Both the position numbers and the translations under genes were made by a program. From Candidatus Hydrogenedentota bacterium (GTDB lineage: Bacteria > Hydrogenedentota > Hydrogenedentia > Hydrogenedentales > JAEUWI01), in assembly GCA_016791475.1 (NCBI GenBank), contig JAEUWI010000039.1:1-64000 (forward strand): a stretch of 64,000 nt of DNA. Direction: 5' to 3'. Below the pieces are notes generated by a model that searched no databases, was not told where the DNA came from, and worked only from the letters and a program-made list of their open reading frames with translations. This document shows, piece by piece, positions 1 through 64,000 of the stretch. Numbering within the stretch: position 1 is the stretch's first letter; every line of letters starts with the position of its first letter.

Positions 1-72
1 CAGAAAATATCGGACGCCGTGGATGCACTCAAAATACTGGCCACCGCACAGGCTGCACCAAACTGGGGATAG
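1..72 (+). CDS. 3' end of an unidentified CDS (cut by the window edge)
   Basis: Frame 1 is open from the first base and ends at TAG (70-72), giving 23 residues that end in ATAQAAPNWG. The composition suits coding sequence and the stop lies just before the tRNA-Leu promoter. Too little is visible to name a family. Confidence 0.55.
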   Translation, partial: QKISDAVDALKILATAQAAPNWG

Positions 73-94
73 CTCAGCGCGCTCCCCCGTGGAG

Positions 95-124
95 TTGAAG
101 TAAGCGCGACACTAAGGCTATACT
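95..124 (+). promoter_or_regulatory. Predicted sigma70 promoter of tRNA-Leu
   Basis: TTGAAG (95-100) and TATACT (119-124) are separated by 18 nt. The predicted start, near 131, lies about 5 nt before the mature tRNA end, as expected for a short tRNA leader. Confidence 0.6.
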
Positions 125-135
125 TGCCGTCCCAC

Positions 136-222
136 GCCGGGGTGGCGAAATTGGCAGACGCAGCGGACTCAAAATCCGCCGGTGGTGACACCATAGGGGT
201 TCGACCCCCCTCCCCGGTACCA
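136..222 (+). tRNA. tRNA-Leu (anticodon CAA)
   Basis: This is a class II cloverleaf. The acceptor strands are GCCGGGG and CCCCGGT (G1-U72 wobble). The anticodon stem GCGGA/TCCGC holds the loop CTCAAAA, so the anticodon is CAA, reading UUG. A long variable arm (GGTG...CACC) and a T arm AGGGG-TTCGACC-CCCCT follow. The 3' CCA (220-222) is encoded. Confidence 0.95.
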
Positions 223-232
223 TATTGAAATT

Positions 233-271
233 AAAGGACTTGCGCTGATGTTGCGCGGGTCCTTTTTCTTT
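233..271 (+). terminator. Rho-independent terminator after tRNA-Leu
   Basis: AAAGGAC (233-239) pairs with GTCCTTT (259-265), with an inner GCGC/GCGC pairing, and is followed by a T-rich tail (CTTTTTCTTT region). It lies 11 nt after the tRNA. Confidence 0.75.
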
Positions 272-422
272 GTGCGCCGATGCGACCCTATTCGCATGAA
301 GCACTTCACCGTAACTCGGGTGAACCTGGGCTGGTCCGACGGCATGCGCGGCCCTTTCCGTTCGGCTGGTGCTGGTCTTGCGATGGGCTTTTCCTCTATA
401 GTCTCGCGAGGAGAGACTTGCC

Positions 423-2711
423 ATGTTTCATCGAAACTTTTCTGTACTCATTTGCATGATGTCCTGCGCGTGGGCCGGTCTTGGCGCTCAGGCGGCGGCG
501 CCGGTCGCGCTGGTGGGCAACGGTCAGCCGCTGGCCCATATCGTGCTCGACAGCAACCCCGATACTCTGAACCGTGTGGTGGCGGAAGATTTTGCGGCCA
601 TCGTGTTGCGGATGTCGGGTGCCTCGCTTTCTGGTGAGGGGGGGGAGGGGCTTCTGCCGATTTACGTGGGCGAGGCGGAAGACTTTTCGGATTTGCCCAT
701 GGCCCTTCCCGCGCTGGCGGAGGAAGAGTTTCTTCTCAAGATAACGCCCGAGGCGATTTACATTCTTGGCGGCAGTTCTCTGGGCACGTCCCACGGCACC
801 TATTCGCTCCTGCGGGATCTGGGCTGTCGCTGGGTCATGCCGGGTGCCATAGGCGAATGCCTGCCTGCGACGAAGGATATTGCGGTGCCCGTGCAGGAGC
901 GACGGGAGAAGCCGGACTTCAACTTTCGCGAAATCTGGTACGCCTATGGGAGCTCGCCCGAGGCCGCGGCGCGCCACGACGAGTGGATGCGCCGCAATCG
1001 GATGGTGTCGCCGCCGATCTACCACCGCCACAATCTGACCGCGACACTGGAACGGGTGGCGCCATTCGATAAACGACCCGAGCTCTACGGCCTGCTCCAG
1101 GGCGAGCGGAAGAAAATGCAGATCTGCACGTCCAACCCCGAAGCGGTCGCGGGAGTGGTTGCATCCATCAAGCAGTATCTCGCGGAACATCCCGAGACGA
1201 AAGCCTATTCGCTGTGTCCCGATGACAACACGGATTTCTGCGAATGCGAAAATTGCAAGGCGCTGGATTCCGGTGTCCCGGACCGGAGCGGCCTGCCGAG
1301 CGTGGCAGATCGCTATCAGACGTTCCTGAACCAGGTCCTGAACGGCTTGAAGGATGAATTCCCGGATGTCCTCGTCACGACGTACTCCTACAACCGGAAT
1401 CACACCAATCCGCCGGTCAAGACGCCGGTGGATCCCCGCACCTGTATCTTTTCGACGACCAGTGAATTCTGCTCGGCCCATGGCGTGGGCGATACCTTCT
1501 GCCCGTCACGCCAGGGCTACAAAGAGCTGCTCAAGCGCTGGACCGCGCTGACTTCGCATGTCTACATTTACGAGTACGACCCCGTGCCCTACAGCGGTGG
1601 TCTGCCCTGGCCCATGTGGGAGTCCAACGCCGCCGCGATGGCGACCTACAAGGAGATCGGCGTGGCCGGTGTCTATTTTGAGGGCCAGGACTCGTGGGCG
1701 GCGTATTTCCCCAACTACTACACGGCGGCACAGTTCATGTGGGATGCGACCCAGGACGGCCCGAGAATTTTTGATGAAATGTTAAGTGTCTTCTTCGGCG
1801 ATGCCGCCCCGGAGATGGCGGCCTACTATCGCGTGCAGGCCTCGGTCTTTCAGGGGATCGAGCGCAAGGCGGAGTGGGGGCTTGTGGACTATCCGAGGTA
1901 CTTCACACCCGACGTAGTGGAGGGCTGCCGCAAGGCCCTCGAAGCCGCCGAAACGAAAAGTGTATCACCGGCCGTCCAGCAGCGGCTGGAGATGGTCCGC
2001 CTGTCCTTCGATCAGATGGACGCCTACCTCCAGATTCGGCGCGCCGACGCTTCCACCACATTTGAGGCCTATAAAGGGGCGGTGGAGAAACTCGACCATA
2101 CCATCGACCGCATGTGGGCTATCAATGAGGACTATATTCTGGCCAACATCGCCCACGAGAAGACCCGGGTGGGCATTGCGGATCGCTTTGCGACGGAATT
2201 CGGGTTCATCAACCGCTGGATGCTTTGCGGCCCCTTCGACAATCTCGGCATGGACGGTCACGACCGGGTTTATCCGCCAGAGCAGACTATCGATCTCTCG
2301 GCAGGTTATGAAGGCAAGGGCGGGCGAACAGTCGCATGGAAAAAGAACAACACCCCCGAGTGGCAGGGCTATGTGGACTTGGTGAAGGAGTTCGACGAGG
2401 CCGACTGGACCTGTGCCTACGCGCTGACCTGGGTTACGCTGGATGAAGGCCCTCGGGACGTCATGTTCCGCGTGGGAAGCAACGACTCCGTAAAAGTGTT
2501 TCTCAACGGAAGCGAAGTCTGGAGCAACAAACTGGAGCGGGCCGTGTCCGTGGACAACGACCTGATTCCCGTGACTCTGCCCCAGGGCACGTCGACCGTC
2601 ATGCTGAAGATCGGCCAGGCCGCGCTCAACTGGGGATTCTATTTCCGCATCACCGAACGCGACTCCCTGGAGCGGCCCAGTGGTCTGCATACCAGCGCAG
2701 CCGCCCCTTGA
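423..2711 (+). CDS. Secreted DUF4838 domain-containing protein
   Basis: 762 aa. The ATG follows GAGGAGAG at good spacing. Residues 1-26 form a signal peptide ending in AQAAA. The middle of the protein matches the DUF4838 family, with the diagnostic Cys cluster CPDDNTDFCECENCKALD near residues 263-280 and the sequence family members share before it (YSL). The N-terminal 30-140 region looks like the alpha/beta domain that precedes glycosidase barrels. The last ~150 residues (WMLCGPFDN onward, then SNDSVKVFLNGSEVW) look like a beta-sandwich carbohydrate-binding module. DUF4838 proteins resemble glycoside hydrolases but lack an established substrate, so a role in degrading polysaccharide outside the cytoplasm is inference. 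It stands alone, transcribed away from the tRNA. Confidence 0.85.
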   Translation: MFHRNFSVLICMMSCAWAGLGAQAAAPVALVGNGQPLAHIVLDSNPDTLNRVVAEDFAAIVLRMSGASLSGEGGEGLLPIYVGEAEDFSDLPMALPALAEEEFLLKITPEAIYILGGSSLGTSHGTYSLLRDLGCRWVMPGAIGECLPATKDIAVPVQERREKPDFNFREIWYAYGSSPEAAARHDEWMRRNRMVSPPIYHRHNLTATLERVAPFDKRPELYGLLQGERKKMQICTSNPEAVAGVVASIKQYLAEHPETKAYSLCPDDNTDFCECENCKALDSGVPDRSGLPSVADRYQTFLNQVLNGLKDEFPDVLVTTYSYNRNHTNPPVKTPVDPRTCIFSTTSEFCSAHGVGDTFCPSRQGYKELLKRWTALTSHVYIYEYDPVPYSGGLPWPMWESNAAAMATYKEIGVAGVYFEGQDSWAAYFPNYYTAAQFMWDATQDGPRIFDEMLSVFFGDAAPEMAAYYRVQASVFQGIERKAEWGLVDYPRYFTPDVVEGCRKALEAAETKSVSPAVQQRLEMVRLSFDQMDAYLQIRRADASTTFEAYKGAVEKLDHTIDRMWAINEDYILANIAHEKTRVGIADRFATEFGFINRWMLCGPFDNLGMDGHDRVYPPEQTIDLSAGYEGKGGRTVAWKKNNTPEWQGYVDLVKEFDEADWTCAYALTWVTLDEGPRDVMFRVGSNDSVKVFLNGSEVWSNKLERAVSVDNDLIPVTLPQGTSTVMLKIGQAALNWGFYFRITERDSLERPSGLHTSAAAP

Positions 2712-2726
2712 TCTGTGAGCGTTAGT

Positions 2727-2763
2727 GCGGGCGGCCTCGAGGTTTCAGCGAGATCCCGCCCGC
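2727..2763 (+). other. Intergenic hairpin after the DUF4838 gene
   Basis: GCGGGCG (2727-2733) pairs with CGCCCGC (2757-2763), with an inner CTCG/CGAG pairing. There is no T-run, so it may stabilise the 3' end or be a weak terminator. Confidence 0.35.
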
Positions 2764-2800
2764 TTGAAGCCCCGGTGCCGCCTTGCTACACTGCTGCCCC

Positions 2801-3973
2801 ATGAAGTACCTGGCAGCCTGCGGCATTGTACGCACTAGAGCAGTCCTCTTTTCGGCCCCGTTTCTGGCCGCCGTACTCCCGTGGGCTTTGGTCACCGGTC
2901 TCTTCACGGGCGCCGGCCCCGCTCCCGCCCAGGATTCCAGCGCCACCGTCCGCCGCCTGGTGGAGGAGAAGCGCATCATCAATGTCCACGAACACGTCCA
3001 GGGCGAGGAAAACACCGCCACGCTGCTTCAGGAGATGGATGCGCTGGGCGTGGGGAAGACGGTTCTGGTAGGCAGCCCGTGGTTCACTATTTCGCTCTAC
3101 GAGCGGGCCGGTTTCACCCGCTACGATGAGAATAACGCCGCGATACTGGCGATGGCCCGGGCCCACCCGGAGCGCTTCGAGGCCTGGCCCACCGTGAACC
3201 CGACCGACCCGGCCAAGCTGGACAAAGTGAAAAAGATGGTGGGGGAGGGCGCCACCGGCGTGAAGCTCTACCTCGGCCATGGCTACACCTCGCGCGAAAA
3301 CAGGTACATCTTTCATCCAGTGGCCATGGATGATCCCGGAATGATGCCCCTCTACGCCTATCTCGCCGAGGCGCATATTCCCGTCTGCTTTCATGTTAAT
3401 CCCGCGAAGCCGGGTTTTCTGGACGAGTTCGTGCAGGTGTTGAAGGCGAATCCCGACCTGAAGGTAAACACACCCCACTTCTTCATGTCCTCCATGGTGC
3501 ATACCCGTCTCCGCGAGATGCTGAGGACCTTTCCGAATCTCTATGTGGACATAAGCTTTGGCCACGACGACTATTTGAAATCGGGACTCCAGCGGGTCTC
3601 GGCGGATCGCGATGCGTTTCGGGCCCTCTTCCAGGAATTTCCCGAGCGCTTCATGTTTGGCACGGACTATGTCGTGACCACACTGCGCCCCAAGGAGCAC
3701 GCCTGGTATCGCGATCGCACCCAAGCCTATCTGGACATGCTTTCAACGGAGCAGTACAAGACGCCCCTGTTGCCCGACTTGCCCCTGCGCGGCCTGGGCC
3801 TCAGCCCGGAGCTGATCGAGAATATCCTCTACCGCAACTATGAGCGATTTCAGCAGCTCAAGCCCGAGAATACCCGAATCGAGCGCGCGCTCGACTGGTC
3901 TCAGTTGCGGGTGCGCATGGACAACCGCGCGCCGGGTCAGGCCCTGCCACCTCCGGAGCGCCGTCGGCGCTGA
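2801..3973 (+). CDS. Exported amidohydrolase-2 family metal-dependent hydrolase
   Basis: 390 aa from ATG 2801; a TTG 18 nt upstream is in frame but adds nothing useful. The N-terminal ~45 residues are hydrophobic and end in an Ala/Pro-rich segment, suggesting export. The body is an amidohydrolase TIM barrel: the metal-binding HxH in INVHEHVQ, a conserved-strand His in VCFHVNPAKP, a His in NTPHFFMSS, and the C-terminal Asp in FMFGTDYVV. The architecture fits PF04909 (ACMSD/uracil isomerase-like lactonases and decarboxylases). The substrate is unknown. There is no clear ribosome-binding site. It lies 89 nt after the DUF4838 gene on the same strand, so co-transcription is possible. Confidence 0.8.
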   Translation: MKYLAACGIVRTRAVLFSAPFLAAVLPWALVTGLFTGAGPAPAQDSSATVRRLVEEKRIINVHEHVQGEENTATLLQEMDALGVGKTVLVGSPWFTISLYERAGFTRYDENNAAILAMARAHPERFEAWPTVNPTDPAKLDKVKKMVGEGATGVKLYLGHGYTSRENRYIFHPVAMDDPGMMPLYAYLAEAHIPVCFHVNPAKPGFLDEFVQVLKANPDLKVNTPHFFMSSMVHTRLREMLRTFPNLYVDISFGHDDYLKSGLQRVSADRDAFRALFQEFPERFMFGTDYVVTTLRPKEHAWYRDRTQAYLDMLSTEQYKTPLLPDLPLRGLGLSPELIENILYRNYERFQQLKPENTRIERALDWSQLRVRMDNRAPGQALPPPERRRR

Positions 3974-4082
3974 GTGGCGATCCACGAGCCCATTTCATTG
4001 CAGTCCTTCCCGTTCCTATGAAATAATCTCTTGACACTATGGTGCAGGGTCAGGAAATCAAACACAGGGAGAAGGAAGCAAA

Positions 4083-4430
4083 ATGGATACGACACCAAGT
4101 AGTGATGAAAAGACCATGGCGATGGTTTGTCATTTGCTGGGACTGGTGGGGTATGTGATTCCCTTCGGCAATATCGTTGCCCCGCTTGTACTTTGGCAGA
4201 TGAAAAAGGAGGGATCGGCCTATATCGACTATCATGGAAAGGAAGCCGTAAATTTCCAGATAGCGCTGACCGTCTATATTTTTGTCGCGGCGCTTAGCAT
4301 CATGGTGCTGATTGGCTTCGTCCTCGCCCCCCTCGTCGGCATTGCGGGCTTGATCCTGATGGTTATGGCGGCGATCAAGGCGAAGGATGGCGAGAACTAC
4401 CGTTACCCCTTCATCTTCCGCCTGCTGTAA
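4083..4430 (+). CDS. DUF4870 domain-containing small membrane protein
   Basis: 115 aa with ribosome-binding site GGGAGAAGGAAG. It matches DUF4870 (Tic20-like fold) over its full length. The protein begins with a polar stretch, then a first membrane segment (MVCHLLGLVGYVIPFGNIVAPL), the conserved FQ in HGKEAVNFQ, two further hydrophobic helices (residues about 60-97), and the C-terminal DGENYRYPF motif typical of the family. The biochemical function is not established. It is monocistronic, with a strong terminator 33 nt downstream. Confidence 0.88.
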   Translation: MDTTPSSDEKTMAMVCHLLGLVGYVIPFGNIVAPLVLWQMKKEGSAYIDYHGKEAVNFQIALTVYIFVAALSIMVLIGFVLAPLVGIAGLILMVMAAIKAKDGENYRYPFIFRLL

Positions 4431-4462
4431 GCGTCACTCATTCCAGCGATCAGTATTCAGAC

Positions 4463-4509
4463 CCGCGCACGCGGGTGGCGCAAGCCGTTTGCGTGCGCGG
4501 CTTTTTTTT
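4463..4509 (+). terminator. Rho-independent terminator after DUF4870 gene
   Basis: CCGCGCACGC (4463-4472) is perfectly complementary to GCGTGCGCGG (4491-4500). A nested GGC-GCAA-GCC hairpin sits in the loop, and a run of 8 T follows after one C. Confidence 0.9.
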
Positions 4510-4584
4510 AGGTAGAGTAGGGGGCTGCGTTCAGGGGGCTTCGGGGCGGGGAACGATCTGCGAATTGGAGTACCGTGAATAGCT

Positions 4585-5202
4585 ATGATTCATTGCCTGC
4601 CGAACCGTCCATATGCATGGTCAATAGTGATCGTGATGCTAGTGTCCCTGATTTCCGGGTGCAAGTCCATCCCGGAAGCCGAAGCTTCCGACCCCGGGAA
4701 GCCCATACTTTTTGATCCCATTCCTCCCGTGTCGGTACAGACCGAGTCCTTGCGCGATGTTCGTTTTCGTCGATTTGCGCCCGCTGAGGAGCATGTTGCG
4801 TCGGAATGGACCAAAGAGCCCTCCATTTGGCCGGTGGAGCATCCGGACCGCCAGGTGATTTCCCGCTTTGGGCCACGGGGCCAGAAGGAACACAAGGGGA
4901 TGGACATCAAGGCCCCTACCGGCACACCCATCATGGCGGCTGCGGACGGCGAAGTTACTTATGCGGGCACGCGGAGTGGGTACGGACTTGTGGTGGAAAT
5001 CAGTCATGGAGATGGGGTTGGGACGGTTTACGGCCATATGAATGAGATTTCCGTCGCGGTCGGCGACGTGGTTCACCAGCGCGATCCCATCGGAACCGTC
5101 GGGGCCACGGGGAACGCATCGACTCCCCACCTGCACTATGAAGTCCTCATCGATGGCGAGATCTACGATCCCTGGCTTTTTCTGCCGGCGATTGAGGGTT
5201 GA
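4585..5202 (+). CDS. M23/LytM-type peptidase lipoprotein
   Basis: 205 aa. The N-terminus is a lipoprotein signal peptide with lipobox LISGC (Cys near residue 26), so it is probably anchored in the inner or outer membrane facing the periplasm. The C-terminal half is a LytM domain with metal ligands in HKGMDIKAP and HLHYEV, plus the family glycines GTPIMAAADGEV. All Zn ligands appear present, so it may be an active cell-wall endopeptidase; an activator role (NlpD/EnvC-like) is possible, but those usually lack ligands. There is no LysM domain. GGAG lies about 14 nt before the ATG, which is slightly far. Confidence 0.88.
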   Translation: MIHCLPNRPYAWSIVIVMLVSLISGCKSIPEAEASDPGKPILFDPIPPVSVQTESLRDVRFRRFAPAEEHVASEWTKEPSIWPVEHPDRQVISRFGPRGQKEHKGMDIKAPTGTPIMAAADGEVTYAGTRSGYGLVVEISHGDGVGTVYGHMNEISVAVGDVVHQRDPIGTVGATGNASTPHLHYEVLIDGEIYDPWLFLPAIEG

Positions 5203-5302
5203 ACTCTCCCGCGCTGTATCACGTTGACTTGACCCCCACGAACATGTTCCCATGCGGGCCATTGGCGCGATAGGGCGCCTGGAACGCAGTTCTTGAGGAG
5301 AT

Positions 5303-6940
5303 ATGCGGATGCACGGCGGACAACTGGTGGCCCGAGCACTGAAATCGGCGGGGGTGGAGTGCGTATTCACCCTCAGCGGCGGGCATATCATGCCCATCTA
5401 TGACGGTTGTCAGGACGAGGGCATCGAGATAATCGACGTGCGCCACGAGCAGGCTGCCGCGCATGCGGCCGATGCCTGGTCGCGCGTGCGCCCCGGCAGC
5501 ATCGGGGTGGCGCTGGTGACGGCGGGGCCGGGGGTTACCGATGCGGTGACCGGGGTTGCCAATGCCTGGCGCGCGAATTCGCCCATGTTGCTCATCGGCG
5601 GCCAGGGGCCTTTTGCCAACCGGGGCAAGGGCTCGTTGCAGGAAATGGACCACGTGGCCCTGATGCGCCCCATCACCAAGTGGGCCGACGCATGTTATCA
5701 GACGGAGCGCCTGCCGGAATACATCGAATTGGCCATGCGCCACGCGGTCTCCGGCATTCCGGGGCCTGTGTTCCTGGAAATCCCCATGGATATTCTCATG
5801 GCGGAAGCAAAGTGGGACGTGGACATACCCCGGATATCCACCCAGCCGCCGTCGATAACACCGGACCCGAAGACGGTTCGCGCCGCACTGGATCTGCTTT
5901 CCAAGGCGGAGAAGCCCATGCTGATGGCGGGGACCAGTGTGAAGTGGTCACAGGCGCAAGTCGCCATGACCGAGTTTCTCGATGTTACCAACATCCCGGC
6001 ATTTGCAAACGGCATGGGGCGGGGGACACTGCCCCGGGATTCCCGGCACCTTTTCAATCGCACACGGCGCAAGGCTATGGAGCAGTGCGACCTGGTCATA
6101 CTGGCGGGTGCGGTGCTCGATTTTCGCCTGGCCTTCGGGGAGTCGATCCCGAAGGGTGCCCGGATCATCCAGATGGAGATGGATAATACCCTCATCGGCC
6201 AGAACCGTCCATCGGACGTGGCGCTGGTGGGCAATCTTGCCTGTACCTTTGAGGCCCTGACAAGCGCTATGGTCTCCGAGAAGATGGTCCTGGACTTCTC
6301 CGGCTATTCGGCCATGCTTCGCGCCGAGGAGGACGCGAAGGGCGCCGAGGCGAGTGTCGCCGCCGCCAGCACGCAGGTGCCCATTCATGCCGAGCGGTTA
6401 TGCCGGGAGATTGCCGACTTTGTGAACGACGATATGATTGTCATCGGGGATGGGGGAGATATCGTGGCCAAAACGGCCAAGGTCCTGCCGCTGCCGAGAA
6501 ACGGGTTCTGGATGGATCCGGGCCCGCTGGGAACCCTCGGTGTTGGCATGCCCTTCGCCCTGGCCGCCCAGAAGGCACACCCCGACAAGCGGGTCCTAAT
6601 CGTGTATGGCGACGGCAGTTTCGGGCTGAATGGCTTCGAGTTCGACACCGCCATCCGCTTCAATCTGCCCATCGTTGGCATCGTGGGGAATGATGCCGCC
6701 TGGGGCCAGATGATGCGTCCCCAGCTCGCCTTTTTCCCGGGGAAACCGCCCGTGGCGACCCAGCTCAACTACACGCGCTACGACAAGATCGTGGAGGCGA
6801 TGGGGGGACATGGGGAGTACGTGACCCAGCCCGACCAGATTCGGCCAGCGCTGGAGCGGGCTTTTGCCTCGGGAAAGGCGGCCTGCATCAATGTCGAAAT
6901 CGAGCGGGACCTGACCTTCAGCGGGGGGATTTACGTGTGA
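5303..6940 (+). CDS. Thiamine-diphosphate-dependent enzyme, acetolactate-synthase-like
   Basis: 545 aa. TTGAGGAG precedes ATG 5303; ATG 5309 is a second option. It has the three-domain POX fold. The N-terminal pyrimidine-binding domain carries the catalytic Glu in RHEQAAAHAADAW. A central domain follows (residues about 195-330). The C-terminal PP-binding domain has the ThDP/Mg motif GDGSFGLNGFEFDTAIRF ending in GND. The segment GPLGTLGVGMPFALA is closer to the 2-hydroxyacyl-CoA lyase/ILVBL/oxalyl-CoA decarboxylase side than to classical IlvB. No small subunit (ilvN) or other branched-chain gene is adjacent, so acetolactate synthase in isoleucine/valine synthesis is unlikely. The substrate cannot be settled from sequence. 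Confidence 0.85.
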   Translation: MRMHGGQLVARALKSAGVECVFTLSGGHIMPIYDGCQDEGIEIIDVRHEQAAAHAADAWSRVRPGSIGVALVTAGPGVTDAVTGVANAWRANSPMLLIGGQGPFANRGKGSLQEMDHVALMRPITKWADACYQTERLPEYIELAMRHAVSGIPGPVFLEIPMDILMAEAKWDVDIPRISTQPPSITPDPKTVRAALDLLSKAEKPMLMAGTSVKWSQAQVAMTEFLDVTNIPAFANGMGRGTLPRDSRHLFNRTRRKAMEQCDLVILAGAVLDFRLAFGESIPKGARIIQMEMDNTLIGQNRPSDVALVGNLACTFEALTSAMVSEKMVLDFSGYSAMLRAEEDAKGAEASVAAASTQVPIHAERLCREIADFVNDDMIVIGDGGDIVAKTAKVLPLPRNGFWMDPGPLGTLGVGMPFALAAQKAHPDKRVLIVYGDGSFGLNGFEFDTAIRFNLPIVGIVGNDAAWGQMMRPQLAFFPGKPPVATQLNYTRYDKIVEAMGGHGEYVTQPDQIRPALERAFASGKAACINVEIERDLTFSGGIYV

Positions 6941-7264
6941 AGTGGTGCGACCGATTCGTACTTCCCGGGCGGGTGTCAGCACCAGGCTGAATGGCAAGCC
7001 AGGCACCACGCCAGTATATTATCAGACGTTGATGAGGCTTCCTCATGAGTGCGGCAGGGTAACCTGCGGTAGGGCGGATTCTCCGCCCGCGTGAATTGCT
7101 CCCATGCCTTCGAGAAGCCGTGAGATACAGGCCCGTCTCTTCGGAGGTGGACGCTGGCGGCGCAAAGCCCCCTAGTGCAGGCTGGTTGTGATTCGGTGGG
7201 GCTGGTACGGCCCCGGTCCTTCTGTTGGGTCGGCTCTAAGAGAAAATCCGGGACCTGACTATAC
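6941..7264 (+). other. Intergenic region without a recognisable gene
   Basis: No coding ORF with a ribosome-binding site is visible. There are short GC-rich palindromes (for example GGGCGGATTCTCCGCCC at about 7073-7089). I compared it with RNase P, tmRNA, SRP and cobalamin riboswitch signatures and saw none. It may be the leader and spacer region of the tRNA-Gly promoter. Confidence 0.4.
7015..7028 (+). repeat. 14-nt direct repeat, copy 1 (copy 2 at 7767-7780)
   Basis: TATATTATCAGACG occurs identically at 7015-7028 and 7767-7780. The two copies bracket tRNA-Gly and the AT-rich stretch. It may be chance or a remnant duplication. Confidence 0.4.
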
Positions 7265-7293
7265 TTGACACGGCCCGGTGCAGGTGCTATTCT
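7265..7293 (+). promoter_or_regulatory. Predicted sigma70 promoter of tRNA-Gly
   Basis: A perfect TTGACA (7265-7270), a 17-nt spacer and TATTCT (7288-7293). The predicted start, near 7300, is about 9 nt before the tRNA. Confidence 0.8.
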
Positions 7294-7308
7294 TTCTCCA
7301 CCTCGTGA

Positions 7309-7384
7309 GCGGGACTAACTCAGTTGGTAGAGTGCCAGCTTCCCAAGCTGGATGCCGCGGGTTCGATCCCCGTGTCCCGCTCCA
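7309..7384 (+). tRNA. tRNA-Gly (anticodon CCC)
   Basis: Acceptor GCGGGAC pairs with GTCCCGC. The D arm contains CTCAGTTGGTAGAG. The anticodon stem CCAGC/GCTGG holds the loop TTCCCAA, so the anticodon is CCC (GGG codons). The T loop is TTCGATC, and CCA is encoded at 7382-7384. Confidence 0.96.
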
Positions 7385-8288
7385 TTTTTATTTCTCCTCC
7401 TTGTTCTCCCACTAAATCCACCCCTGGGAGAACTGTGTCCGTTTGGGCACCCCGCAGGGCAGCCATACGCCCCTCATTCCTGGCTCCAGGCCATGTTCTC
7501 CGTACTCCCGTCACTGCTGCTGCAATTTTGCACACCTCCGCAGAACCACTGAAAATCCGTCCCAGGAGACCTTGCTTTGTTTAGGAGTTAGCTCGGGAAT
7601 GCATTACAAGAAAACAACTTAGATTGGGTGTTATAATGGAGTGGATTAGGTCATTATATGACACGGGAAATCGAAGGAGGCAAGCTTGGTGTCGGCGCTT
7701 CCTGGGGTTGATATGAATGCTTTATGATGGAGCATACAAAAAGATCTCTCTATTGGCTACATAATATATATTATCAGACGCTCTAGAGCTTCAGGAAAGT
7801 ACGTGCGCTGGGATAACTCTGGATGCTTGTGCCGGTTCTTGCCAAGTTCCGCAGGTGCCCTGGAATGACCACTGCGCTCGTCCGGCCGACCCGCACCTTT
7901 TCCACGGTGCGGGCCTCACGGAGCGATGCCCACGATGTTGACGGTCAATCCGATGGCGACGTAATTATTGAACCGGTGTCGTTTACTGCCCAGTGCAAGA
8001 ACCCTGTGGACGAGCGTTCTCTTCAGGACGCTACGCGGGAAACTTCGGCCAGAACCTCACGGCGCCGATAACCCGATGGCGCAGCGGCGCGCAATGGCGC
8101 GACATCGGTGCATTGCTACAAGGTGAACTTATCCCCCACGCCTGCCGGGGGCGCCTCTCGTATGTTGACTGGTCGGGTTCCGAGGGATCTGGACCGGGAC
8201 TGGCAGAGCATCTTTTTAGCTATGGGCTAAATTCAAACCAATCCACCGGTCTTGTGCACTTCGGGAAGTTTCTCCGTGCATGGCGGGG
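7385..8288. other. Gene-poor region, AT-richer than its surroundings
   Basis: About 900 nt with no ORF that combines a ribosome-binding site, family signature and sensible codon use. The segment about 7580-7800 is clearly AT-rich relative to the window. Open frames at 7823-8071 and 7993-8322 overlap, have no recognisable motifs and no good start signals. The position directly 3' of a tRNA would suit a decayed integrated element, but no integrase fragment or duplicated tRNA 3' end is visible. Confidence 0.45.
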
Positions 8289-10058
8289 TCATTCTCCTGC
8301 GGAGAACACCCGCAGCGTGTGAATCGCGTCAAGTTTGGTTCGCGCCGGTGACTGCAGGTCCGGCTCGATCCCTCCCACGTCCCGCGCGTCAAGGAACGCG
8401 CGAAGTGCGGATTCCATTTCGCCCAGTAGCTCGGGATCGTCCAGATTCCGGGTGGGAAGATACTTCACTGCGGCGATACGCACCCGTTCATCCGGGTGCG
8501 CCATACAACGGTTCAGGAGCCGGAAGGCCTTCTCGAATCCGACAGGGCGCTCGCCCGTGAGTCGTCGTGTTTCCGGCAGCATCACGGTAATGGATCGATG
8601 GAGTGCTTCCACGTGAAGGGGTGTAACGTGTTCCTGCGTCTGGTCCATGGTCTCCTCGATAATCGCCTGTGCCGTGGCGCCCCAGTCCGCCCAGTAGGTC
8701 TTGGCGGACTGTGACGGAAAAGCGGGGCGAATCATGCCTTGGACGATGACGTCGTCCTGCATGGCGAGGCCATGCTCAAGCAGGGCGCGTGCTTTTCCCT
8801 GCTGTTCCTCAGTCTTGCGATAGCGATTAAGGGCCAGCATGCGAAAGGCTCTGGGATAGGGCGCGTGGGCCTCCGCGCGGTTGAATACCTGGGCTTCCAG
8901 TTGCGGCCAGGACAGGCTGGAGATCTCCTGCGCCAATCGGGGGAATTCCGGGGCGACAACCCAGTTACCATCAAACATCTCAGACGGCATGGACCAGGGT
9001 TGGACGTCGGGGTGCGGCAGTAAGCTTCCCTCCCGCTCCATCAGGGGAACCGGAGTCTCGGCAAAGCGCACATCGTAGATTGCGGCATCCTCGGGCAATC
9101 CCATGCCGCGGAAGGTGAAATGCTCCTGCGGGATTTGGTCGGTAATATCGGTCTGGGCGAACAGCACGGTCATTTTCTCATACATTGGCTGGTCCAATCC
9201 GCCCCCGGCCGCCTTTTCCGACGCAGTCAGATTTTCCAGCAGCCAGATGCCGGGCTGGGATTCCGATTCCCGGTAGCTTGCCAGCCATTCAATCACTTCG
9301 TAGCTCCGAATACGAGACTTGAAGAACGATTGGTGTACGCTGACCGCCTTGATCAGGCTATAGTTCAGCGCCGGGGCGATGTGGAAGCCACTGAGGTATT
9401 CCGACTTGTCCTGATAGCCTCCGGTGACGGGAAAGTTACGGTAGAAGGCGAGGTAGATACAGGGGATACCGTGAATCAGGCTGCGCTTGATTTCCGGCTC
9501 ATAGCCAACCTCCCGGAGGCGTGGAAGGAGCCGCTCCGGAGCGACTTTCGACTTTCCATAGAAGTAGTCGATATCGAAGGTGTTGGGGAGCTGGATAAAG
9601 TTACCGAAGCGTGTCGGCAGCTTGACGAAGCCCGTCTGGATATCCGACTCATATATGCGCTCGATCGAGTCGTCGAAGGATACCCGCTTCGAAAGGATTG
9701 TCCAGCCACTCGAGGCTTTCCGTTTGACGTCGTAGGTGTAGTCGAAGCGATGGCGTGGGCCGCTCTGCGCCCACTGGACCGTTTCAATCCGATCGGAAGG
9801 CCAGACGGCTCCCGTGTCGTCCGGCTCCAGATGCTTGTACCTCTCCGACTCGCCCCAGGGTTCACCCCGCTGGCTCCGGACCATACAAGCACCTTTGGAA
9901 TGCTCAAGCAACGCGTCGCGCCTGGTCGCCGCCTGCTGGACCAGGGTTATGACTTCGTCGAAGGTGGGCAGCGGCTCCCCCACTTCCTCCGCAGTACCGG
10001 CATTCAACCCTGCGAGAGAGAATAAGCCGAGTATCAGACACTTCCGAAATTGCCCCAT
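8289..10058 (-). CDS. Secreted protein of unknown function with HEAT-like C-terminus
   Basis: 589 aa. The ATG follows GGGAGG. Residues 1-24 form a signal peptide ending in NAGTAEE. I do not recognise a named family. Residues about 30-370 are rich in beta-strand patterns around an LPNTFDIDYFYGKSKV segment, reminiscent of the LolA-like sheets of secreted planctomycete-type proteins, but this is weak. Residues about 480-589 read as short helical repeats (NRCMAHPDERVRIAAVKYL), consistent with HEAT/armadillo-type repeats. It is monocistronic and transcribed away from the PQQ-propeller gene. Probably periplasmic; no function is assigned. Confidence 0.75.
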   Translation of the reverse strand: MGQFRKCLILGLFSLAGLNAGTAEEVGEPLPTFDEVITLVQQAATRRDALLEHSKGACMVRSQRGEPWGESERYKHLEPDDTGAVWPSDRIETVQWAQSGPRHRFDYTYDVKRKASSGWTILSKRVSFDDSIERIYESDIQTGFVKLPTRFGNFIQLPNTFDIDYFYGKSKVAPERLLPRLREVGYEPEIKRSLIHGIPCIYLAFYRNFPVTGGYQDKSEYLSGFHIAPALNYSLIKAVSVHQSFFKSRIRSYEVIEWLASYRESESQPGIWLLENLTASEKAAGGGLDQPMYEKMTVLFAQTDITDQIPQEHFTFRGMGLPEDAAIYDVRFAETPVPLMEREGSLLPHPDVQPWSMPSEMFDGNWVVAPEFPRLAQEISSLSWPQLEAQVFNRAEAHAPYPRAFRMLALNRYRKTEEQQGKARALLEHGLAMQDDVIVQGMIRPAFPSQSAKTYWADWGATAQAIIEETMDQTQEHVTPLHVEALHRSITVMLPETRRLTGERPVGFEKAFRLLNRCMAHPDERVRIAAVKYLPTRNLDDPELLGEMESALRAFLDARDVGGIEPDLQSPARTKLDAIHTLRVFSAGE

Positions 10059-10466
10059 GGCGTCATTCCTCCCATTGCGCTGGTCCTGGCACCCGGTGTG
10101 GTTCTGCTACTGTAACGCCCGGCACCACTGGGGTGTCAGTTTCGCTGTGACCCGGGCGAAAGTGGGAAAAATCGCGGCGCGCGGAATTCCGAACTGCGAT
10201 CCTGCAACCCCGACGTTAACTCGGTCGTTGGCCTCGTGGTAGACCCGGCGGCCCAGGGGGCATTGGCATGGCTCCCGTCAGCACGCCGCCGCACCATGGT
10301 GAGTCTTGCACGACGAGGTGTTGCGGAAGAGCGCGGTGCCGTTGGAGATGCGGGAGCACGGCGCAGCGGTACGTCCCCGGGCATCGCACGGTCAGGGGGC
10401 GGCTGACGCAACCGGCGTCCTGATCTCTACCATACGACTAAGGGGCTCTTCCTCAGGTTGCCGTTC
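10059..10466. other. Intergenic region between divergent genes
   Basis: About 400 nt holding the upstream regions of the flanking divergent genes. A 91-codon minus-strand frame (10136-10411) has no ribosome-binding site and unnatural composition and is not called. No structured RNA is recognised. Confidence 0.4.
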
Positions 10467-10495
10467 TTGCAACCCCCGCGTGAACCCGGTATTCT
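10467..10495 (+). promoter_or_regulatory. Predicted sigma70 promoter of the PQQ-like propeller gene
   Basis: TTGCAA (10467-10472), a 17-nt spacer and TATTCT (10490-10495). The predicted start near 10502 gives a leader of about 73 nt. Confidence 0.5.
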
Positions 10496-10574
10496 GATGG
10501 AAACTCGAAGTCCATGGCGTTCCTGCGGGCGCGGGATCGATGCCGGGCAGGTTTATTATTCAGGGAGATTCTAC

Positions 10575-11864
10575 ATGTCGTTCAGAGTATTGCTTTCGGT
10601 CGCCGCGCTTGCGGTGCTCTTTCATGGATCGCTGCCAGTCCAAGCGGAGGCCTCCGCGGACGCGGGCATGTCCCTGGCCTCGACGGACTGGGCCTGGTGG
10701 CGTGGACCGAGCCGAAACGGCGAGGCGGAGGCCAGCCAGACGCCGCCGCTGCAGTGGTCGGAAGAAAAGAATGTGTTGTGGAAGAGTCCCGTGCCGGGTC
10801 GCGGTCATGGGTCGCCGACGGTGGTGGGCGACCGGATCTTCGTGGCCACGGCGGACGAGGCCCAGGAAATTCAGTCGGTGCTGTGCTACGACCGGAAAAC
10901 GGGTGAGCAGCGCTGGAAGACGGACGTGCACAAAGGCGGCTTTGCCTCCGAGGGGCGCCAGGGTCATGTACGGTCGACCAAGGCGTCGGCCACGGTGGCC
11001 TGCGATGGCGAACGGGTGTTTATCCCCTTCTTAAACAACAATGCGATCATTCTTACCGCGCTGGATCTGGAGGGCAAGCAGCTCTGGCAGCAGAAGGTGA
11101 GTGATTTTGTGGTGCATCAGGGCTACGGCGCCTCCCCCGCGCTCTACGGACCGCTGGTGATCGTTTCGGCGGATCATAAGGCCGGTGGCGCGCTGGCCGC
11201 CTTTGATCGGGTGACCGGCGCCCCGGTCTGGAGCCAGAAGCGCCCGGAGCTGCCCAACTACACCTCCCCCATCATCTTGAATGTTGCGGGCCGGGACCAG
11301 GTGTTGCTATTTGGTTGTGATCGCATTTCCAGCTATGAGCCCCTGACCGGAAAGCTCAACTGGGAGGTCGAAGGCGCGACTACCGAGTGCGTGACCTCCC
11401 TCGTTTCCGACGGCGAGGCGGTGGTGACCAGTGGCGGCTATCCGACCAAGCACATTTCGGTGGTGAAGGGCGACGGTTCGGGCGAACTGCGCTGGAAGAA
11501 CGACACGCAGGTTTATGTACCCTCCATGCTGGTCCATGGCGGCCATCTCTACGCGGTGACGGATTCGGGCGAAGTGCTCTGCTACGACATGGCCGATGGC
11601 ACACAGAAGTGGGAGCACCGTCTCGGCGGGAATTTTGCGGCGTCGCCGATTCTGGTGGGCGAGCAAATCTTCGCCACGGACAACAAGGGCACCACACACA
11701 TTTTCAAGGCGAGCCCGTCGGGCTTTGAATTGGTCGGCGAAAACACCGTAACGGCGGACGAGGTCCAGGCGACCCCGGCGATCTGCGGGAACCAGATTTA
11801 CATGCGCGTGGCCCAGGGCGAAGACGCCCAACGCCAGGAGATGCTCTACTGCATCGGTCTGTAA
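10575..11864 (+). CDS. Periplasmic PQQ-binding-like beta-propeller repeat protein
   Basis: 429 aa from ATG 10575, chosen because CAGGGAG precedes it and a signal peptide (MSFRVLLSVAALAVLFHGS...VQAEA) then begins; a longer in-frame extension upstream lacks both. The mature protein begins with DWAWWRGPSRNG, typical of secreted PQQ-like/BamB-type propellers of Planctomycetota and relatives. It then shows repeated beta-propeller blades with the AxDxxTGxxxW pattern (LDLEGKQLWQQ, FDRVTGAPVWSQ, YEPLTGKLNWEV, YDMADGTQKWEH). No dehydrogenase catalytic domain is seen, so it is more likely a scaffold or binding protein than an enzyme. A strong terminator follows 20 nt later. Confidence 0.88.
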   Translation: MSFRVLLSVAALAVLFHGSLPVQAEASADAGMSLASTDWAWWRGPSRNGEAEASQTPPLQWSEEKNVLWKSPVPGRGHGSPTVVGDRIFVATADEAQEIQSVLCYDRKTGEQRWKTDVHKGGFASEGRQGHVRSTKASATVACDGERVFIPFLNNNAIILTALDLEGKQLWQQKVSDFVVHQGYGASPALYGPLVIVSADHKAGGALAAFDRVTGAPVWSQKRPELPNYTSPIILNVAGRDQVLLFGCDRISSYEPLTGKLNWEVEGATTECVTSLVSDGEAVVTSGGYPTKHISVVKGDGSGELRWKNDTQVYVPSMLVHGGHLYAVTDSGEVLCYDMADGTQKWEHRLGGNFAASPILVGEQIFATDNKGTTHIFKASPSGFELVGENTVTADEVQATPAICGNQIYMRVAQGEDAQRQEMLYCIGL

Positions 11865-11884
11865 TCGAGTGAATTGAAATGCAG

Positions 11885-11917
11885 CGGGCGCTCCCGAAGA
11901 TCGGGAGCGCCCGTTTT
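11885..11917 (+). terminator. Rho-independent terminator, convergent intergenic space
   Basis: CGGGCGCTCCCG (11885-11896) and CGGGAGCGCCCG (11902-11913) form a 12-bp perfect stem followed by TTTT. It serves the propeller gene; on the other strand the tail is not U-rich. Confidence 0.88.
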
Positions 11918-11935
11918 GGTTACGCGGGAGCGAAG

Positions 11936-13402
11936 TCATCGTCGGGATGGCCTCCCTGTGAGACGGCCGTCAACCGCGATGGCAATCGCGAGCACAATCA
12001 GGACGAAGGCCACGGCGCAGGTCACCCCCATGCCATGAGCCACACTGTCCGGGCGGGCGGTAGCGACGTCGGGCTCACCGGAGGCCAGGGCGAAGACCGC
12101 GCCCATGGCGGATGCGCCGGTGATGAGTCCGAGGTTGCGGGCAAGGTTGAGCATGCCCGAGACGACGCCCCGCCGCTCGGCTTCGATGTCCGACATGACG
12201 GCGGTGTTGTTGGCCGTCTGAAAGAGGGCATAACCGATGGTCATCATCGCGAGGGGGACGACGAAACCGGGGATACCGAAGTTCACGGGTGCGACCGCCA
12301 TCGCCAGGGAGCCCGCCGCGATGGTGAGAAGGCCGGCGATGGTCATGGGCGGCGCGCCGAAGCGGTCCGTCAAGCGACCGGCGGGCATTCCGGTCAACGC
12401 GACCACCAGGGGCCCAACCGAAAGCATGAGACCTGCCGTGGCCGAATCGAGCCCCAGGGCCCGAGTGAGGTAAAAGGGGCCAACCACCATGGTGGCCATC
12501 ATCACGGTGGAGACGGCAGCGCTCGTGGCGAGTCCGGAGCGCAGCACCGGATCGCGGAACATGGCGGGGCGAATGAGCGGCGATGATGTACGCCTCTCGA
12601 CGAATATGAGAAGGGCCGTTCCCAATCCCGCAGCCAACAACAGGGCGGCGTTGAGCGCGCCAAAGCTTCCTCGACCTACGGTCATGGCAAGTGCATAGGT
12701 GGCCAGGCTGAGGGCAAGCAGTACGGTGCCCGCGATGTCGAACTCCTTCGCCCTGGTTCTTGTCACGACACGGTCAGTGCTCAGGCAGTAATACGCGAGG
12801 GTCAAAGCGAGCACGCCCAGAGGCACATTGACGAAGAAGATGGCCCGCCAGCCGAAGGCTGCGATCAAGACGCCGCCGAGGGAAGGCCCGAGGGCGGTGC
12901 CCACGGCGGACATGGTCGCGAGAAGTCCCATGGCGCTGCCCAGCCGTGCGCCCGGCACGATCCCCGCCACCATGGACATGGTGAGGGCCATCATGGATGC
13001 GGCCCCTAGGCCCTGCGCCGCGCGGGCGACAATGAGCACGCCGAGGGAAGGTGCCGCGCCACAAAGCCCTGCGGACAGCGTGAAGAGCGACACGCCGACA
13101 AGCAAGAGATTCCGGCTCCCAACGAGGTCGCTGAGGCGTCCAACACTGACGATCAGGGTTGTGATCGCTAGGAGGTACGCGATAACGACCCATTGGGTCG
13201 CCTGAAAGGAAGCGCCGAAGGCCTGGGCGATAGTCGGCAGGGCGACGTTCGCAATGCTGGTGCCGAGGGAGGAAAGGAGCATGGAGAGCGAAAGAGCGGC
13301 CAGCGGCCCCCGGATCGAAGCTTCCTGCGTCGGACTCCCCGCGACTGCTTCACCCGCCTCTCCGCTTCGGAGTCTGATACTGGTTTCTGCGCTTATAGCC
13401 AT
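11936..13402 (-). CDS. MFS drug exporter, DHA2/EmrB-QacA type (14 TM)
   Basis: 488 aa from ATG 13402, preceded by GAAAGGACC; a longer frame to 13501 lacks such a signal. About 14 hydrophobic helices fit the DHA2 family. The first-loop motif A is recognisable (GRLSDLVGSRNLLLVG), motif C follows in TM5 (AVGTALGPSLGGVL), and a polar stretch WRAIFFVNVPLG marks TM6, all hallmarks of EmrB/QacA exporters. It probably exports toxic compounds by proton antiport in the inner membrane. It is divergent from a LysR-type regulator gene, a usual arrangement for a substrate-controlled exporter. No EmrA-like adaptor is nearby. Confidence 0.9.
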   Translation of the reverse strand: MAISAETSIRLRSGEAGEAVAGSPTQEASIRGPLAALSLSMLLSSLGTSIANVALPTIAQAFGASFQATQWVVIAYLLAITTLIVSVGRLSDLVGSRNLLLVGVSLFTLSAGLCGAAPSLGVLIVARAAQGLGAASMMALTMSMVAGIVPGARLGSAMGLLATMSAVGTALGPSLGGVLIAAFGWRAIFFVNVPLGVLALTLAYYCLSTDRVVTRTRAKEFDIAGTVLLALSLATYALAMTVGRGSFGALNAALLLAAGLGTALLIFVERRTSSPLIRPAMFRDPVLRSGLATSAAVSTVMMATMVVGPFYLTRALGLDSATAGLMLSVGPLVVALTGMPAGRLTDRFGAPPMTIAGLLTIAAGSLAMAVAPVNFGIPGFVVPLAMMTIGYALFQTANNTAVMSDIEAERRGVVSGMLNLARNLGLITGASAMGAVFALASGEPDVATARPDSVAHGMGVTCAVAFVLIVLAIAIAVDGRLTGRPSRR

Positions 13403-13485
13403 GTTTGGTCCTTTCTCGGTGCTCCTGCCACGTTGGAAGCGTACTGCGTGAATCTTAGCCGCACTGGATGCATGGCGTAAATAGC

Positions 13486-13501
13486 ATGGCTTGCAGGCCA
13501 T
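13486..13501. promoter_or_regulatory. Candidate LysR-type operator palindrome
   Basis: ATGGC-TTGCAG-GCCAT is a 5-bp-arm palindrome in the 143-nt divergent intergenic region between the MFS exporter and its putative regulator. It contains the T-N11-A spacing common in LysR operators. Positional support only. Confidence 0.35.
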
Positions 13502-13509
13502 AAGTGCGC

Positions 13510-13539
13510 TTGACGCCTTATTGCGTATAATGTGATAAT
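13510..13539 (+). promoter_or_regulatory. Candidate promoter of the LysR-type gene
   Basis: TTGACG (13510-13515) and GATAAT (13534-13539) are separated by 18 nt. Transcription would start at or just before ATG 13546, which implies a leaderless or near-leaderless mRNA. The nearby perfect TATAAT (13526-13531) is only 10 nt from the -35 and so cannot pair with it. Confidence 0.4.
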
Positions 13540-13545
13540 TGAATT

Positions 13546-14448
13546 ATGACCACACCCGACTTAAATCTACTCGTCACGCTCGACGTGCTGCTGGCCGAAG
13601 GCAGCGTGGCCCGGGCGGCCGACCGACTCCACCTGAGTCCGTCGGCCATGAGCCGCGCCTTGGCGCGACTCCGCACGGTGACGGGCGACCCGCTTCTGGT
13701 CAAGGCGGGTCGGGGTCTCGTGCCCACGCCCCGCGCGGTGGAGCTCCGCGAACGGGTGCGCCAACTTGTGCAGGATTCGGAAGCGGTGCTGCGCCCGGTG
13801 GAGCGACCCGACCTGAAAGGGGTGAGCCGGACGTTCACGATTCGCACGAGCGAAGGCTTCGTGGAGAACTTTGGCCCCGCACTCCTTACGCGCATTTCAG
13901 ACGAAGCTCCGGAGATTCGGCTACGCTTCATGCAGAAGGTGGACAAAGACAGCACACTGCTTCGCGATGGGTTAGTCGACCTCGAAACCGGCGTGGTGGG
14001 AAAAACCATGGGCCCCGAGGTGCGGGCACAGGGCTTGTTTCGCGATCGCTTCGTGGGGGTGGTGCGCACGGGTCACCCAATCACGGAGGGCATAATCACG
14101 GTCAAGCGTTATGCGGAAGGCAGGCACATCAGCGTGGCCCGCAAGGGAACGAAGCAGGGTCCCATCGATTCGGCCCTGGAGACCCTTGGTTTGGCGCGGA
14201 ATGTTGTCACCATCGTTGGGGGCTTCTCAACGGCCATGGCCCTTGCCCGCGAGACCGACCTTATCGCCACGGTCCCCGAACGACACACGGGCGTGCTCCG
14301 CAGCGGGATGTACACCTTTCCCCTGCCGGTGACCATTCCAGAGATCATGGTGTCGTTACTCTGGCATCCTCGCATGGACGGCGACCCGGTTCATGGCTGG
14401 CTGCGCGGTTGCTTTATGGAAGTGTGCGCGGGTCACGGCGCTGAATAA
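13546..14448 (+). CDS. LysR-family transcriptional regulator
   Basis: 300 aa. The N-terminal winged helix-turn-helix reads DLNLLVTLDVLLAEGSVARAADRLHLSPSAMSRALARLR (shown here only to describe residues 5-43), followed by GDPLLVKAGRGLVPTPRA, the standard LysR (NodD-like) pattern. Residues about 95-300 form the periplasmic-binding-protein-like effector domain. No ribosome-binding site precedes the ATG. Divergent from an MFS exporter gene, it most likely controls that gene in response to a small molecule. The ligand is not inferable. Confidence 0.92.
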   Translation: MTTPDLNLLVTLDVLLAEGSVARAADRLHLSPSAMSRALARLRTVTGDPLLVKAGRGLVPTPRAVELRERVRQLVQDSEAVLRPVERPDLKGVSRTFTIRTSEGFVENFGPALLTRISDEAPEIRLRFMQKVDKDSTLLRDGLVDLETGVVGKTMGPEVRAQGLFRDRFVGVVRTGHPITEGIITVKRYAEGRHISVARKGTKQGPIDSALETLGLARNVVTIVGGFSTAMALARETDLIATVPERHTGVLRSGMYTFPLPVTIPEIMVSLLWHPRMDGDPVHGWLRGCFMEVCAGHGAE

Positions 14449-14507
14449 CCGTCCCTTGATGCGGACTTCATGGACTTAAACGTCGCCACTCACGCGCTCT
14501 AGAATGG

Positions 14508-14536
14508 TTGCCCCGGTCCAGCCTCTGTGGTAGATT
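14508..14536 (+). promoter_or_regulatory. Weak candidate promoter of the nitrilase-family gene
   Basis: TTGCCC (14508-14513), a 17-nt spacer and TAGATT (14531-14536), 24 nt before the ATG. The match to consensus is moderate. Confidence 0.35.
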
Positions 14537-14560
14537 TGAGTCCCTCTGGAGATCCCGGTC

Positions 14561-15394
14561 ATGTTTCGAGTCACTTCACGATTGACGCTCGCACTCCTGC
14601 TGAACGGAGTACTGTGGCTAACTTCGACATTGGCGGAAGAAGTTCCTGCCGATCGAACGGTTCGGGTCGCTTTGGTGCAGTTTGACGCGGTGCCAGGCGA
14701 GGTGCAGCGGAATCTGGACGCCATGGAGCGCCTGGCCCGCGAGGCCGCCGCGAAAGGCGCCCGCTTCGTGATGTTTCACGAACTTTCCACCACGGACTAT
14801 CTGGAAGATGTGAGTGCGGCGCTGGAGGAAGTTCCCGGTGGTCCCTCCTGCCGTCGAATTGAATCCCTCGCCCGGGAGCTGGGCTGTTACATCGCCTTTG
14901 GACTACCCGAGAAAGAGGAAGACCGCCGCTATATCGCTTATGCGTTTTTCGGGCCGAAGGGCTTCGTCGAGAAATATCGAAAGACGTGGCTGTTCAAGCA
15001 CAAGGAAGACCCTGGATTCCGCAATGAGATTGCCCGGTTCGATCCCGGCGATGGCCCCCGGATTTTCGAGATCGATGGAATTCGCGCCACGTGCCTGATC
15101 TGCGCCGATGCCGACGCACCGCGTTGCATCCAGCGGGTGTCAGACCTCAAACCGGAACTCGTGTTCTTCCCGATTAACCGCGCCGCTAAGACCTTTGATG
15201 CCTATCCGGGCCACGTGGCCCGGTTTGGCGCGATTACGCTGGTGGCGAATCGCGTCGGCAACAGCCAGGGACTGGATTGTCCAGGAGGTTCGACGATCTA
15301 TGATGCGACGGGCGGCGTGATCGCGGAAGCGAACCGGGACGGGGCCGAGGAGATCCTGTACCGCGAACTGACCGTACCCGATCGAAAGGACTGA
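14561..15394 (+). CDS. Exported carbon-nitrogen hydrolase (nitrilase superfamily)
   Basis: 277 aa. A signal peptide of about 25 residues (MFRVTSRLTLALLLNGV...STLAEE) precedes the domain, unusual for a family that is mostly cytoplasmic. The catalytic triad is visible: Glu in MFHELSTTDY, Lys in KYRKTWLF and Cys in TCLICADADAP. A second conserved Glu sits in KHKEDPGF. The length matches a single nitrilase domain with no glutaminase or acyltransferase fusion. The likely chemistry is hydrolysis of an amide or carbamoyl compound in the periplasm; the substrate is unknown. GGAG lies 12 nt before the ATG. Confidence 0.88.
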   Translation: MFRVTSRLTLALLLNGVLWLTSTLAEEVPADRTVRVALVQFDAVPGEVQRNLDAMERLAREAAAKGARFVMFHELSTTDYLEDVSAALEEVPGGPSCRRIESLARELGCYIAFGLPEKEEDRRYIAYAFFGPKGFVEKYRKTWLFKHKEDPGFRNEIARFDPGDGPRIFEIDGIRATCLICADADAPRCIQRVSDLKPELVFFPINRAAKTFDAYPGHVARFGAITLVANRVGNSQGLDCPGGSTIYDATGGVIAEANRDGAEEILYRELTVPDRKD

Positions 15395-15436
15395 GCCGAC
15401 GCCAACCCGGCAAGGCATCGAGAGCCCGTTGCGCGT

Positions 15437-16318
15437 TCACCTCGCCTGCCTCGTAGGATCACGATGGGCGGCGATCATGTGCTCCAGCGCGGCCCAACCC
15501 TGGCGCTGTTGCGGGGTGAGGGTCGCCTCTCCCCCATGCGCCATTCGATGATCGACCGCACGGAGCCAGCGGCGGGTCTTGCGCGGCAAGGTAATGCGCT
15601 CGTTCACCACGAGTCCGGTCACGTTCTGCTGCTGATGTCGCCGACGGATGCGAAGCTTCCGCTTCTGGTGGAGTTTGTAGCCGCCACTATCCAGGACGAT
15701 GTCCTTTGTACAGCAGATGATGTGCTCGATGCTGTTGTGATTATCTTTCGCGAAGGAAAAGGTGAGATCGTCGGCGTAGCGCGTGTAGACCGCGCCGTGC
15801 TTTCGGGCCAGTCCGGCGAGGCGTGCGTCCATCTGGAAGTTTACGGCGTTGGCCAGCACGGGGCTGGTCGGCGCGCCCTGGGGCAGCGCGCCCTCGTGGG
15901 TACACAGGCGTGTGAGTAACGCGGCCGCAGCCTTGTTCCATCCGAGGTGACGAAAGTACTTCTCCACGCGCTTGGCCGTGGTGGAGCCGAAGAAGTCCTT
16001 GATGTCCATCCGCACGACGACCGCCTGGCCCGTGTGGCATGCGGCGTTGCTCGCGATGGAATAGCCGGGGCGGAAGCCGGTAACGGCGGCGTGGACGGGC
16101 ATACGCTTCAGTACGCGACGGTAAATCTGGCGCTGGATGTTTTTTAGCGCGGGGTCCGGTGCGTGGATGGTGCGGGTGCCTCCGCTTCGCTTGGGCAGTT
16201 CAAAGGCGTGGTAGCGAATGGGCGCCGTCTCCAGTTCGGACAAGGGCAGTCCGACCCGCGCCGCGAGTTCCTCCGGCGTTCGCCCTCCCCCACCCGTCAG
16301 CCATGAAAAGAGGGACAT
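15437..16318 (-). CDS. Retron reverse transcriptase
   Basis: 293 aa; the ATG follows GGGAGG. The domain order is that of a retron RT. RT1 is RSGGTRTIHAP (44-54). Region X carries the retron-specific NAxxH as NAACH (91-95). RT3 has VVRMDIKDFFGST with Asp105. RT4 is LPQGAPTSPVLAN (145-157). RT5 is the catalytic YADD (181-184). Region Y is VTG in NVTGLVVNE (233-235). NAxxH and VTG separate retron RTs from group II intron and DGR enzymes. All catalytic residues are present. A thumb-like basic tail follows, with no fused effector domain. A candidate msr-msd RNA lies 57 nt upstream on the same strand. The RT would copy that RNA into branched msDNA. Known retrons act as anti-phage toxin-antitoxin systems; here no known effector gene is adjacent. 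Confidence 0.95.
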   Translation of the reverse strand: MSLFSWLTGGGGRTPEELAARVGLPLSELETAPIRYHAFELPKRSGGTRTIHAPDPALKNIQRQIYRRVLKRMPVHAAVTGFRPGYSIASNAACHTGQAVVVRMDIKDFFGSTTAKRVEKYFRHLGWNKAAAALLTRLCTHEGALPQGAPTSPVLANAVNFQMDARLAGLARKHGAVYTRYADDLTFSFAKDNHNSIEHIICCTKDIVLDSGGYKLHQKRKLRIRRRHQQQNVTGLVVNERITLPRKTRRWLRAVDHRMAHGGEATLTPQQRQGWAALEHMIAAHRDPTRQAR

Positions 16319-16350
16319 CCCGAATTCCTCCCGAGTGCTTTAATGAACAG

Positions 16351-16374
16351 TGGCGCCGGATTGCTCCGGCGCCA
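16351..16374 (-). other. 10-bp GNRA-capped hairpin between msd and RT gene
   Basis: On the minus strand TGGCGCCGGA and TCCGGCGCCA pair perfectly around a GCAA tetraloop. It begins one base after the a2 end of the candidate msr-msd RNA and lies ahead of the RT ribosome-binding site. No U-run follows, so it is not a typical terminator. It may block nucleases, set the RNA 3' boundary or attenuate RT expression. Confidence 0.7.
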
Positions 16375-16375
16375 A

Positions 16376-16485
16376 ACCCGCCCTGCTACTCGTGCGACGA
16401 GTGCACGAACTTTCACCGAAGGCCTGGTAGCCCGGTTGACGAAACATCAACCCACGTCCTGCATTGGGACGCCGCCAAGGCGGGT
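16376..16485 (-). ncRNA. Candidate retron msr-msd non-coding RNA (110 nt)
   Basis: Read 5' to 3' on the minus strand. a1 (16485-16476, ACCCGCCTTG) pairs with a2 (16385-16376, CAGGGCGGGT) over 10 bp with one G-U. a1 runs into TTGGCG, matching TTAGCG of Ec86, so the branching guanosine is likely at 16475. msr hairpin 1 is CGTCC/GGACG (16471-16455). msr hairpin 2 is GGTTGATG-TTT-CGTCAACC (16452-16434), whose UUU loop and GTTTC core resemble the RT-recognition stem of Ec86. The putative msd (about 16431-16385) has an outer GCTAC/GTAGC stem and an inner TCGTGC/GCACGA hairpin. The promoter's predicted start is the first base of a1. The folding was done by eye, so internal msd boundaries are uncertain. 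Confidence 0.78.
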
Positions 16486-16491
16486 AAGAAA

Positions 16492-16520
16492 AGTATACGG
16501 CGGGATGGGTGTCCCGTCAA
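16492..16520 (-). promoter_or_regulatory. Predicted sigma70 promoter of the retron operon
   Basis: On the minus strand TTGACG (16520-16515), a 17-nt spacer and TATACT (16497-16492). Six bases separate the -10 from A16485, so initiation is predicted exactly at the 5' end of a1. Confidence 0.78.
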
Positions 16521-16534
16521 GGGGTGGCACCCAT
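16505..16534. repeat. 7-bp inverted repeat over the retron -35 region
   Basis: ATGGGTG (16505-16511) and CACCCAT (16528-16534) are perfect inverted copies enclosing the -35 box and part of the spacer. It could be an operator or cruciform, or chance. Confidence 0.4.
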
Positions 16535-16598
16535 AGTTCTCTTTTTGCCTGGACAGTGTGTAAGTACGTGCCATTCGAAGGCGCCCCCTTTCTGACGA

Positions 16599-17138
16599 TC
16601 ACGAGTCGCCGTCCTTCACGGGGCCACGGTCTTCGTCCCACTGGCGAAATCCGGTCAACCGCTTATACGGGCGCATGATCTCTCCCGTGATGGCGATATC
16701 TCCCGACGTTTCCTTCAAATGCTCCGGCAGGATAATCTCCATGAATCGCTTGCCGCGACGAAAGTAATGGTCATTACAACTGCACCGGTAAACGTAGCAT
16801 CCCCAGCCAACTCGTCCGTAAATGGTTCGGACATCCCAAGTGTAATCGCGATAGGTGCGACACTTTCCCTGTCGGCAAAGGGGGAATGGATAGAACAAAC
16901 GTAAGCGCCCAAGCTGGATGGCCCATATAAAGAGGGCCACGAACAGAACACCCAGCGCTGGTAGCAACACAAGCCCTATTGGCGGTTCACTGGCCCACCT
17001 CCAGGATAGCCCGCCCAGCGCGGTACCGCACCCCACGCAAAGTACGACTGCCAGTAACCGGGGCCCTGTTCTTGCCAAGAGAACGAGGTCAAACAAGAAT
17101 CGGAGGTAGCTGGTTCGTCCAATCAAAAGGTCGGTCAT
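16599..17138 (-). CDS. Two-helix Cys-rich membrane protein of unknown function
   Basis: 179 aa. Two strong hydrophobic segments lie near residues 27-46 (LLAVVLCVGCGTALGGLSW) and 54-77 (IGLVLLPALGVLFVALFIWA). They are followed by a soluble domain of about 100 residues with paired cysteines (PLCRQGKC, then GCYVYRCSC) and an aromatic/basic FRRGKRFMEI segment, which could bind a metal. I do not recognise a named family; it may be a lineage-common hypothetical. It lies upstream of the retron promoter and on the same strand, 57 nt after the response-regulator gene. Two-TM proteins are effectors in some retrons (for example Ec48), so it is worth testing, but it sits on the opposite side from the usual effector position and there is no direct link. 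Confidence 0.75.
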   Translation of the reverse strand: MTDLLIGRTSYLRFLFDLVLLARTGPRLLAVVLCVGCGTALGGLSWRWASEPPIGLVLLPALGVLFVALFIWAIQLGRLRLFYPFPLCRQGKCRTYRDYTWDVRTIYGRVGWGCYVYRCSCNDHYFRRGKRFMEIILPEHLKETSGDIAITGEIMRPYKRLTGFRQWDEDRGPVKDGDS

Positions 17139-17195
17139 CTCGCATGCACCTCAAGTTCATCTCCAGCCTCCGCTTTCTTGCCCGGTCTGCATCCA

Positions 17196-17831
17196 TCATG
17201 TATCGCGATATTCATTTGGATTCAAGTCGGGATTGTCTATCCGGAGTTGTTCTTCGAACTTCGCCATACAATCCGGGCAGATGCCGTGGGAAAAGGAGGC
17301 ATCGGAGTGGTCGCGGATGTAAACCTCTACCTGGTTCCAGTAGCCGTTGTCGTCGCGAATTTTTTTGCAGGTCGCGCAGATGGGGATGATGCCGCTCAGG
17401 GTCTTTATCTCATCGAGGGCCTTGCGCAATTCTTCGGCCTGGTCGGCGAGTGCTTCCTGCAGGGCAATGGTGCGGCGGCCCACGTCGACCCGAGCGCGGA
17501 GCTCACCAGTGTCGAAGGGCTTGGTCAAGTAGTCATCGGCACCGGCCTCGAGAGCCGCGACGATATCGGATTTATCGCCCTTGGTCGTGAGCATAATGAT
17601 GTAAACGTTGCGCTTGGAGCACTGGGCCCGAATCTGTCGGGCCAGCTCCGGACCGTCCATTTCCGGCATCATCCAGTCGAGAATGGCAAGCGATGGAGCG
17701 TCTTCCTGCTGCATCAAGGTCCAGGCGTCGGCGCCGTTCACGACGGCGACGACTTCGTGTCCCTCTTTTCTCAGCACGGCCTCGAGGACGGTTCGGGAGG
17801 TGAGGTCATCTTCGGCGATTAGTATCCGCAT
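17196..17831 (-). CDS. Response regulator with C-terminal Cys4 module
   Basis: 211 aa from ATG 17831, where the receiver domain starts at once (MRILIAEDD). A TTG at 17918 would extend it by 29 polar residues and overlap the kinase gene by 26 nt. The REC domain has the phospho-acceptor Asp in LAILDWMMPEMDG and the conserved Lys in DYLTKPFD. A coiled linker (EALADQAEELRKALDEIKT) leads to ICATCKKIRDDNGYWNQVE and HGICPDC, a C-x2-C...C-x2-C pattern found at the end of many stand-alone regulators. The role of that module is unknown; zinc binding is inferred. There is no DNA-binding or enzymatic output domain. It sits directly downstream of a hybrid kinase on the same strand and is presumably its partner. 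Confidence 0.88.
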   Translation of the reverse strand: MRILIAEDDLTSRTVLEAVLRKEGHEVVAVVNGADAWTLMQQEDAPSLAILDWMMPEMDGPELARQIRAQCSKRNVYIIMLTTKGDKSDIVAALEAGADDYLTKPFDTGELRARVDVGRRTIALQEALADQAEELRKALDEIKTLSGIIPICATCKKIRDDNGYWNQVEVYIRDHSDASFSHGICPDCMAKFEEQLRIDNPDLNPNEYRDT

Positions 17832-17892
17832 GGGCGACTTGCTTTCGTGAAACGATGTGCCGGCACCCGTGTGTTCGGTGTCGGGTTCTGGC

Positions 17893-20800
17893 TCATTCTG
17901 GTTCTTTCGGGCCGTCAAAGTCCAGCGATAGCACGGCCTTCAGGCGTTGGAATTCCCGGTCTATTTCGGCGACGCAATTTCGGGCGGTTTCCAGATTGTT
18001 TACATCTTCCGCCGCGGTGGCCGCGGCGCAGAGGGCCATGCCGCCGATATTCGACGAGGCTCCTTTGATGGTGTGGGCCTGACGACGGATTCCATCGACC
18101 TCACCCGCTTCCAGGCTATCGCGCAGGGCTTGAAGCTGGCGCGGCATGTCTTCCAGGAAGCATTTGACCACATTCCGCGCAATTTCTTCATCGTCCATGA
18201 GGCGCGACATCATGCCTTTTCGGTCGAAGACTTGGACATCCACGCGGCTTGCGGCGCTTGTCGCCCTTGTTTCCAACCGTCCAACAGGTCGCGCGGCAAT
18301 TTCCGGCGGAAGCCATTTTTCCAACGCGGCGGCCAGGGCCTGGGGGGATACGGGCTTGGATACGTAGTCGTTCATTCCCGCTTTCAGGCAGTTGTCCCGG
18401 TCGCCCTGAAGGGCGTGGGCCGTCATGGCGATAATGGGAATCTGGTGGTTTGGAACTGCGGACTCCGGGGTGCGGATCTGTCGGGTCGCCTCGATCCCGT
18501 CCATCTCGGGCATTTGCACATCCATGAGTACAATGTCGTAGGGCAGTGTTTCGAGCGCCCGGACCGCTTCCGCGCCATTGGCGACGGCGTCGGCGCTGAG
18601 GCCCAGGCGTTTCAGGATTCCGAGAGCGACGCGCTGGTTGGTGATGTTGTCTTCCGCGAGCAGGATGCGCGCCTTGCGGCCCTGAAATCGCAGTGCCGTT
18701 TCGCGGGCCGAATGGCGCGTCGTGATCGGGCGGCTCGCCGCACCGGGCTCGCCGGAGAGCACGAGGGACAGGACGTCGCGCAACTCCTGATGCTGTATTG
18801 GCTTGGTGGCGTATCCGGCGAAGCCGATTTCCTGAAAACGTCGCGCGTCGCCCCGGGCCCCGAGGGAAGTCAGGAGGACCATCCGGGTGTCGCTCAGGTG
18901 CGCATCCTCTCGGATTGTCCGCCCGAGGGCCGCGCCGTCCATTCCGGGCATCTGCATGTCGATCACGGCGATCCGGTAGGGATCCTGGTTGTGCGCGGCC
19001 CGCTGGAGCGCTTCCACGGCCAGATCTCCGCTTCTTTCCGCCTCGGGGCGCATGCCCCAGGAAAGCAGGCGTGTGGCGAGAATCTCCCGGCTGGTTTCAT
19101 TGTCGTCGACAATCAGTGCGCGGACGCCGCGGAGCTCGGGGGGCGGCGGTGCGGTCTGGGCCGCTTCCGGGGACTGCTTGCCGAGGCGGGCGGTGAACCA
19201 GAACGTGGAGCCGACGCCCGGGGTGCTTTCCACGCCTATTTCCCCGCCCATCAGCTCGGCCAGTTGCTTCGAGATGGCGAGTCCCAGCCCGGTGCCGCCG
19301 TAGACCCGTGTGGTGGACGCGTCCACCTGGCTGAACTTATCAAAGAGTATCCCTTTCTTCTCTTCGGGGATACCGATGCCGGTATCCCGCACCGAAAAAC
19401 GAAGTGTGACGCCGTCGTCGCGCTCTTCCACGTTCGAAACACGGATGACCACATCGCCGGCTTCGGTAAACTTGAGGGCGTTCCCGGCGAGGTTGTGGAG
19501 GACCTGGCGCAGGCGACCGGGGTCTCCGCGGAGGAGCACGGGCACCTCCGGATCGGCCGTGCAGTAGAGTTCCAGCTTCTTCTCGCGGGCCCGACTGGCG
19601 AGGGTGGCGGCGAAATCATCCAGCAGACTGAGCAGGTCGAAATCCAGCATTTCGAGGTCGAGTCGACCGGCTTCGATTTTGGAAAAATCCAGAATATCAT
19701 TAAGCAGGCTGAGCAGGGATTCCCCGCTGGCGCGGACAATCTCGGCATAGCGCCGCTGCTCCGCATCGAGTTCGGTATCCATGAGGAGGCCGATCATGCC
19801 GATGACGCCGTTCATGGGTGTCCGGATTTCGTGGCTCATATTCGCCAGGAATTCGCTCTTGGCGGCGCTGGCGGATTCCGCGCGAATCGCCATTTCACTG
19901 GCGCGGGCGGTGGCGGCTTCCAGATTTTGATTCGTCAGTACGAGGGCTTCTTCCGCGCGCTTCTGCTCGGTGATGTCCCGGAGCAGCCCCACGGCGTGCC
20001 AACGTCCCTCCATCTGGATCCCCGACAGAGAAAGCTGGACCGGGATGGCCTCGCCATCATTGCGGCGCACCTCGAGTTCGAGGGCCTTGCCGCTCGGTGC
20101 GCCCTGCCCCTCCTGGAGGAAGGCGGCGAGTGCGAACTCCTGGTCGGCGCGGTAGTGTCGGGGCGACAGGAGGGACTGGAGGTCCTGGCCCAGGGCCTCG
20201 GCCCGTGTATATCCGAGAATGCGCTCGGCGGCGGGGTTCCAGAAGGAAATCTGCCCGTCCGGGGTCAACATCAGAATGGCATCGCGCGCGGCATCGGTGA
20301 TGGAGCGCAGGCGGGCCTCGCTCTCCCGGAGCGCCATTTCCGTTCTCCTGCTCGCGGTGATATCTTCTTTAATTGCCAGGAAGTGGGTGATGGTGTTTGC
20401 GCTGTCCCGAATTGGGGAGATGAGCGCGCGCTCCCAGTAGACTTCACCGCTTTTTTTCCTATTGCAGAATTCCCCGCGCCATTCGTGGCCCGCGGTGATG
20501 TTCTCCCAGAGCTGTCGGTATTCCTCGGGGGCTTTGTCGCCGGATTTCAGTACGCGCGGATTCTGTCCAATCGCTTCCTCGGGCGTGTACCCGGTAATCT
20601 CCGTGAACTTGGGGTTGACATATTCGATGTCCCCCGCCACATTCGTGATGACGATGGATACGGGACTCTGATCGACGGTCTTGGAGAGTTTACTGAGATT
20701 CTCCAGCATTCTCCTGCGCTCGGAGATGTCGCGCGAGGACGCATAAAGGAAGTTTTTCCCCTCAATGGTGATCCCCCGCAGGTTGATTTCCACGTCTATG

Positions 20801-21711
20801 GATTGCCCGTCCCGGCATCGATGGCGCGTTTCGAAGCACTCGGACCGCTCCAGCCAGTCGGCCATGAGGGGTCGGTACTCTCCCGGGGCCCAGCGCGATT
20901 CCCAATCCGAGATATGGCGCAGGCCGGGGTCTCCCGGTTCATAGCCCAGCATGCGATAGAAGGACGAACTTGCTTCGACCAGTTCCCCTTCCTCATTGAG
21001 TACATGGATGCCATCGCTGACGGTTTCGAGCAGTGTGTGGTAACGCGTGAGGGCTTTGTTCAGCGAAACCTCGGATAGCCGGCGTGCGCTCACATCGTGA
21101 ATCGTGGAGTTCAGCATGGGGCGGCCAGCGATGCGGGTCAGGCGTGTTGACACCTCCACATCCCGGATGGAGCCGTCCGCCAGTCTGTGTTTGAAATCGA
21201 AGTGTCTGCTCTGATTTTCCCCGACGGAGGCCATGGCGCGCAGCACTTCCTCCTCAGGGAGGAGGTTGATATCGGCAATGCGCATCGCCAGGAGTTTTTC
21301 CGCCGGATAGCCGTAAAACGCGAGGGCCGCCTGATTGGCGTCGACTATACGGCCTTCTTTCGGGGAGATCAGGAGCATGATGGCCGGGCTCATGAAGAAC
21401 TGGTCACGGCGGGCCTGCACGCTTTCCAGGAGTTCCACGGTGCGGGCGTGGGTGCCGGAACGAGCCCGCCAAAGAATGAACAGCGCGAGTCCGGCCGCGG
21501 TCCAGCCCGCGAAAGCGACCACACGCAGATCGATTGAAGCCGACCTCGCAAGCACTGGGATTATCAGAGCGAGGCCGAGAATACCCATCGCGCCGAGGAG
21601 GTCGCGGGAAAGGGCTCCGCCGCAGTTGAATCGCACCGCGCTCCGGGCACGGATGTGCGGGGGCAAGGAGTTGGTGAAGCTGCGGGTACGTCCCCGGGTT
21701 GTCTCTCGCAT
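17893..21711 (-). CDS. Hybrid sensor histidine kinase (TM, 4 PAS, HisKA, HATPase, 2 REC, HPt)
   Basis: 1272 aa. Order: a membrane region near residues 40-85, four PAS/PAC sensor modules (about 100-600, each ending in a DIS/DIT...RRxxE motif), a HisKA domain with His627 in [12 protein letters not shown], and HATPase with N-box [15 protein letters not shown] and G-boxes DTGIGIP and [10 protein letters not shown]. Two receivers follow (Asp near 917 in [11 protein letters not shown], Asp near 1063 in [11 protein letters not shown]), then an HPt with His near 1213 in [10 protein letters not shown]. The whole His-Asp-His-Asp relay is thus intact. The final phosphate could pass to the downstream response regulator. 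It is a BarA-like architecture. The signal is unknown; the PAS domains suggest redox or ligand sensing in the cytoplasm. Confidence 0.95.
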
Positions 21712-21768
21712 ATCCGTCTCTTCCGTGTCCCGCGCCCGATCCCCCGACCGGTCACCGGAACACCCTTC

Positions 21769-21797
21769 ATCCTAATGGCTGATTAGGGTGATATCAA
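21769..21797 (-). promoter_or_regulatory. Promoter with embedded palindrome upstream of the hybrid kinase
   Basis: On the minus strand TTGATA (21797-21792), a 17-nt spacer and TAGGAT (21774-21769). A CCTAAT-N5-ATTAGG palindrome (21771-21787) overlaps the spacer and -10, a position suited to a repressor site. The predicted start is near 21762, 51 nt before the ATG. Confidence 0.5.
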
Positions 21798-21883
21798 CTA
21801 TTTACCCACGCGGGGGAGACGGAATGGCAGTTGCACAGAAGTTTTCGATCCGATAGAAATACAACTCGCCCGGATTTCCTCAG

Positions 21884-22996
21884 TTACGGCGGGGGCGCCA
21901 CGAGCTGGAAAATCTCAGTTTCGACAAAGGCCTTCGCCTCGAGGCCGGGAACCACCTTCTTGAGGTACTTCGCAATGGCGGCGGCGATGTTGCGCTCGGT
22001 GCCGTCGTGACCTGCGTCGATGAGGGCGAGGCCGCGTTCCTGGGCGGCATCGGCCTCGTGATACTTGAGGTCGCCTGTGACATAGACATCGATATCGCGA
22101 GGAATTGATGGAATTTCGCCCCCACCGGCGCCACCGCAGACGGCGATACGCTGGACCTTGCGACGGGGATCGCCGACGATGCGCACGTGGCTCAGCTTCA
22201 GGGCCTGGCGTACGGATTCGGCGAAATCGCGAAGCGTCGCGGGCCGCGCAAGGGTTCCCCGGGCGCCGAGGCCAAAGCGTGCGTCGCGATTTTCGAGGGA
22301 AACGATGTCGCAGGCTGGTTCTTCATAGGGATGGGCGGCGCGAAGCGCCTGGAGCGCCTGCGGGAGCGTGGCTTTGGCGACGAGGATCTCCAAGCGAAGC
22401 TCGGGCTCTTCGTTCAGCTTGCCGACTTGCCCGCTGAAGGGATTTGCGCCGGCTCCGGGGCGAAAGGTGCCGGTGCCGTGGCTGCTGAAGGTACATTCCG
22501 CGTAGTCGCCGATGACGCCCGCGCCCGCCTGAGACAGGGCCTCGCGGAGCGTTGCGAGGTGGGTCTCGGGTACGAAGGTCACAAGCTTGACCTGGCCCGC
22601 CTTCGGGCTGGGAACCAGGGGGATGATTTTCTGGAGGCCAAGGGTTTCGGCAAGGAGGGTGTTCACGCCGCCGGGGACGACATCGAGGTTGGTGTGGGCG
22701 GCGAAGCAGGCGATGTTGCGCGCGGCGAGGCGGAGGCATAGTCGGGTGTGGGGATCGTCCGTGCGGAGGGTCTTGAGGGCACTGAAAAGAATCGGGTGGT
22801 GAGCCACGATCATCTGGGCGCCCCACTGCTCGGCCCTGGCGGCGGCGGCGGCGGTAATCGTGAGGCAGGTGAGAACCCGCTCCACCGGCATGCCGGGTTC
22901 GCCGATTTGCAGGCCAACCTTGTCCCATTCGTATGCGAGGGATTGGGGAGCCCAGGAATCCATAGCCTGGCAAATGGTGTTTACGGTGATGGTCAT
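21884..22996 (-). CDS. NIF3/DUF34 dinuclear metal-binding protein
   Basis: 370 aa from ATG 22996, chosen because AGGGGAGA precedes it; the frame extends 21 codons further without such a signal. NIF3 family metal ligands are clear: VAHHPILF, AHTNLDVVPGG and, at the C-terminus, DAGHDGTERN. The middle third (about 135-240: VKLVTFVPETHLATLREAL...HPYEEPACDI) is the PII/CutA-like insert that distinguishes the long bacterial form from the 250-aa E. coli YbgI. Often annotated as GTP cyclohydrolase I type 2, but that activity is not well established for the family; metal chaperone or damage-repair roles have been proposed. Confidence 0.9.
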   Translation of the reverse strand: MTITVNTICQAMDSWAPQSLAYEWDKVGLQIGEPGMPVERVLTCLTITAAAAARAEQWGAQMIVAHHPILFSALKTLRTDDPHTRLCLRLAARNIACFAAHTNLDVVPGGVNTLLAETLGLQKIIPLVPSPKAGQVKLVTFVPETHLATLREALSQAGAGVIGDYAECTFSSHGTGTFRPGAGANPFSGQVGKLNEEPELRLEILVAKATLPQALQALRAAHPYEEPACDIVSLENRDARFGLGARGTLARPATLRDFAESVRQALKLSHVRIVGDPRRKVQRIAVCGGAGGGEIPSIPRDIDVYVTGDLKYHEADAAQERGLALIDAGHDGTERNIAAAIAKYLKKVVPGLEAKAFVETEIFQLVAPPP

Positions 22997-23068
22997 TTGG
23001 TCTCCCCTTGGTTGCTTCGATTCGCGCTCACTATAACGCGGCGGGCGCTTGATGGACAATTCAGGTCC

Positions 23069-23108
23069 TTCGGGATCGTCCCGCGTTGCGAAAGCGGGAG
23101 ACGGTCCC
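23069..23108 (+). repeat. Palindromic intergenic repeat R1, copy 1 (copy 2 at 59559-59599)
   Basis: The pattern TTCGGGAT-n-G-n-CCCGCGTT...AAAGCGGG-n-GACGGTCCC is shared, same orientation, with 59559-59599 and contains a CCCGC/GCGGG stem. It lies between two minus-strand genes. A REP-like element family is likely. Confidence 0.6.
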
Positions 23109-23150
23109 CTTGGGGCGCGTCGCGGTCCCGCCGTCCAATACGCTCAGGAT

Positions 23151-23969
23151 TCAGCCCGCGCGTTCGAGCGTCAGGCCACCATAGCCCACGACGCGGCTGG
23201 GGTCGCCGGTGGCCCAGGCGCTGGTGCGGTAGTCCCACTCGGTGCGGGACCTTGCACTGAGCAGATTGGCGGCGGCCAGGGCAACCACCACCGCGGTACC
23301 GCCGCAGAGGGCATAGGAGCCATCGCGCAGGCCGGTGGTCAGGGCCTCGGGATCACCCGCGAGGACGGTGTCCAGGGAGTGGCGGTCGATCTGGTGTGCT
23401 TCGGTCTCGGTGAGAAAATGAGAGAGGTCGGTGGAGGCGAGAATGAGGTCGCCCGGTGCGAGGTGTTCCGCCAGGGATTCGGCCAGCGCGTGGTGTTCCG
23501 GAGTCGGGTAGTCGCCGAAGAGCACCGGCACGATCATGAAGCCCGGCGCAAGTACGGTTTGCAGGAAGGGCAGTTCCACCTCCAGAGCGTGCTCAGGAAC
23601 GTGGGCCTCGGGGCAGGTGTTGGGGAACTGTCCGGCGAGCTTCGCCATGAAGTCGCCGTCCACCGGTACGGCGCCCAGTGGGGTATCGAAAGCACCTTCG
23701 GTATAGAGGGAGAACCCGCGAAACCGATAGTGGTGCGAGGGGCCGAGCAAAACGACCCGCCGGGGCGCCATGCCCTGAATGCGGCGAAAGGCACAACCCG
23801 CCGTGGGACCGGAATAGGGGTAGCCCGCGTGGGGTGCGACAATCGCGGTGACACACTCCGGCGCGGGCGCCGTTTCCGCATCCGCGAGGCAACGGGCGAC
23901 GACGCTGCGGAGTTTGTCGGGCGCGGCGGGATAAAACTGGCCCGCCACGGCGGCGGCTCGGTTGGGCAT
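23151..23969 (-). CDS. MEMO1-like protein (AmmeMemoRadiSam system protein B family)
   Basis: 272 aa. The MEMO fold, related to class III dioxygenases, is recognised from AVAGQFYPAAP at the start, IVAPHAGYPYSG, VVLLGPSHHY, HALEVELPFLQ, ILASTDLSHF and CGGTAVV near the end. The His residues that bind metal in the related dioxygenases are present. In many bacteria the gene sits with an AMMECR1-domain gene and a radical SAM gene; neither is in this window, so here it stands alone. The biochemical function of the bacterial family is not established. No ribosome-binding site of note. Confidence 0.88.
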   Translation of the reverse strand: MPNRAAAVAGQFYPAAPDKLRSVVARCLADAETAPAPECVTAIVAPHAGYPYSGPTAGCAFRRIQGMAPRRVVLLGPSHHYRFRGFSLYTEGAFDTPLGAVPVDGDFMAKLAGQFPNTCPEAHVPEHALEVELPFLQTVLAPGFMIVPVLFGDYPTPEHHALAESLAEHLAPGDLILASTDLSHFLTETEAHQIDRHSLDTVLAGDPEALTTGLRDGSYALCGGTAVVVALAAANLLSARSRTEWDYRTSAWATGDPSRVVGYGGLTLERAG

Positions 23970-24040
23970 AGTGCGTCAGGCTCCTTGGGCTTCATTGTAC
24001 AATGGTGGCGGCCATCCTTGCGATGATGAAAAGTGGATCC

Positions 24041-24090
24041 GACCGATCAGACGGATTGGACCGATCAGATCAGTCCGATCCGTCCGATGG
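24041..24090 (+). repeat. Short-unit palindromic repeat (GACCGATCAGA units)
   Basis: GACCGATCAGA occurs at 24041-24051 and 24059-24069. ACGGATTGGAC (24051-24061) pairs with GTCCGATCCGT (24073-24083) as an 11-bp stem with one G-U. Low-complexity GAC/GAT repeat in the space ahead of the ExoIII gene. Confidence 0.6.
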
Positions 24091-24193
24091 GCTCCTTCCA
24101 GGCCGCCGAGCCTGGATATTGAATTTTCGGGCCTCCGCCCAGTATGCTTCGCAGGCAACCCCTCCCCCACTGCCTTCCCCGAGGATTCGAGAT

Positions 24194-24961
24194 ATGACCA
24201 CTGTACTTTCCTGGAATGTAAACGGACTTCGCGCCGTATTAAAGAACGGCTTCATGGAGTGGTTCGAGCGTGCTCAGCCGGACATCCTGTGCATTCAGGA
24301 ATCGCGCGCGCTACCGGGAGATCTGGAGGAGTCCATTTTGCGGCCAGCAGGCTATACGACGTACTTTAATCCGGCGAAGAAGAAGGGCTACAGCGGCACG
24401 GCGGCTTTTGTGCGGGATGGCATCAACGTGATTTCAACGGGCGTGTCCGGGGTGGATCATATTGACGACGAAGGGCGCGTCCAAGTCCTGGAGTTTGAGC
24501 AGTTCACCATCTTGAACGGCTACTGGCCCAACAGTCAGGCGGAGCGGGCGCGGCTGGATTATAAACTGGACTACTGCAAGACCCTCGCGAAGCAGGCGAA
24601 CAAGCTGGTGAAGGCGGGAAAGAATGTCATTTTGTGCGGGGATATGAATATCGCCCATCAGGCCATCGACCTGGCGCGACCGAAGGACAACGAGAACAGC
24701 GCCGGCTACTACATTGAAGAGCGGGACGCCATGACCGCGTTTCTGAAGCACGGTTACGTGGACACTTTCCGCCATTTCCATCCTGAGCCGGACCAGTACA
24801 GTTGGTGGTCCTACCGCGCCCGTTCCCGCGAGAAGAACATCGGCTGGAGAATTGACTATCACCTGGTCAACAAGGACTTCATGCCACGGGTGAAGGACGC
24901 CTTCATCCTCCAGGACGTCACCGGCTCCGACCACTGCCCCGTGGGCATTCGCGTCGCGTAG
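24194..24961 (+). CDS. xth: Exodeoxyribonuclease III (AP endonuclease, Xth/ExoA family)
   Basis: 255 aa from ATG 24194; upstream in-frame sequence runs through the repeat and is not coding. The EEP-nuclease motifs are complete: WNVNGLRA, the metal-binding Glu in ILCIQESRA, Tyr/Asn in NGYWPN, CGDMNIAHQAIDLARP, WRIDYHLV and GSDHCPVG. The length suits ExoIII of the ExoA type. It removes 3' blocks and cuts DNA at abasic sites in base-excision repair. The next gene starts 23 nt later and may be co-transcribed. Confidence 0.95.
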   Translation: MTTVLSWNVNGLRAVLKNGFMEWFERAQPDILCIQESRALPGDLEESILRPAGYTTYFNPAKKKGYSGTAAFVRDGINVISTGVSGVDHIDDEGRVQVLEFEQFTILNGYWPNSQAERARLDYKLDYCKTLAKQANKLVKAGKNVILCGDMNIAHQAIDLARPKDNENSAGYYIEERDAMTAFLKHGYVDTFRHFHPEPDQYSWWSYRARSREKNIGWRIDYHLVNKDFMPRVKDAFILQDVTGSDHCPVGIRVA

Positions 24962-24984
24962 TATCAGCCCAAGGAGTACCCTCT

Positions 24985-25566
24985 ATGGCATCCCCCGTAA
25001 CCACGAAGCGCGGCGACACCGGCACAACCCTCATTCTGGGCGGCCAGCGCCTCCCCAAGTCCCACCCCATCCTTGAGGCGACCGGCAAGCTGGACTCTTT
25101 GCGCGCGCATACCGCCCTGCTTCGACTTCAAGTCATGGAACAGGGCGACGAAGAGCAGCGAGAGGTGCTGGAACCTCTTTTCTGGTTGCTGCATGCCTGT
25201 TTCCTTATCGGCACCCAGGTAAATGACCCTGAATGCGCCCATCCGGAATATCGCGTGGCCGATCTGGGCCCTGCGCACCTGGATAAGCTGGAGGCGATTC
25301 AGACGGCGCTGGAGGAACGCATAACCTTGCCCAGGTCCTTCATCGCCTCGGCGTCCAACTTGCTTTCCGCACAGGCCGATATCACCGCGACGGTCGCCCG
25401 AGAACTCGAGCGCGCCCTTGTGGGCTTGAAGGAAAGCGTACCCGGCTTCGATGCGGCCCTGATCCTGGCCTTCGTAAACCGCCTGAGCGACTTTTTCTAC
25501 ATTGTGGCGCGCTTCCTGGAGCAAGGGGTGCACCAGCCGGTGGACTATTCGGTACTGGACCGATAG
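24985..25566 (+). CDS. Cob(I)alamin adenosyltransferase-like protein (PduO/MMAB fold)
   Basis: 193 aa; AAGGAG precedes the ATG. The N-terminal TKRGDTGTTLILGGQRLPK matches the ATP-binding loop of PduO-type adenosyltransferases (T+xGDxGxT...R..K), and EATGKLDSLRA follows as in the family. The C-terminal helix ends with FVNRLSDFFYIVAR, the usual NRLSD-x-L/F motif. The helix that normally carries the R-x-x-ER signature reads TVARELERALVG, a variant, so catalysis is not certain. If active it makes adenosylcobalamin. No B12-dependent enzyme or B12 synthesis gene is nearby. Confidence 0.75.
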   Translation: MASPVTTKRGDTGTTLILGGQRLPKSHPILEATGKLDSLRAHTALLRLQVMEQGDEEQREVLEPLFWLLHACFLIGTQVNDPECAHPEYRVADLGPAHLDKLEAIQTALEERITLPRSFIASASNLLSAQADITATVARELERALVGLKESVPGFDAALILAFVNRLSDFFYIVARFLEQGVHQPVDYSVLDR

Positions 25567-25592
25567 CTTCAACGAGCGCGTCCGGTGCGCAC

Positions 25593-25718
25593 TCACTGCC
25601 AGGAGGGCTGGGCCTCAATATCGTCGCAGGCGTCGAAACGCCGGGCGGCGATCTGGTTTCGGACAAAAAAGCGGACGTGGTTGCGGAAAATCATCATGTA
25701 AGCGATGCTGTTTCTCAT
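25593..25718 (-). CDS. Small ORF, 41 aa, unknown
   Basis: ATG 25718 follows AGGAGA at 7-nt spacing. The product (MRNSIAYMMIF...FDACDDIEAQPSWQ) is basic and aromatic at the N-terminal half and acidic at the end. It fills most of the space between the adenosyltransferase-like gene and dinB. No family is recognised. The very good ribosome-binding site is the main support. Confidence 0.55.
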   Translation of the reverse strand: MRNSIAYMMIFRNHVRFFVRNQIAARRFDACDDIEAQPSWQ

Positions 25719-25821
25719 GACAGTGTCTCCTGATTGATGCTCGTGTTATTTTCTATCATTAGCCGGAGGCCACGCCGCCGTACCGTACCCTTTCGGGCCG
25801 ACCGCCACGGCGCCCTCCGTG

Positions 25822-27030
25822 TTATCGCGACAGGGACGGGGTCGCCAGGGTCACCTCGCGGCCGAGACCGATGGACTTCCCTGTGCGCAGGCTGTTGAAG
25901 CCGTGTTTTCCGCGCACGGCGTCCGCCTGCTCAAGGACCTTCTCCCATTTCTCATTGTTCTTTCCCCCGAAGAGGGGCAACTGGTGCTGGTTGTAGCGAA
26001 GCTGGTCGAGCCCCACTCCGATAAGCCGGATACGGGCCCGCCGGGCTTTGCCCTTCGCCACAAGCTCGCGCAGGGCTCCAATGACCTCCGCATCAACCGC
26101 GGTGGGCTCGGGCAGGGTGTGCGCAAAAGTTTTCGTCTCAAAATCGCTGTAGCGCACCTTCAGTGTGACCCGTTTTGCCTCCAGGCCCTCTTCGCGCAGG
26201 GTGAACATGCACCGCTCCGTAAGATAGGCCAGGGTCTGTTCCACCTGGGGCCACTCAAGCACATCTTCGGGGAAGGTGGTCTCGCGGCTGATGGACTTGG
26301 GGGCCCGTTCCACCTCCACCTCCGACGTGGATATGCCCCGGGCGCGGCGCTGTAGACCGATGGCGGTCTGGTGGCCGAAGGCGCGCTCCAGGGTGCCGAG
26401 GCTGGCGGCGGCCAGATCGCCCAGCGTGCGGATACCCAGTCGCTCGAGGGCGGCGCAGGTCTGGGGACCGGCACCGGGGAGCTTGCGGACGGCCAGGGGC
26501 GCCAGGAAGGAAGCCTCCTCCCCGGCGGCCACCCGGACGTAGCCGTTGGGCTTGCCCTCGTCCGAAGCCACCTTGGACACCAGTTTGTTCGGCGATATGG
26601 CCACGGTGCAGGGCAGCTTCGTCTGCGCTTTGATTTCCGATTTAAGATAGGCGGCGATGCCTTCATCGCCCCCGAAGAGCCGCTGGGAACCGGTCACGTC
26701 GAGGTAGGCCTCATCAATGGAGGCCATCTGGACGACGGGCGTGACCGTCTCGAGGATAGCCCTCACCTTGCTCGACGCTTCCCGGTAGTGCTCGTAGTTG
26801 CCCCGCATGAAGACACCCCCAGGACATAACTTTTTCGCCTGGGCCAGGGACATGGCGGAATGGACGCCGAACTTTCGCGCTTCGTAGGAGGCCGTGGACA
26901 CCACGCCCCGCTGGTCTTCCCAGGCTCCCCCGATGATGAGGGGTTTTCCGGCGAGGGCGGGATCGCGTGCGACTTCGACGGATGCAAAGAAGGCATCCAT
27001 ATCGATATGAACGATTCGACGCTCCATCAC
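25822..27030 (-). CDS. dinB: DNA polymerase IV (Y-family)
   Basis: 402 aa. AAGGA stands 7 nt before GTG 27030; ATG 27027 is the next codon. The Y-family motifs are intact: HIDMDAFFASVEV (metal Asp), YEARKFGVHSAM, and SIDEAYLDVTGS (catalytic Asp-Glu). The helix-hairpin-helix LPGAGPQTCAALERLGIRTLGDL and the little-finger domain (from SISRETTFPEDV) follow. It performs error-prone bypass of damaged bases. A typical length; no SOS (LexA) box was recognised upstream by eye. A beta-clamp motif is not obvious at the C-terminus. Confidence 0.95.
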   Translation of the reverse strand: MMERRIVHIDMDAFFASVEVARDPALAGKPLIIGGAWEDQRGVVSTASYEARKFGVHSAMSLAQAKKLCPGGVFMRGNYEHYREASSKVRAILETVTPVVQMASIDEAYLDVTGSQRLFGGDEGIAAYLKSEIKAQTKLPCTVAISPNKLVSKVASDEGKPNGYVRVAAGEEASFLAPLAVRKLPGAGPQTCAALERLGIRTLGDLAAASLGTLERAFGHQTAIGLQRRARGISTSEVEVERAPKSISRETTFPEDVLEWPQVEQTLAYLTERCMFTLREEGLEAKRVTLKVRYSDFETKTFAHTLPEPTAVDAEVIGALRELVAKGKARRARIRLIGVGLDQLRYNQHQLPLFGGKNNEKWEKVLEQADAVRGKHGFNSLRTGKSIGLGREVTLATPSLSR

Positions 27031-27795
27031 TGCGAGTTCCTTCCCAAGGCGGGGTCAATATTTGGCTGAAAATTTAAGCACTGAATAAAAATATAGTGGA
27101 TTATAGCCCCGGATTCCTATCCTGTCAAGGGAAAATGCAGGCGACAGTGAGATCGTCTTGTAAGCGACTGAAAGTAAAGCATTTCCGAGGTGTTTCTTCC
27201 CGCGCGATGGGGCGGCGCTTCCCCCCGCTCTCATTCCCAAACGAAGCGCTTCTCTCCCCGTTGCGAGTGTGGCGTTGTCGGAGTTGGCCAGAGACATAGC
27301 CTGCTTGCCGAGGGATTCGTTACGCGGTCCAGGATTGATCCGGCGCGGCTATTCATTCGTACGCGCGGGTAGGAGCCTGCTTCAATCCTACCGGATGGTG
27401 GTCCTGATGAGAACGCTGCCGTGAAAAGCCGACATACACGAGCATTCGTCCCGGCTGGATCAGCGGGTGGAATTCCACTGGAACGTGGGGTCGCCGGTAG
27501 TTTTCCCCGATTCACCCCCACCCGTACCCGCGTCACGCCCGGTTTTGCGGCACTGGCATGCACCTTGCTGTTACGTTGCGGTGTTGCGTGTTGTCCTCCT
27601 CGCTGAGCGAGGAGATTCGGGTACGCACCCCACCGCTTTTTGTGCGGGAGCAACAGGCGTTCCCGGCAACGCAGCAAGTGCCAGATAGTTGTATCGGTAA
27701 TTAGTTTAGATCGATTCCCCCCACCATTTGGTCTGACCCCGGCACTTCCGGGGCACGTACCAGGGTGGCGTTCGGGGAAAAGAAAGAGTCTGGGC
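27031..27795. other. Long intergenic region upstream of amt
   Basis: About 765 nt without a credible gene; minus-strand frames are shadows. It contains a hairpin GGTAGGA...TCCTACC near 27367-27392 and a -24/-12 type promoter candidate (27554-27569). The rest shows no recognised RNA family. Confidence 0.4.
27554..27569 (+). promoter_or_regulatory. Candidate sigma54 promoter upstream of amt-glnK
   Basis: TGGCAT-GCACC-TTGCT has GG and GC exactly 10 nt apart, as needed for -24/-12 elements. The predicted start lies about 215 nt upstream of amt. Sigma54/NtrC control of amt-glnK is established in many bacteria; the long leader lowers confidence. Confidence 0.4.
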
Positions 27796-29169
27796 ATGGG
27801 AAAACTAAGAACGATACTCGCCAGCGTATTGCTGGCGTATTGCCTGCTCGGGGCAATGCCCGACGGGTCGGCGCAGGAGGACGTCGCGGGCGGCGCCGTG
27901 GCGCTGACGGCGGACGAACTCCAGGCGAATCTGAACATGGTCTGGACCTGTGTGGCGGCCTTTCTTGTGTTTTTCATGCAGGCCGGCTTCGCGATGGTTG
28001 AGACGGGCTTTACCCGCGCGAAGAACGTGGTCAACATCATCATGAAGAATCTGATGGATTTCTGCATAGGCTCCGTCGCCTTCTTCGTCGTGGGCTTCGG
28101 GGTCATGTTTGGCGGCAATACGACGGGATGGTTCGGCCTGTCGGACTTTATGCTGGATCTCGCGCCCTACGGTGACACCTTTGATACGCAGTGGCCCTTC
28201 ACCTTTCTTATCTTCCAGACCGTTTTCGCCGCCACAGCGGCCACGATCGTTTCGGGCGCCATGGCGGAACGCACCCGGTTTATAAGCTACCTGATTTACA
28301 GCCTCGTCATCTCCGCCGTGATCTATCCCGTTTCGGGTAGTTGGGCCTGGAACAGTCTTTACACTTCCGGGACCTCGGGCTGGCTGGAATCGTTGGGTTT
28401 TCTGGATTTTGCCGGCTCGAGCGTGGTGCATTCGGTGGGGGGCTGGCTGGCGCTGGCCGGGGCCATTGTTATCGGTCCGCGAATCGGCAAGTACGGGCCC
28501 GATGGCAAGGCCCGCGCCATCCCGGGGCACAACATGGCCCTTGGTGCGCTGGGGGTGTTCATCCTGTGGCTGGGGTGGTTCGGTTTCAACGCCGGCAGCA
28601 CGACAACGGGCGACGGCATGATTGGTTACATTGCCGTGACGACGAATATGGGCGGGGCCGCCGGTGCGCTGGGCGCCATGTTTACGGCCTGGGTCATTTT
28701 CAAGAAGCCCGAAGGTTCCATGACGCTGAACGGGGTTCTTGCGGGACTGGTATCGGTAACGGCTCCCTGTGATTCGGTGAGCCCCGTGGGCGCGATAGCG
28801 CTGGGCTTCATCGGCGGCGTGTTGGTGGTTTTGAGCATCATTTATATCGACCGGGTACTCAAGGTGGACGATCCCGTGGGCGCCATCAGCGTCCACGGCG
28901 TATGCGGGCTCTGGGGAACGATATCGTGCGGACTCTTTAACCTCGAGTCGGGTCTCTTTTATGGCGGCGGCCTCCACCAGTTGGGGGTTCAGGCCCTCGG
29001 CGCCGCCGCGATATTCGCGTGGGCCTTCGGGACCGGGCTGATCCTGTTTCTGGCGCTCAAGTATACCGTGGGATTGCGGGTGTCGTCAGACGAGGAGATC
29101 GCCGGGCTGGATGTGGGCGAGCACGGCATGGAGGCCTATTCCGGCTTCCAGATATTCAACAACCAATAA
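27796..29169 (+). CDS. amt: Ammonium transporter (Amt/MEP/Rh family)
   Basis: 457 aa from ATG 27796. A cleavable signal sequence (about 1-28, ending in GSAQE) is followed by 11 membrane helices. Amt hallmarks: the twin pore histidines in SVVHSVGGW and ISVHGVCGLWG, the conserved Asp in CDSVSPVGAI, and HNMALGALGVFILWLGWFGFNAGS in the middle. It takes up ammonium as a trimer in the inner membrane. glnK follows 39 nt later, the usual partnership in which the PII protein plugs the channel when nitrogen is ample. Confidence 0.95.
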   Translation: MGKLRTILASVLLAYCLLGAMPDGSAQEDVAGGAVALTADELQANLNMVWTCVAAFLVFFMQAGFAMVETGFTRAKNVVNIIMKNLMDFCIGSVAFFVVGFGVMFGGNTTGWFGLSDFMLDLAPYGDTFDTQWPFTFLIFQTVFAATAATIVSGAMAERTRFISYLIYSLVISAVIYPVSGSWAWNSLYTSGTSGWLESLGFLDFAGSSVVHSVGGWLALAGAIVIGPRIGKYGPDGKARAIPGHNMALGALGVFILWLGWFGFNAGSTTTGDGMIGYIAVTTNMGGAAGALGAMFTAWVIFKKPEGSMTLNGVLAGLVSVTAPCDSVSPVGAIALGFIGGVLVVLSIIYIDRVLKVDDPVGAISVHGVCGLWGTISCGLFNLESGLFYGGGLHQLGVQALGAAAIFAWAFGTGLILFLALKYTVGLRVSSDEEIAGLDVGEHGMEAYSGFQIFNNQ

Positions 29170-29208
29170 CGCGCCAATGTTTTCTTAACTGGAGGAAGAT
29201 TCGATCGA

Positions 29209-29550
29209 ATGAAGTTGATCGTGGCCTATATCCAGCCGGAGAAATTGAACTCGGTTAAGCAGAGCCTCTATGAGGCCGGGGTGACGAAGATGTCGGTCAC
29301 CAACTCTCTGGGTTGCGGCCAGCAGGGCGGCTATCACGAGTCCTACCGCGGTGTGGATGTGGAGGTGAATCTGTTGAAAAAAATCCGGCTGGAGATTGCG
29401 GTGAACGAGGATTTTGTGAAGCCCACCATCGACGCCATCATTCGCGGCTCGAAGACCGGCAAGATCGGTGATGGGAAGATCTTCGTTGTCCCCCTTGAAC
29501 AGTGCATTCGCATCCGAACCGGTGAAACGGGAATGGCGGCCATCGGCTGA
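29209..29550 (+). CDS. glnK: Nitrogen regulatory PII protein (GlnK-type)
   Basis: 113 aa with ribosome-binding site GGAGGAAG. PII fold throughout, with signature [24 protein letters not shown] at residues about 83-106. The T-loop reads [19 protein letters not shown]: Tyr46 is kept but position 51, the uridylylated Tyr of E. coli GlnB/GlnK, is Val. Uridylylation at that site is thus impossible; control would rest on ATP/ADP/2-oxoglutarate binding. Placed next to amt it most likely gates the transporter. A strong terminator follows. Confidence 0.94.
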
Positions 29551-29642
29551 CCACTGATGAATGATAACTTCCAGGATCCTTGTGGTCCTGCACAGTTGAA
29601 ACGGCTCTCCAAGGAGGCACCTCCCAAGTGTCTCCCCCATTG

Positions 29643-29693
29643 CCCAGGGGTGGCGTTCCGCAAGGAGCGCCACCTCTCTGGGTTTTGTTTTTT
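29643..29693 (+). terminator. Rho-independent terminator of amt-glnK
   Basis: CCCAG...CTGGG closes an inner GGTGGCG/CGCCACC stem, followed by TTTTGTTTTTT. The stem spans 29643-29682. Confidence 0.85.
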
Positions 29694-29881
29694 GGGGGGA
29701 AGGGAAAAGCGTATCGGGCCTGGCAGCCCGCTGCAAAACTCGAACGCGGGCTGCGAACGGTCTACTTGCCCGAATTCCGCGTTGCGAAACCTTGAAAATA
29801 CTGGTATTTCCCGCGGTTTCACGCTTTGACTTCGGGCAAGATTCCTCGTTCTCGCCTTCGCGCGACTTTCGCAACGGGTTG

Positions 29882-31237
29882 TTAGTTTCGAGGCATTTTT
29901 TTGCACTTCCTGTTCGCCCACCCCCGCCACGCCGCGAGCGCCAGGCCCACCGCGAGAATCCCGCAGGCGAGCGCCAGCGAGGTTCCCTGGGCAAAACCAA
30001 TGAGAACCAGACAGGTGACCAGCCCCAGCACCGGCACGACAGTCGGAGTCTGGAAGCCGGTGTGATCGCGTTCCCGCCATTTCACCACGAGGAGCGCGGC
30101 ATGGACAAAGGCGAACACGGTGAGCAGCAACGCGGCCGTAGTACCCGCGAGTCCTTCGATGGTGCCCATTACCGCGAGGCACAGCACCAGCGCAAGGACG
30201 AACAGGATCGCGATATGGGGCGTACGCCTCGCGGGGTGCACGGCGCCCAGCGGCGCGGGCAGCAAGCCTTCGCGGGCGAGGCCGAAGAGGAGGCGCGATC
30301 CCATGACGCAGTTGATGAGCGCGGTATCCGCCACGGCGAACAAAGCGAAGATGGTGAATAAGACGGCGGGCACGGCGGGCGCGGCCACCCCCACCAGATC
30401 GAGCAAGGGCGCCTCGGAACCGCTCAACATGGCGGGGTGGATAATCCGCGTGGCCACCCAGGCCACCAGCATGTAGATGAGTCCACTGACGCCCATGGCG
30501 ACGATTATGGCGAGCGGCAGATTGCGCTCCGGACTCTTAGCCTCCTCGGCCACATTGGCCAGATCCTCGAAGCCGATGAAGGCGTAGAAGGCCAGGGCAG
30601 CCCCCGCGGCGATGCCCAGCCACGCACGGGGACTCGGCACCCCTTCCCCGTTGGTCGGTACGCCCACCGGAGCATGTCCGCCCATAACATAGGCGAACCC
30701 GGCACCAATCACGATGGCCAGGCCCAGCAACGTCATGATCGTGCATACGATGTTCATGGTCGAACTTTCTCGGATTCCCCAGAACGCGACGAAGCCGGTA
30801 AAGGCGAGAAAGGCGACGACAACCGCTTCGTTGGGCAGGAAGGGCAGCAGCGTACATAGGTAACCCGCGAAAGCACGACAGCCCGCCGCCATGGAGACCA
30901 TGCCCGAACAAAGCACGAGCCAGCCGATAAACACGGGCACTTCGGGGCGGCGCGTGGCCCGAGTGAGGAAATAGGCCGCGCCGCCGGCGTGTGGATGGCG
31001 CGCGCTGAACTCCGCGTAGGAAAAGGCCGTCAGCGCCGCGACCACCATGGCCACCCCGAAGGCCAGCCACGCGTCCTCGCCGGCCAGCGCCGCCACCTTC
31101 CCCGTCAGGGCATAGACTCCCGCGCCTAGGATATCGCCTACGCCATAGATAATCAGCGCCATGGGCCCGAGGGTTCGTTTGAGGGTACTGCTGTCGTTCA
31201 CGCTGGCCGCCTTTCTGCTGGGGCTATAAAAGCACAT
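29882..31237 (-). CDS. APC-family amino acid permease
   Basis: 451 aa from ATG 31237; GTG 31201 with AAAGG upstream is an alternative start. Upstream in-frame sequence is the heptamer repeat and is not coding. About 12 membrane helices. The first helix carries GVGDILGAGVYALTG, the unwound substrate-binding GxGxxxGxG stretch of APC transporters. A later AFYAFIGFEDLANVAEEAKSPERNLP is the typical cationic-amino-acid-transporter (YfnA/CAT-like) motif. It probably imports an amino acid by proton symport; specificity is unknown. Confidence 0.9.
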   Translation of the reverse strand: MCFYSPSRKAASVNDSSTLKRTLGPMALIIYGVGDILGAGVYALTGKVAALAGEDAWLAFGVAMVVAALTAFSYAEFSARHPHAGGAAYFLTRATRRPEVPVFIGWLVLCSGMVSMAAGCRAFAGYLCTLLPFLPNEAVVVAFLAFTGFVAFWGIRESSTMNIVCTIMTLLGLAIVIGAGFAYVMGGHAPVGVPTNGEGVPSPRAWLGIAAGAALAFYAFIGFEDLANVAEEAKSPERNLPLAIIVAMGVSGLIYMLVAWVATRIIHPAMLSGSEAPLLDLVGVAAPAVPAVLFTIFALFAVADTALINCVMGSRLLFGLAREGLLPAPLGAVHPARRTPHIAILFVLALVLCLAVMGTIEGLAGTTAALLLTVFAFVHAALLVVKWRERDHTGFQTPTVVPVLGLVTCLVLIGFAQGTSLALACGILAVGLALAAWRGWANRKCKKMPRN

Positions 31238-31263
31238 CGAGGTGCGGCGAGGCAATGTGGGAG

Positions 31264-31380
31264 TTGACAGTTGACAGTTGACAACGGACAACGGACAACG
31301 GACAACGGACAACGGGCAACGGACAACGGGCAACGGACAACGGGCGACTGTCAACTGTTCATTGTCCATTGCCGATTGTC
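31264..31380 (+). repeat. Heptanucleotide repeat array with inverted flank
   Basis: GTTGACA x3 is followed by ACGGACA/ACGGGCA units (about nine copies of 7 nt), then an inverted, degenerate copy (TGTCAACTGTTCATTGTCC, ATTGTCCATT). The two orientations could pair as a long hairpin. It lies between the divergent permease and IMP cyclohydrolase genes. Confidence 0.85.
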
Positions 31381-31405
31381 CATTCCGCCCGCAATTCGTT
31401 ATACT
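31376..31405 (+). promoter_or_regulatory. Candidate promoter of IMP cyclohydrolase gene
   Basis: TTGTCC (31376-31381), an 18-nt spacer and TATACT (31400-31405). The -35 is formed by the last unit of the repeat array. Predicted start near 31412. Confidence 0.5.
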
Positions 31406-31451
31406 ATGTGCTCTATCCCCCACCGTCCCCGCGAAGAGGAGTCATTTTTTC

Positions 31452-32099
31452 ATGTATATCGGTCGTATCGTCAGCGTGGTCCAGACCCCCGAAGGCAAGT
31501 TGGGGGCGGTATACCGCGTTTCCAGCCGCTCTTTTCCCAACCGCACGGCGGTACCCGGCGCGAACAAAGTCTCCATCGTGCCGAAAGCGGGTTTCGAGGA
31601 AGATATCCACAAGAATCCCTACATCGCCTATAACTGCGTGCGGGTAGTGTGCGACGGGCGCGTGGCCGTGGTGACGAACGGCTCACAGACCGACCCCATC
31701 GCGGAGAAGATCGCCCAGGGCCTTCCGGTGCGCGATGCCCTGGCCGTCGTAAGTCTTGCAATGGACTTTGAAAAGGACGACTACAATACGCCCCGGATCA
31801 GCGCCGTGGCCGATGCGCGCGATGGATCGGCCTGGCTGGCCGTGGTGCGCCACGACGGCATCGAAGTGCGCAGAATGCCGCTGGAACCGGGCAAGTTTTT
31901 CTATGTCTCGACCTACGAAGAGAATTCGATTTCGCTGACACAATCCGGAGTCTACGACGCGACCAACACCGAAGAAGCCTGCGCCTTTATCCTGGGCAAA
32001 GGCGTCTTCGCCGAGCGGACGAATCCCGTGACGGCAGTGGCCGCGCTGGACAATGGCGCGGGCTTTGACCTGCTGGCTACGGATGCTTCGCAGGCCTGA
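31452..32099 (+). CDS. purO: IMP cyclohydrolase, PurO-like (archaeal type)
   Basis: 215 aa from ATG 31452, with GAGGAG about 10 nt upstream. The full length matches the IMP_cyclohyd family: MYIGRIVSVVQTPEGKLGAVYRVSSRSFPNR at the start, YIAYNCVRV, FEKDDYNTPRISAV, and TYEENSISLTQSGVYDATNTEEAC near the end, the last matching the Ntn-hydrolase-like fold of PurO. It closes the ring of FAICAR to IMP, the last step of inosinate synthesis, normally done in bacteria by the C-terminal domain of PurH. adenylosuccinate lyase (purB) follows, so the two genes form a short purine unit. Single-domain PurO is chiefly archaeal, which makes this one notable. Confidence 0.88.
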   Translation: MYIGRIVSVVQTPEGKLGAVYRVSSRSFPNRTAVPGANKVSIVPKAGFEEDIHKNPYIAYNCVRVVCDGRVAVVTNGSQTDPIAEKIAQGLPVRDALAVVSLAMDFEKDDYNTPRISAVADARDGSAWLAVVRHDGIEVRRMPLEPGKFFYVSTYEENSISLTQSGVYDATNTEEACAFILGKGVFAERTNPVTAVAALDNGAGFDLLATDASQA

Positions 32100-32120
32100 G
32101 GTAGCCGACCCTGGGTTAAA

Positions 32121-32220
32121 CGGACAACAGCGACGACAGGGACGGCAGATCAAAGGCCTACCGACGAGAGCGCACCATCACCATTTTTCCTCCTGTTGTC
32201 GCTGCCGTCGCTGTTGTCCG
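32121..32220. repeat. 15-bp inverted repeat, purO-purB intergenic
   Basis: CGGACAACAGCGACG (32121-32135) and CGTCGCTGTTGTCCG (32206-32220) are perfect inverted copies separated by 70 nt, embedded in GAC/CAG low-complexity sequence akin to the array at 31264. It can form a long stem in the mRNA. Confidence 0.75.
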
Positions 32221-32270
32221 TGAAATTCTGGATCGTGATTTTTCACACTTACCCTCACTGAGGTATTTTC

Positions 32271-33701
32271 ATGAACGACGTATACACATCCCCCCTGGTG
32301 GAACGCTTTGCCACGCGCGAGATGGCGCAGATCTGGAGCGCCCAGAAGAAGTTTTCCACGTGGCGTCGCTGCTGGCTGGCGCTGGCGGAGGCGGAGCAGG
32401 CGCTGGGTCTCGATATCACCGACGAGCAAATAGCGGAACTGCGCGAGCACCTGGAAGACATCGACTTCGCGAAGGCGGCGGCCTACGAGCGCCAGACACG
32501 ACACGATGTGATGGCGCACATTCACGCCCTGGGCGAGATCGCCCCGAAGGCGAAACCGATTATTCACCTCGGCGCAACGAGTTGCTTCGTGGGCGACAAT
32601 ACGGACCTGATCCAGATCCGCGAGTCGTTGGAGCTCATTCTGGCGAAGGCCGTGGCAGTGCTGGCGCGATTGAAAGTCTTCGCGCTGAAGTGGAAAGACC
32701 TCCCCACGCTGGGCTTCACGCATTACCAGCCCGCGCAGGTGGTCACGGTGGGCAAGCGCGCGTGCCTGTGGGCTCAGGATCTGGCGATGGATGTGGAAGA
32801 TCTCGAAGACATCCTGGCGCGGTTGCGCTGCCGGGGCGTAAAAGGCACCACGGGCACCCAGGCCTCTTTCATGGCCCTTTTCGACGGCGATTCCGACAAG
32901 GTGCGTAAGCTCGATCAGCTCGTAGCCGAGAAGCTCGGCTTCAAGAGCTCTTATGGCGTCACGGGGCAGACCTATCCGCGCAAGGTGGACACGCTGGTGC
33001 TCCGCGTACTTGCGGGCATCGGCGAAAGTACCCACAAGTTCGCGACGGATATGCGCCTGCTGCAAAACCTGAAGGAAATCGAAGAGCCCTTCGAGTCCAC
33101 TCAGGTGGGCAGCTCCGCCATGGCCTACAAGCGTAATCCCATGCGCTGCGAGCGAGCCTGCGCCCTCTCCCGCTTCCTCATGGTGCAGCCGCTGCACAGC
33201 GAGTTCACCACGGCGACGCAATGGTTCGAGCGCACCCTGGACGACTCCGCGATCCGCCGCTTGAGCCTGCCCGAGGCCTTCCTCGCGGCGGACGGCGTGC
33301 TGAACCTCTATCTCAACGTGATGGAGAATCCGGCGGTCTATCCGAAGGTCATCGAGAAGCACCTCTGGGCCGAGTTGCCCTTCATGGCCACGGAAAACAT
33401 TATCATGGCCGGGGTGAAGCGCGGTGGCGATCGCCAGGAGCTCCACGAGGTCATCCGCACCCACAGCCACAAGGCTGGCGCGGTGGTGAAGGAAGAAGGC
33501 AAGGACAATGACCTGCTCGAACGCCTGGCTGGCGACCCCGCCATCGGAATGACACTGGAAGAAATCCACGCAAGCATCGATCTCAAGGAGTTTGTCGGTC
33601 GCGCGCCCATGCAGGTCGTCGAATTCATTGAGGGCGAAATCGACCCCATCCTGGATCGGAACAAGGACCGCGCGGGCGTTTCTTCCGACGTGCGAGTCTG
33701 A
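32271..33701 (+). CDS. purB: Adenylosuccinate lyase
   Basis: 476 aa with GAGG before the ATG. Fumarase/aspartase superfamily: substrate loop GTTGTQASFMALFDG, and signature SSAMAYKRNPMRCERAC (the SSxMxxKxNPxxxE motif). A catalytic His lies in ETRHDVMAHIHALGE, and TSCFVGDNTDL is typical of the PurB type with the longer C-terminal ADSL domain. It acts twice in purine synthesis, at SAICAR and adenylosuccinate, releasing fumarate. Downstream of PurO and only 7 nt before the next gene's start. Confidence 0.95.
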   Translation: MNDVYTSPLVERFATREMAQIWSAQKKFSTWRRCWLALAEAEQALGLDITDEQIAELREHLEDIDFAKAAAYERQTRHDVMAHIHALGEIAPKAKPIIHLGATSCFVGDNTDLIQIRESLELILAKAVAVLARLKVFALKWKDLPTLGFTHYQPAQVVTVGKRACLWAQDLAMDVEDLEDILARLRCRGVKGTTGTQASFMALFDGDSDKVRKLDQLVAEKLGFKSSYGVTGQTYPRKVDTLVLRVLAGIGESTHKFATDMRLLQNLKEIEEPFESTQVGSSAMAYKRNPMRCERACALSRFLMVQPLHSEFTTATQWFERTLDDSAIRRLSLPEAFLAADGVLNLYLNVMENPAVYPKVIEKHLWAELPFMATENIIMAGVKRGGDRQELHEVIRTHSHKAGAVVKEEGKDNDLLERLAGDPAIGMTLEEIHASIDLKEFVGRAPMQVVEFIEGEIDPILDRNKDRAGVSSDVRV

Positions 33702-33708
33702 GGCACCC

Positions 33709-34644
33709 GTGAAGACGGCGGCCATCGTCAATCCCCGGGCGGGCCAGTGGCGCTGCGAGCGCCGCTGGCGGGCGCAGCAGTCGGCCCTGCGCGAGATGGT
33801 CGGCCCCATGAGGTACTGTCCCACGGAGGGGCCCGGGCATGGCGCCGAAATGGCCCGTGCCCTCCTGCGGGAGGGCTACGACCACATTATTTCGGCGGGT
33901 GGCGATGGCACCCACTTTGAAGTGGTCAATGGCTGGTTTGAGGACGGCAGTCCCATCAATCCCGAAGCACGCCTGACGGTACTGCCCATGGGGACGGGCT
34001 CCGACCTCGCCAAAGTGCTGGGTATCGCACCGGGGCTGCAGGGCATCACATCTCTCAAGGATAGCGAGGTCTTGCACGCCGATGTGGGGTGCATCACCTG
34101 CCCCCTGACCTACGGGGGCGAGACGCGCAGGATCTATTTCCTGAACATTGCCCACATCGGCATAGGGGCTTCCGCCTGCCGCTTCGTGAACGAGCACAGC
34201 AAAGCTCCGGGTGGATTCCTGTCCTACTTGCGGGCCATTCTCGTGACGCTGACTCGCTACCGACCCAAAGAGATGAAGATCCAGATTGGCGAGGTACTTC
34301 GAATTGAAGGGCCTACCCTCGACTTCGCGATCGCGAAGGGCTGCTACGATGCCGGCGGCCTGCTGCTTGCGCCCCATGCCCGACTGGACAATGGACTGTT
34401 TGACTGCTTCCACGTGGGCCCGATCGGATTCCTGGATGCCCTGCGGACCCTGCCCAAGCTCTACACGGGACGGCTCAGCGAACGACGCGACGTGGTGAAG
34501 TATGTGCGCGGCAGCCGCGTCGAGATCCAGGCCGACGAGGTGGTGGAAGTGGAAGTTGATGGGGAATTCGTGGGATATCTGCCCGCCGTGGTAACGCTGC
34601 TTCCCGGCGCGATCCGGTTGACCCGTTCGCGCCGGGAAGGTTGA
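33709..34644 (+). CDS. Diacylglycerol kinase-like lipid kinase (YegS/BmrU family)
   Basis: 311 aa from GTG 33709, which follows purB's stop by 7 nt with a GAGG before it; an upstream in-frame extension overlaps purB in another frame and lacks signals. NPRAGQWRCERRW opens the nucleotide-binding domain. SAGGDGTHFEVVNGW is the GGDGT signature and LPMGTGSDLAKVLG the second conserved loop. The C-terminal beta-sandwich contains CYDAGGLLLAPHARLDNGLFDCF, the region that holds the catalytic and Mg-binding acid in YegS. It phosphorylates a lipid or sphingoid substrate at the membrane; which one is unknown. Confidence 0.92.
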   Translation: MKTAAIVNPRAGQWRCERRWRAQQSALREMVGPMRYCPTEGPGHGAEMARALLREGYDHIISAGGDGTHFEVVNGWFEDGSPINPEARLTVLPMGTGSDLAKVLGIAPGLQGITSLKDSEVLHADVGCITCPLTYGGETRRIYFLNIAHIGIGASACRFVNEHSKAPGGFLSYLRAILVTLTRYRPKEMKIQIGEVLRIEGPTLDFAIAKGCYDAGGLLLAPHARLDNGLFDCFHVGPIGFLDALRTLPKLYTGRLSERRDVVKYVRGSRVEIQADEVVEVEVDGEFVGYLPAVVTLLPGAIRLTRSRREG

Positions 34645-34679
34645 GGCTGCCATCAAAGTCTGTTGGCCCCCGAGTTTCC

Positions 34680-36185
34680 TTAGAATTTCACCTGAACATC
34701 AAAATGGACGTAGTCCGCGTCTTCACCATCCGTGCCTCCCACGAATTCGAGGCCGTTGCGGGCGAAGAACTGGCCCTCTTCCAGGCCGTCGCCGGTGAAG
34801 AGGTGTTCCCAGGCCAGTGCAATGGAAAGGTCGGCGCTATACTGGTATTTGGCCATCAGGAAGGTGGTCCAGCCCAGGTCGTCGTCGTTGGCCCGGGTCC
34901 AGGCGGCGAAGGCCGGCCAGACCGGCGTGTCGAAAGTTTCGTCGATTTCAAAATGGGCCACGCGAAACAGCAACGAGATCTTTTCCGTGGGCTTGGCGCC
35001 GATACCCGCCCGGAGTTGCCAGAAGTTGGTCAACTCCTGCCCGATACCGAGATTCAAGCTGTAAGGTGTACCCATAAAGAGCGTATTGAAGGAAACGCTC
35101 GCACGACCTTCGCCGGGGAAAAGCCAGTCACGATAGCGGAAGTCCCGGTTGTCTTCCCCTTCAAAGAGAGCGCCCCCCAGGAAGATGCGAGGCTGCCAGT
35201 TGATGTCCAGGGTGTAGCCCACTTCCAGATCGGTGGCGAGGTTGTCGTGTTCCGCTTCCGTATCGCCGAAGACCACAGGGGCAAAGAGCGCGCCCACGTT
35301 GTCCGCATCGCCGAATTGATAGGCCAGTTCCCAATCATAGTCAAACGCGCCATAGGCCCCGAACACCCGCGTTCCAATCGTGTGGAGGTAGCTTGGCTCA
35401 TAGTCGTCGAGACCAAACCACGACTCCACCCACTCCCCCGCGCCGCTCAGGGTGGTGTCGTTGGCTTCGACGCCATCCCGCACCAGCATCCAGTAGGCCG
35501 ACAGCTTCGCCTCTTCCAGGCCCTTATAGGTGCCGTAGACCCCGTAGAAATCGGCATCTTCGTCGCCCGCGAGGGTCTCGGACAGCTTCATGGCCCAGCC
35601 GTCCACCTCGAGGGCTCCACTGGAATAAGTTAGCCGCGCCCCGTCAAAGCTGCGCCCGATGATCGCGGTGGTAATGTCATCCACCAGCCAGCCCTTGCCG
35701 AGCTTCATCTCCTGGCGGCCCAGTCGCAATCGCACCGGGTAGCCCAGGGTATTGCGCGTTTCGATGTAGGACTGGTACAGCGACACCGAACCGGCCCCGC
35801 CGCCCGCCCGGTCTACGCCGGTAATGTAGTTGCTTCGGAAATCCGTACCCCAGATGTCGAAGCTTTCAAATTCGATAACGGTGCTTACGTCATCGGTGAA
35901 GTCGGCCTTTACCTGAACGCGTGTCCGGTGCTCCACGTAAGCGAGATCGTGCCCGGCGTCATCGAAGTCGAAGCGGCTGTTCAAACCAAAGGGCCCCAGG
36001 GGGCGATTGGCAAAATTGTATCCCACATAGCGCGGGGTGGCCGGGCCGTTGACGGCGTTGCTGTAGTTGTCATTCCAGAAGCGACCGCGTATGCGGACTT
36101 CCCCCCCCACCTCCACGGACTGAAGTTCGGCGGCCACCGTGGCGGCGACACACAGGGAAAACAGGGCTATTGCTGAGACTTTCAT
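34680..36185 (-). CDS. Outer-membrane beta-barrel, alginate-export/porin-like
   Basis: 501 aa from ATG 36185, with GGGAG upstream; a longer frame to 36233 lacks a signal sequence. Residues 1-20 are a signal peptide (MKVSAIALFSLCVAATVAAE). The rest alternates in short amphipathic strands with aromatic girdles (GEVRIRGRFWND, HRTRVQVKADF, LGYPVRLRLGRQEMKLGKGWL) and ends in ...VHFDVQVKF, a C-terminal Phe recognised by the BAM machinery. The GRQEMKLGKGWLVDD stretch suits the alginate-export porin family (PF13372). Probably a diffusion channel for an anionic or sugar substrate. Confidence 0.85.
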   Translation of the reverse strand: MKVSAIALFSLCVAATVAAELQSVEVGGEVRIRGRFWNDNYSNAVNGPATPRYVGYNFANRPLGPFGLNSRFDFDDAGHDLAYVEHRTRVQVKADFTDDVSTVIEFESFDIWGTDFRSNYITGVDRAGGGAGSVSLYQSYIETRNTLGYPVRLRLGRQEMKLGKGWLVDDITTAIIGRSFDGARLTYSSGALEVDGWAMKLSETLAGDEDADFYGVYGTYKGLEEAKLSAYWMLVRDGVEANDTTLSGAGEWVESWFGLDDYEPSYLHTIGTRVFGAYGAFDYDWELAYQFGDADNVGALFAPVVFGDTEAEHDNLATDLEVGYTLDINWQPRIFLGGALFEGEDNRDFRYRDWLFPGEGRASVSFNTLFMGTPYSLNLGIGQELTNFWQLRAGIGAKPTEKISLLFRVAHFEIDETFDTPVWPAFAAWTRANDDDLGWTTFLMAKYQYSADLSIALAWEHLFTGDGLEEGQFFARNGLEFVGGTDGEDADYVHFDVQVKF

Positions 36186-36246
36186 GGTCTGGCTGACTCC
36201 CGATGGTGGTGGATGATGGGGCGGCTTAAACATGTATTGTGTTTAC

Positions 36247-36275
36247 ATTATATTCTCCCTTCGGTGGACAATCAA
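36247..36275 (-). promoter_or_regulatory. Predicted sigma70 promoter of the porin gene
   Basis: On the minus strand TTGATT (36275-36270), a 17-nt spacer and a perfect TATAAT (36252-36247). The predicted start lies near 36240, 55 nt before the ATG. Confidence 0.7.
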
Positions 36276-36516
36276 CCTGTTTCTCTGGGACCGGAAACGC
36301 CTCCGGGTCGCCGGGTTCAGGGGAGGCGCACAGGGTACAAGGCGTGTAAGTCTTTGCTGCGCCAAGGGGATAGTTAAAGTTTTTTCTGTTGGGTGCCGAT
36401 AGCTAAGAATGCGTAATGAGGCGCCTGGTTGGTACCTTTGCGTCGGGGCATCTGGCAAAGGCATTACTTGGGAAGGCGAGAACGATGTTCTTTTGCGGGA
36501 ACAGAGGAAGAAGACC
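36276..36516. other. Intergenic region between porin and coiled-coil genes
   Basis: The divergent upstream region. An in-frame extension of the coiled-coil gene back to 36409 is open but lacks coiled-coil composition and a ribosome-binding site, so it is treated as 5' leader. No promoter as clear as that of the porin was found for the plus strand. Confidence 0.4.
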
Positions 36517-39500
36517 ATGTCACGGGACCCCGTCTATGGGCAGTTGGAAAACACCATTGCGAACTGGACCGAGGAAGTAACCCAGGCGCACAACCAGCTC
36601 ACCAGCCAGATTGCGGAAGCGCGGGATCAACTGGATACCCTCTCCACAATCATGGCGCGCCGCCAGGGCGAATCCAGCGCGCTGGCCAAGTCCAGGGAAG
36701 ACATTGCCCGGCTGAAAGAGGCGGTGCGCAAGCGGGACTCGGAGCTGCAGCAAATGCAGTCGGAGCGTGAGACCCTGGCGCGTCGCAACTCCCTTGCGGA
36801 GCAGCAGAAGCTTCAGGCCGAGGAACGAATCGCGGTGCTGCGCGCGGAGCGGGAACAGCTTGATCGTTCCCTGGGCGAGTCGCGCATGGATACGCGTGAA
36901 GCGCTGGCGCGGGTGTCCGCCCTGGAGATTGAGCTTGCGGCCTGCCGCGATACGATCCAGGAACAGCAACGGGACGCCGACGGGGACAAGGCCCGCATTG
37001 AGGCGCTGAATGCCCGCATGGCCGAACTGCAGGAAGAGTTGAGCGCGCTTACGCGCCGTGCTCTGACCGGCGAGCATGAAGTGGGGACGCTGTCCGAGCG
37101 CCTTGCGAATTCCGAGACGGAGCACCAGCATGCCCGGGCGGATCTGGCCCTGAAGCAGCGCGAGCTCGAGCAACTGGGCAGTGTGCTTGCCGAGCGGGAA
37201 GCGCACCTGGCGTCGGCGCAGCAGCAGATTCTCGAGAACCAGAACGAGATCGGCTGCCTGCAAATCGAAATCGCGCGGATCGGCCGGGAGCGCGACACAC
37301 TCGCGGTCGAATCGGGCCTGGTTCTGGAAGAGAAGTCAAGTCTTGAAGGGCGCATATCCCAGATGGCGCAGCAGGCGTGGGAAATCCGTCGGGAGAATGA
37401 GCAACTCATCGAGACGCTGGCGGGCCTGCGGAGCGCCCTGGCGGACAGCTCGCGGCTGCTGGATGAGACCACGCGGTCGCTGAACGAACTGCAACAGGCC
37501 CACAGCAGCCTGCAGGAAAATTTCGAGCAGTGCCAGGCGGAGCTTGAGGAAGCCAGCCGCTGTGCCCAGCAGCGTCAGGAGGACTACCTTCAGCTTCAGG
37601 ACGCGCACGAACAGGTGCAGTCGGCCCTCGCCTCCTACAGGGAAACGCTGGAGAAGCTGAAGCAGGAGCGGGCCGGGTTGACCCGGGAACTGGAGCGGCG
37701 GGACGGCGAACTTGCGGCCTCCCGAGCTCACGGAGAAATGCTCCAGCGTGAGAAGAGCCAGCTTGCGGCGAGCGGCGCGGAACTTGAAAGCCGCCTCGCG
37801 GCGAGTGGCGAGGCCCTCAGCGCCGCGACGGAGCGCTATGATGTAACGATTCAGTCTCTGGCCGAGGCGCGTTCCCACCTTGCCGACGCGGAGGCTCGCC
37901 TGGAGGCGCTGCGGGTCCGTGAGCACGAGCTGGCGACCCGATTGGACGCGGCACGGAGCGAAATATCCGACGGACATCACACCGTCGAAGCACTTCGCGC
38001 GGAGCTGGAAGGGCGCGACCAGGCCATTCTCGGGGCCAACGAGGAAATCGCCTCCCTGCGGGAAAGCCTCTGGACTACGGGCGAGGAAAAGGGCGAGTTG
38101 CGGGACCGCGTACTCGAACTCGAATCCCTCCAGGAAGGGCTTCGTACCGAGCGGGACGCGACGGAGCGGGAGCTTCGGGCTCAACTGGCCGACCGCGACT
38201 TTGCCATCGCCGAAATCGAGAAGGAGCTTAGCGCGGTACGGGAGGAACTCATGCGCGCGGGCCGGCTCGGCGCCGAATTGCTGGAGCGGGCGGGTCAACT
38301 GGAGGCGGAGCTTGAGGGAGAGCGGGTGGCCCTTTCGGAAGTGCGCGCGTCCCTGGAACAGATTCGGGTGGCGCACGCGGAGCTGGGCTCGGAGAATGCC
38401 CTGCTGGCGAGCACGCTGGAGCACACCCATCAAACCAATGCGGCGCTCCTGGACTCGTTGCGCCTTTCCGAAGCGCGGGAACAATCACTCTCGACGGATT
38501 TGGCGTCGCTGCGGGCCGAGCGCGACGACGTGGCCCGGAGCCTGGTCGAGGCTTCAGCCGACCTCGATTGCCGCCGGCAGGAATTGGCGCGACTTTCCGA
38601 GGATCGGGAGGCCCTGCGGCTTCGCTATGATTCCGTGACTGAGGAGCGCGACCGTCTGACGGCGACGGTCGCGGCCCATGAGCAGGCCCAACAGGGGCTG
38701 GAGCAGGAACTTCGCGGTCGGATGGCCGTGCTGGAGACGCTGGAAGCGGACTTGGAATCGACCCGCCAGCGCTACGCGAACTTGGAGCAGTTGCTTGCCA
38801 CGGAGCGCGCGGAATACACGGCCAGCCTGACCCAGGCGCGGGAGGAACAGCAGTCGCTCCTTCGCGCGATCGATGAGGAACAGGCGGCGGCCCAGCAATT
38901 GCAGGCCGTGATTCGGGATCACGAGAACGCGGCCCTGGCCTCGGAGCGGCGCATCAATCACGCGGAATCGGCCATTGCCGCGCTGACCGTCCAGGCGCGG
39001 GAAATCCAGGCGCACTTCAGCGAGGAACTCCGGCAGGCCAAGGCGCGCCACGAAGAGGTGGAGACGGTACTTCAGCAGCGGGAGCATGAACTTACCCAGC
39101 GCGCGGCGCTGGTGAAGCAACGCGAGGGAGAACTGGAATCCGCCAACCGGGCCCTTTCACGCCTCGAACAGAACTTGGCGGCCCAGAAGGAACAGTTTGA
39201 GAGCGTGCGCACGGGGCTGGAGTGCGATATTGACGCGGCGAACAACCGCGTCCGCGCGACGGAGGCCGCGCTGCAGGGCACGCGGGCCGAGAACAGCGCG
39301 CTGGCCAACGTGCTGAAGGAGAAGGAAGAACTTATCGGGCGCGAGCAGCGGTCACGGCAGCAGCTCGAAAGCGCGCGGCTCGCCCTGTCGCAGGACCTGG
39401 ACACGGCGAAGAAGCGGGTGGCTATTACGGATGCGGAGAATGAGAGCCTGACGACGCAACTTCAGAATGCGACGATTCGCGAAAAGGAAACCGCGCGGGA

Positions 39501-39831
39501 GCTGTCCCTGGCCCAGGCCACGATCCGCTCCCTCCAGGAGACCATCCAGCAGAAGGAGAACGCGGTACAGCAGGAGAAGATTCGCACGGCCCAACTCCTG
39601 CACCAGACCGTTTCCGCGCTGCAGTCGGAACTCACGCAGATCAACACGGGCGACGCCCAGCGGGGCCCCTCCAGCAAGTGGATGAGCGCATTGAACCTCG
39701 ATGGGCGGATGGCCGCGGAAGATTCCCAACGGGAACTGCCCTTTTCTGGTGACGAGAACGGCGCGATTCCGGGGAATGGCGCTGCGAATGGCAACGGCAC
39801 ACACTATGGCGCGGGCCACACGAACAGGTAG
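36517..39831 (+). CDS. Giant coiled-coil protein of unknown function
   Basis: 1104 aa from ATG 36517, preceded by GAGGAAG. The protein is continuous heptad-repeat coiled coil from about residue 15 to 1040, with many near-repeats (RERDTLA, ELRAQLADRDFAIAE, LEADLESTRQRYANLEQ, LEQNLAAQKEQFE). There are no ATP-binding, membrane or signal-peptide segments. It ends in a flexible Gly/Asn/Ala tail (GNGAANGNGTHYG). It resembles myosin-tail, SMC-arm or filament-forming scaffold proteins without their heads. A cytoplasmic scaffold or intermediate-filament-like role is plausible. It is followed 48 nt later by a PAS sensor that begins with its own coiled coil, so the two may work together. I recognise no family. 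Confidence 0.85.
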   Translation: MSRDPVYGQLENTIANWTEEVTQAHNQLTSQIAEARDQLDTLSTIMARRQGESSALAKSREDIARLKEAVRKRDSELQQMQSERETLARRNSLAEQQKLQAEERIAVLRAEREQLDRSLGESRMDTREALARVSALEIELAACRDTIQEQQRDADGDKARIEALNARMAELQEELSALTRRALTGEHEVGTLSERLANSETEHQHARADLALKQRELEQLGSVLAEREAHLASAQQQILENQNEIGCLQIEIARIGRERDTLAVESGLVLEEKSSLEGRISQMAQQAWEIRRENEQLIETLAGLRSALADSSRLLDETTRSLNELQQAHSSLQENFEQCQAELEEASRCAQQRQEDYLQLQDAHEQVQSALASYRETLEKLKQERAGLTRELERRDGELAASRAHGEMLQREKSQLAASGAELESRLAASGEALSAATERYDVTIQSLAEARSHLADAEARLEALRVREHELATRLDAARSEISDGHHTVEALRAELEGRDQAILGANEEIASLRESLWTTGEEKGELRDRVLELESLQEGLRTERDATERELRAQLADRDFAIAEIEKELSAVREELMRAGRLGAELLERAGQLEAELEGERVALSEVRASLEQIRVAHAELGSENALLASTLEHTHQTNAALLDSLRLSEAREQSLSTDLASLRAERDDVARSLVEASADLDCRRQELARLSEDREALRLRYDSVTEERDRLTATVAAHEQAQQGLEQELRGRMAVLETLEADLESTRQRYANLEQLLATERAEYTASLTQAREEQQSLLRAIDEEQAAAQQLQAVIRDHENAALASERRINHAESAIAALTVQAREIQAHFSEELRQAKARHEEVETVLQQREHELTQRAALVKQREGELESANRALSRLEQNLAAQKEQFESVRTGLECDIDAANNRVRATEAALQGTRAENSALANVLKEKEELIGREQRSRQQLESARLALSQDLDTAKKRVAITDAENESLTTQLQNATIREKETARELSLAQATIRSLQETIQQKENAVQQEKIRTAQLLHQTVSALQSELTQINTGDAQRGPSSKWMSALNLDGRMAAEDSQRELPFSGDENGAIPGNGAANGNGTHYGAGHTNR

Positions 39832-39879
39832 AATATTGCCGAGATCACCGGCTCCAACCAAGGCGTTACATCCACTCTC

Positions 39880-41658
39880 ATGAAGGATTCCGGCAAGCGA
39901 AAATCGGCCCTCCAGCGGGAGGTGCAGCAATTGCGCAAGCAATTGGCCGAAGCCCAGTCGGCGCGTAACGAGTTGTTCCGCGCGGAGCGGGCCCTTGCCC
40001 AGTACTGGAGCGTGCTGGACGCCATCCTTTCTGGAACTCCCGACCTCTACGCCATCAAGGGGACGAACTACACCTATCAGGCGGCGAACCGCGCCTTTTG
40101 TCGTTTCACCGGTCTGCCGGAACACGAAATTCGCGGAAGGGGCGATTTTGAGGTCTTTCCCGGACGACTGGCCGAAATCTTCCATCAGGATGATGTGCGG
40201 GTACTGCAAGCGGCGGCGCCGGCCAACTTCGAGACGCGCGTCAGCTTTCAGGATAGTCCGCGGTGGCTGCGCTTCACGAAGCGGCCGGTGTTTGATAGGG
40301 AAGGTCGCTGCGCCGGCATTTTATGCGTTGTGCAGGACGTAAGCGCGCTGGCCCGCTGTCGGGATCAGCAGGACATACTGACGGGGGCGGCCCACCGCTG
40401 TTTCTGGTGTACCGATGTCCATGATCACATCGTGGACGTAAACGACGCCTACTGCCTGCTGTCGGGTTACGGTCGGGAAGAACTCCTGGGCAAGAACATG
40501 CGCGATATCGAAATGATGGGGTCGCCCGAGGAGCACGGGGAACGAAACCAGCGAATTATGAAGCTGGGTACGGGTTCCTATCACACGTTGCACCGGAGCA
40601 AGTCCAACACCATTGTCGAGTTTGACGTGGAGGCGGTTTACCTGCCGGTAAACGGGGGGCGCTTCTACCGCTACTTTCGATTGCGCGCCGAGGCGCCGGA
40701 AAGTCGGCCCACTGCCCTTCCCGGTGTGGAGCCCGCCGCGACGGGCGCGCCGCTGGTCCCCCACCGTCGCGTTCTGAACTTGAACGATATTCTCGTCGCC
40801 GCCATCCATCAGGAGATCGACCAGATTCCGGCGGGCATTTCCATTCGCAAGCTCCTCGATCCGAAGCTCATGAATACGGTGGCGAACTCCGCGCAGATCA
40901 CACAAGTGATCTTGAACATCACCACAAACGCGGTGGAATCCATGGACGGTCGGGGGCATCTGACCTATACCACGCGCAACGTCGAGCTCACGCGGGAGTG
41001 GCTCAGCGACAATCCGCGCCTCAAACCGGGGCACTACGTGTACCTGGCAATCAGCGATACGGGGCGGGGAATCAGTCCGTCGCTGGCGGGCAAGATTTTC
41101 GAGCCGTTTATCACCACGAAGTTCAAGGGACGGGGTATGGGTCTGGCCTCGGTGGCGCGCAATGTGGAGGAGCACAATGGCCTGGTGACCGTCAAGAGCG
41201 AAGTCGACAAAGGCAGCACCTTTACGGTCTACCTCCCCGCCACGGAAGCCCTCCTGGAATCGAGCAACACGTCGCCCCAGATTCCTTCGGGGACGGAGAC
41301 GATTCTATTTATTGATCCCGAGTCGCGCGTGCTGGACGAGGCGCGGCGGATTCTGGAGCGCCTGGCCTATACCGTGGTGCTCACGACGGATGTGGAGGAG
41401 GCCATCCACTGCACGACTTCTCGCGTTCCCCCCGTGGATGCCATCGTCGTGGATACGGCCGCGACCCATCGCTACAGCGGCGATCTTGTCGCGGATCTGC
41501 GCGCCGCGAACCCTGATGTGAAAATCATTCTCGCGGGTTCCGACGAATTGGACGACTGGGCGCAGGATCTGCTCGATGCGGGCGCCAATGCCTATGTGAA
41601 GAAGCCCTTCCGCCCTGAAGTGCTCGCGCCGAAGATCCGGAAGACCCTCGATAGTTGA
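39880..41658 (+). CDS. PAS-HATPase-REC sensor lacking the DHp (phospho-acceptor His) domain
   Basis: 592 aa. Residues 1-45 are a coiled coil. Two PAS modules follow (about 48-158 and 165-285; the second contains CTDVHDHIVDVNDAY). Next comes a HATPase domain with N-box ITQVILNITTNAVESM, G1 ISDTGRGISPS and G2 GRGMGLASVAR. A receiver domain ends the protein (Asp in AIVVDTAATHRYSG, Lys in AYVKKPFRPE; the N-terminal acid pair is reduced to one Asp in LFIDPES). Between PAS2 and HATPase there are only about 45 residues with no H-box, so the usual DHp helix pair is missing. It may be a histidine-kinase-like ATPase acting on a separate His protein, or a degenerate sensor. No ribosome-binding site is obvious. 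Confidence 0.88.
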   Translation: MKDSGKRKSALQREVQQLRKQLAEAQSARNELFRAERALAQYWSVLDAILSGTPDLYAIKGTNYTYQAANRAFCRFTGLPEHEIRGRGDFEVFPGRLAEIFHQDDVRVLQAAAPANFETRVSFQDSPRWLRFTKRPVFDREGRCAGILCVVQDVSALARCRDQQDILTGAAHRCFWCTDVHDHIVDVNDAYCLLSGYGREELLGKNMRDIEMMGSPEEHGERNQRIMKLGTGSYHTLHRSKSNTIVEFDVEAVYLPVNGGRFYRYFRLRAEAPESRPTALPGVEPAATGAPLVPHRRVLNLNDILVAAIHQEIDQIPAGISIRKLLDPKLMNTVANSAQITQVILNITTNAVESMDGRGHLTYTTRNVELTREWLSDNPRLKPGHYVYLAISDTGRGISPSLAGKIFEPFITTKFKGRGMGLASVARNVEEHNGLVTVKSEVDKGSTFTVYLPATEALLESSNTSPQIPSGTETILFIDPESRVLDEARRILERLAYTVVLTTDVEEAIHCTTSRVPPVDAIVVDTAATHRYSGDLVADLRAANPDVKIILAGSDELDDWAQDLLDAGANAYVKKPFRPEVLAPKIRKTLDS

Positions 41659-41681
41659 GCGGTCGCTTCCAACAACTATCT

Positions 41682-41711
41682 TTGCATCGCTCTCCGCGCC
41701 TGTACTATTCT
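41682..41711 (+). promoter_or_regulatory. Predicted promoter of the GT2/ATP-grasp pair
   Basis: TTGCAT (41682-41687), an 18-nt spacer and TATTCT (41706-41711); predicted start near 41718, 37 nt before the ATG. Confidence 0.5.
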
Positions 41712-41754
41712 GTGGGTTCAGACTCCCATATTCCCCCCAGCACAGGAATTCCGC

Positions 41755-42684
41755 ATGCCCAGCGACGCCCCCCTGCTTTCGGTTGTAATCCCGGTCTTCA
41801 ACGAGGTGGGGACGCTGGAAGAGCTTTTTCGACGACTGACCGATACGCTCTCACGCCAGCCGGGCGGATATGAGATCATCGCCGTGGACGATGGCAGCAC
41901 GGACGGCAGCCGCCAGGCCTTGCGGGACTGGCATAGCCGGGATCCGCGCATTCGGGTGGTGTTTCTCTCCCGGAATTTTGGCCAGAGTCCCGCGCTTTAC
42001 GCGGGCTTTTCGCGGGCTCGGGGACAATACGTCGCGATGATGGACGCGGACCTGCAGAATTACCCGGAAGACATTCCCCGCCTCGTCGCGAAACTGGAAG
42101 AGGGCTACGACATGGTGAGCGGGTGGCGGGCCAATCGCAAGGACAGCTTTTTCCGCACCGGAGCTTCGAAGCTGCTGAATCGCTACATAAACTCCGTAAC
42201 GCGGGTTGCGCTCAATGATTACGGGTGCGCCCTGAAGGCCTTTCGTCGGGAACTGGTGGATCACATGCTTTCGCTGACCCATCGGTGCCGATATCTGCCC
42301 GTCGACGCGGCGGCGCTCGGCGGTCGCGTGGCCGAGATCGAAGTGCGGCACGACCAGCGCGGCCACGGGGAGAGCAAGTATGGTCTGCTCAAGCTTGTCC
42401 GAACGGCCTTCGACCTGATAACAAGTATCACGGCGGCCCCGCTCCAGTTTATCGGTCTCCTGGGCTGGTTTTTTGCCCTTATCGGCTTCTGCATGAGCCT
42501 GCGCGTGGCCTATGTCCGTGTGACCGTGGGTGACTTGGAGCATATGGCGACGGTGGTGGCAATATTCTTCTTTCTTTCCGGTTGCCAGATGGTTGCCACG
42601 GGTGTGATGTGCGAGTATATCAGCCGGATCTATATCGAAGTGCAGGCCAAGCCCTATTTTGTCATCCAGGAGGAGCTGGAGTGA
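41755..42684 (+). CDS. Family 2 glycosyltransferase, polyprenyl-phosphate sugar type
   Basis: 309 aa; AGGA precedes the ATG. A GT-A domain with SVVIPVFNEVGTLEELFRRL, EIIAVDDGSTDGS (nucleotide binding) and MMDADLQNYPEDIP (DxD-like metal motif), followed by two C-terminal membrane helices (about 235-290), the form of DPM1/ArnC/GtrB-like enzymes. These move a sugar from a nucleotide sugar to undecaprenyl phosphate at the inner membrane. The next gene begins within its stop codon (TGATG), so the two are translated together. Confidence 0.92.
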   Translation: MPSDAPLLSVVIPVFNEVGTLEELFRRLTDTLSRQPGGYEIIAVDDGSTDGSRQALRDWHSRDPRIRVVFLSRNFGQSPALYAGFSRARGQYVAMMDADLQNYPEDIPRLVAKLEEGYDMVSGWRANRKDSFFRTGASKLLNRYINSVTRVALNDYGCALKAFRRELVDHMLSLTHRCRYLPVDAAALGGRVAEIEVRHDQRGHGESKYGLLKLVRTAFDLITSITAAPLQFIGLLGWFFALIGFCMSLRVAYVRVTVGDLEHMATVVAIFFFLSGCQMVATGVMCEYISRIYIEVQAKPYFVIQEELE

Positions 42685-43751
42685 TGGCGGGGCGTCCCCT
42701 GACCGTGCTGGTGCTTGCCGTGGGGGGCAATGTGAGTCAGGGCATCCTGAAGGCGCTGGCCCGATCCCGTCGCGCTTATCGCATTATCGGCGCGGATATC
42801 AGCGCCCACCAGATGGGGCTCTTCACGGTGGATCGGGCCTTCGTTTCTCCCTGGGCCAATGCCCCGGAATTCCTGCCGTGGCTGCTGGAGACCTGCCGCC
42901 GTGAATCGGTGGACGCGGTTCTGAGCGGCGCGGAAGCCGTGCTGACGGTGCTGGCGCATCACCGGGATGCCATAGAGCGGGATACGGGCGCGGTATGTCT
43001 CGTCAGCGACCTCGGAACTATGGAAATCGGCGACGATAAATTGAGAACCTGCGAATGGCTGGAGGCCCTTGGTCTCCCCCATCCCGCCTTCGCCCGCGCG
43101 GATGCGCCTGAGGATGCGAGGCGCCTGGTGGAGAGGTCCGGTTATCCTCTTGTGGCGAAGCCTCGACGAGGCGGCGGCTCGCGGGGACTGTTCCTCGTGG
43201 AAAGCGACGACGACCTCGCCTATGCCTGTCGCAAGGCCGACTATCTGCTCCAGGCGCGGGTGGGAACAGACGCCGATGAATATACGGTGGGCTGTTTCAT
43301 GGGGCGCGACGGTGTGCTCGCTCCCAGTTGCTGCATGCGGCGAGAGCTGCTGGCGGGAACCACCTACCGCGCCGTGATCGGGGCCTTCGACGACGTTCGC
43401 CGCGCGGCGGAAGAGATCGTGTCGGCCCTTCGGCCCAGGGGCCCATGCAATGTTCAGTTGCGGATGACCGAGCATGGTCCGGTGTGCTTCGAAATTAATC
43501 CCCGTTTTTCAGGCAGTGCGCCCATCCGGGCCCACTTCGGCTACAACGAGGCGGAAGCGGCGCTGGAGCATTTTGTGTGTGGGTTGCCTGTTGCATTGCC
43601 GCTCGTGACCGAAGGGATAGGGCTGCGCTACTGGAACGAGCTGTATCCCGATCCGGGCGCGGTGGCGGCGTTGGAGACCGAAGGGGAATTGCCTCACGCG
43701 TCCGAGCACGATCATGTGATCGAAGACTGGGGTTCGGGGCGGAACGCGTAG
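42684..43751 (+). CDS. ATP-grasp ligase-like protein
   Basis: 355 aa from ATG 42684, which shares one base with the preceding stop (TGATG), so translation is coupled. The N-terminal part has LTVLVLAVGGNVSQGILKAL, a pre-ATP-grasp fold. The ATP-grasp domain shows YPLVAKPRRGGGSRGLFLV (the ATP-binding lysine and Gly loop), CNVQLRMTEHGPVCFEINPRFSGS (Mg ligands Glu, Asn) and conserved GYN. It resembles the carbamoyl-phosphate-synthase-large-chain-like proteins found in sugar and surface-polymer operons. It probably joins an amino acid or carboxylate to another compound; the linkage with a GT2 suggests modification of a glycolipid or surface glycan. Confidence 0.88.
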   Translation: MAGRPLTVLVLAVGGNVSQGILKALARSRRAYRIIGADISAHQMGLFTVDRAFVSPWANAPEFLPWLLETCRRESVDAVLSGAEAVLTVLAHHRDAIERDTGAVCLVSDLGTMEIGDDKLRTCEWLEALGLPHPAFARADAPEDARRLVERSGYPLVAKPRRGGGSRGLFLVESDDDLAYACRKADYLLQARVGTDADEYTVGCFMGRDGVLAPSCCMRRELLAGTTYRAVIGAFDDVRRAAEEIVSALRPRGPCNVQLRMTEHGPVCFEINPRFSGSAPIRAHFGYNEAEAALEHFVCGLPVALPLVTEGIGLRYWNELYPDPGAVAALETEGELPHASEHDHVIEDWGSGRNA

Positions 43752-43816
43752 CACCGAATCTGTCTGCAAGGAAAAGTCCAACAGCGCGATGGTATTGCCT
43801 GATCCGGCGAATCCCT

Positions 43817-44992
43817 TCACTCCGCTGGCGACTTGCCCGGCACCATGAGAAGATTCATTTCCCGCCCGATGACATTCTGTACCTCCACAGTGCAGTTTTC
43901 ATAGCTGTGACTGGTGATCTTGTCCACGATATAGGCCATGGGGCCCTCGTAGCCCACCCGCAGGCGGGCAAGTCGTTCGGAGAAAAAGGATTCTTCTATG
44001 GAGTTGACGGTGGTGTCCTGATCCAGCAGGCCCATGAATGCCTCCACGCGGCTGCGCGTCCCTGGGTTATGCAGCGTGATCAGGACCTCGTCCCGTTTCT
44101 GGGTGCTCAAGACCGAAAGCACGGTGGCCACGGTAATGTCGCCCAGCATCTTCTGAGCGGAATCCCTGATGGCCTCCTCCTGGCAGGCTACGGGGTCGTT
44201 TCCGGTGATGGCCGCGGAGCGCGCAAAGGCATCCAGGAGATCGCCGTCGCTGCCCCGGAAGATGCGCGCATCCAGCGTAACCCGTGTCTTGGCCGTGCCG
44301 GCATTGTCCAGGTCGGGTCCCCGTTCGGTGGAAATGATGCCCAGCACGACGGCATCGGCCAGGGACTCCTTGGCGTAGGAGGCGGCCTTCTCCAGATCGC
44401 CCGTGAGGGCGGCTCTCAGGTGCTCGGGTGTAAACTGGGCGGCGGTCTCGAGGTGGTTGCTGGGTACCAGCCCCAGGTTCTTGAGTCCTTCGGCGAGGGT
44501 CGTCTCCGCCAGCCCCGGTTCTTCCAGGTACAGCTCCCCCTTTTCATCCTCGAGGGCGACAAGGCAGGTTACGCGGGGCGGGGTGGCCAGGCGGGGCAGC
44601 ATGAGGGTGGCGAGGTCGTGCTCCACGGCCTGAATGTCAACATAGGCGTCGATTTCCACGCGGGTCTGACCGCTGTCGGAGTCGAGGTGGAGCTCGACGA
44701 CCCGGGTGATATATTTGTCCGCATTGCGAACCATGCTGCGGAAGGGGCGCAAATCTCCCGAGGCGATCTTGGTCTTGAGAATTTCCCAGATGACGTCTTC
44801 GCGGGCGTCTTGAACGGCGGCGTGGCGCGCGGCGAAGCCGGTCCCCTCGGCGTTTCCGAGCATGCGTAGAACGAGTTCGCCATCGGCGGGCGCCGCGCGG
44901 GCCACAAGAAAAATGCTACTGGCGGTGAGTACCGCCAGCAGCATTGCCGAAAGTTGCCTGATTCGCTGTTGTGCCCCGGGTCCCCGCTTCAT
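43817..44992 (-). CDS. Secreted or periplasmic protein of unknown function (bactofilin operon)
   Basis: 391 aa from ATG 44992, 8 nt after the stop of the zinc-peptidase gene. A hydrophobic N-terminal segment (SAMLLAVLTASSIFLVARA) suggests export with a signal peptide or anchor. The region FAARHAAVQDAREDVIWEIL recalls the N-terminal fold of FlgT/LPP20-like secreted proteins, and the last third (IEESFFSERLARLRVGYEGPMAYIVDKI) matches the C-terminal repeats of such families loosely. I would not name it. Last gene of a four-gene operon with ATPase, bactofilin and peptidase. Confidence 0.75.
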   Translation of the reverse strand: MKRGPGAQQRIRQLSAMLLAVLTASSIFLVARAAPADGELVLRMLGNAEGTGFAARHAAVQDAREDVIWEILKTKIASGDLRPFRSMVRNADKYITRVVELHLDSDSGQTRVEIDAYVDIQAVEHDLATLMLPRLATPPRVTCLVALEDEKGELYLEEPGLAETTLAEGLKNLGLVPSNHLETAAQFTPEHLRAALTGDLEKAASYAKESLADAVVLGIISTERGPDLDNAGTAKTRVTLDARIFRGSDGDLLDAFARSAAITGNDPVACQEEAIRDSAQKMLGDITVATVLSVLSTQKRDEVLITLHNPGTRSRVEAFMGLLDQDTTVNSIEESFFSERLARLRVGYEGPMAYIVDKITSHSYENCTVEVQNVIGREMNLLMVPGKSPAE

Positions 44993-45000
44993 GGGCGAAA

Positions 45001-45687
45001 TCACTCGCGATCCTGGTTGGCCATCATGACATAGTGGAGGAGCCACAGGATGGAGGTTACCGCGGCGGCCACATAGGTGAGCGCGGCGGCGTTGAGCACC
45101 TGACGCGCTCCTTTCATTTCATCGGGCAGCAGCACATTGCCATATTCCAGCGCGTGGAGGGCGCGGCTGCTGGCGTTGAACTCCACGGGGAGCGTGACCA
45201 CGGTGAAGGCGGTCGCCGCGGCGAAGAGGAATACGCCGGCCCAGAGCAGGCCGGGAAACTGCATGACGATGCCCGCCACGACGAGCCAGGGTCCAAGGCC
45301 GCTGCCGATGCTGGCCACGGGATACACGATGGAGCGCAGGTGCATGGGCGCATAGCCGTGGGCATGCTGGATCACGTGACCCACTTCATGGGCGGCGATA
45401 CCCAGGGAAGCAATGCTGTTTCCGTGATAGACCGCCTGTGAAAGCCGCACCACTTTGGCGCGGGGGTCGTAGTGATCCGTCAGTTCGCCGGGAATCACTT
45501 CAAGTTCGACATCGTTGATGTTCTCATTGCGCATCATGAGACGGGCGATATCCGCTCCCGTCATTCCGGAGCGCGTCGCGATCTGGGCATTGCGATGATA
45601 GGCGGATTTTACCCGCGCCTGCGCCCAGAGAGAGAGTGCGCCGGTGACAACCATAATTGTAATGCTGATCGGGTCAAACATCATCAT
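45001..45687 (-). CDS. Membrane neutral zinc metallopeptidase (PF04298-type)
   Basis: 228 aa; three consecutive ATG codons mark the start (45687-45679). The hydrophobic start MMMFDPISITIMVVTGALSLWAQ and two helices near residues 145-220 indicate membrane anchoring. HEVGHVIQHAHGY is the HExxH-like zinc motif with third-ligand downstream, as in the YugP-like family of membrane zinc peptidases. MMRNENINDVELEVIPGELTDHYDPRAKVVRLSQAVY precedes it, as in the family. The natural substrate is unknown. It lies 19 nt after bactofilin. Confidence 0.88.
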   Translation of the reverse strand: MMMFDPISITIMVVTGALSLWAQARVKSAYHRNAQIATRSGMTGADIARLMMRNENINDVELEVIPGELTDHYDPRAKVVRLSQAVYHGNSIASLGIAAHEVGHVIQHAHGYAPMHLRSIVYPVASIGSGLGPWLVVAGIVMQFPGLLWAGVFLFAAATAFTVVTLPVEFNASSRALHALEYGNVLLPDEMKGARQVLNAAALTYVAAAVTSILWLLHYVMMANQDRE

Positions 45688-45706
45688 AGTCGGTACTACC
45701 TACTTT

Positions 45707-46417
45707 CTACTTCTTTTGTGGTTGCTGGGTTTGCTGTTGAGAAGGCGCCCGCATCGTGCACTGGCCATTCAACGTCGCACCTTCCTCCACCATGATACTT
45801 CTCGTTCTTACATCGCCTTCGACCCGCGAGGTGGCGGCCAGGCGCAACATCCCGGGGGTCGTCACATTCCCATACACCTGGCCCGCGAGATATATTCGCT
45901 TGCCGGCGAGAACGTCGGCGTTGAGGCGACCGGTCGGTCCGAGTTCGAGATCTTCGGTGCACTCGACCTTGCCTTCAACGAGCCCTTCAATTTTGCAGGA
46001 ACCCGCCCGGATATTGCCGGAAATCAGTGCGCTCGGCCCGAGATTCAGGCGGCCTTCCACTGTTATATTCCCTTCGATGCGCCCGCCGATGTCGGTATCC
46101 GAGCTGCTCGTCAATGAACCTTCAATTATCACCCCCTCGGGGATGATCATTCGCTGTGCACTACCACTTGTCACCGTTTTGGCCCTTCGCATGGCGAGGT
46201 CATCCGCTTTTACTTCCGGAATACTCGCGGTTTCCGCAACTACGTCCCGCTGGCGATCCTGGCCGCGGCTGGTCTGTAACTTATCATTGAACCGGGAATT
46301 GAAACGCCCCAGCAAGCCCTTCTTGCCGGCGTTGCCCATCTTTTCGAAGTCGGAATCGTTGTCAAAATCCAACTCCAGGTGGGAGGCGTTCACTTCAGTG
46401 GTCTTTTCTTGTGTCAT
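45707..46417 (-). CDS. Bactofilin (polymer-forming cytoskeletal protein)
   Basis: 236 aa from ATG 46417, 2 nt after the ATPase's stop; a TTG at 46423 would overlap it by 4 nt. The N-terminus is disordered and basic, the centre a bactofilin (DUF583) right-handed beta-helix: VIIEGSLTSSSDTDIGGRIEGNITVEGRL, LVEGKVECTEDLELGPTGRLNADV, IYLAGQVYGNVTT and VEGDVRTRSIMVEEGA. Proline/Gln-rich tail. Bactofilins form filaments that set cell shape and recruit peptidoglycan enzymes. Confidence 0.95.
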   Translation of the reverse strand: MTQEKTTEVNASHLELDFDNDSDFEKMGNAGKKGLLGRFNSRFNDKLQTSRGQDRQRDVVAETASIPEVKADDLAMRRAKTVTSGSAQRMIIPEGVIIEGSLTSSSDTDIGGRIEGNITVEGRLNLGPSALISGNIRAGSCKIEGLVEGKVECTEDLELGPTGRLNADVLAGKRIYLAGQVYGNVTTPGMLRLAATSRVEGDVRTRSIMVEEGATLNGQCTMRAPSQQQTQQPQKK

Positions 46418-46419
46418 GG

Positions 46420-47361
46420 TCAAAAATATCCCAATCGGTTGGCCATATCGACGATACAGCCCGATATTTTGCGCCGGGGCTCGCCTATCACAAAGGGAAC
46501 GCCGGAGTTTATCGCGTCGGAGACGTACTTATCAAAATAGACGAAACCGAGGGTCTCGGGTTCGATACACAGGTGCTGTCGGGTGTATTTTGCCAGGATG
46601 TTGGCCGCAATTTTGGCCTCGTACGCGTTGGTGGCCTTACTGACCACCACCTTGGGCCGGAAGGCTTCCGCCAGGGCCACGAGTTCCTTGCAGAGCTGCT
46701 CTTTCACGTTCAAATCGAAGCAGTCCGCCCGGCGAATCGAGACCAGAAAATCGTTCAAAGTTTCGTTGCGCTTCAGGAGAAAGCCCACCTCCGGGCTCTG
46801 ATAGAAGCGCTCGATCCGCCGAAAAAGGGCGGCGCGCAAGAATTTAAAAGCGTTGTCGATACTCGTACGTTCCGGTGTAATGACCAGCACACCATTCGAA
46901 CTGGTCATCAAAAAAAAGTCCAGGGTATTGAGATGGGCTCCGGCATCCAGGTCCACGATAACCAGATCCGCTTCAAGCTTCTTCAACTCCCGGATCAGGG
47001 CTATTTTCTGTTGAAACCGCGGATTCGCCGCATCCATCAACCCGCTGGTTCCCGGAATCAGGCGCAGGTTGGGAAAGGGCGTATCACACACGATGTCCTT
47101 AAGTGATTTCGCTCCCTTCTGGTGGAAGAAATCGTCCAGCCGGGTATTGGAGCGAAAACCGAGCACGGTCTCAATGTTGGAACAACTCAGGTCGGCATCC
47201 ATGAGCACTACCCGCCATCCACGCCGGGCGATTTCCACGGCGGTGTTGACGGAAAAGCACGTCTTCCCCACGCCGCCCTTGCCACCCCCGACCACCAGGA
47301 TTTCCGGGGTCGCTGCGCGGGCGCGCGGTTCTTTCGCGAGATGTGATGGATCGAGTCCCAT
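46420..47361 (-). CDS. MinD/ParA-family P-loop ATPase
   Basis: 313 aa. Walker A is deviant as usual for MinD/ParA: GGGKGGVGKTCFSVNTAV. Switch I is DADLSCSNIETVLGF, and the Walker B region is DLVIVDLDAGAHLNTLDFF. No ParB or MinE partner is visible. Closest in style to the FleN/YlxH/orphan MinD group that place surface structures at a pole. It is first in a bactofilin operon, a link reported for Myxococcus bactofilins with ParA-like proteins, so it may position bactofilin filaments or the peptidase. The carboxy end lacks an obvious membrane-targeting helix. Confidence 0.9.
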   Translation of the reverse strand: MGLDPSHLAKEPRARAATPEILVVGGGKGGVGKTCFSVNTAVEIARRGWRVVLMDADLSCSNIETVLGFRSNTRLDDFFHQKGAKSLKDIVCDTPFPNLRLIPGTSGLMDAANPRFQQKIALIRELKKLEADLVIVDLDAGAHLNTLDFFLMTSSNGVLVITPERTSIDNAFKFLRAALFRRIERFYQSPEVGFLLKRNETLNDFLVSIRRADCFDLNVKEQLCKELVALAEAFRPKVVVSKATNAYEAKIAANILAKYTRQHLCIEPETLGFVYFDKYVSDAINSGVPFVIGEPRRKISGCIVDMANRLGYF

Positions 47362-47405
47362 AAGCGCCTGCGGGGCCTCTTTGTTGTATCCAGTTGATCA
47401 GGCTG

Positions 47406-47434
47406 AGTTTAGCAAATAAACAGTCCGTGGTCAA
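47406..47434 (-). promoter_or_regulatory. Predicted promoter of the ATPase-bactofilin operon
   Basis: On the minus strand TTGACC (47434-47429), a 17-nt spacer and TAAACT (47411-47406); predicted start near 47399, 38 nt before the ATG. Confidence 0.7.
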
Positions 47435-47482
47435 TGGCCGACATCTTCGCAGGATGGCGTCGTGAAAGGAAGGAAGCCCCAC

Positions 47483-48226
47483 TCAGCGGGCGCGCAGGAT
47501 ATAGAACGTATAACCGTATTCCGCCGCGTAGCGGCGAAACAGGTCGATTTCGACCTCGGTGTCATGAATGACCTGGGACATCACCGGATCGGCCTGGGCA
47601 CGGAGCGCTTCGACACGTTCCAATAGTGGTCCATAATAGAACTCCCACCAGCATGCTGTTGGCAAGCGCCGGGTCGCCAGGACTTCAAAATTAGCTTCGC
47701 GCGCGTGACGGGTGTTTGCCTGCTCGCCGGCCAGGGTGGGATAGGCCGCCGCCCAGAAGTCGCGGGCTTCTTCGGGCGGATTGTCGGAAAACCAGCTCAG
47801 TTCCGAGACTACGGCAAGTCCGCCTGGCGTCAACAGGGGCCGCCAGGCGTTCAGCGCGCCGGGAAAGGTCAGGTTGTAGGCTGCGCCTTCCGACCAGAGG
47901 AGATCCAGGGATTGTTCGGGCCAGTTCAGCGCCCCCATGTCGGCGTGGAAGGTCTGAATCATTGGGGTCAGGCCCAATTCCGCAGCGCGGGCGTCCAGGT
48001 GCTGGAGAAAAACACCGCTGAGGTCTACGGCCTTGACGGGCACGTTGAACCATTCGGCGAGGAGCAGGGTTGCGGCTCCCGCCCCACAGCCCAAGTCGGC
48101 GATCCGTGGCGCTTCGCGGAGGGTGGGCAGGGATGCCAGTATCTGGAGGGAGAACTCGCGAGAACCGGGGCCCAGTCTTTCGAGTCCCCGATGCAACTCG
48201 ATCAGGGCGGCGATTTCTTCATTCAT
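47483..48226 (-). CDS. Class I SAM-dependent methyltransferase
   Basis: 247 aa. Motif I is IADLGCGAGAATLLLAEWF, motif II includes VKAVDLSGVFLQHLD, and later FHADMGALNWPEQSLDLLWSEGAAYNL holds motifs III/IV. The length and the C-terminal segment EVEIDLFRRYAAEYGYTFYIL are usual for small-molecule methyltransferases of the UbiE/Methyltransf_11 type. The substrate is unknown. No strong ribosome-binding site. Located between two exported-protein operons. Confidence 0.85.
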   Translation of the reverse strand: MNEEIAALIELHRGLERLGPGSREFSLQILASLPTLREAPRIADLGCGAGAATLLLAEWFNVPVKAVDLSGVFLQHLDARAAELGLTPMIQTFHADMGALNWPEQSLDLLWSEGAAYNLTFPGALNAWRPLLTPGGLAVVSELSWFSDNPPEEARDFWAAAYPTLAGEQANTRHAREANFEVLATRRLPTACWWEFYYGPLLERVEALRAQADPVMSQVIHDTEVEIDLFRRYAAEYGYTFYILRAR

Positions 48227-48275
48227 GACGTGAATACCGCCCCGGACCGACCAACGCGACGCGTGTGATCGGTCA

Positions 48276-48917
48276 TCACTTTACGGTGATGGGCTCGGAA
48301 ACAATCTTGAGGTTCTCGGGCAGGGCCCCTTTGAAGTGCTTCTCCAGGGAACTTTTCTGCGGCGCACTCATGGCGGACGCGGCCTTGGGTTCCGCTGTGC
48401 CGCCGACGGCCACTTTGGTCGCCGCCTTGGAATTCCTCACGATAACCTTGGGGGATTCCACCACGGCGGCGGCGGGCGCGCCGGTGGCTTTCTTTGCCGT
48501 GCCGCCTTTCACGAGAACCTGGAGCACTCCATCGCCCTGAATGTTTGAAACCACGATGATCCGCTCGTCGGGCGCACTCTCGATGATGGAAACGTCTCCG
48601 GTGACGGTGCCGTTGAAGGGGGGCGTATGATCGAGGCGTTTCTTGGTACGGCTTTCATTGGGCAGCGTGGGCTTGGATTCGGGTGGGGGTTCCGGCACGT
48701 TGGCGGCGATCATGTCCGTCATGCTGCGCTGGGAGTAGGTCACCTGGGCGCCGTTGACGGTCTCGACCTGCGGAATATCTTCCGAATAGAGCATGACGTC
48801 TTCCGGCGCCAGCGAGATTTGCTGCATTCCGGGGTATTTAACGACCACGGCGATGGGCTCCTGGGATACTTCCAGGGCCGCCGCGAATCCCACCAGTAGA
48901 GCGAGGGCAACCGACAT
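48276..48917 (-). CDS. Secreted protein of unknown function
   Basis: 213 aa; AAAGGAAG precedes the ATG. A short signal peptide (MSVALALLVGFAAALEVSQE) is followed by a region with VVVKYPGMQQISLAPEDVMLYSEDIP and a long low-complexity linker rich in Ala, Pro, Lys and Ser (for example ESKPTLPNESRTKKR). No domain is recognised. Its promoter lies immediately upstream of the large kinase gene's 3' end, so it is transcribed by itself. Confidence 0.7.
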   Translation of the reverse strand: MSVALALLVGFAAALEVSQEPIAVVVKYPGMQQISLAPEDVMLYSEDIPQVETVNGAQVTYSQRSMTDMIAANVPEPPPESKPTLPNESRTKKRLDHTPPFNGTVTGDVSIIESAPDERIIVVSNIQGDGVLQVLVKGGTAKKATGAPAAAVVESPKVIVRNSKAATKVAVGGTAEPKAASAMSAPQKSSLEKHFKGALPENLKIVSEPITVK

Positions 48918-48960
48918 GCAAAGCTTCCTTTGTTTTGGCGATAACTGCCTTGTACTTCTC

Positions 48961-48990
48961 AGTTTACCGCAGATCGGGAGGATTTTGCAA
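48961..48990 (-). promoter_or_regulatory. Predicted promoter of the 213-aa secreted-protein gene
   Basis: On the minus strand TTGCAA (48990-48985), an 18-nt spacer and TAAACT (48966-48961). The start is predicted near 48954, 37 nt before the ATG. Confidence 0.6.
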
Positions 48991-49015
48991 AGAGATTATT
49001 GGCACTCCGCGCCGC

Positions 49016-52000
49016 TCAGCGGGCGAGGCAGGCCTGTATCTTTCGAATGAAGGACTCCACGCGGAGGGGCTTCTCGAAGATATTGAAGGTGGTGTCGGCG
49101 CCGGAATGCAGTGCGGGTAGTGGGTCCTCGGGGCCGGCCAGGAGCAGCACACGGAAATTCGCGTTGCCCCGTGCCGCGCGCTCAAAGAGGCGGTCGCCGC
49201 ATTGCAGGGCCAGTTGGGCATCCACGATGAGGAGGATTCTATCGGCGGATTCCGCATCGAGCAGGTGGGCGGCCTGCTCCTCGCTGGCGGCGGTCCGCAC
49301 GGTGTAGCCGGCGGACTCCAGCATGTAGCAACACAAATCCCGCTCGTCACGGTCGTGTATCAGGACCAGCAGCCGGGCTGATTCGGGGGGACGTTGCGCG
49401 GCGAGTACGTCGTGCAGCATGTTGAGCAGGACCGATGCGGTAAAGGGCTTCGGAACGAAACGTTCGACACCGACGCTGGCGGCCTTCGCCGCGCTGTCCT
49501 CTGAATTCAGGCCGCTGGAGCCGATGATGTGAACCGCTGGATTAATCGATCTGAGGGCGAAAATCATGGCGGGGCCATCCATGACGGGCATGCTCATGTC
49601 GGTCAGGACGACGGCGATGTCGGCCTGGTTCTGAACGTAGATAGAGACACCCTCGGCACCGTTCGCGGCGGTCAGGACGCGGTATCCGAAACGTTCCAGC
49701 GCCCTGCGCGTCACGTCGCGAATACTTTCCTCGTCGTCGACCACGAGAATCAGTTCCCCGTGCCCGAGCGGGAGTTGGTCGCGTCCGGAATTCTCATTGC
49801 GGGCGCTTTCCATGGGGGGGGCCGGGAGATAGACCCGGAAGGCGGAGCCTTTGCCGGGCTCGCTTTCCATGTTGAGAAAGCCGCCGTGCTCCTTGACGAT
49901 GGCGAAGGTGGTCGAGAGCCCCAGCCCGGTTCCCTGCCCGATGTCTTTGGTGGAGAAGAAGGGCTCGAAGATTCGATCATGCAGCTCGCGGGGGATCCCC
50001 ACGCCGGTATCCGTGACGGTGAAGACGATATAGGGGCCCGGCTGAGCGTCCACATTCATGCCGGAGTAAACATCGTCGACGAGGCAGTTCTCGACTCGGA
50101 TGGACAGGTTTCCACCGCCGGGCATGGCGTCGCGCGCATTGACGCACAGGTTCATCAGTAACTGGTGAAGTTGGGTGGGGTCGGCTTTAATATCGAGGAG
50201 ATCGGCATCCAGCTTGATTTCGCAGTGAATGTTTCTGGGGAAGGTGTCGTAGATGATGCGCTCGACTTCGCGGAGGACCTGGCCGGGGTTCAGGGGGACT
50301 TGCCTCCCCTCATTTCCCCGGGCAAAAGTGAGCACCTGCTTGATCAGGTCGGCGCCGCGCTGGGCGCATTTCTGGACGGTATTCAGCATGGCGCGTCCGC
50401 TGTCGTCGGTGATGCGTTCTCGGAGCATTTCGACGGAGAGCAGGATCGGGGCCAGGACATTGTTCAAATCGTGGGCTATCCCGCCCGCGAGCGTACCGAT
50501 GCTCTCCATGCGCTGGGAGCGAAGGAACTGCTTTTCGAGGGCCTTTCGCTCGGTTATATCGCTGTTGATGGCGAGCACGCCTCGGGGATTGCCTTCGTCG
50601 TCCCGGACCAGGGTCCACCGGGCGAATACCGTGACTGTACCACCGGAATGTGTTTGATGCTTCACCTCTCCGGACCAGACGCCCTCACGAAGCACGGCGT
50701 CTTCGGCGATTCTGACGTCCTCCGGGTTCTCGATGAGAAAATCGAGAACGGATTTTCCCAGGATTTCCGCTTCGCTCCATCCATAGATTGTTTCCGCACT
50801 TCGGTTCCAGGAGAGTATCCGCTGGTCCAGATCGCGAACCATGATGGCGTCGCTCGCCAGATCGATGAGGGCGGCCTGCTCGGCGAGGCGGGCTTCCGCC
50901 CGCTTCTGGCTGGTAAGATCGGTGATGCAGCCAAGCATTCGCACCGGCTTGCCGTTGGCGTCGCGGATGATATAGCCGCGGTCGAGGACGAAAGCGTAGG
51001 TTCCGTCCACGCGCTGGAAACGGTACTCGGCGGCCCACTGATCCTCATTACCATCGATCGCGTGCTGTACTCCCGAGAATACGCGGTCCCGTTCGTCCGG
51101 GTGTATGAGGTGGACCCAAAAGTCGACGGTTGGTTCTATCTCCTCCCGTTTGAAGCCGAATATGGTTTCGAGCCCCTCGTTCCACCAGAGCTTGTTGGAA
51201 GTAAGATCCCAGTCCCAGATGGCGTCGTTGGTGGCTTTCGAAAGGAGGCGAAAGCGTTCTTCGCTTTCTTCAATGGCCCTTCGCGCGTGGCGGGTCTCCG
51301 AGACGTCCTTCACGTAGACGGCAAGGCCTTCGGGAACGGGAAAAACGCGAATCCCGAGCCAGCGGTCACTGGCGGGGAAGTAGTGATCGAATTCGGCGGG
51401 AAGTCCGTCGCATATCACCTTTTTGTATTGGGATTCGAGCACAGTGCCCGTGTACTCCGAGAACTCGATAAGGGCGTTCTTGCCGAGGAGTCCGCTCCTC
51501 GGGCACCGCAAAATTACTTCGGCGCTTTCATTCATGTAGGTGATGTTGGCATCGTGGTCGAGCATCAGGAAGCCGTCGGTGATGCTTTTCAGGGTGCTGG
51601 CCAGTTGTTCGGCCAACTGGTTCTCCCGCTTCTGCGCCAACTTCAGCGCGGTGATATCCTGAAAGGCGCCCTGAACCCGGATCGTCTCGCCGTCGGGTCC
51701 GATCACTGGTTCTCCGATGGCCCGGACCCAGCCGCGGGAGCGCTCGTCGCCCACGACCTCAAATTCAACATCGAAGGTGACGCCGTCGCGGACGCAGGCG
51801 ACAAAGGCTTCCGCCACGCTTTCGCGATATGCGGCGGAACAAACGGCAAGGGCGCCCTCCAGGGTGGGGACAAAGTCGTCGGGCACATCGGGATACATGA
51901 CGTTGTCCCCCGACCAGTATAGTTCGCCCGTGGCGACTTCAATGCTCCACGCGCCGAGGCGGCTCACGTGGGTGGCCATGCGCAAGAGGGCCTGGCTCTT

Positions 52001-52966
52001 TGCCAGCTCCTCTTCGGCCTCCCGCTGCTGGGTGATGTCCTCGGCCACGGCAATGAGGTTGACGGGTTTGCCCTCGGGACTCTGCTGGGCGGAAACACTT
52101 ACCCGGCACCACACCGCATTGCCCGCCTTGCCGATGTAGCGCTTCAGGATGACGAAGCTTTCCACGCGCCCTTCGAGGAGGTCTCCGACCAACTCCAGGT
52201 TTCGGGGCAGGTCGTCGGGATGGGTAATTTCGGCAAAATCGAGTGAGAGCAACTCCGCTTCGGTATAGCCGAGCATGCGGCAGTAGGCGGCGTTTGCCTG
52301 GAGGAAACGGCCCTGGGGCGTGCAGATGCAGATACCCGTGGCCGCGTCCAGGAACATTCGCCTGAAGCGCTCTTCACTGGCCTGGAGCGCATTCTCCGCC
52401 AGTTTGCGCTCGGTGATATTGATATGCATCACCACCGCGCCGGCATGCTTGCCGAACTGGACGGGCGTGACCATCAGGCGAAACCACCGCTGCTCCGAGG
52501 CGGAGTGACAGGGATATTCGAGGGAGAAGTCCTGTGCCGAATTATCCAGTACCCGGCGTATTCCTTCCGCCACGATAGGGGCCTCGCTGGAACACTCGCC
52601 GTGTGCCGATTCGCAGACGGAGACGTAGTTGGATCCGACGCAGTATTCGTCCATCTCGAGAATATTTTGTGCCCCGAATCGGCGCCAGGCCTCGTTTACG
52701 GCGATGATGTACCCCTCGGCATCGAGGAGGGCAACGTGGGCGGGAAGGGCGTCGAGGATGGCGTCGCGCTGGTCGGGGAGTGAATTCGTGGTCTCGCTGA
52801 CTTGCGGCGAAGCGGGACTCCCAGGGGGAAACGAAGAGCCAAGGTCGGGGAACTGCGCCGTGCATTCATCCCCGTTTGAAAGGGCTCCCCCCTCGGCCAG
52901 CAGCTCAAAGTCCGCCAGTCCCACCGGCACTCCGGGCACCCCCGCGTGATTCGGGATCGTATCCAT
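49016..52966 (-). CDS. Multi-PAS hybrid sensor histidine kinase with two receivers
   Basis: 1316 aa; no membrane segments, so cytoplasmic. At least six PAS/PAC modules run from about residue 70 to 800. A HisKA domain of the AHDLNN type follows, with His near 832 in LAGGIAHDLNNVLAPILLS, then HATPase (NLCVNARDAMPGG, TDTGVGIP, GTGLGLSTTFAIV). A receiver (Asp near 1123 in VVLTDMSMPVMDG) comes next. The last ~115 residues are a second receiver fold, divergent but with VLIHDRDERDLCCYMLESAGYTV and a C-terminal EKPLR. No HPt is fused, unlike the kinase at 17893. The number of PAS domains suggests that several signals are integrated. Confidence 0.94.
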   Translation of the reverse strand: MDTIPNHAGVPGVPVGLADFELLAEGGALSNGDECTAQFPDLGSSFPPGSPASPQVSETTNSLPDQRDAILDALPAHVALLDAEGYIIAVNEAWRRFGAQNILEMDEYCVGSNYVSVCESAHGECSSEAPIVAEGIRRVLDNSAQDFSLEYPCHSASEQRWFRLMVTPVQFGKHAGAVVMHINITERKLAENALQASEERFRRMFLDAATGICICTPQGRFLQANAAYCRMLGYTEAELLSLDFAEITHPDDLPRNLELVGDLLEGRVESFVILKRYIGKAGNAVWCRVSVSAQQSPEGKPVNLIAVAEDITQQREAEEELAKSQALLRMATHVSRLGAWSIEVATGELYWSGDNVMYPDVPDDFVPTLEGALAVCSAAYRESVAEAFVACVRDGVTFDVEFEVVGDERSRGWVRAIGEPVIGPDGETIRVQGAFQDITALKLAQKRENQLAEQLASTLKSITDGFLMLDHDANITYMNESAEVILRCPRSGLLGKNALIEFSEYTGTVLESQYKKVICDGLPAEFDHYFPASDRWLGIRVFPVPEGLAVYVKDVSETRHARRAIEESEERFRLLSKATNDAIWDWDLTSNKLWWNEGLETIFGFKREEIEPTVDFWVHLIHPDERDRVFSGVQHAIDGNEDQWAAEYRFQRVDGTYAFVLDRGYIIRDANGKPVRMLGCITDLTSQKRAEARLAEQAALIDLASDAIMVRDLDQRILSWNRSAETIYGWSEAEILGKSVLDFLIENPEDVRIAEDAVLREGVWSGEVKHQTHSGGTVTVFARWTLVRDDEGNPRGVLAINSDITERKALEKQFLRSQRMESIGTLAGGIAHDLNNVLAPILLSVEMLRERITDDSGRAMLNTVQKCAQRGADLIKQVLTFARGNEGRQVPLNPGQVLREVERIIYDTFPRNIHCEIKLDADLLDIKADPTQLHQLLMNLCVNARDAMPGGGNLSIRVENCLVDDVYSGMNVDAQPGPYIVFTVTDTGVGIPRELHDRIFEPFFSTKDIGQGTGLGLSTTFAIVKEHGGFLNMESEPGKGSAFRVYLPAPPMESARNENSGRDQLPLGHGELILVVDDEESIRDVTRRALERFGYRVLTAANGAEGVSIYVQNQADIAVVLTDMSMPVMDGPAMIFALRSINPAVHIIGSSGLNSEDSAAKAASVGVERFVPKPFTASVLLNMLHDVLAAQRPPESARLLVLIHDRDERDLCCYMLESAGYTVRTAASEEQAAHLLDAESADRILLIVDAQLALQCGDRLFERAARGNANFRVLLLAGPEDPLPALHSGADTTFNIFEKPLRVESFIRKIQACLAR

Positions 52967-53201
52967 CGCCTGAAATCCAATCGATGGCGCTAAAATTCCC
53001 CCGTTGGCTCAAAGGGCCTCCGGCTCCTCCCAGCCGCGAGTCTCGCCTGGAATCCTGAGATTCTCAGGCGGAAGCGACGAAACATGAAGGCAATCGCAAC
53101 CCTGAACGTATTGTACGCCGAAGGCGGGATTTACGCCAGCGAAAAATGCGGCGTTCCATCCGGTACCACGGCACGTGGCGGGACCGCGCCCGCGAGCACT
53201 G

Positions 53202-56200
53202 TCAGTTCCGGGCCATTTCGGGGCTGCGTTTTTTCTCCCAGGGCTTCTTCTCGCGCGGGGCAATTTCCTGGGGACGGTGGGTCGGCAGGCCCATTCCGCC
53301 GGAGAGCCAGGCGTTGTCGTGGCCCACGATGGCCTCAACCGCCCGCAGGAAAGGACGTGTTGCGGGTACGAGGCAGGCCTCGTGGGGGTGGATGGTCACT
53401 TCCCTGCCCCCGGCGGTGCTGCAGTGGAGGTAGACATCGCAATTGCCCCGGGAATTGCCCAGGAGCTCGGCGAGCTTGTCGAGGCGATCCTGCTGCAGGA
53501 TTTCCGGCTGGAGCCGTACATGCACGGCGCGGGAAAGGTGTTTCTCGGAGTCTTCCAGCGCAAACACGTCATTGGCCAGGAGGCCGGGCTCGTCGTTGCG
53601 ATAGCCCACTTTGGACGGGATCATGACGATCATGTCCTGTGCGATGATACCGGCCTTCTGTTCGAAGACATCGGAGAAGACGGTGACTTCGATGGGGCCT
53701 TGAAGGGTTTCGAGATTGACGAAGGCCATGCGCTTGTTGGTCTTGGTCACATGGATGCGCAGGGTGCTGATCACGCCACCGGCGTTGACGATCTCGCCTT
53801 CCTTGTATTCGCGGAGATTGGCCAGATTGGCCGAACTGAATCGCTTCAAGACGTCGGCATAGGGATCCAGCGGGTGGCTGCTGATATAGAGGCCGAGAAG
53901 CTCCTTCTCCATCTGGAGTACTTCATGGTCGGGGTATTCGGGAAGGTCCGGCTTCTGGTGCATGGTGGTCATGGTGTCTTCCATGCCTTCCATGTCGAAG
54001 AGGGAGAACTGGCCCGCGTCGCGATCCCGTTGGGTGCTCTGCCCTTCGCCGAGGGCCTGGTCGAGCACGGCCTCCACCTGGCGGCGGTTCCAGCCCATGC
54101 CGGTGAAGGCGCCCGCTTTGTTCAAGCTTTCGATGCAGCGGCGATTGACCGTGCGGGTATCCACGCGCTGGCACATATCGAAGATACTGGTAAAGGGGCC
54201 GTTCTTCGTGCGCTCGTCCGTAATGGCGGCGGTGGGGCCCTCCCCCACGTTCTTGATGGCGCCCATACCGAAGCGGATGGACTTGCCGTCCACGGCGAAG
54301 TGGTTCCAACTGTGGTTCACGTCGGGGGGCAGCACATCGATACCCATGCGGCGGCACTCGTCCACGTACAGCGCCACCTTGTCCAGGTTGCCCGATTCAC
54401 TGGTGAGCAGGGCGCACATGAACTCCACCGGGTAGTTCGCCTTCAGATAAGCGGTCTGGTAGGCCACAAAGGCGTAGGCCACGCTGTGAGACTTGTTGAA
54501 GCCGTAACCTGCGAAGGTCTCGATCTTGTCCCAGATCACATTGGCGAGCTTTTCATCGATATCTTTGGTCTTGCAGCCTGCGACGAATTTCGCCTTCTGC
54601 TCGTCCAGCAGATCTTTCTTTTTCTTACCCATGGCGCGGCGCACGATATCGGCCTGGCCGAGGCTGAAACCGGCGCAGGCCTGCACGAGCTGCATGACCT
54701 GTTCCTGGTACACGGCGATACCGTAGGTCTCTTCCAGGATGGGCTTGGTCACCGGGTGATCGTATTCGATCGTCTCCGGGTTGTACTTGCCCTGGATGTA
54801 CGTGTCGATAAACTGCATGGGACCCGGACGAAACAGGGCCACCAGGGCGCTCATCTCTTCCAGACTCTGAAGCCCGATCCGCTTGGCCAGATCGCGCATG
54901 CCCGAACTTTCGAGCTGGAACACGCCGGTCGTCTGGCCGGATCGGAGCAGCGCGTAGGTCTTGTCGTCGTCGCAGGATATATTGTCGATGTCGATATGGA
55001 CGCCGCGGCCCTCACGGATGAGGCGGACGGCCTCATGCACCACGGTGAGGGTGCGTAAGCCGAGAAAGTCCATCTTCAGCAGGCCCACCTCCTCCACGCA
55101 CTTCATTTCCACCTGGGTGGCGACGGTGTCGGAGTTGGAGGCTTTGTAAAGCGCCACGTGGTCGGTCAGATCATGGTCGCAGATCACGACGCCGGCCGCA
55201 TGGGTGCCGCAGTTGCCAATGGTGCCTTCCAAGCGCTCGGCCAGACGCCAGAGCTTGGCGACCTGGGGATCCTGGGCGATGATCTCCTGGAGCTCCGGCA
55301 CCTTTTCCTTGGCGTCTTTGAGTTTGATTTTGAGCTCGTCCGGCACCAGCTTGGCGATGCGGTCCACGTCGCCGTAGCTCATGCCGAGAACGCGGCCCAC
55401 GTTGCGGATCACGTTTTTCGCGAGCATTCGGCCGAAGGTGATGATCTGGCTGACGTTTTCCCGACCGTATTTACGGTAGGCGTAGGCGATCATCTCTTCG
55501 CGGCGGTTGTAGCAGAAATCGATATCGAAGTCGGGCATGGACACGCGGTCGGGATTCAGGAAGCGCTCGAAGAGGAGCTTGTAGCGCATGGGGTCGATAT
55601 TGGTGATCTTGAGGGCGTAGGCCACGATGCTGCCGGCGCCCGAACCGCGACCCGGACCGACGGGGATGCCTTCGGTATTGGCGAAATTGATCAGGTCCCA
55701 CACCACCAGGAAATAATCGACGAATTTCATGCGATCGATGACGCTGAGCTCGAATTCGGCCCGGTCGACGAACTCCTGGGGTGGCGGGGTGCCGTAGCGC
55801 ACTTCAATCCCCTTGAGAACCAGATCGCGGAGGTAGGTGAAGGGCGTCTCCCCTTCTTTATACCCGCCTTCCGGCTGGTACTTCGGAATCAGACTCTCCC
55901 CCAGAGGAATATCCAGATTACAGCGCTCGGCGACCTTCACGGTATTGGAGACCGCCTCAGGGTAGTCCTTGAATACCTCGACCATCTCCTCCGGGGAGCG
56001 GAAGTGAAACTCGTTGGTGGGGAATCGGAAGCGCTTCTCGTCTTCCAGTGTCGTGCCCGTCTGCACGCAGAGCAGGGCCTCGTGGGCCTCCGCGTCCGAC
56101 TTGTCGATATAGTGGCAGTCGTTGGTCGCGATGACCATGAGTCCGAAGTCTTCGGCGAGCTGGCAGAGCACCGGATTGACCCGCTCCTGCTCTTCGATAC

Positions 56201-56741
56201 CGTGGATCATCAATTCGACGAGGTAGTTGTCCTTGCCAAATATCTCGATGTAGCGCTTCAGCTCCTGAACGGCCAGGTCCATGTTGCCCGCCAGAATGGC
56301 CTGGGGCACGCGGCCGGCAAGGCAGGAGGTCGTGGCGATCAGGCCTTCCCGGTGCTTGTAGAGGAGTTCATCGTCCACGCGGGGCTTATAATAGAAGCCT
56401 TCAAGGTAGCCTTTAGAACTGAGCTTGCAGAGATTGTGGTAGCCCGTCACATTTTCGCACAGGAGAAGAAAATGGTTGTTGTAGGAGTTCAGAAACTTCT
56501 TGTTGGTGTCGGTCCGGCTTTCCGGCGCCACGTATAGTTCGCAGCCAATGATGGGCTTGATGCCTTTGGACTTGGCGGCCTGGTAAAACTCCACCGCGCC
56601 GAACAAATTGCCATGGTCGGTCAGCGCACAGGCTTCCATGCCGTACTTCTGGCAACGGTCCAACAGTTCCTTGGTCTTACAGGCGCCATCGAGCACGCTG
56701 TAGTCGGAATGGACGTGAAGGTGCACAAAACCACAACTCAT
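53202..56741 (-). CDS. dnaE: DNA polymerase III alpha subunit (replicative, DnaE)
   Basis: 1179 aa from ATG 56741; the ribosome-binding stretch GGGAGAG is 8-10 nt upstream. Domain order: PHP (HLHVHSDYSVLDGAC, H-x-H metal site), palm with catalytic PDFDIDFCYNRREEMI, then LVPDELKIKLKDA (thumb/fingers), the FRPGPMQFIDTYIQG fingers motif, helix-hairpin-helix, and near the end an OB fold (VNAGGVISTLRIHVTKTNKRMAFV). Full length for DnaE1. No intein insertions are seen. It overlaps the upstream CinA-type gene by ATGA, so translation of the two is coupled. Confidence 0.97.
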   Translation of the reverse strand: MSCGFVHLHVHSDYSVLDGACKTKELLDRCQKYGMEACALTDHGNLFGAVEFYQAAKSKGIKPIIGCELYVAPESRTDTNKKFLNSYNNHFLLLCENVTGYHNLCKLSSKGYLEGFYYKPRVDDELLYKHREGLIATTSCLAGRVPQAILAGNMDLAVQELKRYIEIFGKDNYLVELMIHGIEEQERVNPVLCQLAEDFGLMVIATNDCHYIDKSDAEAHEALLCVQTGTTLEDEKRFRFPTNEFHFRSPEEMVEVFKDYPEAVSNTVKVAERCNLDIPLGESLIPKYQPEGGYKEGETPFTYLRDLVLKGIEVRYGTPPPQEFVDRAEFELSVIDRMKFVDYFLVVWDLINFANTEGIPVGPGRGSGAGSIVAYALKITNIDPMRYKLLFERFLNPDRVSMPDFDIDFCYNRREEMIAYAYRKYGRENVSQIITFGRMLAKNVIRNVGRVLGMSYGDVDRIAKLVPDELKIKLKDAKEKVPELQEIIAQDPQVAKLWRLAERLEGTIGNCGTHAAGVVICDHDLTDHVALYKASNSDTVATQVEMKCVEEVGLLKMDFLGLRTLTVVHEAVRLIREGRGVHIDIDNISCDDDKTYALLRSGQTTGVFQLESSGMRDLAKRIGLQSLEEMSALVALFRPGPMQFIDTYIQGKYNPETIEYDHPVTKPILEETYGIAVYQEQVMQLVQACAGFSLGQADIVRRAMGKKKKDLLDEQKAKFVAGCKTKDIDEKLANVIWDKIETFAGYGFNKSHSVAYAFVAYQTAYLKANYPVEFMCALLTSESGNLDKVALYVDECRRMGIDVLPPDVNHSWNHFAVDGKSIRFGMGAIKNVGEGPTAAITDERTKNGPFTSIFDMCQRVDTRTVNRRCIESLNKAGAFTGMGWNRRQVEAVLDQALGEGQSTQRDRDAGQFSLFDMEGMEDTMTTMHQKPDLPEYPDHEVLQMEKELLGLYISSHPLDPYADVLKRFSSANLANLREYKEGEIVNAGGVISTLRIHVTKTNKRMAFVNLETLQGPIEVTVFSDVFEQKAGIIAQDMIVMIPSKVGYRNDEPGLLANDVFALEDSEKHLSRAVHVRLQPEILQQDRLDKLAELLGNSRGNCDVYLHCSTAGGREVTIHPHEACLVPATRPFLRAVEAIVGHDNAWLSGGMGLPTHRPQEIAPREKKPWEKKRSPEMARN

Positions 56742-57220
56742 GAATTCAAACTCTCCCAAACCAGATTCAATGCGGCATCCGCCGTCTGCGTTTTTATGGA
56801 CTCACGGTCCCCTTGGAACTGGTGCTTCACCGCACGGGTAATCCCGGCACCGGCCACGGCCATGTAGACCAGGCCCACGGGTTTTTCCGCCGTACCGCCA
56901 CCCGGCCCGGCGATGCCGGTGACCGCGACGGCGATGTCGGAACCGAGCGCTTTACGCGCCCCACCGGCCATCGCCCGGGCTGTTTCCTCGCTCACGGCGC
57001 CGTGGATTTCGAGCGTGGAAGCTGGAACGGCGAGAAGCGCCATCTTTACGGCGTTGCTGTAGGCCACGATGCCGCCAATAAAAGGGGTTGACGCGCCGGG
57101 CACATTAGTGAGACGATGGGCTATAAGGCCGCCACTGCACGATTCGGCGGTTGCAATCGTTTTTCCGCTATCGATAAGATAGGAGATGACGCGATTTTCC
57201 GGTGACGAACGGTGAGGCAA
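56738..57220 (-). CDS. pncC: CinA C-terminal-type protein (NMN amidohydrolase, PncC family)
   Basis: 160 aa. The start is TTG 57220, supported by AAGGA 7 nt upstream; no ATG or GTG is usable before motif I. The CinA C-domain is complete: TAESCSGGLIAHRLTNVPGAS, GGIVAYSNAVKMALL, AVSEETARAMAGGAR and VTGIAGPGGGTAEKPVGLVY. The N-terminal MoCF-like domain of full CinA is absent, as in E. coli PncC. It hydrolyses nicotinamide mononucleotide to nicotinate mononucleotide, recycling the product of NAD-dependent ligase. Its stop overlaps the start of dnaE (ATGA), so it is co-expressed with the replicative polymerase. Confidence 0.93.
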   Translation of the reverse strand: MPHRSSPENRVISYLIDSGKTIATAESCSGGLIAHRLTNVPGASTPFIGGIVAYSNAVKMALLAVPASTLEIHGAVSEETARAMAGGARKALGSDIAVAVTGIAGPGGGTAEKPVGLVYMAVAGAGITRAVKHQFQGDRESIKTQTADAALNLVWESLNS

Positions 57221-57316
57221 TGTGGGTTCCTTCGGGTTGCCCTAACCGTAGCATCGGCACCGGTGCGAGCGCAAGATTGAATCGGGAAATTGCCAGTTTT
57301 TGTTCAAAACAGGTAC

Positions 57317-57345
57317 TTGTCCTCTATGGGAAATGCGGGTATACT
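57317..57345 (+). promoter_or_regulatory. Predicted promoter giving a leaderless transglycosylase mRNA
   Basis: TTGTCC (57317-57322), a 17-nt spacer and TATACT (57340-57345). The predicted start is at about 57352, next to ATG 57353, and no ribosome-binding site is present. Confidence 0.5.
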
Positions 57346-57352
57346 ATTGACA

Positions 57353-58420
57353 ATGAACTATGCAATCTTGAAAAAGCTGGGTCTATACCGCCGCCGTGCC
57401 TTTGCTTCGCTGGTGGCGGTGTCCCTTGCTTGTGGCCCGGTATTGCTCCTTTCCGGGGTGCTGCTACTTTCCAGCGAGCGCGCCCGCGCGGAGGCCACGC
57501 CCAAAGTGGTGAGTCGCCAGCACACCCAGATCCGGCGGAATAATGCGGCAGAGCGGCGCAAAGAGAACAACTTGAAGTCCTTCAAGAGCAGTGAGGGCAC
57601 TCCCACGCTGACCAACCGTCCTTCCAAGTCCAAGTACAAGAACAAGGAAGAGTACGAGGAGGTCAAGATCGACTTCCAACCCATCTACATAGATCCCAAG
57701 TGGCGTCAGAAAAAGCGGGCCCGTTCCAATACGAAAATGACGATGACCTATGGCTCCGAAGAGATCCGGGCGATTATCACGGAGCACTCGAAGCGCTACA
57801 ACGTGGACGAGCATCTTATTTCAGCCGTGATCAAAGTGGAAAGCAATTGGAATCCCAATGCGGTGTCATCTGCGGGGGCCTGCGGTCTGATGCAATTGAT
57901 GCCGGGCACGGCCAAAGACATGGGCGTCACCGATATCTTCGATCCATATGAGAATATCGCCGGGGGGACGCAGTATCTTTCGAAGATGCTGGAAATGTTC
58001 AATGACGACACGACTTTGGCACTCGCCGCTTATAATTCGGGGCCGGGCAACGTATTAAAGCACGGCGGTATCCCTCCCTTCGAGGAGACGCAGAATTACG
58101 TGGTCAAGGTGCAGAATCTCCTCGGTGGCGTGGTGCTTGCCAGTGCGGCCCCGACCAAGGCGAGCGTATTCTCCAAGAAGTCGGGCACGGTGAGCGCCGG
58201 AACAGCCAAAGCGACGACCCCTCCCCCCTCTCGTGATCGGGCCCGTCCGGGGCAACCCCTCCAGGGAAGCCACCTGTATCTAGTCCACTTCAACAGCGGA
58301 CTCAGCCAGCCGGCGGATGACGTGGTGGATGTCGACCCCTACTACGAGATCAAGTATGGCCGCCGTTCTTTCCAGGTTCGCAAGGATCTGGTAAAGGAAG
58401 TGGTGAAGCGGGCCTCCTGA
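57353..58420 (+). CDS. Lytic transglycosylase, SLT (Slt70-type) domain
   Basis: 355 aa from ATG 57353. A long basic-hydrophobic segment ([27 protein letters not shown]) suggests a signal peptide or membrane anchor. Residues about 145-265 are an SLT domain with catalytic Glu in [26 protein letters not shown] and NSGPGNV, both hallmarks. The rest is low complexity and Lys/Arg/Ser-rich, perhaps a wall-binding linker, then a C-terminal region of unknown role. It cleaves peptidoglycan glycan strands, forming anhydromuramyl ends. Confidence 0.92.
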
Positions 58421-58440
58421 CCGGCGCGTCCGCGGTGGGA

Positions 58441-59361
58441 TCAGAGCGTCGCGAGTAGCTCCTCGGCTTTTTCACGGCATGCGCCGTCCACTTCCTGCAT
58501 CGCCAACAGCATTTCTACTTCGCGCCGCGCCCCCTCCCGGTCCCCTTTGCTCTTTAGAATCTGCGCGACGTAGAACCTTCCCATGTGAAAGTCCGGGCTG
58601 CATTGGATACATTTGTGCAGGACGGATACGGCGTCATCCAGGCACGCCTGCTGGATGTGCAGGTCGGTCAATATGCAGGCGGCCATGGTGTTGCGCTCAT
58701 CCACTGCAAAGCCGCGTTCGGCGTAGCGCGTTGCGGTGGCGAGTTCCTTGCGATCCATGTAAAACTCGGCGGCGAGGAGATAGCCTTCCTGGCGTTTGGA
58801 ACCTGGGATATCCTTCGGGCAGAAGAAAATTCCGTATTCCAGACCGGAGGCCAGGCCGAATTTCCAAAATTCGGGAGAAAAGGGGTGAAAATCTTCCAGG
58901 TACCATTCGCTGCGGTGAAGCTCGGCGGGATTTCCATACTCCTCCGGGTGAATCCAGCCTTCCCCGATGGGGATATTGACCATAAGCAGCTTGTTGGATT
59001 TCGCGTAGAGCGTCTCCACCACCGCTTCGGCTTCGTCCTTGAACATGTGTTCGATAACGTCGCCCGCGATGATGAGGTCGTAATTGTCGATCTGCTTGCA
59101 GAGGTCGCGAACATCGCCGATCATGATATTGGAGTAAAGGAAACGCTGGTGCTCCATGATGTAGGGTTCGAAGAACTCGATGGCGTCGATGCGCGTGGTC
59201 CATTGATGCTTGTAGGGGCGGCCCGGGAAGACATCGAGGTACTCGCGGCAGAGGTAGCCCCATTTGCCGAAACCACAGCCCACATCGAGCACGGATTGCG
59301 GCTGAAGTTGGATGATTTTGTTCAGGCAATGGGTGATCTGAACCTGAATGCTGACCGGCAC
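58441..59361 (-). CDS. Methyltransferase-TPR fusion protein
   Basis: 306 aa from GTG 59361, with AAGGAG six nt upstream. Residues about 1-170 are a SAM methyltransferase: VLDVGCGFGKWGYLCREYL (motif I), IDAIEFFEPYI, and DLIIAGDVIEHMF (the typical VIEH motif of Methyltransf_11/23-like enzymes). The C-terminal ~110 residues read as helical TPR-like repeats (ATATRYAERGFAVDERNTMAAC, ILTDLHIQQACLDDAVSVLHK). Such fusions are seen with sugar- or protein-modifying methyltransferases in surface-polymer loci, but the substrate here is unknown. It converges on the transglycosylase gene. Confidence 0.85.
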   Translation of the reverse strand: MPVSIQVQITHCLNKIIQLQPQSVLDVGCGFGKWGYLCREYLDVFPGRPYKHQWTTRIDAIEFFEPYIMEHQRFLYSNIMIGDVRDLCKQIDNYDLIIAGDVIEHMFKDEAEAVVETLYAKSNKLLMVNIPIGEGWIHPEEYGNPAELHRSEWYLEDFHPFSPEFWKFGLASGLEYGIFFCPKDIPGSKRQEGYLLAAEFYMDRKELATATRYAERGFAVDERNTMAACILTDLHIQQACLDDAVSVLHKCIQCSPDFHMGRFYVAQILKSKGDREGARREVEMLLAMQEVDGACREKAEELLATL

Positions 59362-59558
59362 GGCGTGCTCCTTCGGGGTTGCCTCTCGACTGGTCAGATT
59401 ATACGCGCAAGGGCGTGGGCGGGATCAATGGCGTATCGCCAAGGGGGCGGTGCCACAGGGCGACGACGGGACCGTCATGAACTAAAGGGCACATTGATCG
59501 CGCGGAGGAATCTTCGCAGCATGCAGTACTGCCGCGAAACGTCAGAGTCCGCTGAGTG

Positions 59559-59599
59559 TTCGGGATTGCCCCGCGTTCTTAAAAGCGGGGGACGGTCCC
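59559..59599 (+). repeat. Palindromic intergenic repeat R1, copy 2 (copy 1 at 23069-23108)
   Basis: Shares TTCGGGAT, CCCGCGTT, AAAGCGGG and GACGGTCCC in order and spacing with copy 1. A CCCCGC/GCGGGG stem forms around TTCTTAAAA-like sequence. Its right end runs into the inverted-repeat element below. Confidence 0.65.
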
Positions 59600-59896
59600 G
59601 AATGGCACTAACTTAAGGGTTTCCGAGCAGAAAAAGGATTCCAAGGGTGCCACCCACACGCGGGCCGCCTCAGGCGGCCATCAGCTTGTGGGTGATGGGA
59701 CATCGGCTTTGCCTGGCCACTCATGAATACCAGCTCGGCGGCTGCTTTTTCGTTGCCTCGCGACGAACTTGGCTCGCTTGTAGGCGCCGCACCCATAAAC
59801 TCCGTCGCAAGCTCCTCCGTGTATGGGGGGCACCCGCCGTTGGCCTCGATTGTTCAAGGTCAATCCCGTGAAGTTAGTGCCATTCGGGACGGTCCC
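59590..59896. mobile_element. MITE-like element with 25-bp terminal inverted repeats
   Basis: The left end (59590-59614, GGACGGTCCCGAATGGCACT...) and right end (59872-59896) are inverted copies over 25 nt with one mismatch, at the centre of the GGAC-n-GTCC palindrome. The 257-nt interior has no coding frame. It contains a strong hairpin CACCCACA...TGTGGGTG around GGCCGCC-TCA-GGCGGCC (near 59648-59694). A non-autonomous element or large REP/BIME-type unit fits. No transposase is in the window, so mobility is inferred. Confidence 0.6.
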
Positions 59897-60014
59897 GCAC
59901 GTTGGGCGGTTCAACAGGGTTGCAGGGGCCTTGAGGCCCGAGGTTCAATTTGTCGTCTTGAGTCATCCTTCGTGCAGGACAGTCCCCTCGGCGACGCGTT
60001 CCTTGTAGCCCCCT

Positions 60015-61472
60015 CTACACCAGCAACTTGTGCTGAACGTGCCCGGCGACGTCGGTGAGGCGGAAATCGCGGCCCTGGAATCGGTAGGTGAGGCGTTCAT
60101 GATTGATGCCGAGGAGGTGGAGGATGGTGGCCTGGACATCGTGGACGTGGACGGGATCCGCAACGGGAGAAAACCCGAGTTCGTCGGTTTCGCCGAGGGT
60201 GAATCCGGCCTTGACGCCGCCGCCGGCCATCCACATGGTGGCGCACTCGATATGGTGATTTCGACCAACGGTGTCGCGCACTTCTCCCATGGGGGTGCGT
60301 CCGAATTCGCCACCCCAGATGACCAGGGTGTCTTCGAGCAGGCCACGTTGCTTCAGATCGAGCACCAGGGCGGCAGAGGCCTGGTCGACATCCCGGCAGA
60401 CTTCATCCAGATGGGTGCTCAGATTCTCCGTATTACCGCCGTGGTGATCCCAGTTGGTGTGATAGAGCTGGACGAAGCGCACGCCCCGCTCGACCATGCG
60501 GCGGGCAAGGAGGCAGTTCATGGCGTAGGAAGGCTTGCCGGGCGTCGCGCCGTAGAGGTCCAGGGTGGCCTGGCTCTCCTGGGAGAGGTCCATGAGCTCC
60601 GGTCCGCTGCTCTGCATGCGATAGGCCATTTCATAGGCACTGATTCGGGCGGCGATTTCACCATCGCCCGTCACATCGAGACGGGCCCGGTTGAGGGCGT
60701 TCACCGCGTCGATCACCTGCCGTTGCTCACCATCGTTTACGCCCTCGGGACTGCTCAGGTTGAGTACCGGATCGCCCTGGGAGCGGAAGGGCACGCCCTG
60801 ATGGGCGGCGGGAAGGAAGCCGCTTCCCCATAGGGGCTGACCGCCCCGGGGACCGCGCGGACCGGACTGGAGCACGACGAAGCCGGGAAGGTCCTTCGAT
60901 TCGCTGCCGATACCGTAGTTAATCCAGGCGCCCATGCTTGGGCGGCCGAATTGTCCGGAACCGGTGTTCATGAAGACCTTGGCCGGGGCGTGGTTGGGCA
61001 CGTCGGTGGCCACGGTTTTCAGGAAGGCGATGTTGTCCACGATTTTCGCGGTATGTGGAAGGCATTCCGAGACCCATGCGCCGCACTGGCCATGCTGTTT
61101 GAATTCCCGCACGGTGCCCAGCAGTTTCGGCGCACCGTCGTTGCCGAAGGAATCCATGAAGGCGAAGCGTTTACCCTCGATGTAGGACGCGGGTATGGGC
61201 TGGCCGTTGTACTTTTGCAGGGCGGGCTTGTAGTCGAAGAGTTCCAGTTGACTCGGGCCGCCCGCCATGAACATGAAGATGACGTTTTTCGCCTTCGCCG
61301 GGAAATGCCCTTTCCCGCCGAGGACGCCCATGGCGGAATCGGAGGCCGCAGCGGCCTTGTTTTCGCAAAGGAGCGAGCCGAGCGCGATAGAACCGAGGCC
61401 CACGCCGCACTGGCGGAAGAAGTGGCGGCGGGTGACTTCGTGGAGCGATTGATCGGATGGATGCTGGTACAT
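60015..61472 (-). CDS. DUF1501 domain-containing secreted protein (Tat substrate)
   Basis: 485 aa from ATG 61472, 8 nt after the stop of the PSD1 gene; a longer frame to 61502 would overlap it. The N-terminus has a twin-arginine signal, RRHFFRQCGVGLGSIALGSLL. The rest belongs to DUF1501 (sulfatase-like/alkaline phosphatase-like fold): VIFMFMAGGPSQLELFDYKP, NHAPAKVFMNTGSGQFGRPSMGAWINYGIG, HTNWDHHGG, DTLVIWGGEFGRTP and GRNHHIECATMWMAGGGVK, with conserved metal-binding His and Asp. It ends with the usual region FRLTDVAGHVQHKLL. DUF1501 genes are typically paired with a cytochrome-c/DUF1549/DUF1553 gene, as here. The enzymatic role is not established. Confidence 0.93.
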   Translation of the reverse strand: MYQHPSDQSLHEVTRRHFFRQCGVGLGSIALGSLLCENKAAAASDSAMGVLGGKGHFPAKAKNVIFMFMAGGPSQLELFDYKPALQKYNGQPIPASYIEGKRFAFMDSFGNDGAPKLLGTVREFKQHGQCGAWVSECLPHTAKIVDNIAFLKTVATDVPNHAPAKVFMNTGSGQFGRPSMGAWINYGIGSESKDLPGFVVLQSGPRGPRGGQPLWGSGFLPAAHQGVPFRSQGDPVLNLSSPEGVNDGEQRQVIDAVNALNRARLDVTGDGEIAARISAYEMAYRMQSSGPELMDLSQESQATLDLYGATPGKPSYAMNCLLARRMVERGVRFVQLYHTNWDHHGGNTENLSTHLDEVCRDVDQASAALVLDLKQRGLLEDTLVIWGGEFGRTPMGEVRDTVGRNHHIECATMWMAGGGVKAGFTLGETDELGFSPVADPVHVHDVQATILHLLGINHERLTYRFQGRDFRLTDVAGHVQHKLLV

Positions 61473-61479
61473 GGTAAGA

Positions 61480-63879
61480 CTACTCTCGGGTAATGAATTC
61501 ATCGAGGTTCAGCAGGGTGCGCGCCACCATCGTCCAGGCTTTTTCCGGATGCTGCGCCGGGTCGGCTTTGGCGAGCAAGTCGCTCAGAATCGCCTTCTCG
61601 TTCTCCGCGGGCGCACGGCTCAGGCAGACGCGGAAGGCGAAATCGAGCCTCTCGCCGTCGCTGGCCATGGGCGCCTCGGTAATTCGTCGGGCGAGGGCCT
61701 GGGCATGCTCCACGTAAGCCTGATCATTTAGCAACGTAAGGGCCTGAAGGGGCGTGTTGGAGCGGGTGCGCCGGGTGCAGGCGACCAAAGCGTCGGGCGC
61801 GTCGAAAACTACCAGGGATGAATGGGGGGTGGCGCGCCAGAAGTAGGTGTACATGCCTCTTCGGAAGCGGTCCGGGCCGGTGCTCGTTTCCCACACGCGG
61901 TTGTCGCTCTGGCCGAGCTTCATGACGCCATCCGGCAGCGGCGGAAACACGCTGGGGCCACCGATGCGGCGATCCAACTGGGCCGAGGCGGTCAGGGCTG
62001 CGTCGCGGATAAGTTCGGCATCGAGGCGGACGCGATTCTGGCGAGCGAGGAGGTAGTTCCTGGGGTCGATGGTGTCCAGTTCGGGTCGGACCCGGGAAGC
62101 CTGGCGATAGGTGGATGACAGGACAATTTCGCGTATGATCGATTTCATGGACCCTCCCCGCGCGATGAACTGGTTGGCCAGGTAGTCCAGCATTTCGGGA
62201 TGGGTGGGGAGGGCGCCCTGGTAACCGAAGTCGTTTTCCGTCTCGACGATACCGCGCCCGAAGAGGTCCTGCCAGAATCGGTTGACGGTGACCCGTGCGG
62301 TGAGGGGGTTGTTTCGCGCCACGAGCCATTCGGCCAGGTCGAGTCGGGTGGGCGCCGCGGATCCTTCCATGGGGTGGAGCACCGCGGGCGTGGCCGGCGA
62401 GACGATGTCGCCCTTTCGCGTGAAGTCGCCCTGGATAAAGAGATTGGTCACCCGGGGTTCGGTGCGGCGCTCCAGCACCATGGTCTTGTTTACGCCCGAG
62501 ACTTTGGCGTTTTCATCCGCGATGGCCTTTTCAAAGGCTTGAAACTCGGCGTCGGCGGCGAGGAAGCGCTTCTCCAGAAGTCCGCGCTGCTCGGCGGTCC
62601 ACTCGGCAACCGGAAGCGCGAGGGCCGCCTTCTCCTTGAGACCCCAATCCCTGGTCTGTTCTTCCGTCAGGGCTGTGGCCCAGGGACCGATTTTGTCCCG
62701 CAGAGCGGCCTCTTTGTAGGCATCGCGTTGCGGACGAATCGTGTCGATAGCCGCGCGTATCGTCTTCAACTGCTCGGCCTGCTCTGGCGTGGGTAATTCC
62801 AGATCGACCTCGTCGTCGCCGTTGTAAAAGGCGAAGAGCTGGAAATAGTCTTTCTGGTAGATTGGATCGTACTTGTGATCATGGCACTTGGCGCAACCGA
62901 GCGTAAGCCCGAGAAAGACCGACCCCGTGGTGTTCACCCGATCCACGACGGCCTCGATGCGGAACTCTTCCTTGTCGATGCCGCCTTCCTGGTTGATCAT
63001 CGTATTGCGATTGAAGCCCGTGGCCACTTTCTGGGTCGCCGTGGCGTCCGGCAGCAGATCTCCCGCGATCTGTTCGCGCACAAACTGGTCAAAGGGTTTG
63101 TCTTCATTGAAAGCGTTGATGACCCAGTCGCGATAGGGCCAGATCGTGCGTGGGCCGTCGATGCTGTAGCCGTTGGAGTCGGCGTAACGTGCCTGATCCA
63201 GCCAGCGCCTCCCCCACCGCTCTCCGAAGTGGGGCGAGGCCAACAGAGCGTCTACAGCCGCTTCCCAGGCGGTATCGTCCGGGGCGCTGGTGAAGGCCTC
63301 CACTTCTTCGGGGGATGGTGGGATGCCGATGAGGTCGAGATAGAGCCTGCGAATGGCGGTGACGGGGTCGGCCGGTGGCGAAGGCGCAATGCCTTTTGAT
63401 TCGAGGCGCGCCAGCACAAACCGGTCGATAGGGCCTCTCGCCCACTCCGCACCGGTCACGGTCGGCACTTCAGGCCATTCGGGCGGGACAAAGGCCCAGT
63501 GCTTTTCATAGGGGGCACCCTGATCCAACCACAGTCCCAGAATTTCGATCTCGGCTGTCGAGAGCCCCGGCTTTTCCACCGGGGGCATGCGCTCCTCGGG
63601 ATCGGCGCTCGAAACACGGTCAAAAATCGCGCTGCCGTGGCGGCTCGATGAAAACACTTCTTTGAGGCGCTCCGGTGAATCACCCGAATCCGCAGGCGCA
63701 ATGTCGAGCCGCAGATCGCCCTTGCGCTGTTTCGCGTCCGGGCCGTGGCAGGTGAAGCAATGCTGAGAGAGAATCGGCTTGACCTGAGTATTGTAGAAGC
63801 CGCCGTGGGCCAGTGAGGGAGCCAGGCCGACACACGCGGCGAGCAAAAGGGCTTTTCTTGAGAGTGTCACTAATCGCAT
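61480..63879 (-). CDS. PSD1-type protein: cytochrome c-like, DUF1549 and DUF1553 domains
   Basis: 799 aa. A signal peptide (MRLVTLSRKALLLAACVGLAPSLAHG) is followed by a cytochrome-c-like haem site HCFTCHGPDAKQRKG (C-x2-CH) near residue 40. Then DUF1549 (RRLYLDLIGIPPSPEEVEAF, WLDQARYADSNGYSIDG) and, after a linker, DUF1553 with RVTVNRFWQDLFGRGIVETENDFG, HPEMLDYLANQFI and TFRRGMYTYFWRATPH-like ends. This architecture is characteristic of Planctomycetota and a few related phyla. Transcribed just ahead of the DUF1501 gene (8-nt gap), so the two form an operon. It is secreted; polysaccharide or aromatic breakdown has been proposed for the family. Confidence 0.95.
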   Translation of the reverse strand: MRLVTLSRKALLLAACVGLAPSLAHGGFYNTQVKPILSQHCFTCHGPDAKQRKGDLRLDIAPADSGDSPERLKEVFSSSRHGSAIFDRVSSADPEERMPPVEKPGLSTAEIEILGLWLDQGAPYEKHWAFVPPEWPEVPTVTGAEWARGPIDRFVLARLESKGIAPSPPADPVTAIRRLYLDLIGIPPSPEEVEAFTSAPDDTAWEAAVDALLASPHFGERWGRRWLDQARYADSNGYSIDGPRTIWPYRDWVINAFNEDKPFDQFVREQIAGDLLPDATATQKVATGFNRNTMINQEGGIDKEEFRIEAVVDRVNTTGSVFLGLTLGCAKCHDHKYDPIYQKDYFQLFAFYNGDDEVDLELPTPEQAEQLKTIRAAIDTIRPQRDAYKEAALRDKIGPWATALTEEQTRDWGLKEKAALALPVAEWTAEQRGLLEKRFLAADAEFQAFEKAIADENAKVSGVNKTMVLERRTEPRVTNLFIQGDFTRKGDIVSPATPAVLHPMEGSAAPTRLDLAEWLVARNNPLTARVTVNRFWQDLFGRGIVETENDFGYQGALPTHPEMLDYLANQFIARGGSMKSIIREIVLSSTYRQASRVRPELDTIDPRNYLLARQNRVRLDAELIRDAALTASAQLDRRIGGPSVFPPLPDGVMKLGQSDNRVWETSTGPDRFRRGMYTYFWRATPHSSLVVFDAPDALVACTRRTRSNTPLQALTLLNDQAYVEHAQALARRITEAPMASDGERLDFAFRVCLSRAPAENEKAILSDLLAKADPAQHPEKAWTMVARTLLNLDEFITRE

Positions 63880-64000
63880 GGTGCCTGCTCACTTCCTGGG
63901 CATCGTAGACAAGGCTTCCATTGTAGCGAAAGGCGGGCTGTTGTTCACTAACCGCATGTTCCAATTTGGTGCGGTGATCCGAGAGGATGTGAAACACAAT

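Follow-up and report, generated by a model that had tools for sequence, protein, structure and literature searches.

The presented analysis indicates that positions 15437–16520 of the window (the whole stretch of 64,000 nucleotides that was analysed) hold a genuine retron of an untyped clade, in which a promoter, an msr-msd RNA, a terminator-like hairpin and a reverse transcriptase (RT) follow one another and no effector gene is linked. In the reading favoured here, to which a probability of roughly 0.5 is given, the RT is held at the membrane by its N-terminus and the unit serves in phage sensing. Such a two-part retron is probably membrane-associated, and its msDNA is predicted to be about 50 nt long. 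Retrons are understood as systems of three parts, namely an RT, an RNA and an effector. The two-part organisation of an entire clade, a distinct RNA family and the N-terminal membrane elements are the new features of the retron described here. As the clade spans two phyla and carries membrane helices on many of its RTs, the idea of an RT that is sensor and effector at once becomes testable, and compact units of this kind may serve for DNA production in cells.

Reverse transcriptase and type assignment

The RT gene (15437–16318, minus strand) encodes a protein of 293 aa without a fused C-terminal domain and is preceded by the ribosome-binding site GGGAGGA, recognised by its sequence (16326–16332, minus strand). 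The motifs named in the preliminary description, NAACH, YADD and VTG, were all located in this open reading frame, at residues 91–95, 181–184 and 233–235, respectively. VTG and YADD are present in all seven RTs of the window's phylum, and the region X motif in six of them (SHAQRH is found in G019). The protein matches the Pfam family RVT_1, and the PADLOC profiles RT_XIII (287 bits), RT_X (254 bits) and RT_other (252 bits). The nearest sequences with a solved structure are retron RTs, with Ec86 at the top, and a Foldseek search with the AlphaFold (AF2) model of the RT (mean pLDDT 94) returned the retron Eco7 and Ec86 RTs as best matches, ahead of group II intron RTs. The concern raised earlier that the RT might fall outside the retrons was addressed by phylogeny, which places it among retron RTs and apart from those of group II introns, in agreement with the structural model. 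Identity to the G001 homologue was far higher at second than at third codon positions (0.835 vs 0.495), which indicates purifying selection; these codon-position identities were used in place of dN/dS, since dS is probably saturated. The same genome holds a second RT (G000:C62:34171-34671), 35% identical, which groups with the group II intron-like outgroup. A 785-aa open frame in another genome of the set (L010, G062:C339) encodes a retron-like RT of a different kind with a large N-terminal part.

A search of genome contigs with the single RT gave relatives at 32–37% identity only. A profile of the seven RTs led to a relative in a second phylum, of which 343 genomes were then sampled; 44 of them gave matches, and the best 26 of the 44 scored 267–448 bits. 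These 26 RTs and the seven of the window's phylum constitute one clade of 33 members with a FastTree support of 0.996 (all support values given here are from FastTree), and the same topology was obtained in an IQ-TREE tree, which carries no support values. The first phylum appears to be Hydrogenedentota and the second Planctomycetota. In viral, phage and plasmid collections, no clade member was found among the matches listed, viral contigs reaching at most 44% identity, and the motif of the UUU stem described below had no exact match there.

The clade could be assigned to no PADLOC retron type. Judged by sequence, the element is a retron but lies outside types XIII, X and IV as these are defined, and the clade may already figure as an unnamed branch in a published retron classification. 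With type XIII retrons (the myxobacterial Mx162/Sa163/Mx65 group) the window RT shares the top PADLOC profile, the NAxxH and VTG motifs and an RNA located upstream. However, type XIII members reach 310–525 bits and have a longer N-terminal extension than the 293-aa window RT, which belongs to the separate clade supported at 0.996. Moreover, a SWIM gene lies upstream in the two type XIII loci checked and is missing from the window retron, and the RNA model gave no convincing match in myxobacterial type XIII loci (best E 0.28). A compact RT and a nearly full-length profile match (254 bits) are shared with type X, although the type X-like RT L097 (331 bits) branches elsewhere in a tree that includes one type X reference only. 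Membrane segments as the likely effector and a short msDNA (48 nt in type IV) are reminiscent of Retron-Eco6/Ec48. In type IV, the 2TM protein has a gene of its own, whereas 12 relatives of the window RT carry the transmembrane (TM) helices on the RT itself and no neighbour is matched by the PADLOC effector profiles. The logic of a single protein with the effector on the RT is shared with the fusion retrons I-C (Toprim), XI (protease) and XII (TIR); these, in contrast, carry soluble enzymes at the C-terminus, and the clade described here has short membrane elements at the N-terminus.

The msr-msd RNA

The non-coding RNA extends from a1 to a2 at 16376–16485 (minus strand) and scores 132.8 bits here with the covariance model R1. 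The predicted fold of 16485–16376(-), at −51.4 kcal/mol, reproduces the earlier drawing in its 10-bp a1/a2 pairing with one G-U and in the UUU stem. Double changes were found in 8 of the 10 pairs between a1 (ACCCGCCTTG, 16476–16485, minus strand) and a2 (CAGGGCGGGT, 16376–16385, minus strand), and covariation of a2 is seen in both alignments. The first unpaired G after a1, at 16475 (minus strand) in TGGC, is invariant in the seven aligned sequences. By likeness to the TAGC found at the a1 end of known retrons, which contains the branching G (PMC6868368), it is the candidate branching guanosine. The sequences that follow a1 in the aligned homologues (TGGC, TGGT or CGGT) are outside the listed variants of TAGC (PMC6868368). 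For the branching-G context of the preliminary description, it is to be corrected that TGGC differs in one base from TAGC, the form met most often.

The msr part comprises hairpin 1 (16454–16472, minus strand; 6 bp), with double changes in 4/6 pairs among seven sequences and 5/6 among 33, and hairpin 2, GGTTGATG-UUU-CGTCAACC (16434–16452, minus strand), in which 99.6% of the alignment cells are paired and four of eight pairs are double-changed among the 33 sequences. The structure of this UUU-loop stem, the putative recognition stem for region Y, is kept in all 33 copies. A small hairpin, GGGCT/GGCCT (16420–16433, minus strand), located at the msr 3' end or the start of the msd, is 80–82% paired and less well supported. 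The 48 nt from the UUU stem to a2 (16386–16433, minus strand) would contain the msd template and set the extent of the msDNA. Since this distance is 46–51 nt in the homologues of the window's phylum, an msDNA length of about 50 nt is expected. The msd hairpin abutting a2 (16388–16410, minus strand) can be drawn with 8 bp (16410–16403/16395–16388) or 6 bp (16402–16397/16393–16388). It occurs at the same place in all seven RNAs of the phylum, which retain the stem although their sequences differ (combined P 1.5e-5), and it can be much longer in the second phylum (L165, L209). The two-hairpin msd proposed earlier is to be corrected to one main hairpin, beside a2; the small hairpin at 16433–16420 is the less supported one. 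The RNA gave no retron match in an Rfam search.

The covariation that supports this structure is far above chance. In the seven-sequence alignment (A2), 20 of 39 pairs carry double changes, 95.2% of cells are paired and 0/500 shuffles were as good; sliding the partner strand by 1–3 columns reduced pairing to 33–45%. In the 33-sequence alignment, double changes affect 31 of the 39 pairs and 222 cells, again with 0/500 shuffles as good; this alignment was fitted to the structure and is biased towards it, whereas A2 is not. Covariation of the a1/a2 and UUU stems, which the preliminary description had named as a check, is thus found across 33 copies.

The distribution of the RNA follows that of the RT. 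The six homologous RTs of the window's phylum (56–73% identity) all have the same RNA upstream, a point that the preliminary description had proposed to check. Among the 68 genomes of this phylum, all from one order, the full-length RNA was detected by the covariance model in exactly the seven that carry the RT. At E ≤ 0.001, the model, which was built from RNAs of the first phylum only, identified 33 RNAs upstream of RTs; they are spread over 31 loci and come from both phyla. All 33 members of the RT clade have the RNA, 31 at this threshold and two weakly (L208, 27 bits; L206, 16 bits). A distinct covarying family without an Rfam counterpart is available, and its model finds further members. 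Two loci have tandem, differing msr-msd units before one RT (L202:8234-8385 and 8398-8545; L198:9499-9655 and 9254-9437, minus strand), and in L198 a promoter-like sequence upstream and a terminator-like hairpin accompany both units. In a genome of the same genus as the window's (G002, locus L061, G002:C50), positions 1496–1539 of the locus hold part of an msr, with 82% identity across 44 nt and without a2 or RT, apparently the decayed relic of a lost retron.

Promoter and terminator-like hairpin

The best promoter match in the region is the sigma-70-type TTGACG-17-TATACT (16492–16520, minus strand; 10/12). Its −10 element ends 6 nt before a1, so that transcription is expected to start at about the beginning of a1. 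All seven homologues of the phylum have such a promoter, with a 17-nt spacer and the −10 end 5–7 nt from a1; the shuffle P value is at most 0.012 in five of them, and 0.06 and 0.17 in the remaining two. Between a2 and the RT there is a conserved 10-bp hairpin with a T-enriched tail (16351–16374, minus strand), every pair of which is double-changed in the 33-sequence alignment. It was classed as terminator-like (tail T content 38% vs 20% background) and is probably a terminator or attenuator. With this element, the ncRNA would be released as a transcript of its own and the RT expressed by read-through. The hairpin had been missed in the preliminary description, in which the a1–a2 RNA was correctly delimited; the unit is larger by the promoter (16520–16492), msr hairpin 1 (16472–16454) and this outer hairpin (16374–16351).

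The RT N-terminus and its possible mode of action

In 12 of the 33 clade members (L165, L198–L201, L206, L208 and L211–L215), one or two strongly hydrophobic segments lie in frame downstream of the RNA and ahead of the RT core. Eleven of these TM calls have KD19 ≥ 1.8 and L208 was called by eye; the starts were also picked by eye from in-frame codons. N-terminal TM helices were found in none of 109 other retron RTs. All twelve fall into one subclade (support 0.989), within which six members without TM helices are nested. The extension is evidently coding, because most of the differences between L214 and L215 in it affect the first or third position of a codon (identity 0.76/0.94/0.67 by position), and an AlphaFold model of a TM extension has helices at 7–19 and 24–49 ahead of the RT core. 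In most of the remaining members, the protein starts with a short M-x-L-[FW]-x-x-[LF] stretch that often contains basic residues, and as a group the non-TM N-termini are amphipathic (mean moment 0.52 vs 0.36 in shuffled sequences, 0/2000).

In the window RT, the position equivalent to the relatives' membrane helices is occupied by residues 1–12, the short aromatic segment MSLFSWLTGGGG (16283–16318, minus strand). The analogy suggests a membrane role for this segment; its own case is weak, since the low moment (0.29) and the low model confidence at residues 1–10 (mean 54) make membrane binding of this particular RT uncertain. More generally, the lack of a neighbouring toxin gene and the frequent membrane anchoring of the RT itself suggest that the retron may need no separate effector, the membrane segment being a candidate built-in one.

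The following course of events may be proposed. A short ncRNA starting at a1 would be made in excess; the RT would bind its UUU stem, prime from the 2'-OH of G16475 and copy the region upstream of a2, and the resulting msDNA would be branched and roughly 50 nt long. The N-terminus of the RT would anchor the complex at the membrane. Phage sensing is the most likely function: the membrane segment of the RT would be freed when the msDNA is damaged or bound by a phage protein, and the RT might then act as the separate membrane effectors do in other retrons. Only tentatively, a two-part type may be envisaged in which the RT acts on the membrane as the effector, by way of a transmembrane hairpin or an amphipathic helix at its N-terminus, and is restrained by its own msDNA, and in which one RT can serve two tandem ncRNA units.

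Genomic neighbourhood and alternative explanations

The window retron is flanked by genes for a 179-aa orphan protein, a response regulator, a hybrid histidine kinase and a convergent CN-hydrolase. Neither the 179-aa gene nor the CN-hydrolase has an orthologous position in relatives. The gene types listed in the preliminary description, such as ATPase-HNH and deoxyribosyltransferase, are known retron effectors and are not among the actual neighbours; its statement that no known retron effector is linked holds. When the ORFs within 6 kb of 34 RTs (the 33 clade members and L219, which is outside the clade) were clustered, no partner gene was kept across the clade, which supports the claim of a missing effector. 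PADLOC gave no family match among the neighbours save a generic response-regulator match. None of the phylum's seven genomes with the retron contains SWIM_XIII, the partner that accompanies the type XIII RTs of myxobacteria. Pieces of SWIM_XIII occur on short contigs of a same-genus genome (L063 and L064; G003:C696 and C442), where no retron RT was found. Two other candidates were rejected: YjbQ, which is downstream in G024, G048 and G052 and is the only near-neighbour common to genera of the first phylum, belongs to a widespread non-defence family, and a neighbour cluster from six genomes, to which the histidine kinase and the response regulator of the window belong, seems to consist of generic genes for signalling. 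A tripartite defence system with a linked or fused effector is thus not seen here, the N-terminal membrane segment being a candidate only. The absence of an effector is in itself not new, because some retrons lack proximal effectors (PMC8867640) and Retron-Bth1 makes RT-DNA without an obvious effector (PMC12548924). Retron-Bth1, however, is a single case on an extrachromosomal element, and a group II intron splits its RT gene, whereas a whole clade with intact RTs is described here.

Next in rank, and rather doubtful, is a complete retron with an effector gene at another place in the genome; the effector would act in trans, and RT and RNA would be only the sensor-antitoxin half. The well-studied retrons do use an effector, and the RT remains under purifying selection with no linked partner in the 34 loci. 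Known retron effectors, however, are linked or fused; it would be unusual for an unlinked one to be retained in two phyla and in many different insertion contexts, and an effector in cis is at hand in the membrane helices.

It is less likely still that the unit is a non-defence retron or a persisting selfish cassette that makes msDNA and has no effector of any sort. Such a cassette would suit a unit that stands alone among unrelated flanks, has a promoter and a terminator-like hairpin of its own, is patchily present (7/68 genomes) and was apparently lost where the RT-less msr relic remains. The membrane helices and the marked conservation of both the RT and the RNA nevertheless suggest a selected function, and the retron is present in a single copy in its own genome with no sign of active mobility.

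Effectors acquired locally in each lineage are improbable. In the window's species, this role would fall to the 179-aa protein (16599–17138, minus strand), which has several Cys residues and, by eye, two hydrophobic, apparently TM segments, and is unique to its own genome within the phylum. Its gene lies upstream in the same direction, and ends about 114 nt before a1; at the same place in G010 (L023), a 1644-aa protein with a TIR-like start and a long YD-repeat-like array is encoded by a gene that ends 214 nt before the RT. Against this, the 179-aa protein has no homologue in the other 67 genomes of the phylum, six of them retron-bearing, and no PADLOC, Pfam or NCBIfam match; a separate 2TM effector gene as in type IV is not seen in it. 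The retron's own promoter stands in between, and in other members the place is taken by a dehalogenase-like gene or by divergent genes of the GntR and DnaJ-like kinds.

Chance-folded hairpins upstream of a non-retron RT, conceivable in a G+C-rich region that folds readily, are refuted by the covariation (0/500 shuffles in two alignments, 33–47% pairing in the slid controls over both) and by the nesting of the RT among retron RTs. Prepilin genes resembling the DUF1559 kind were observed near clade loci.
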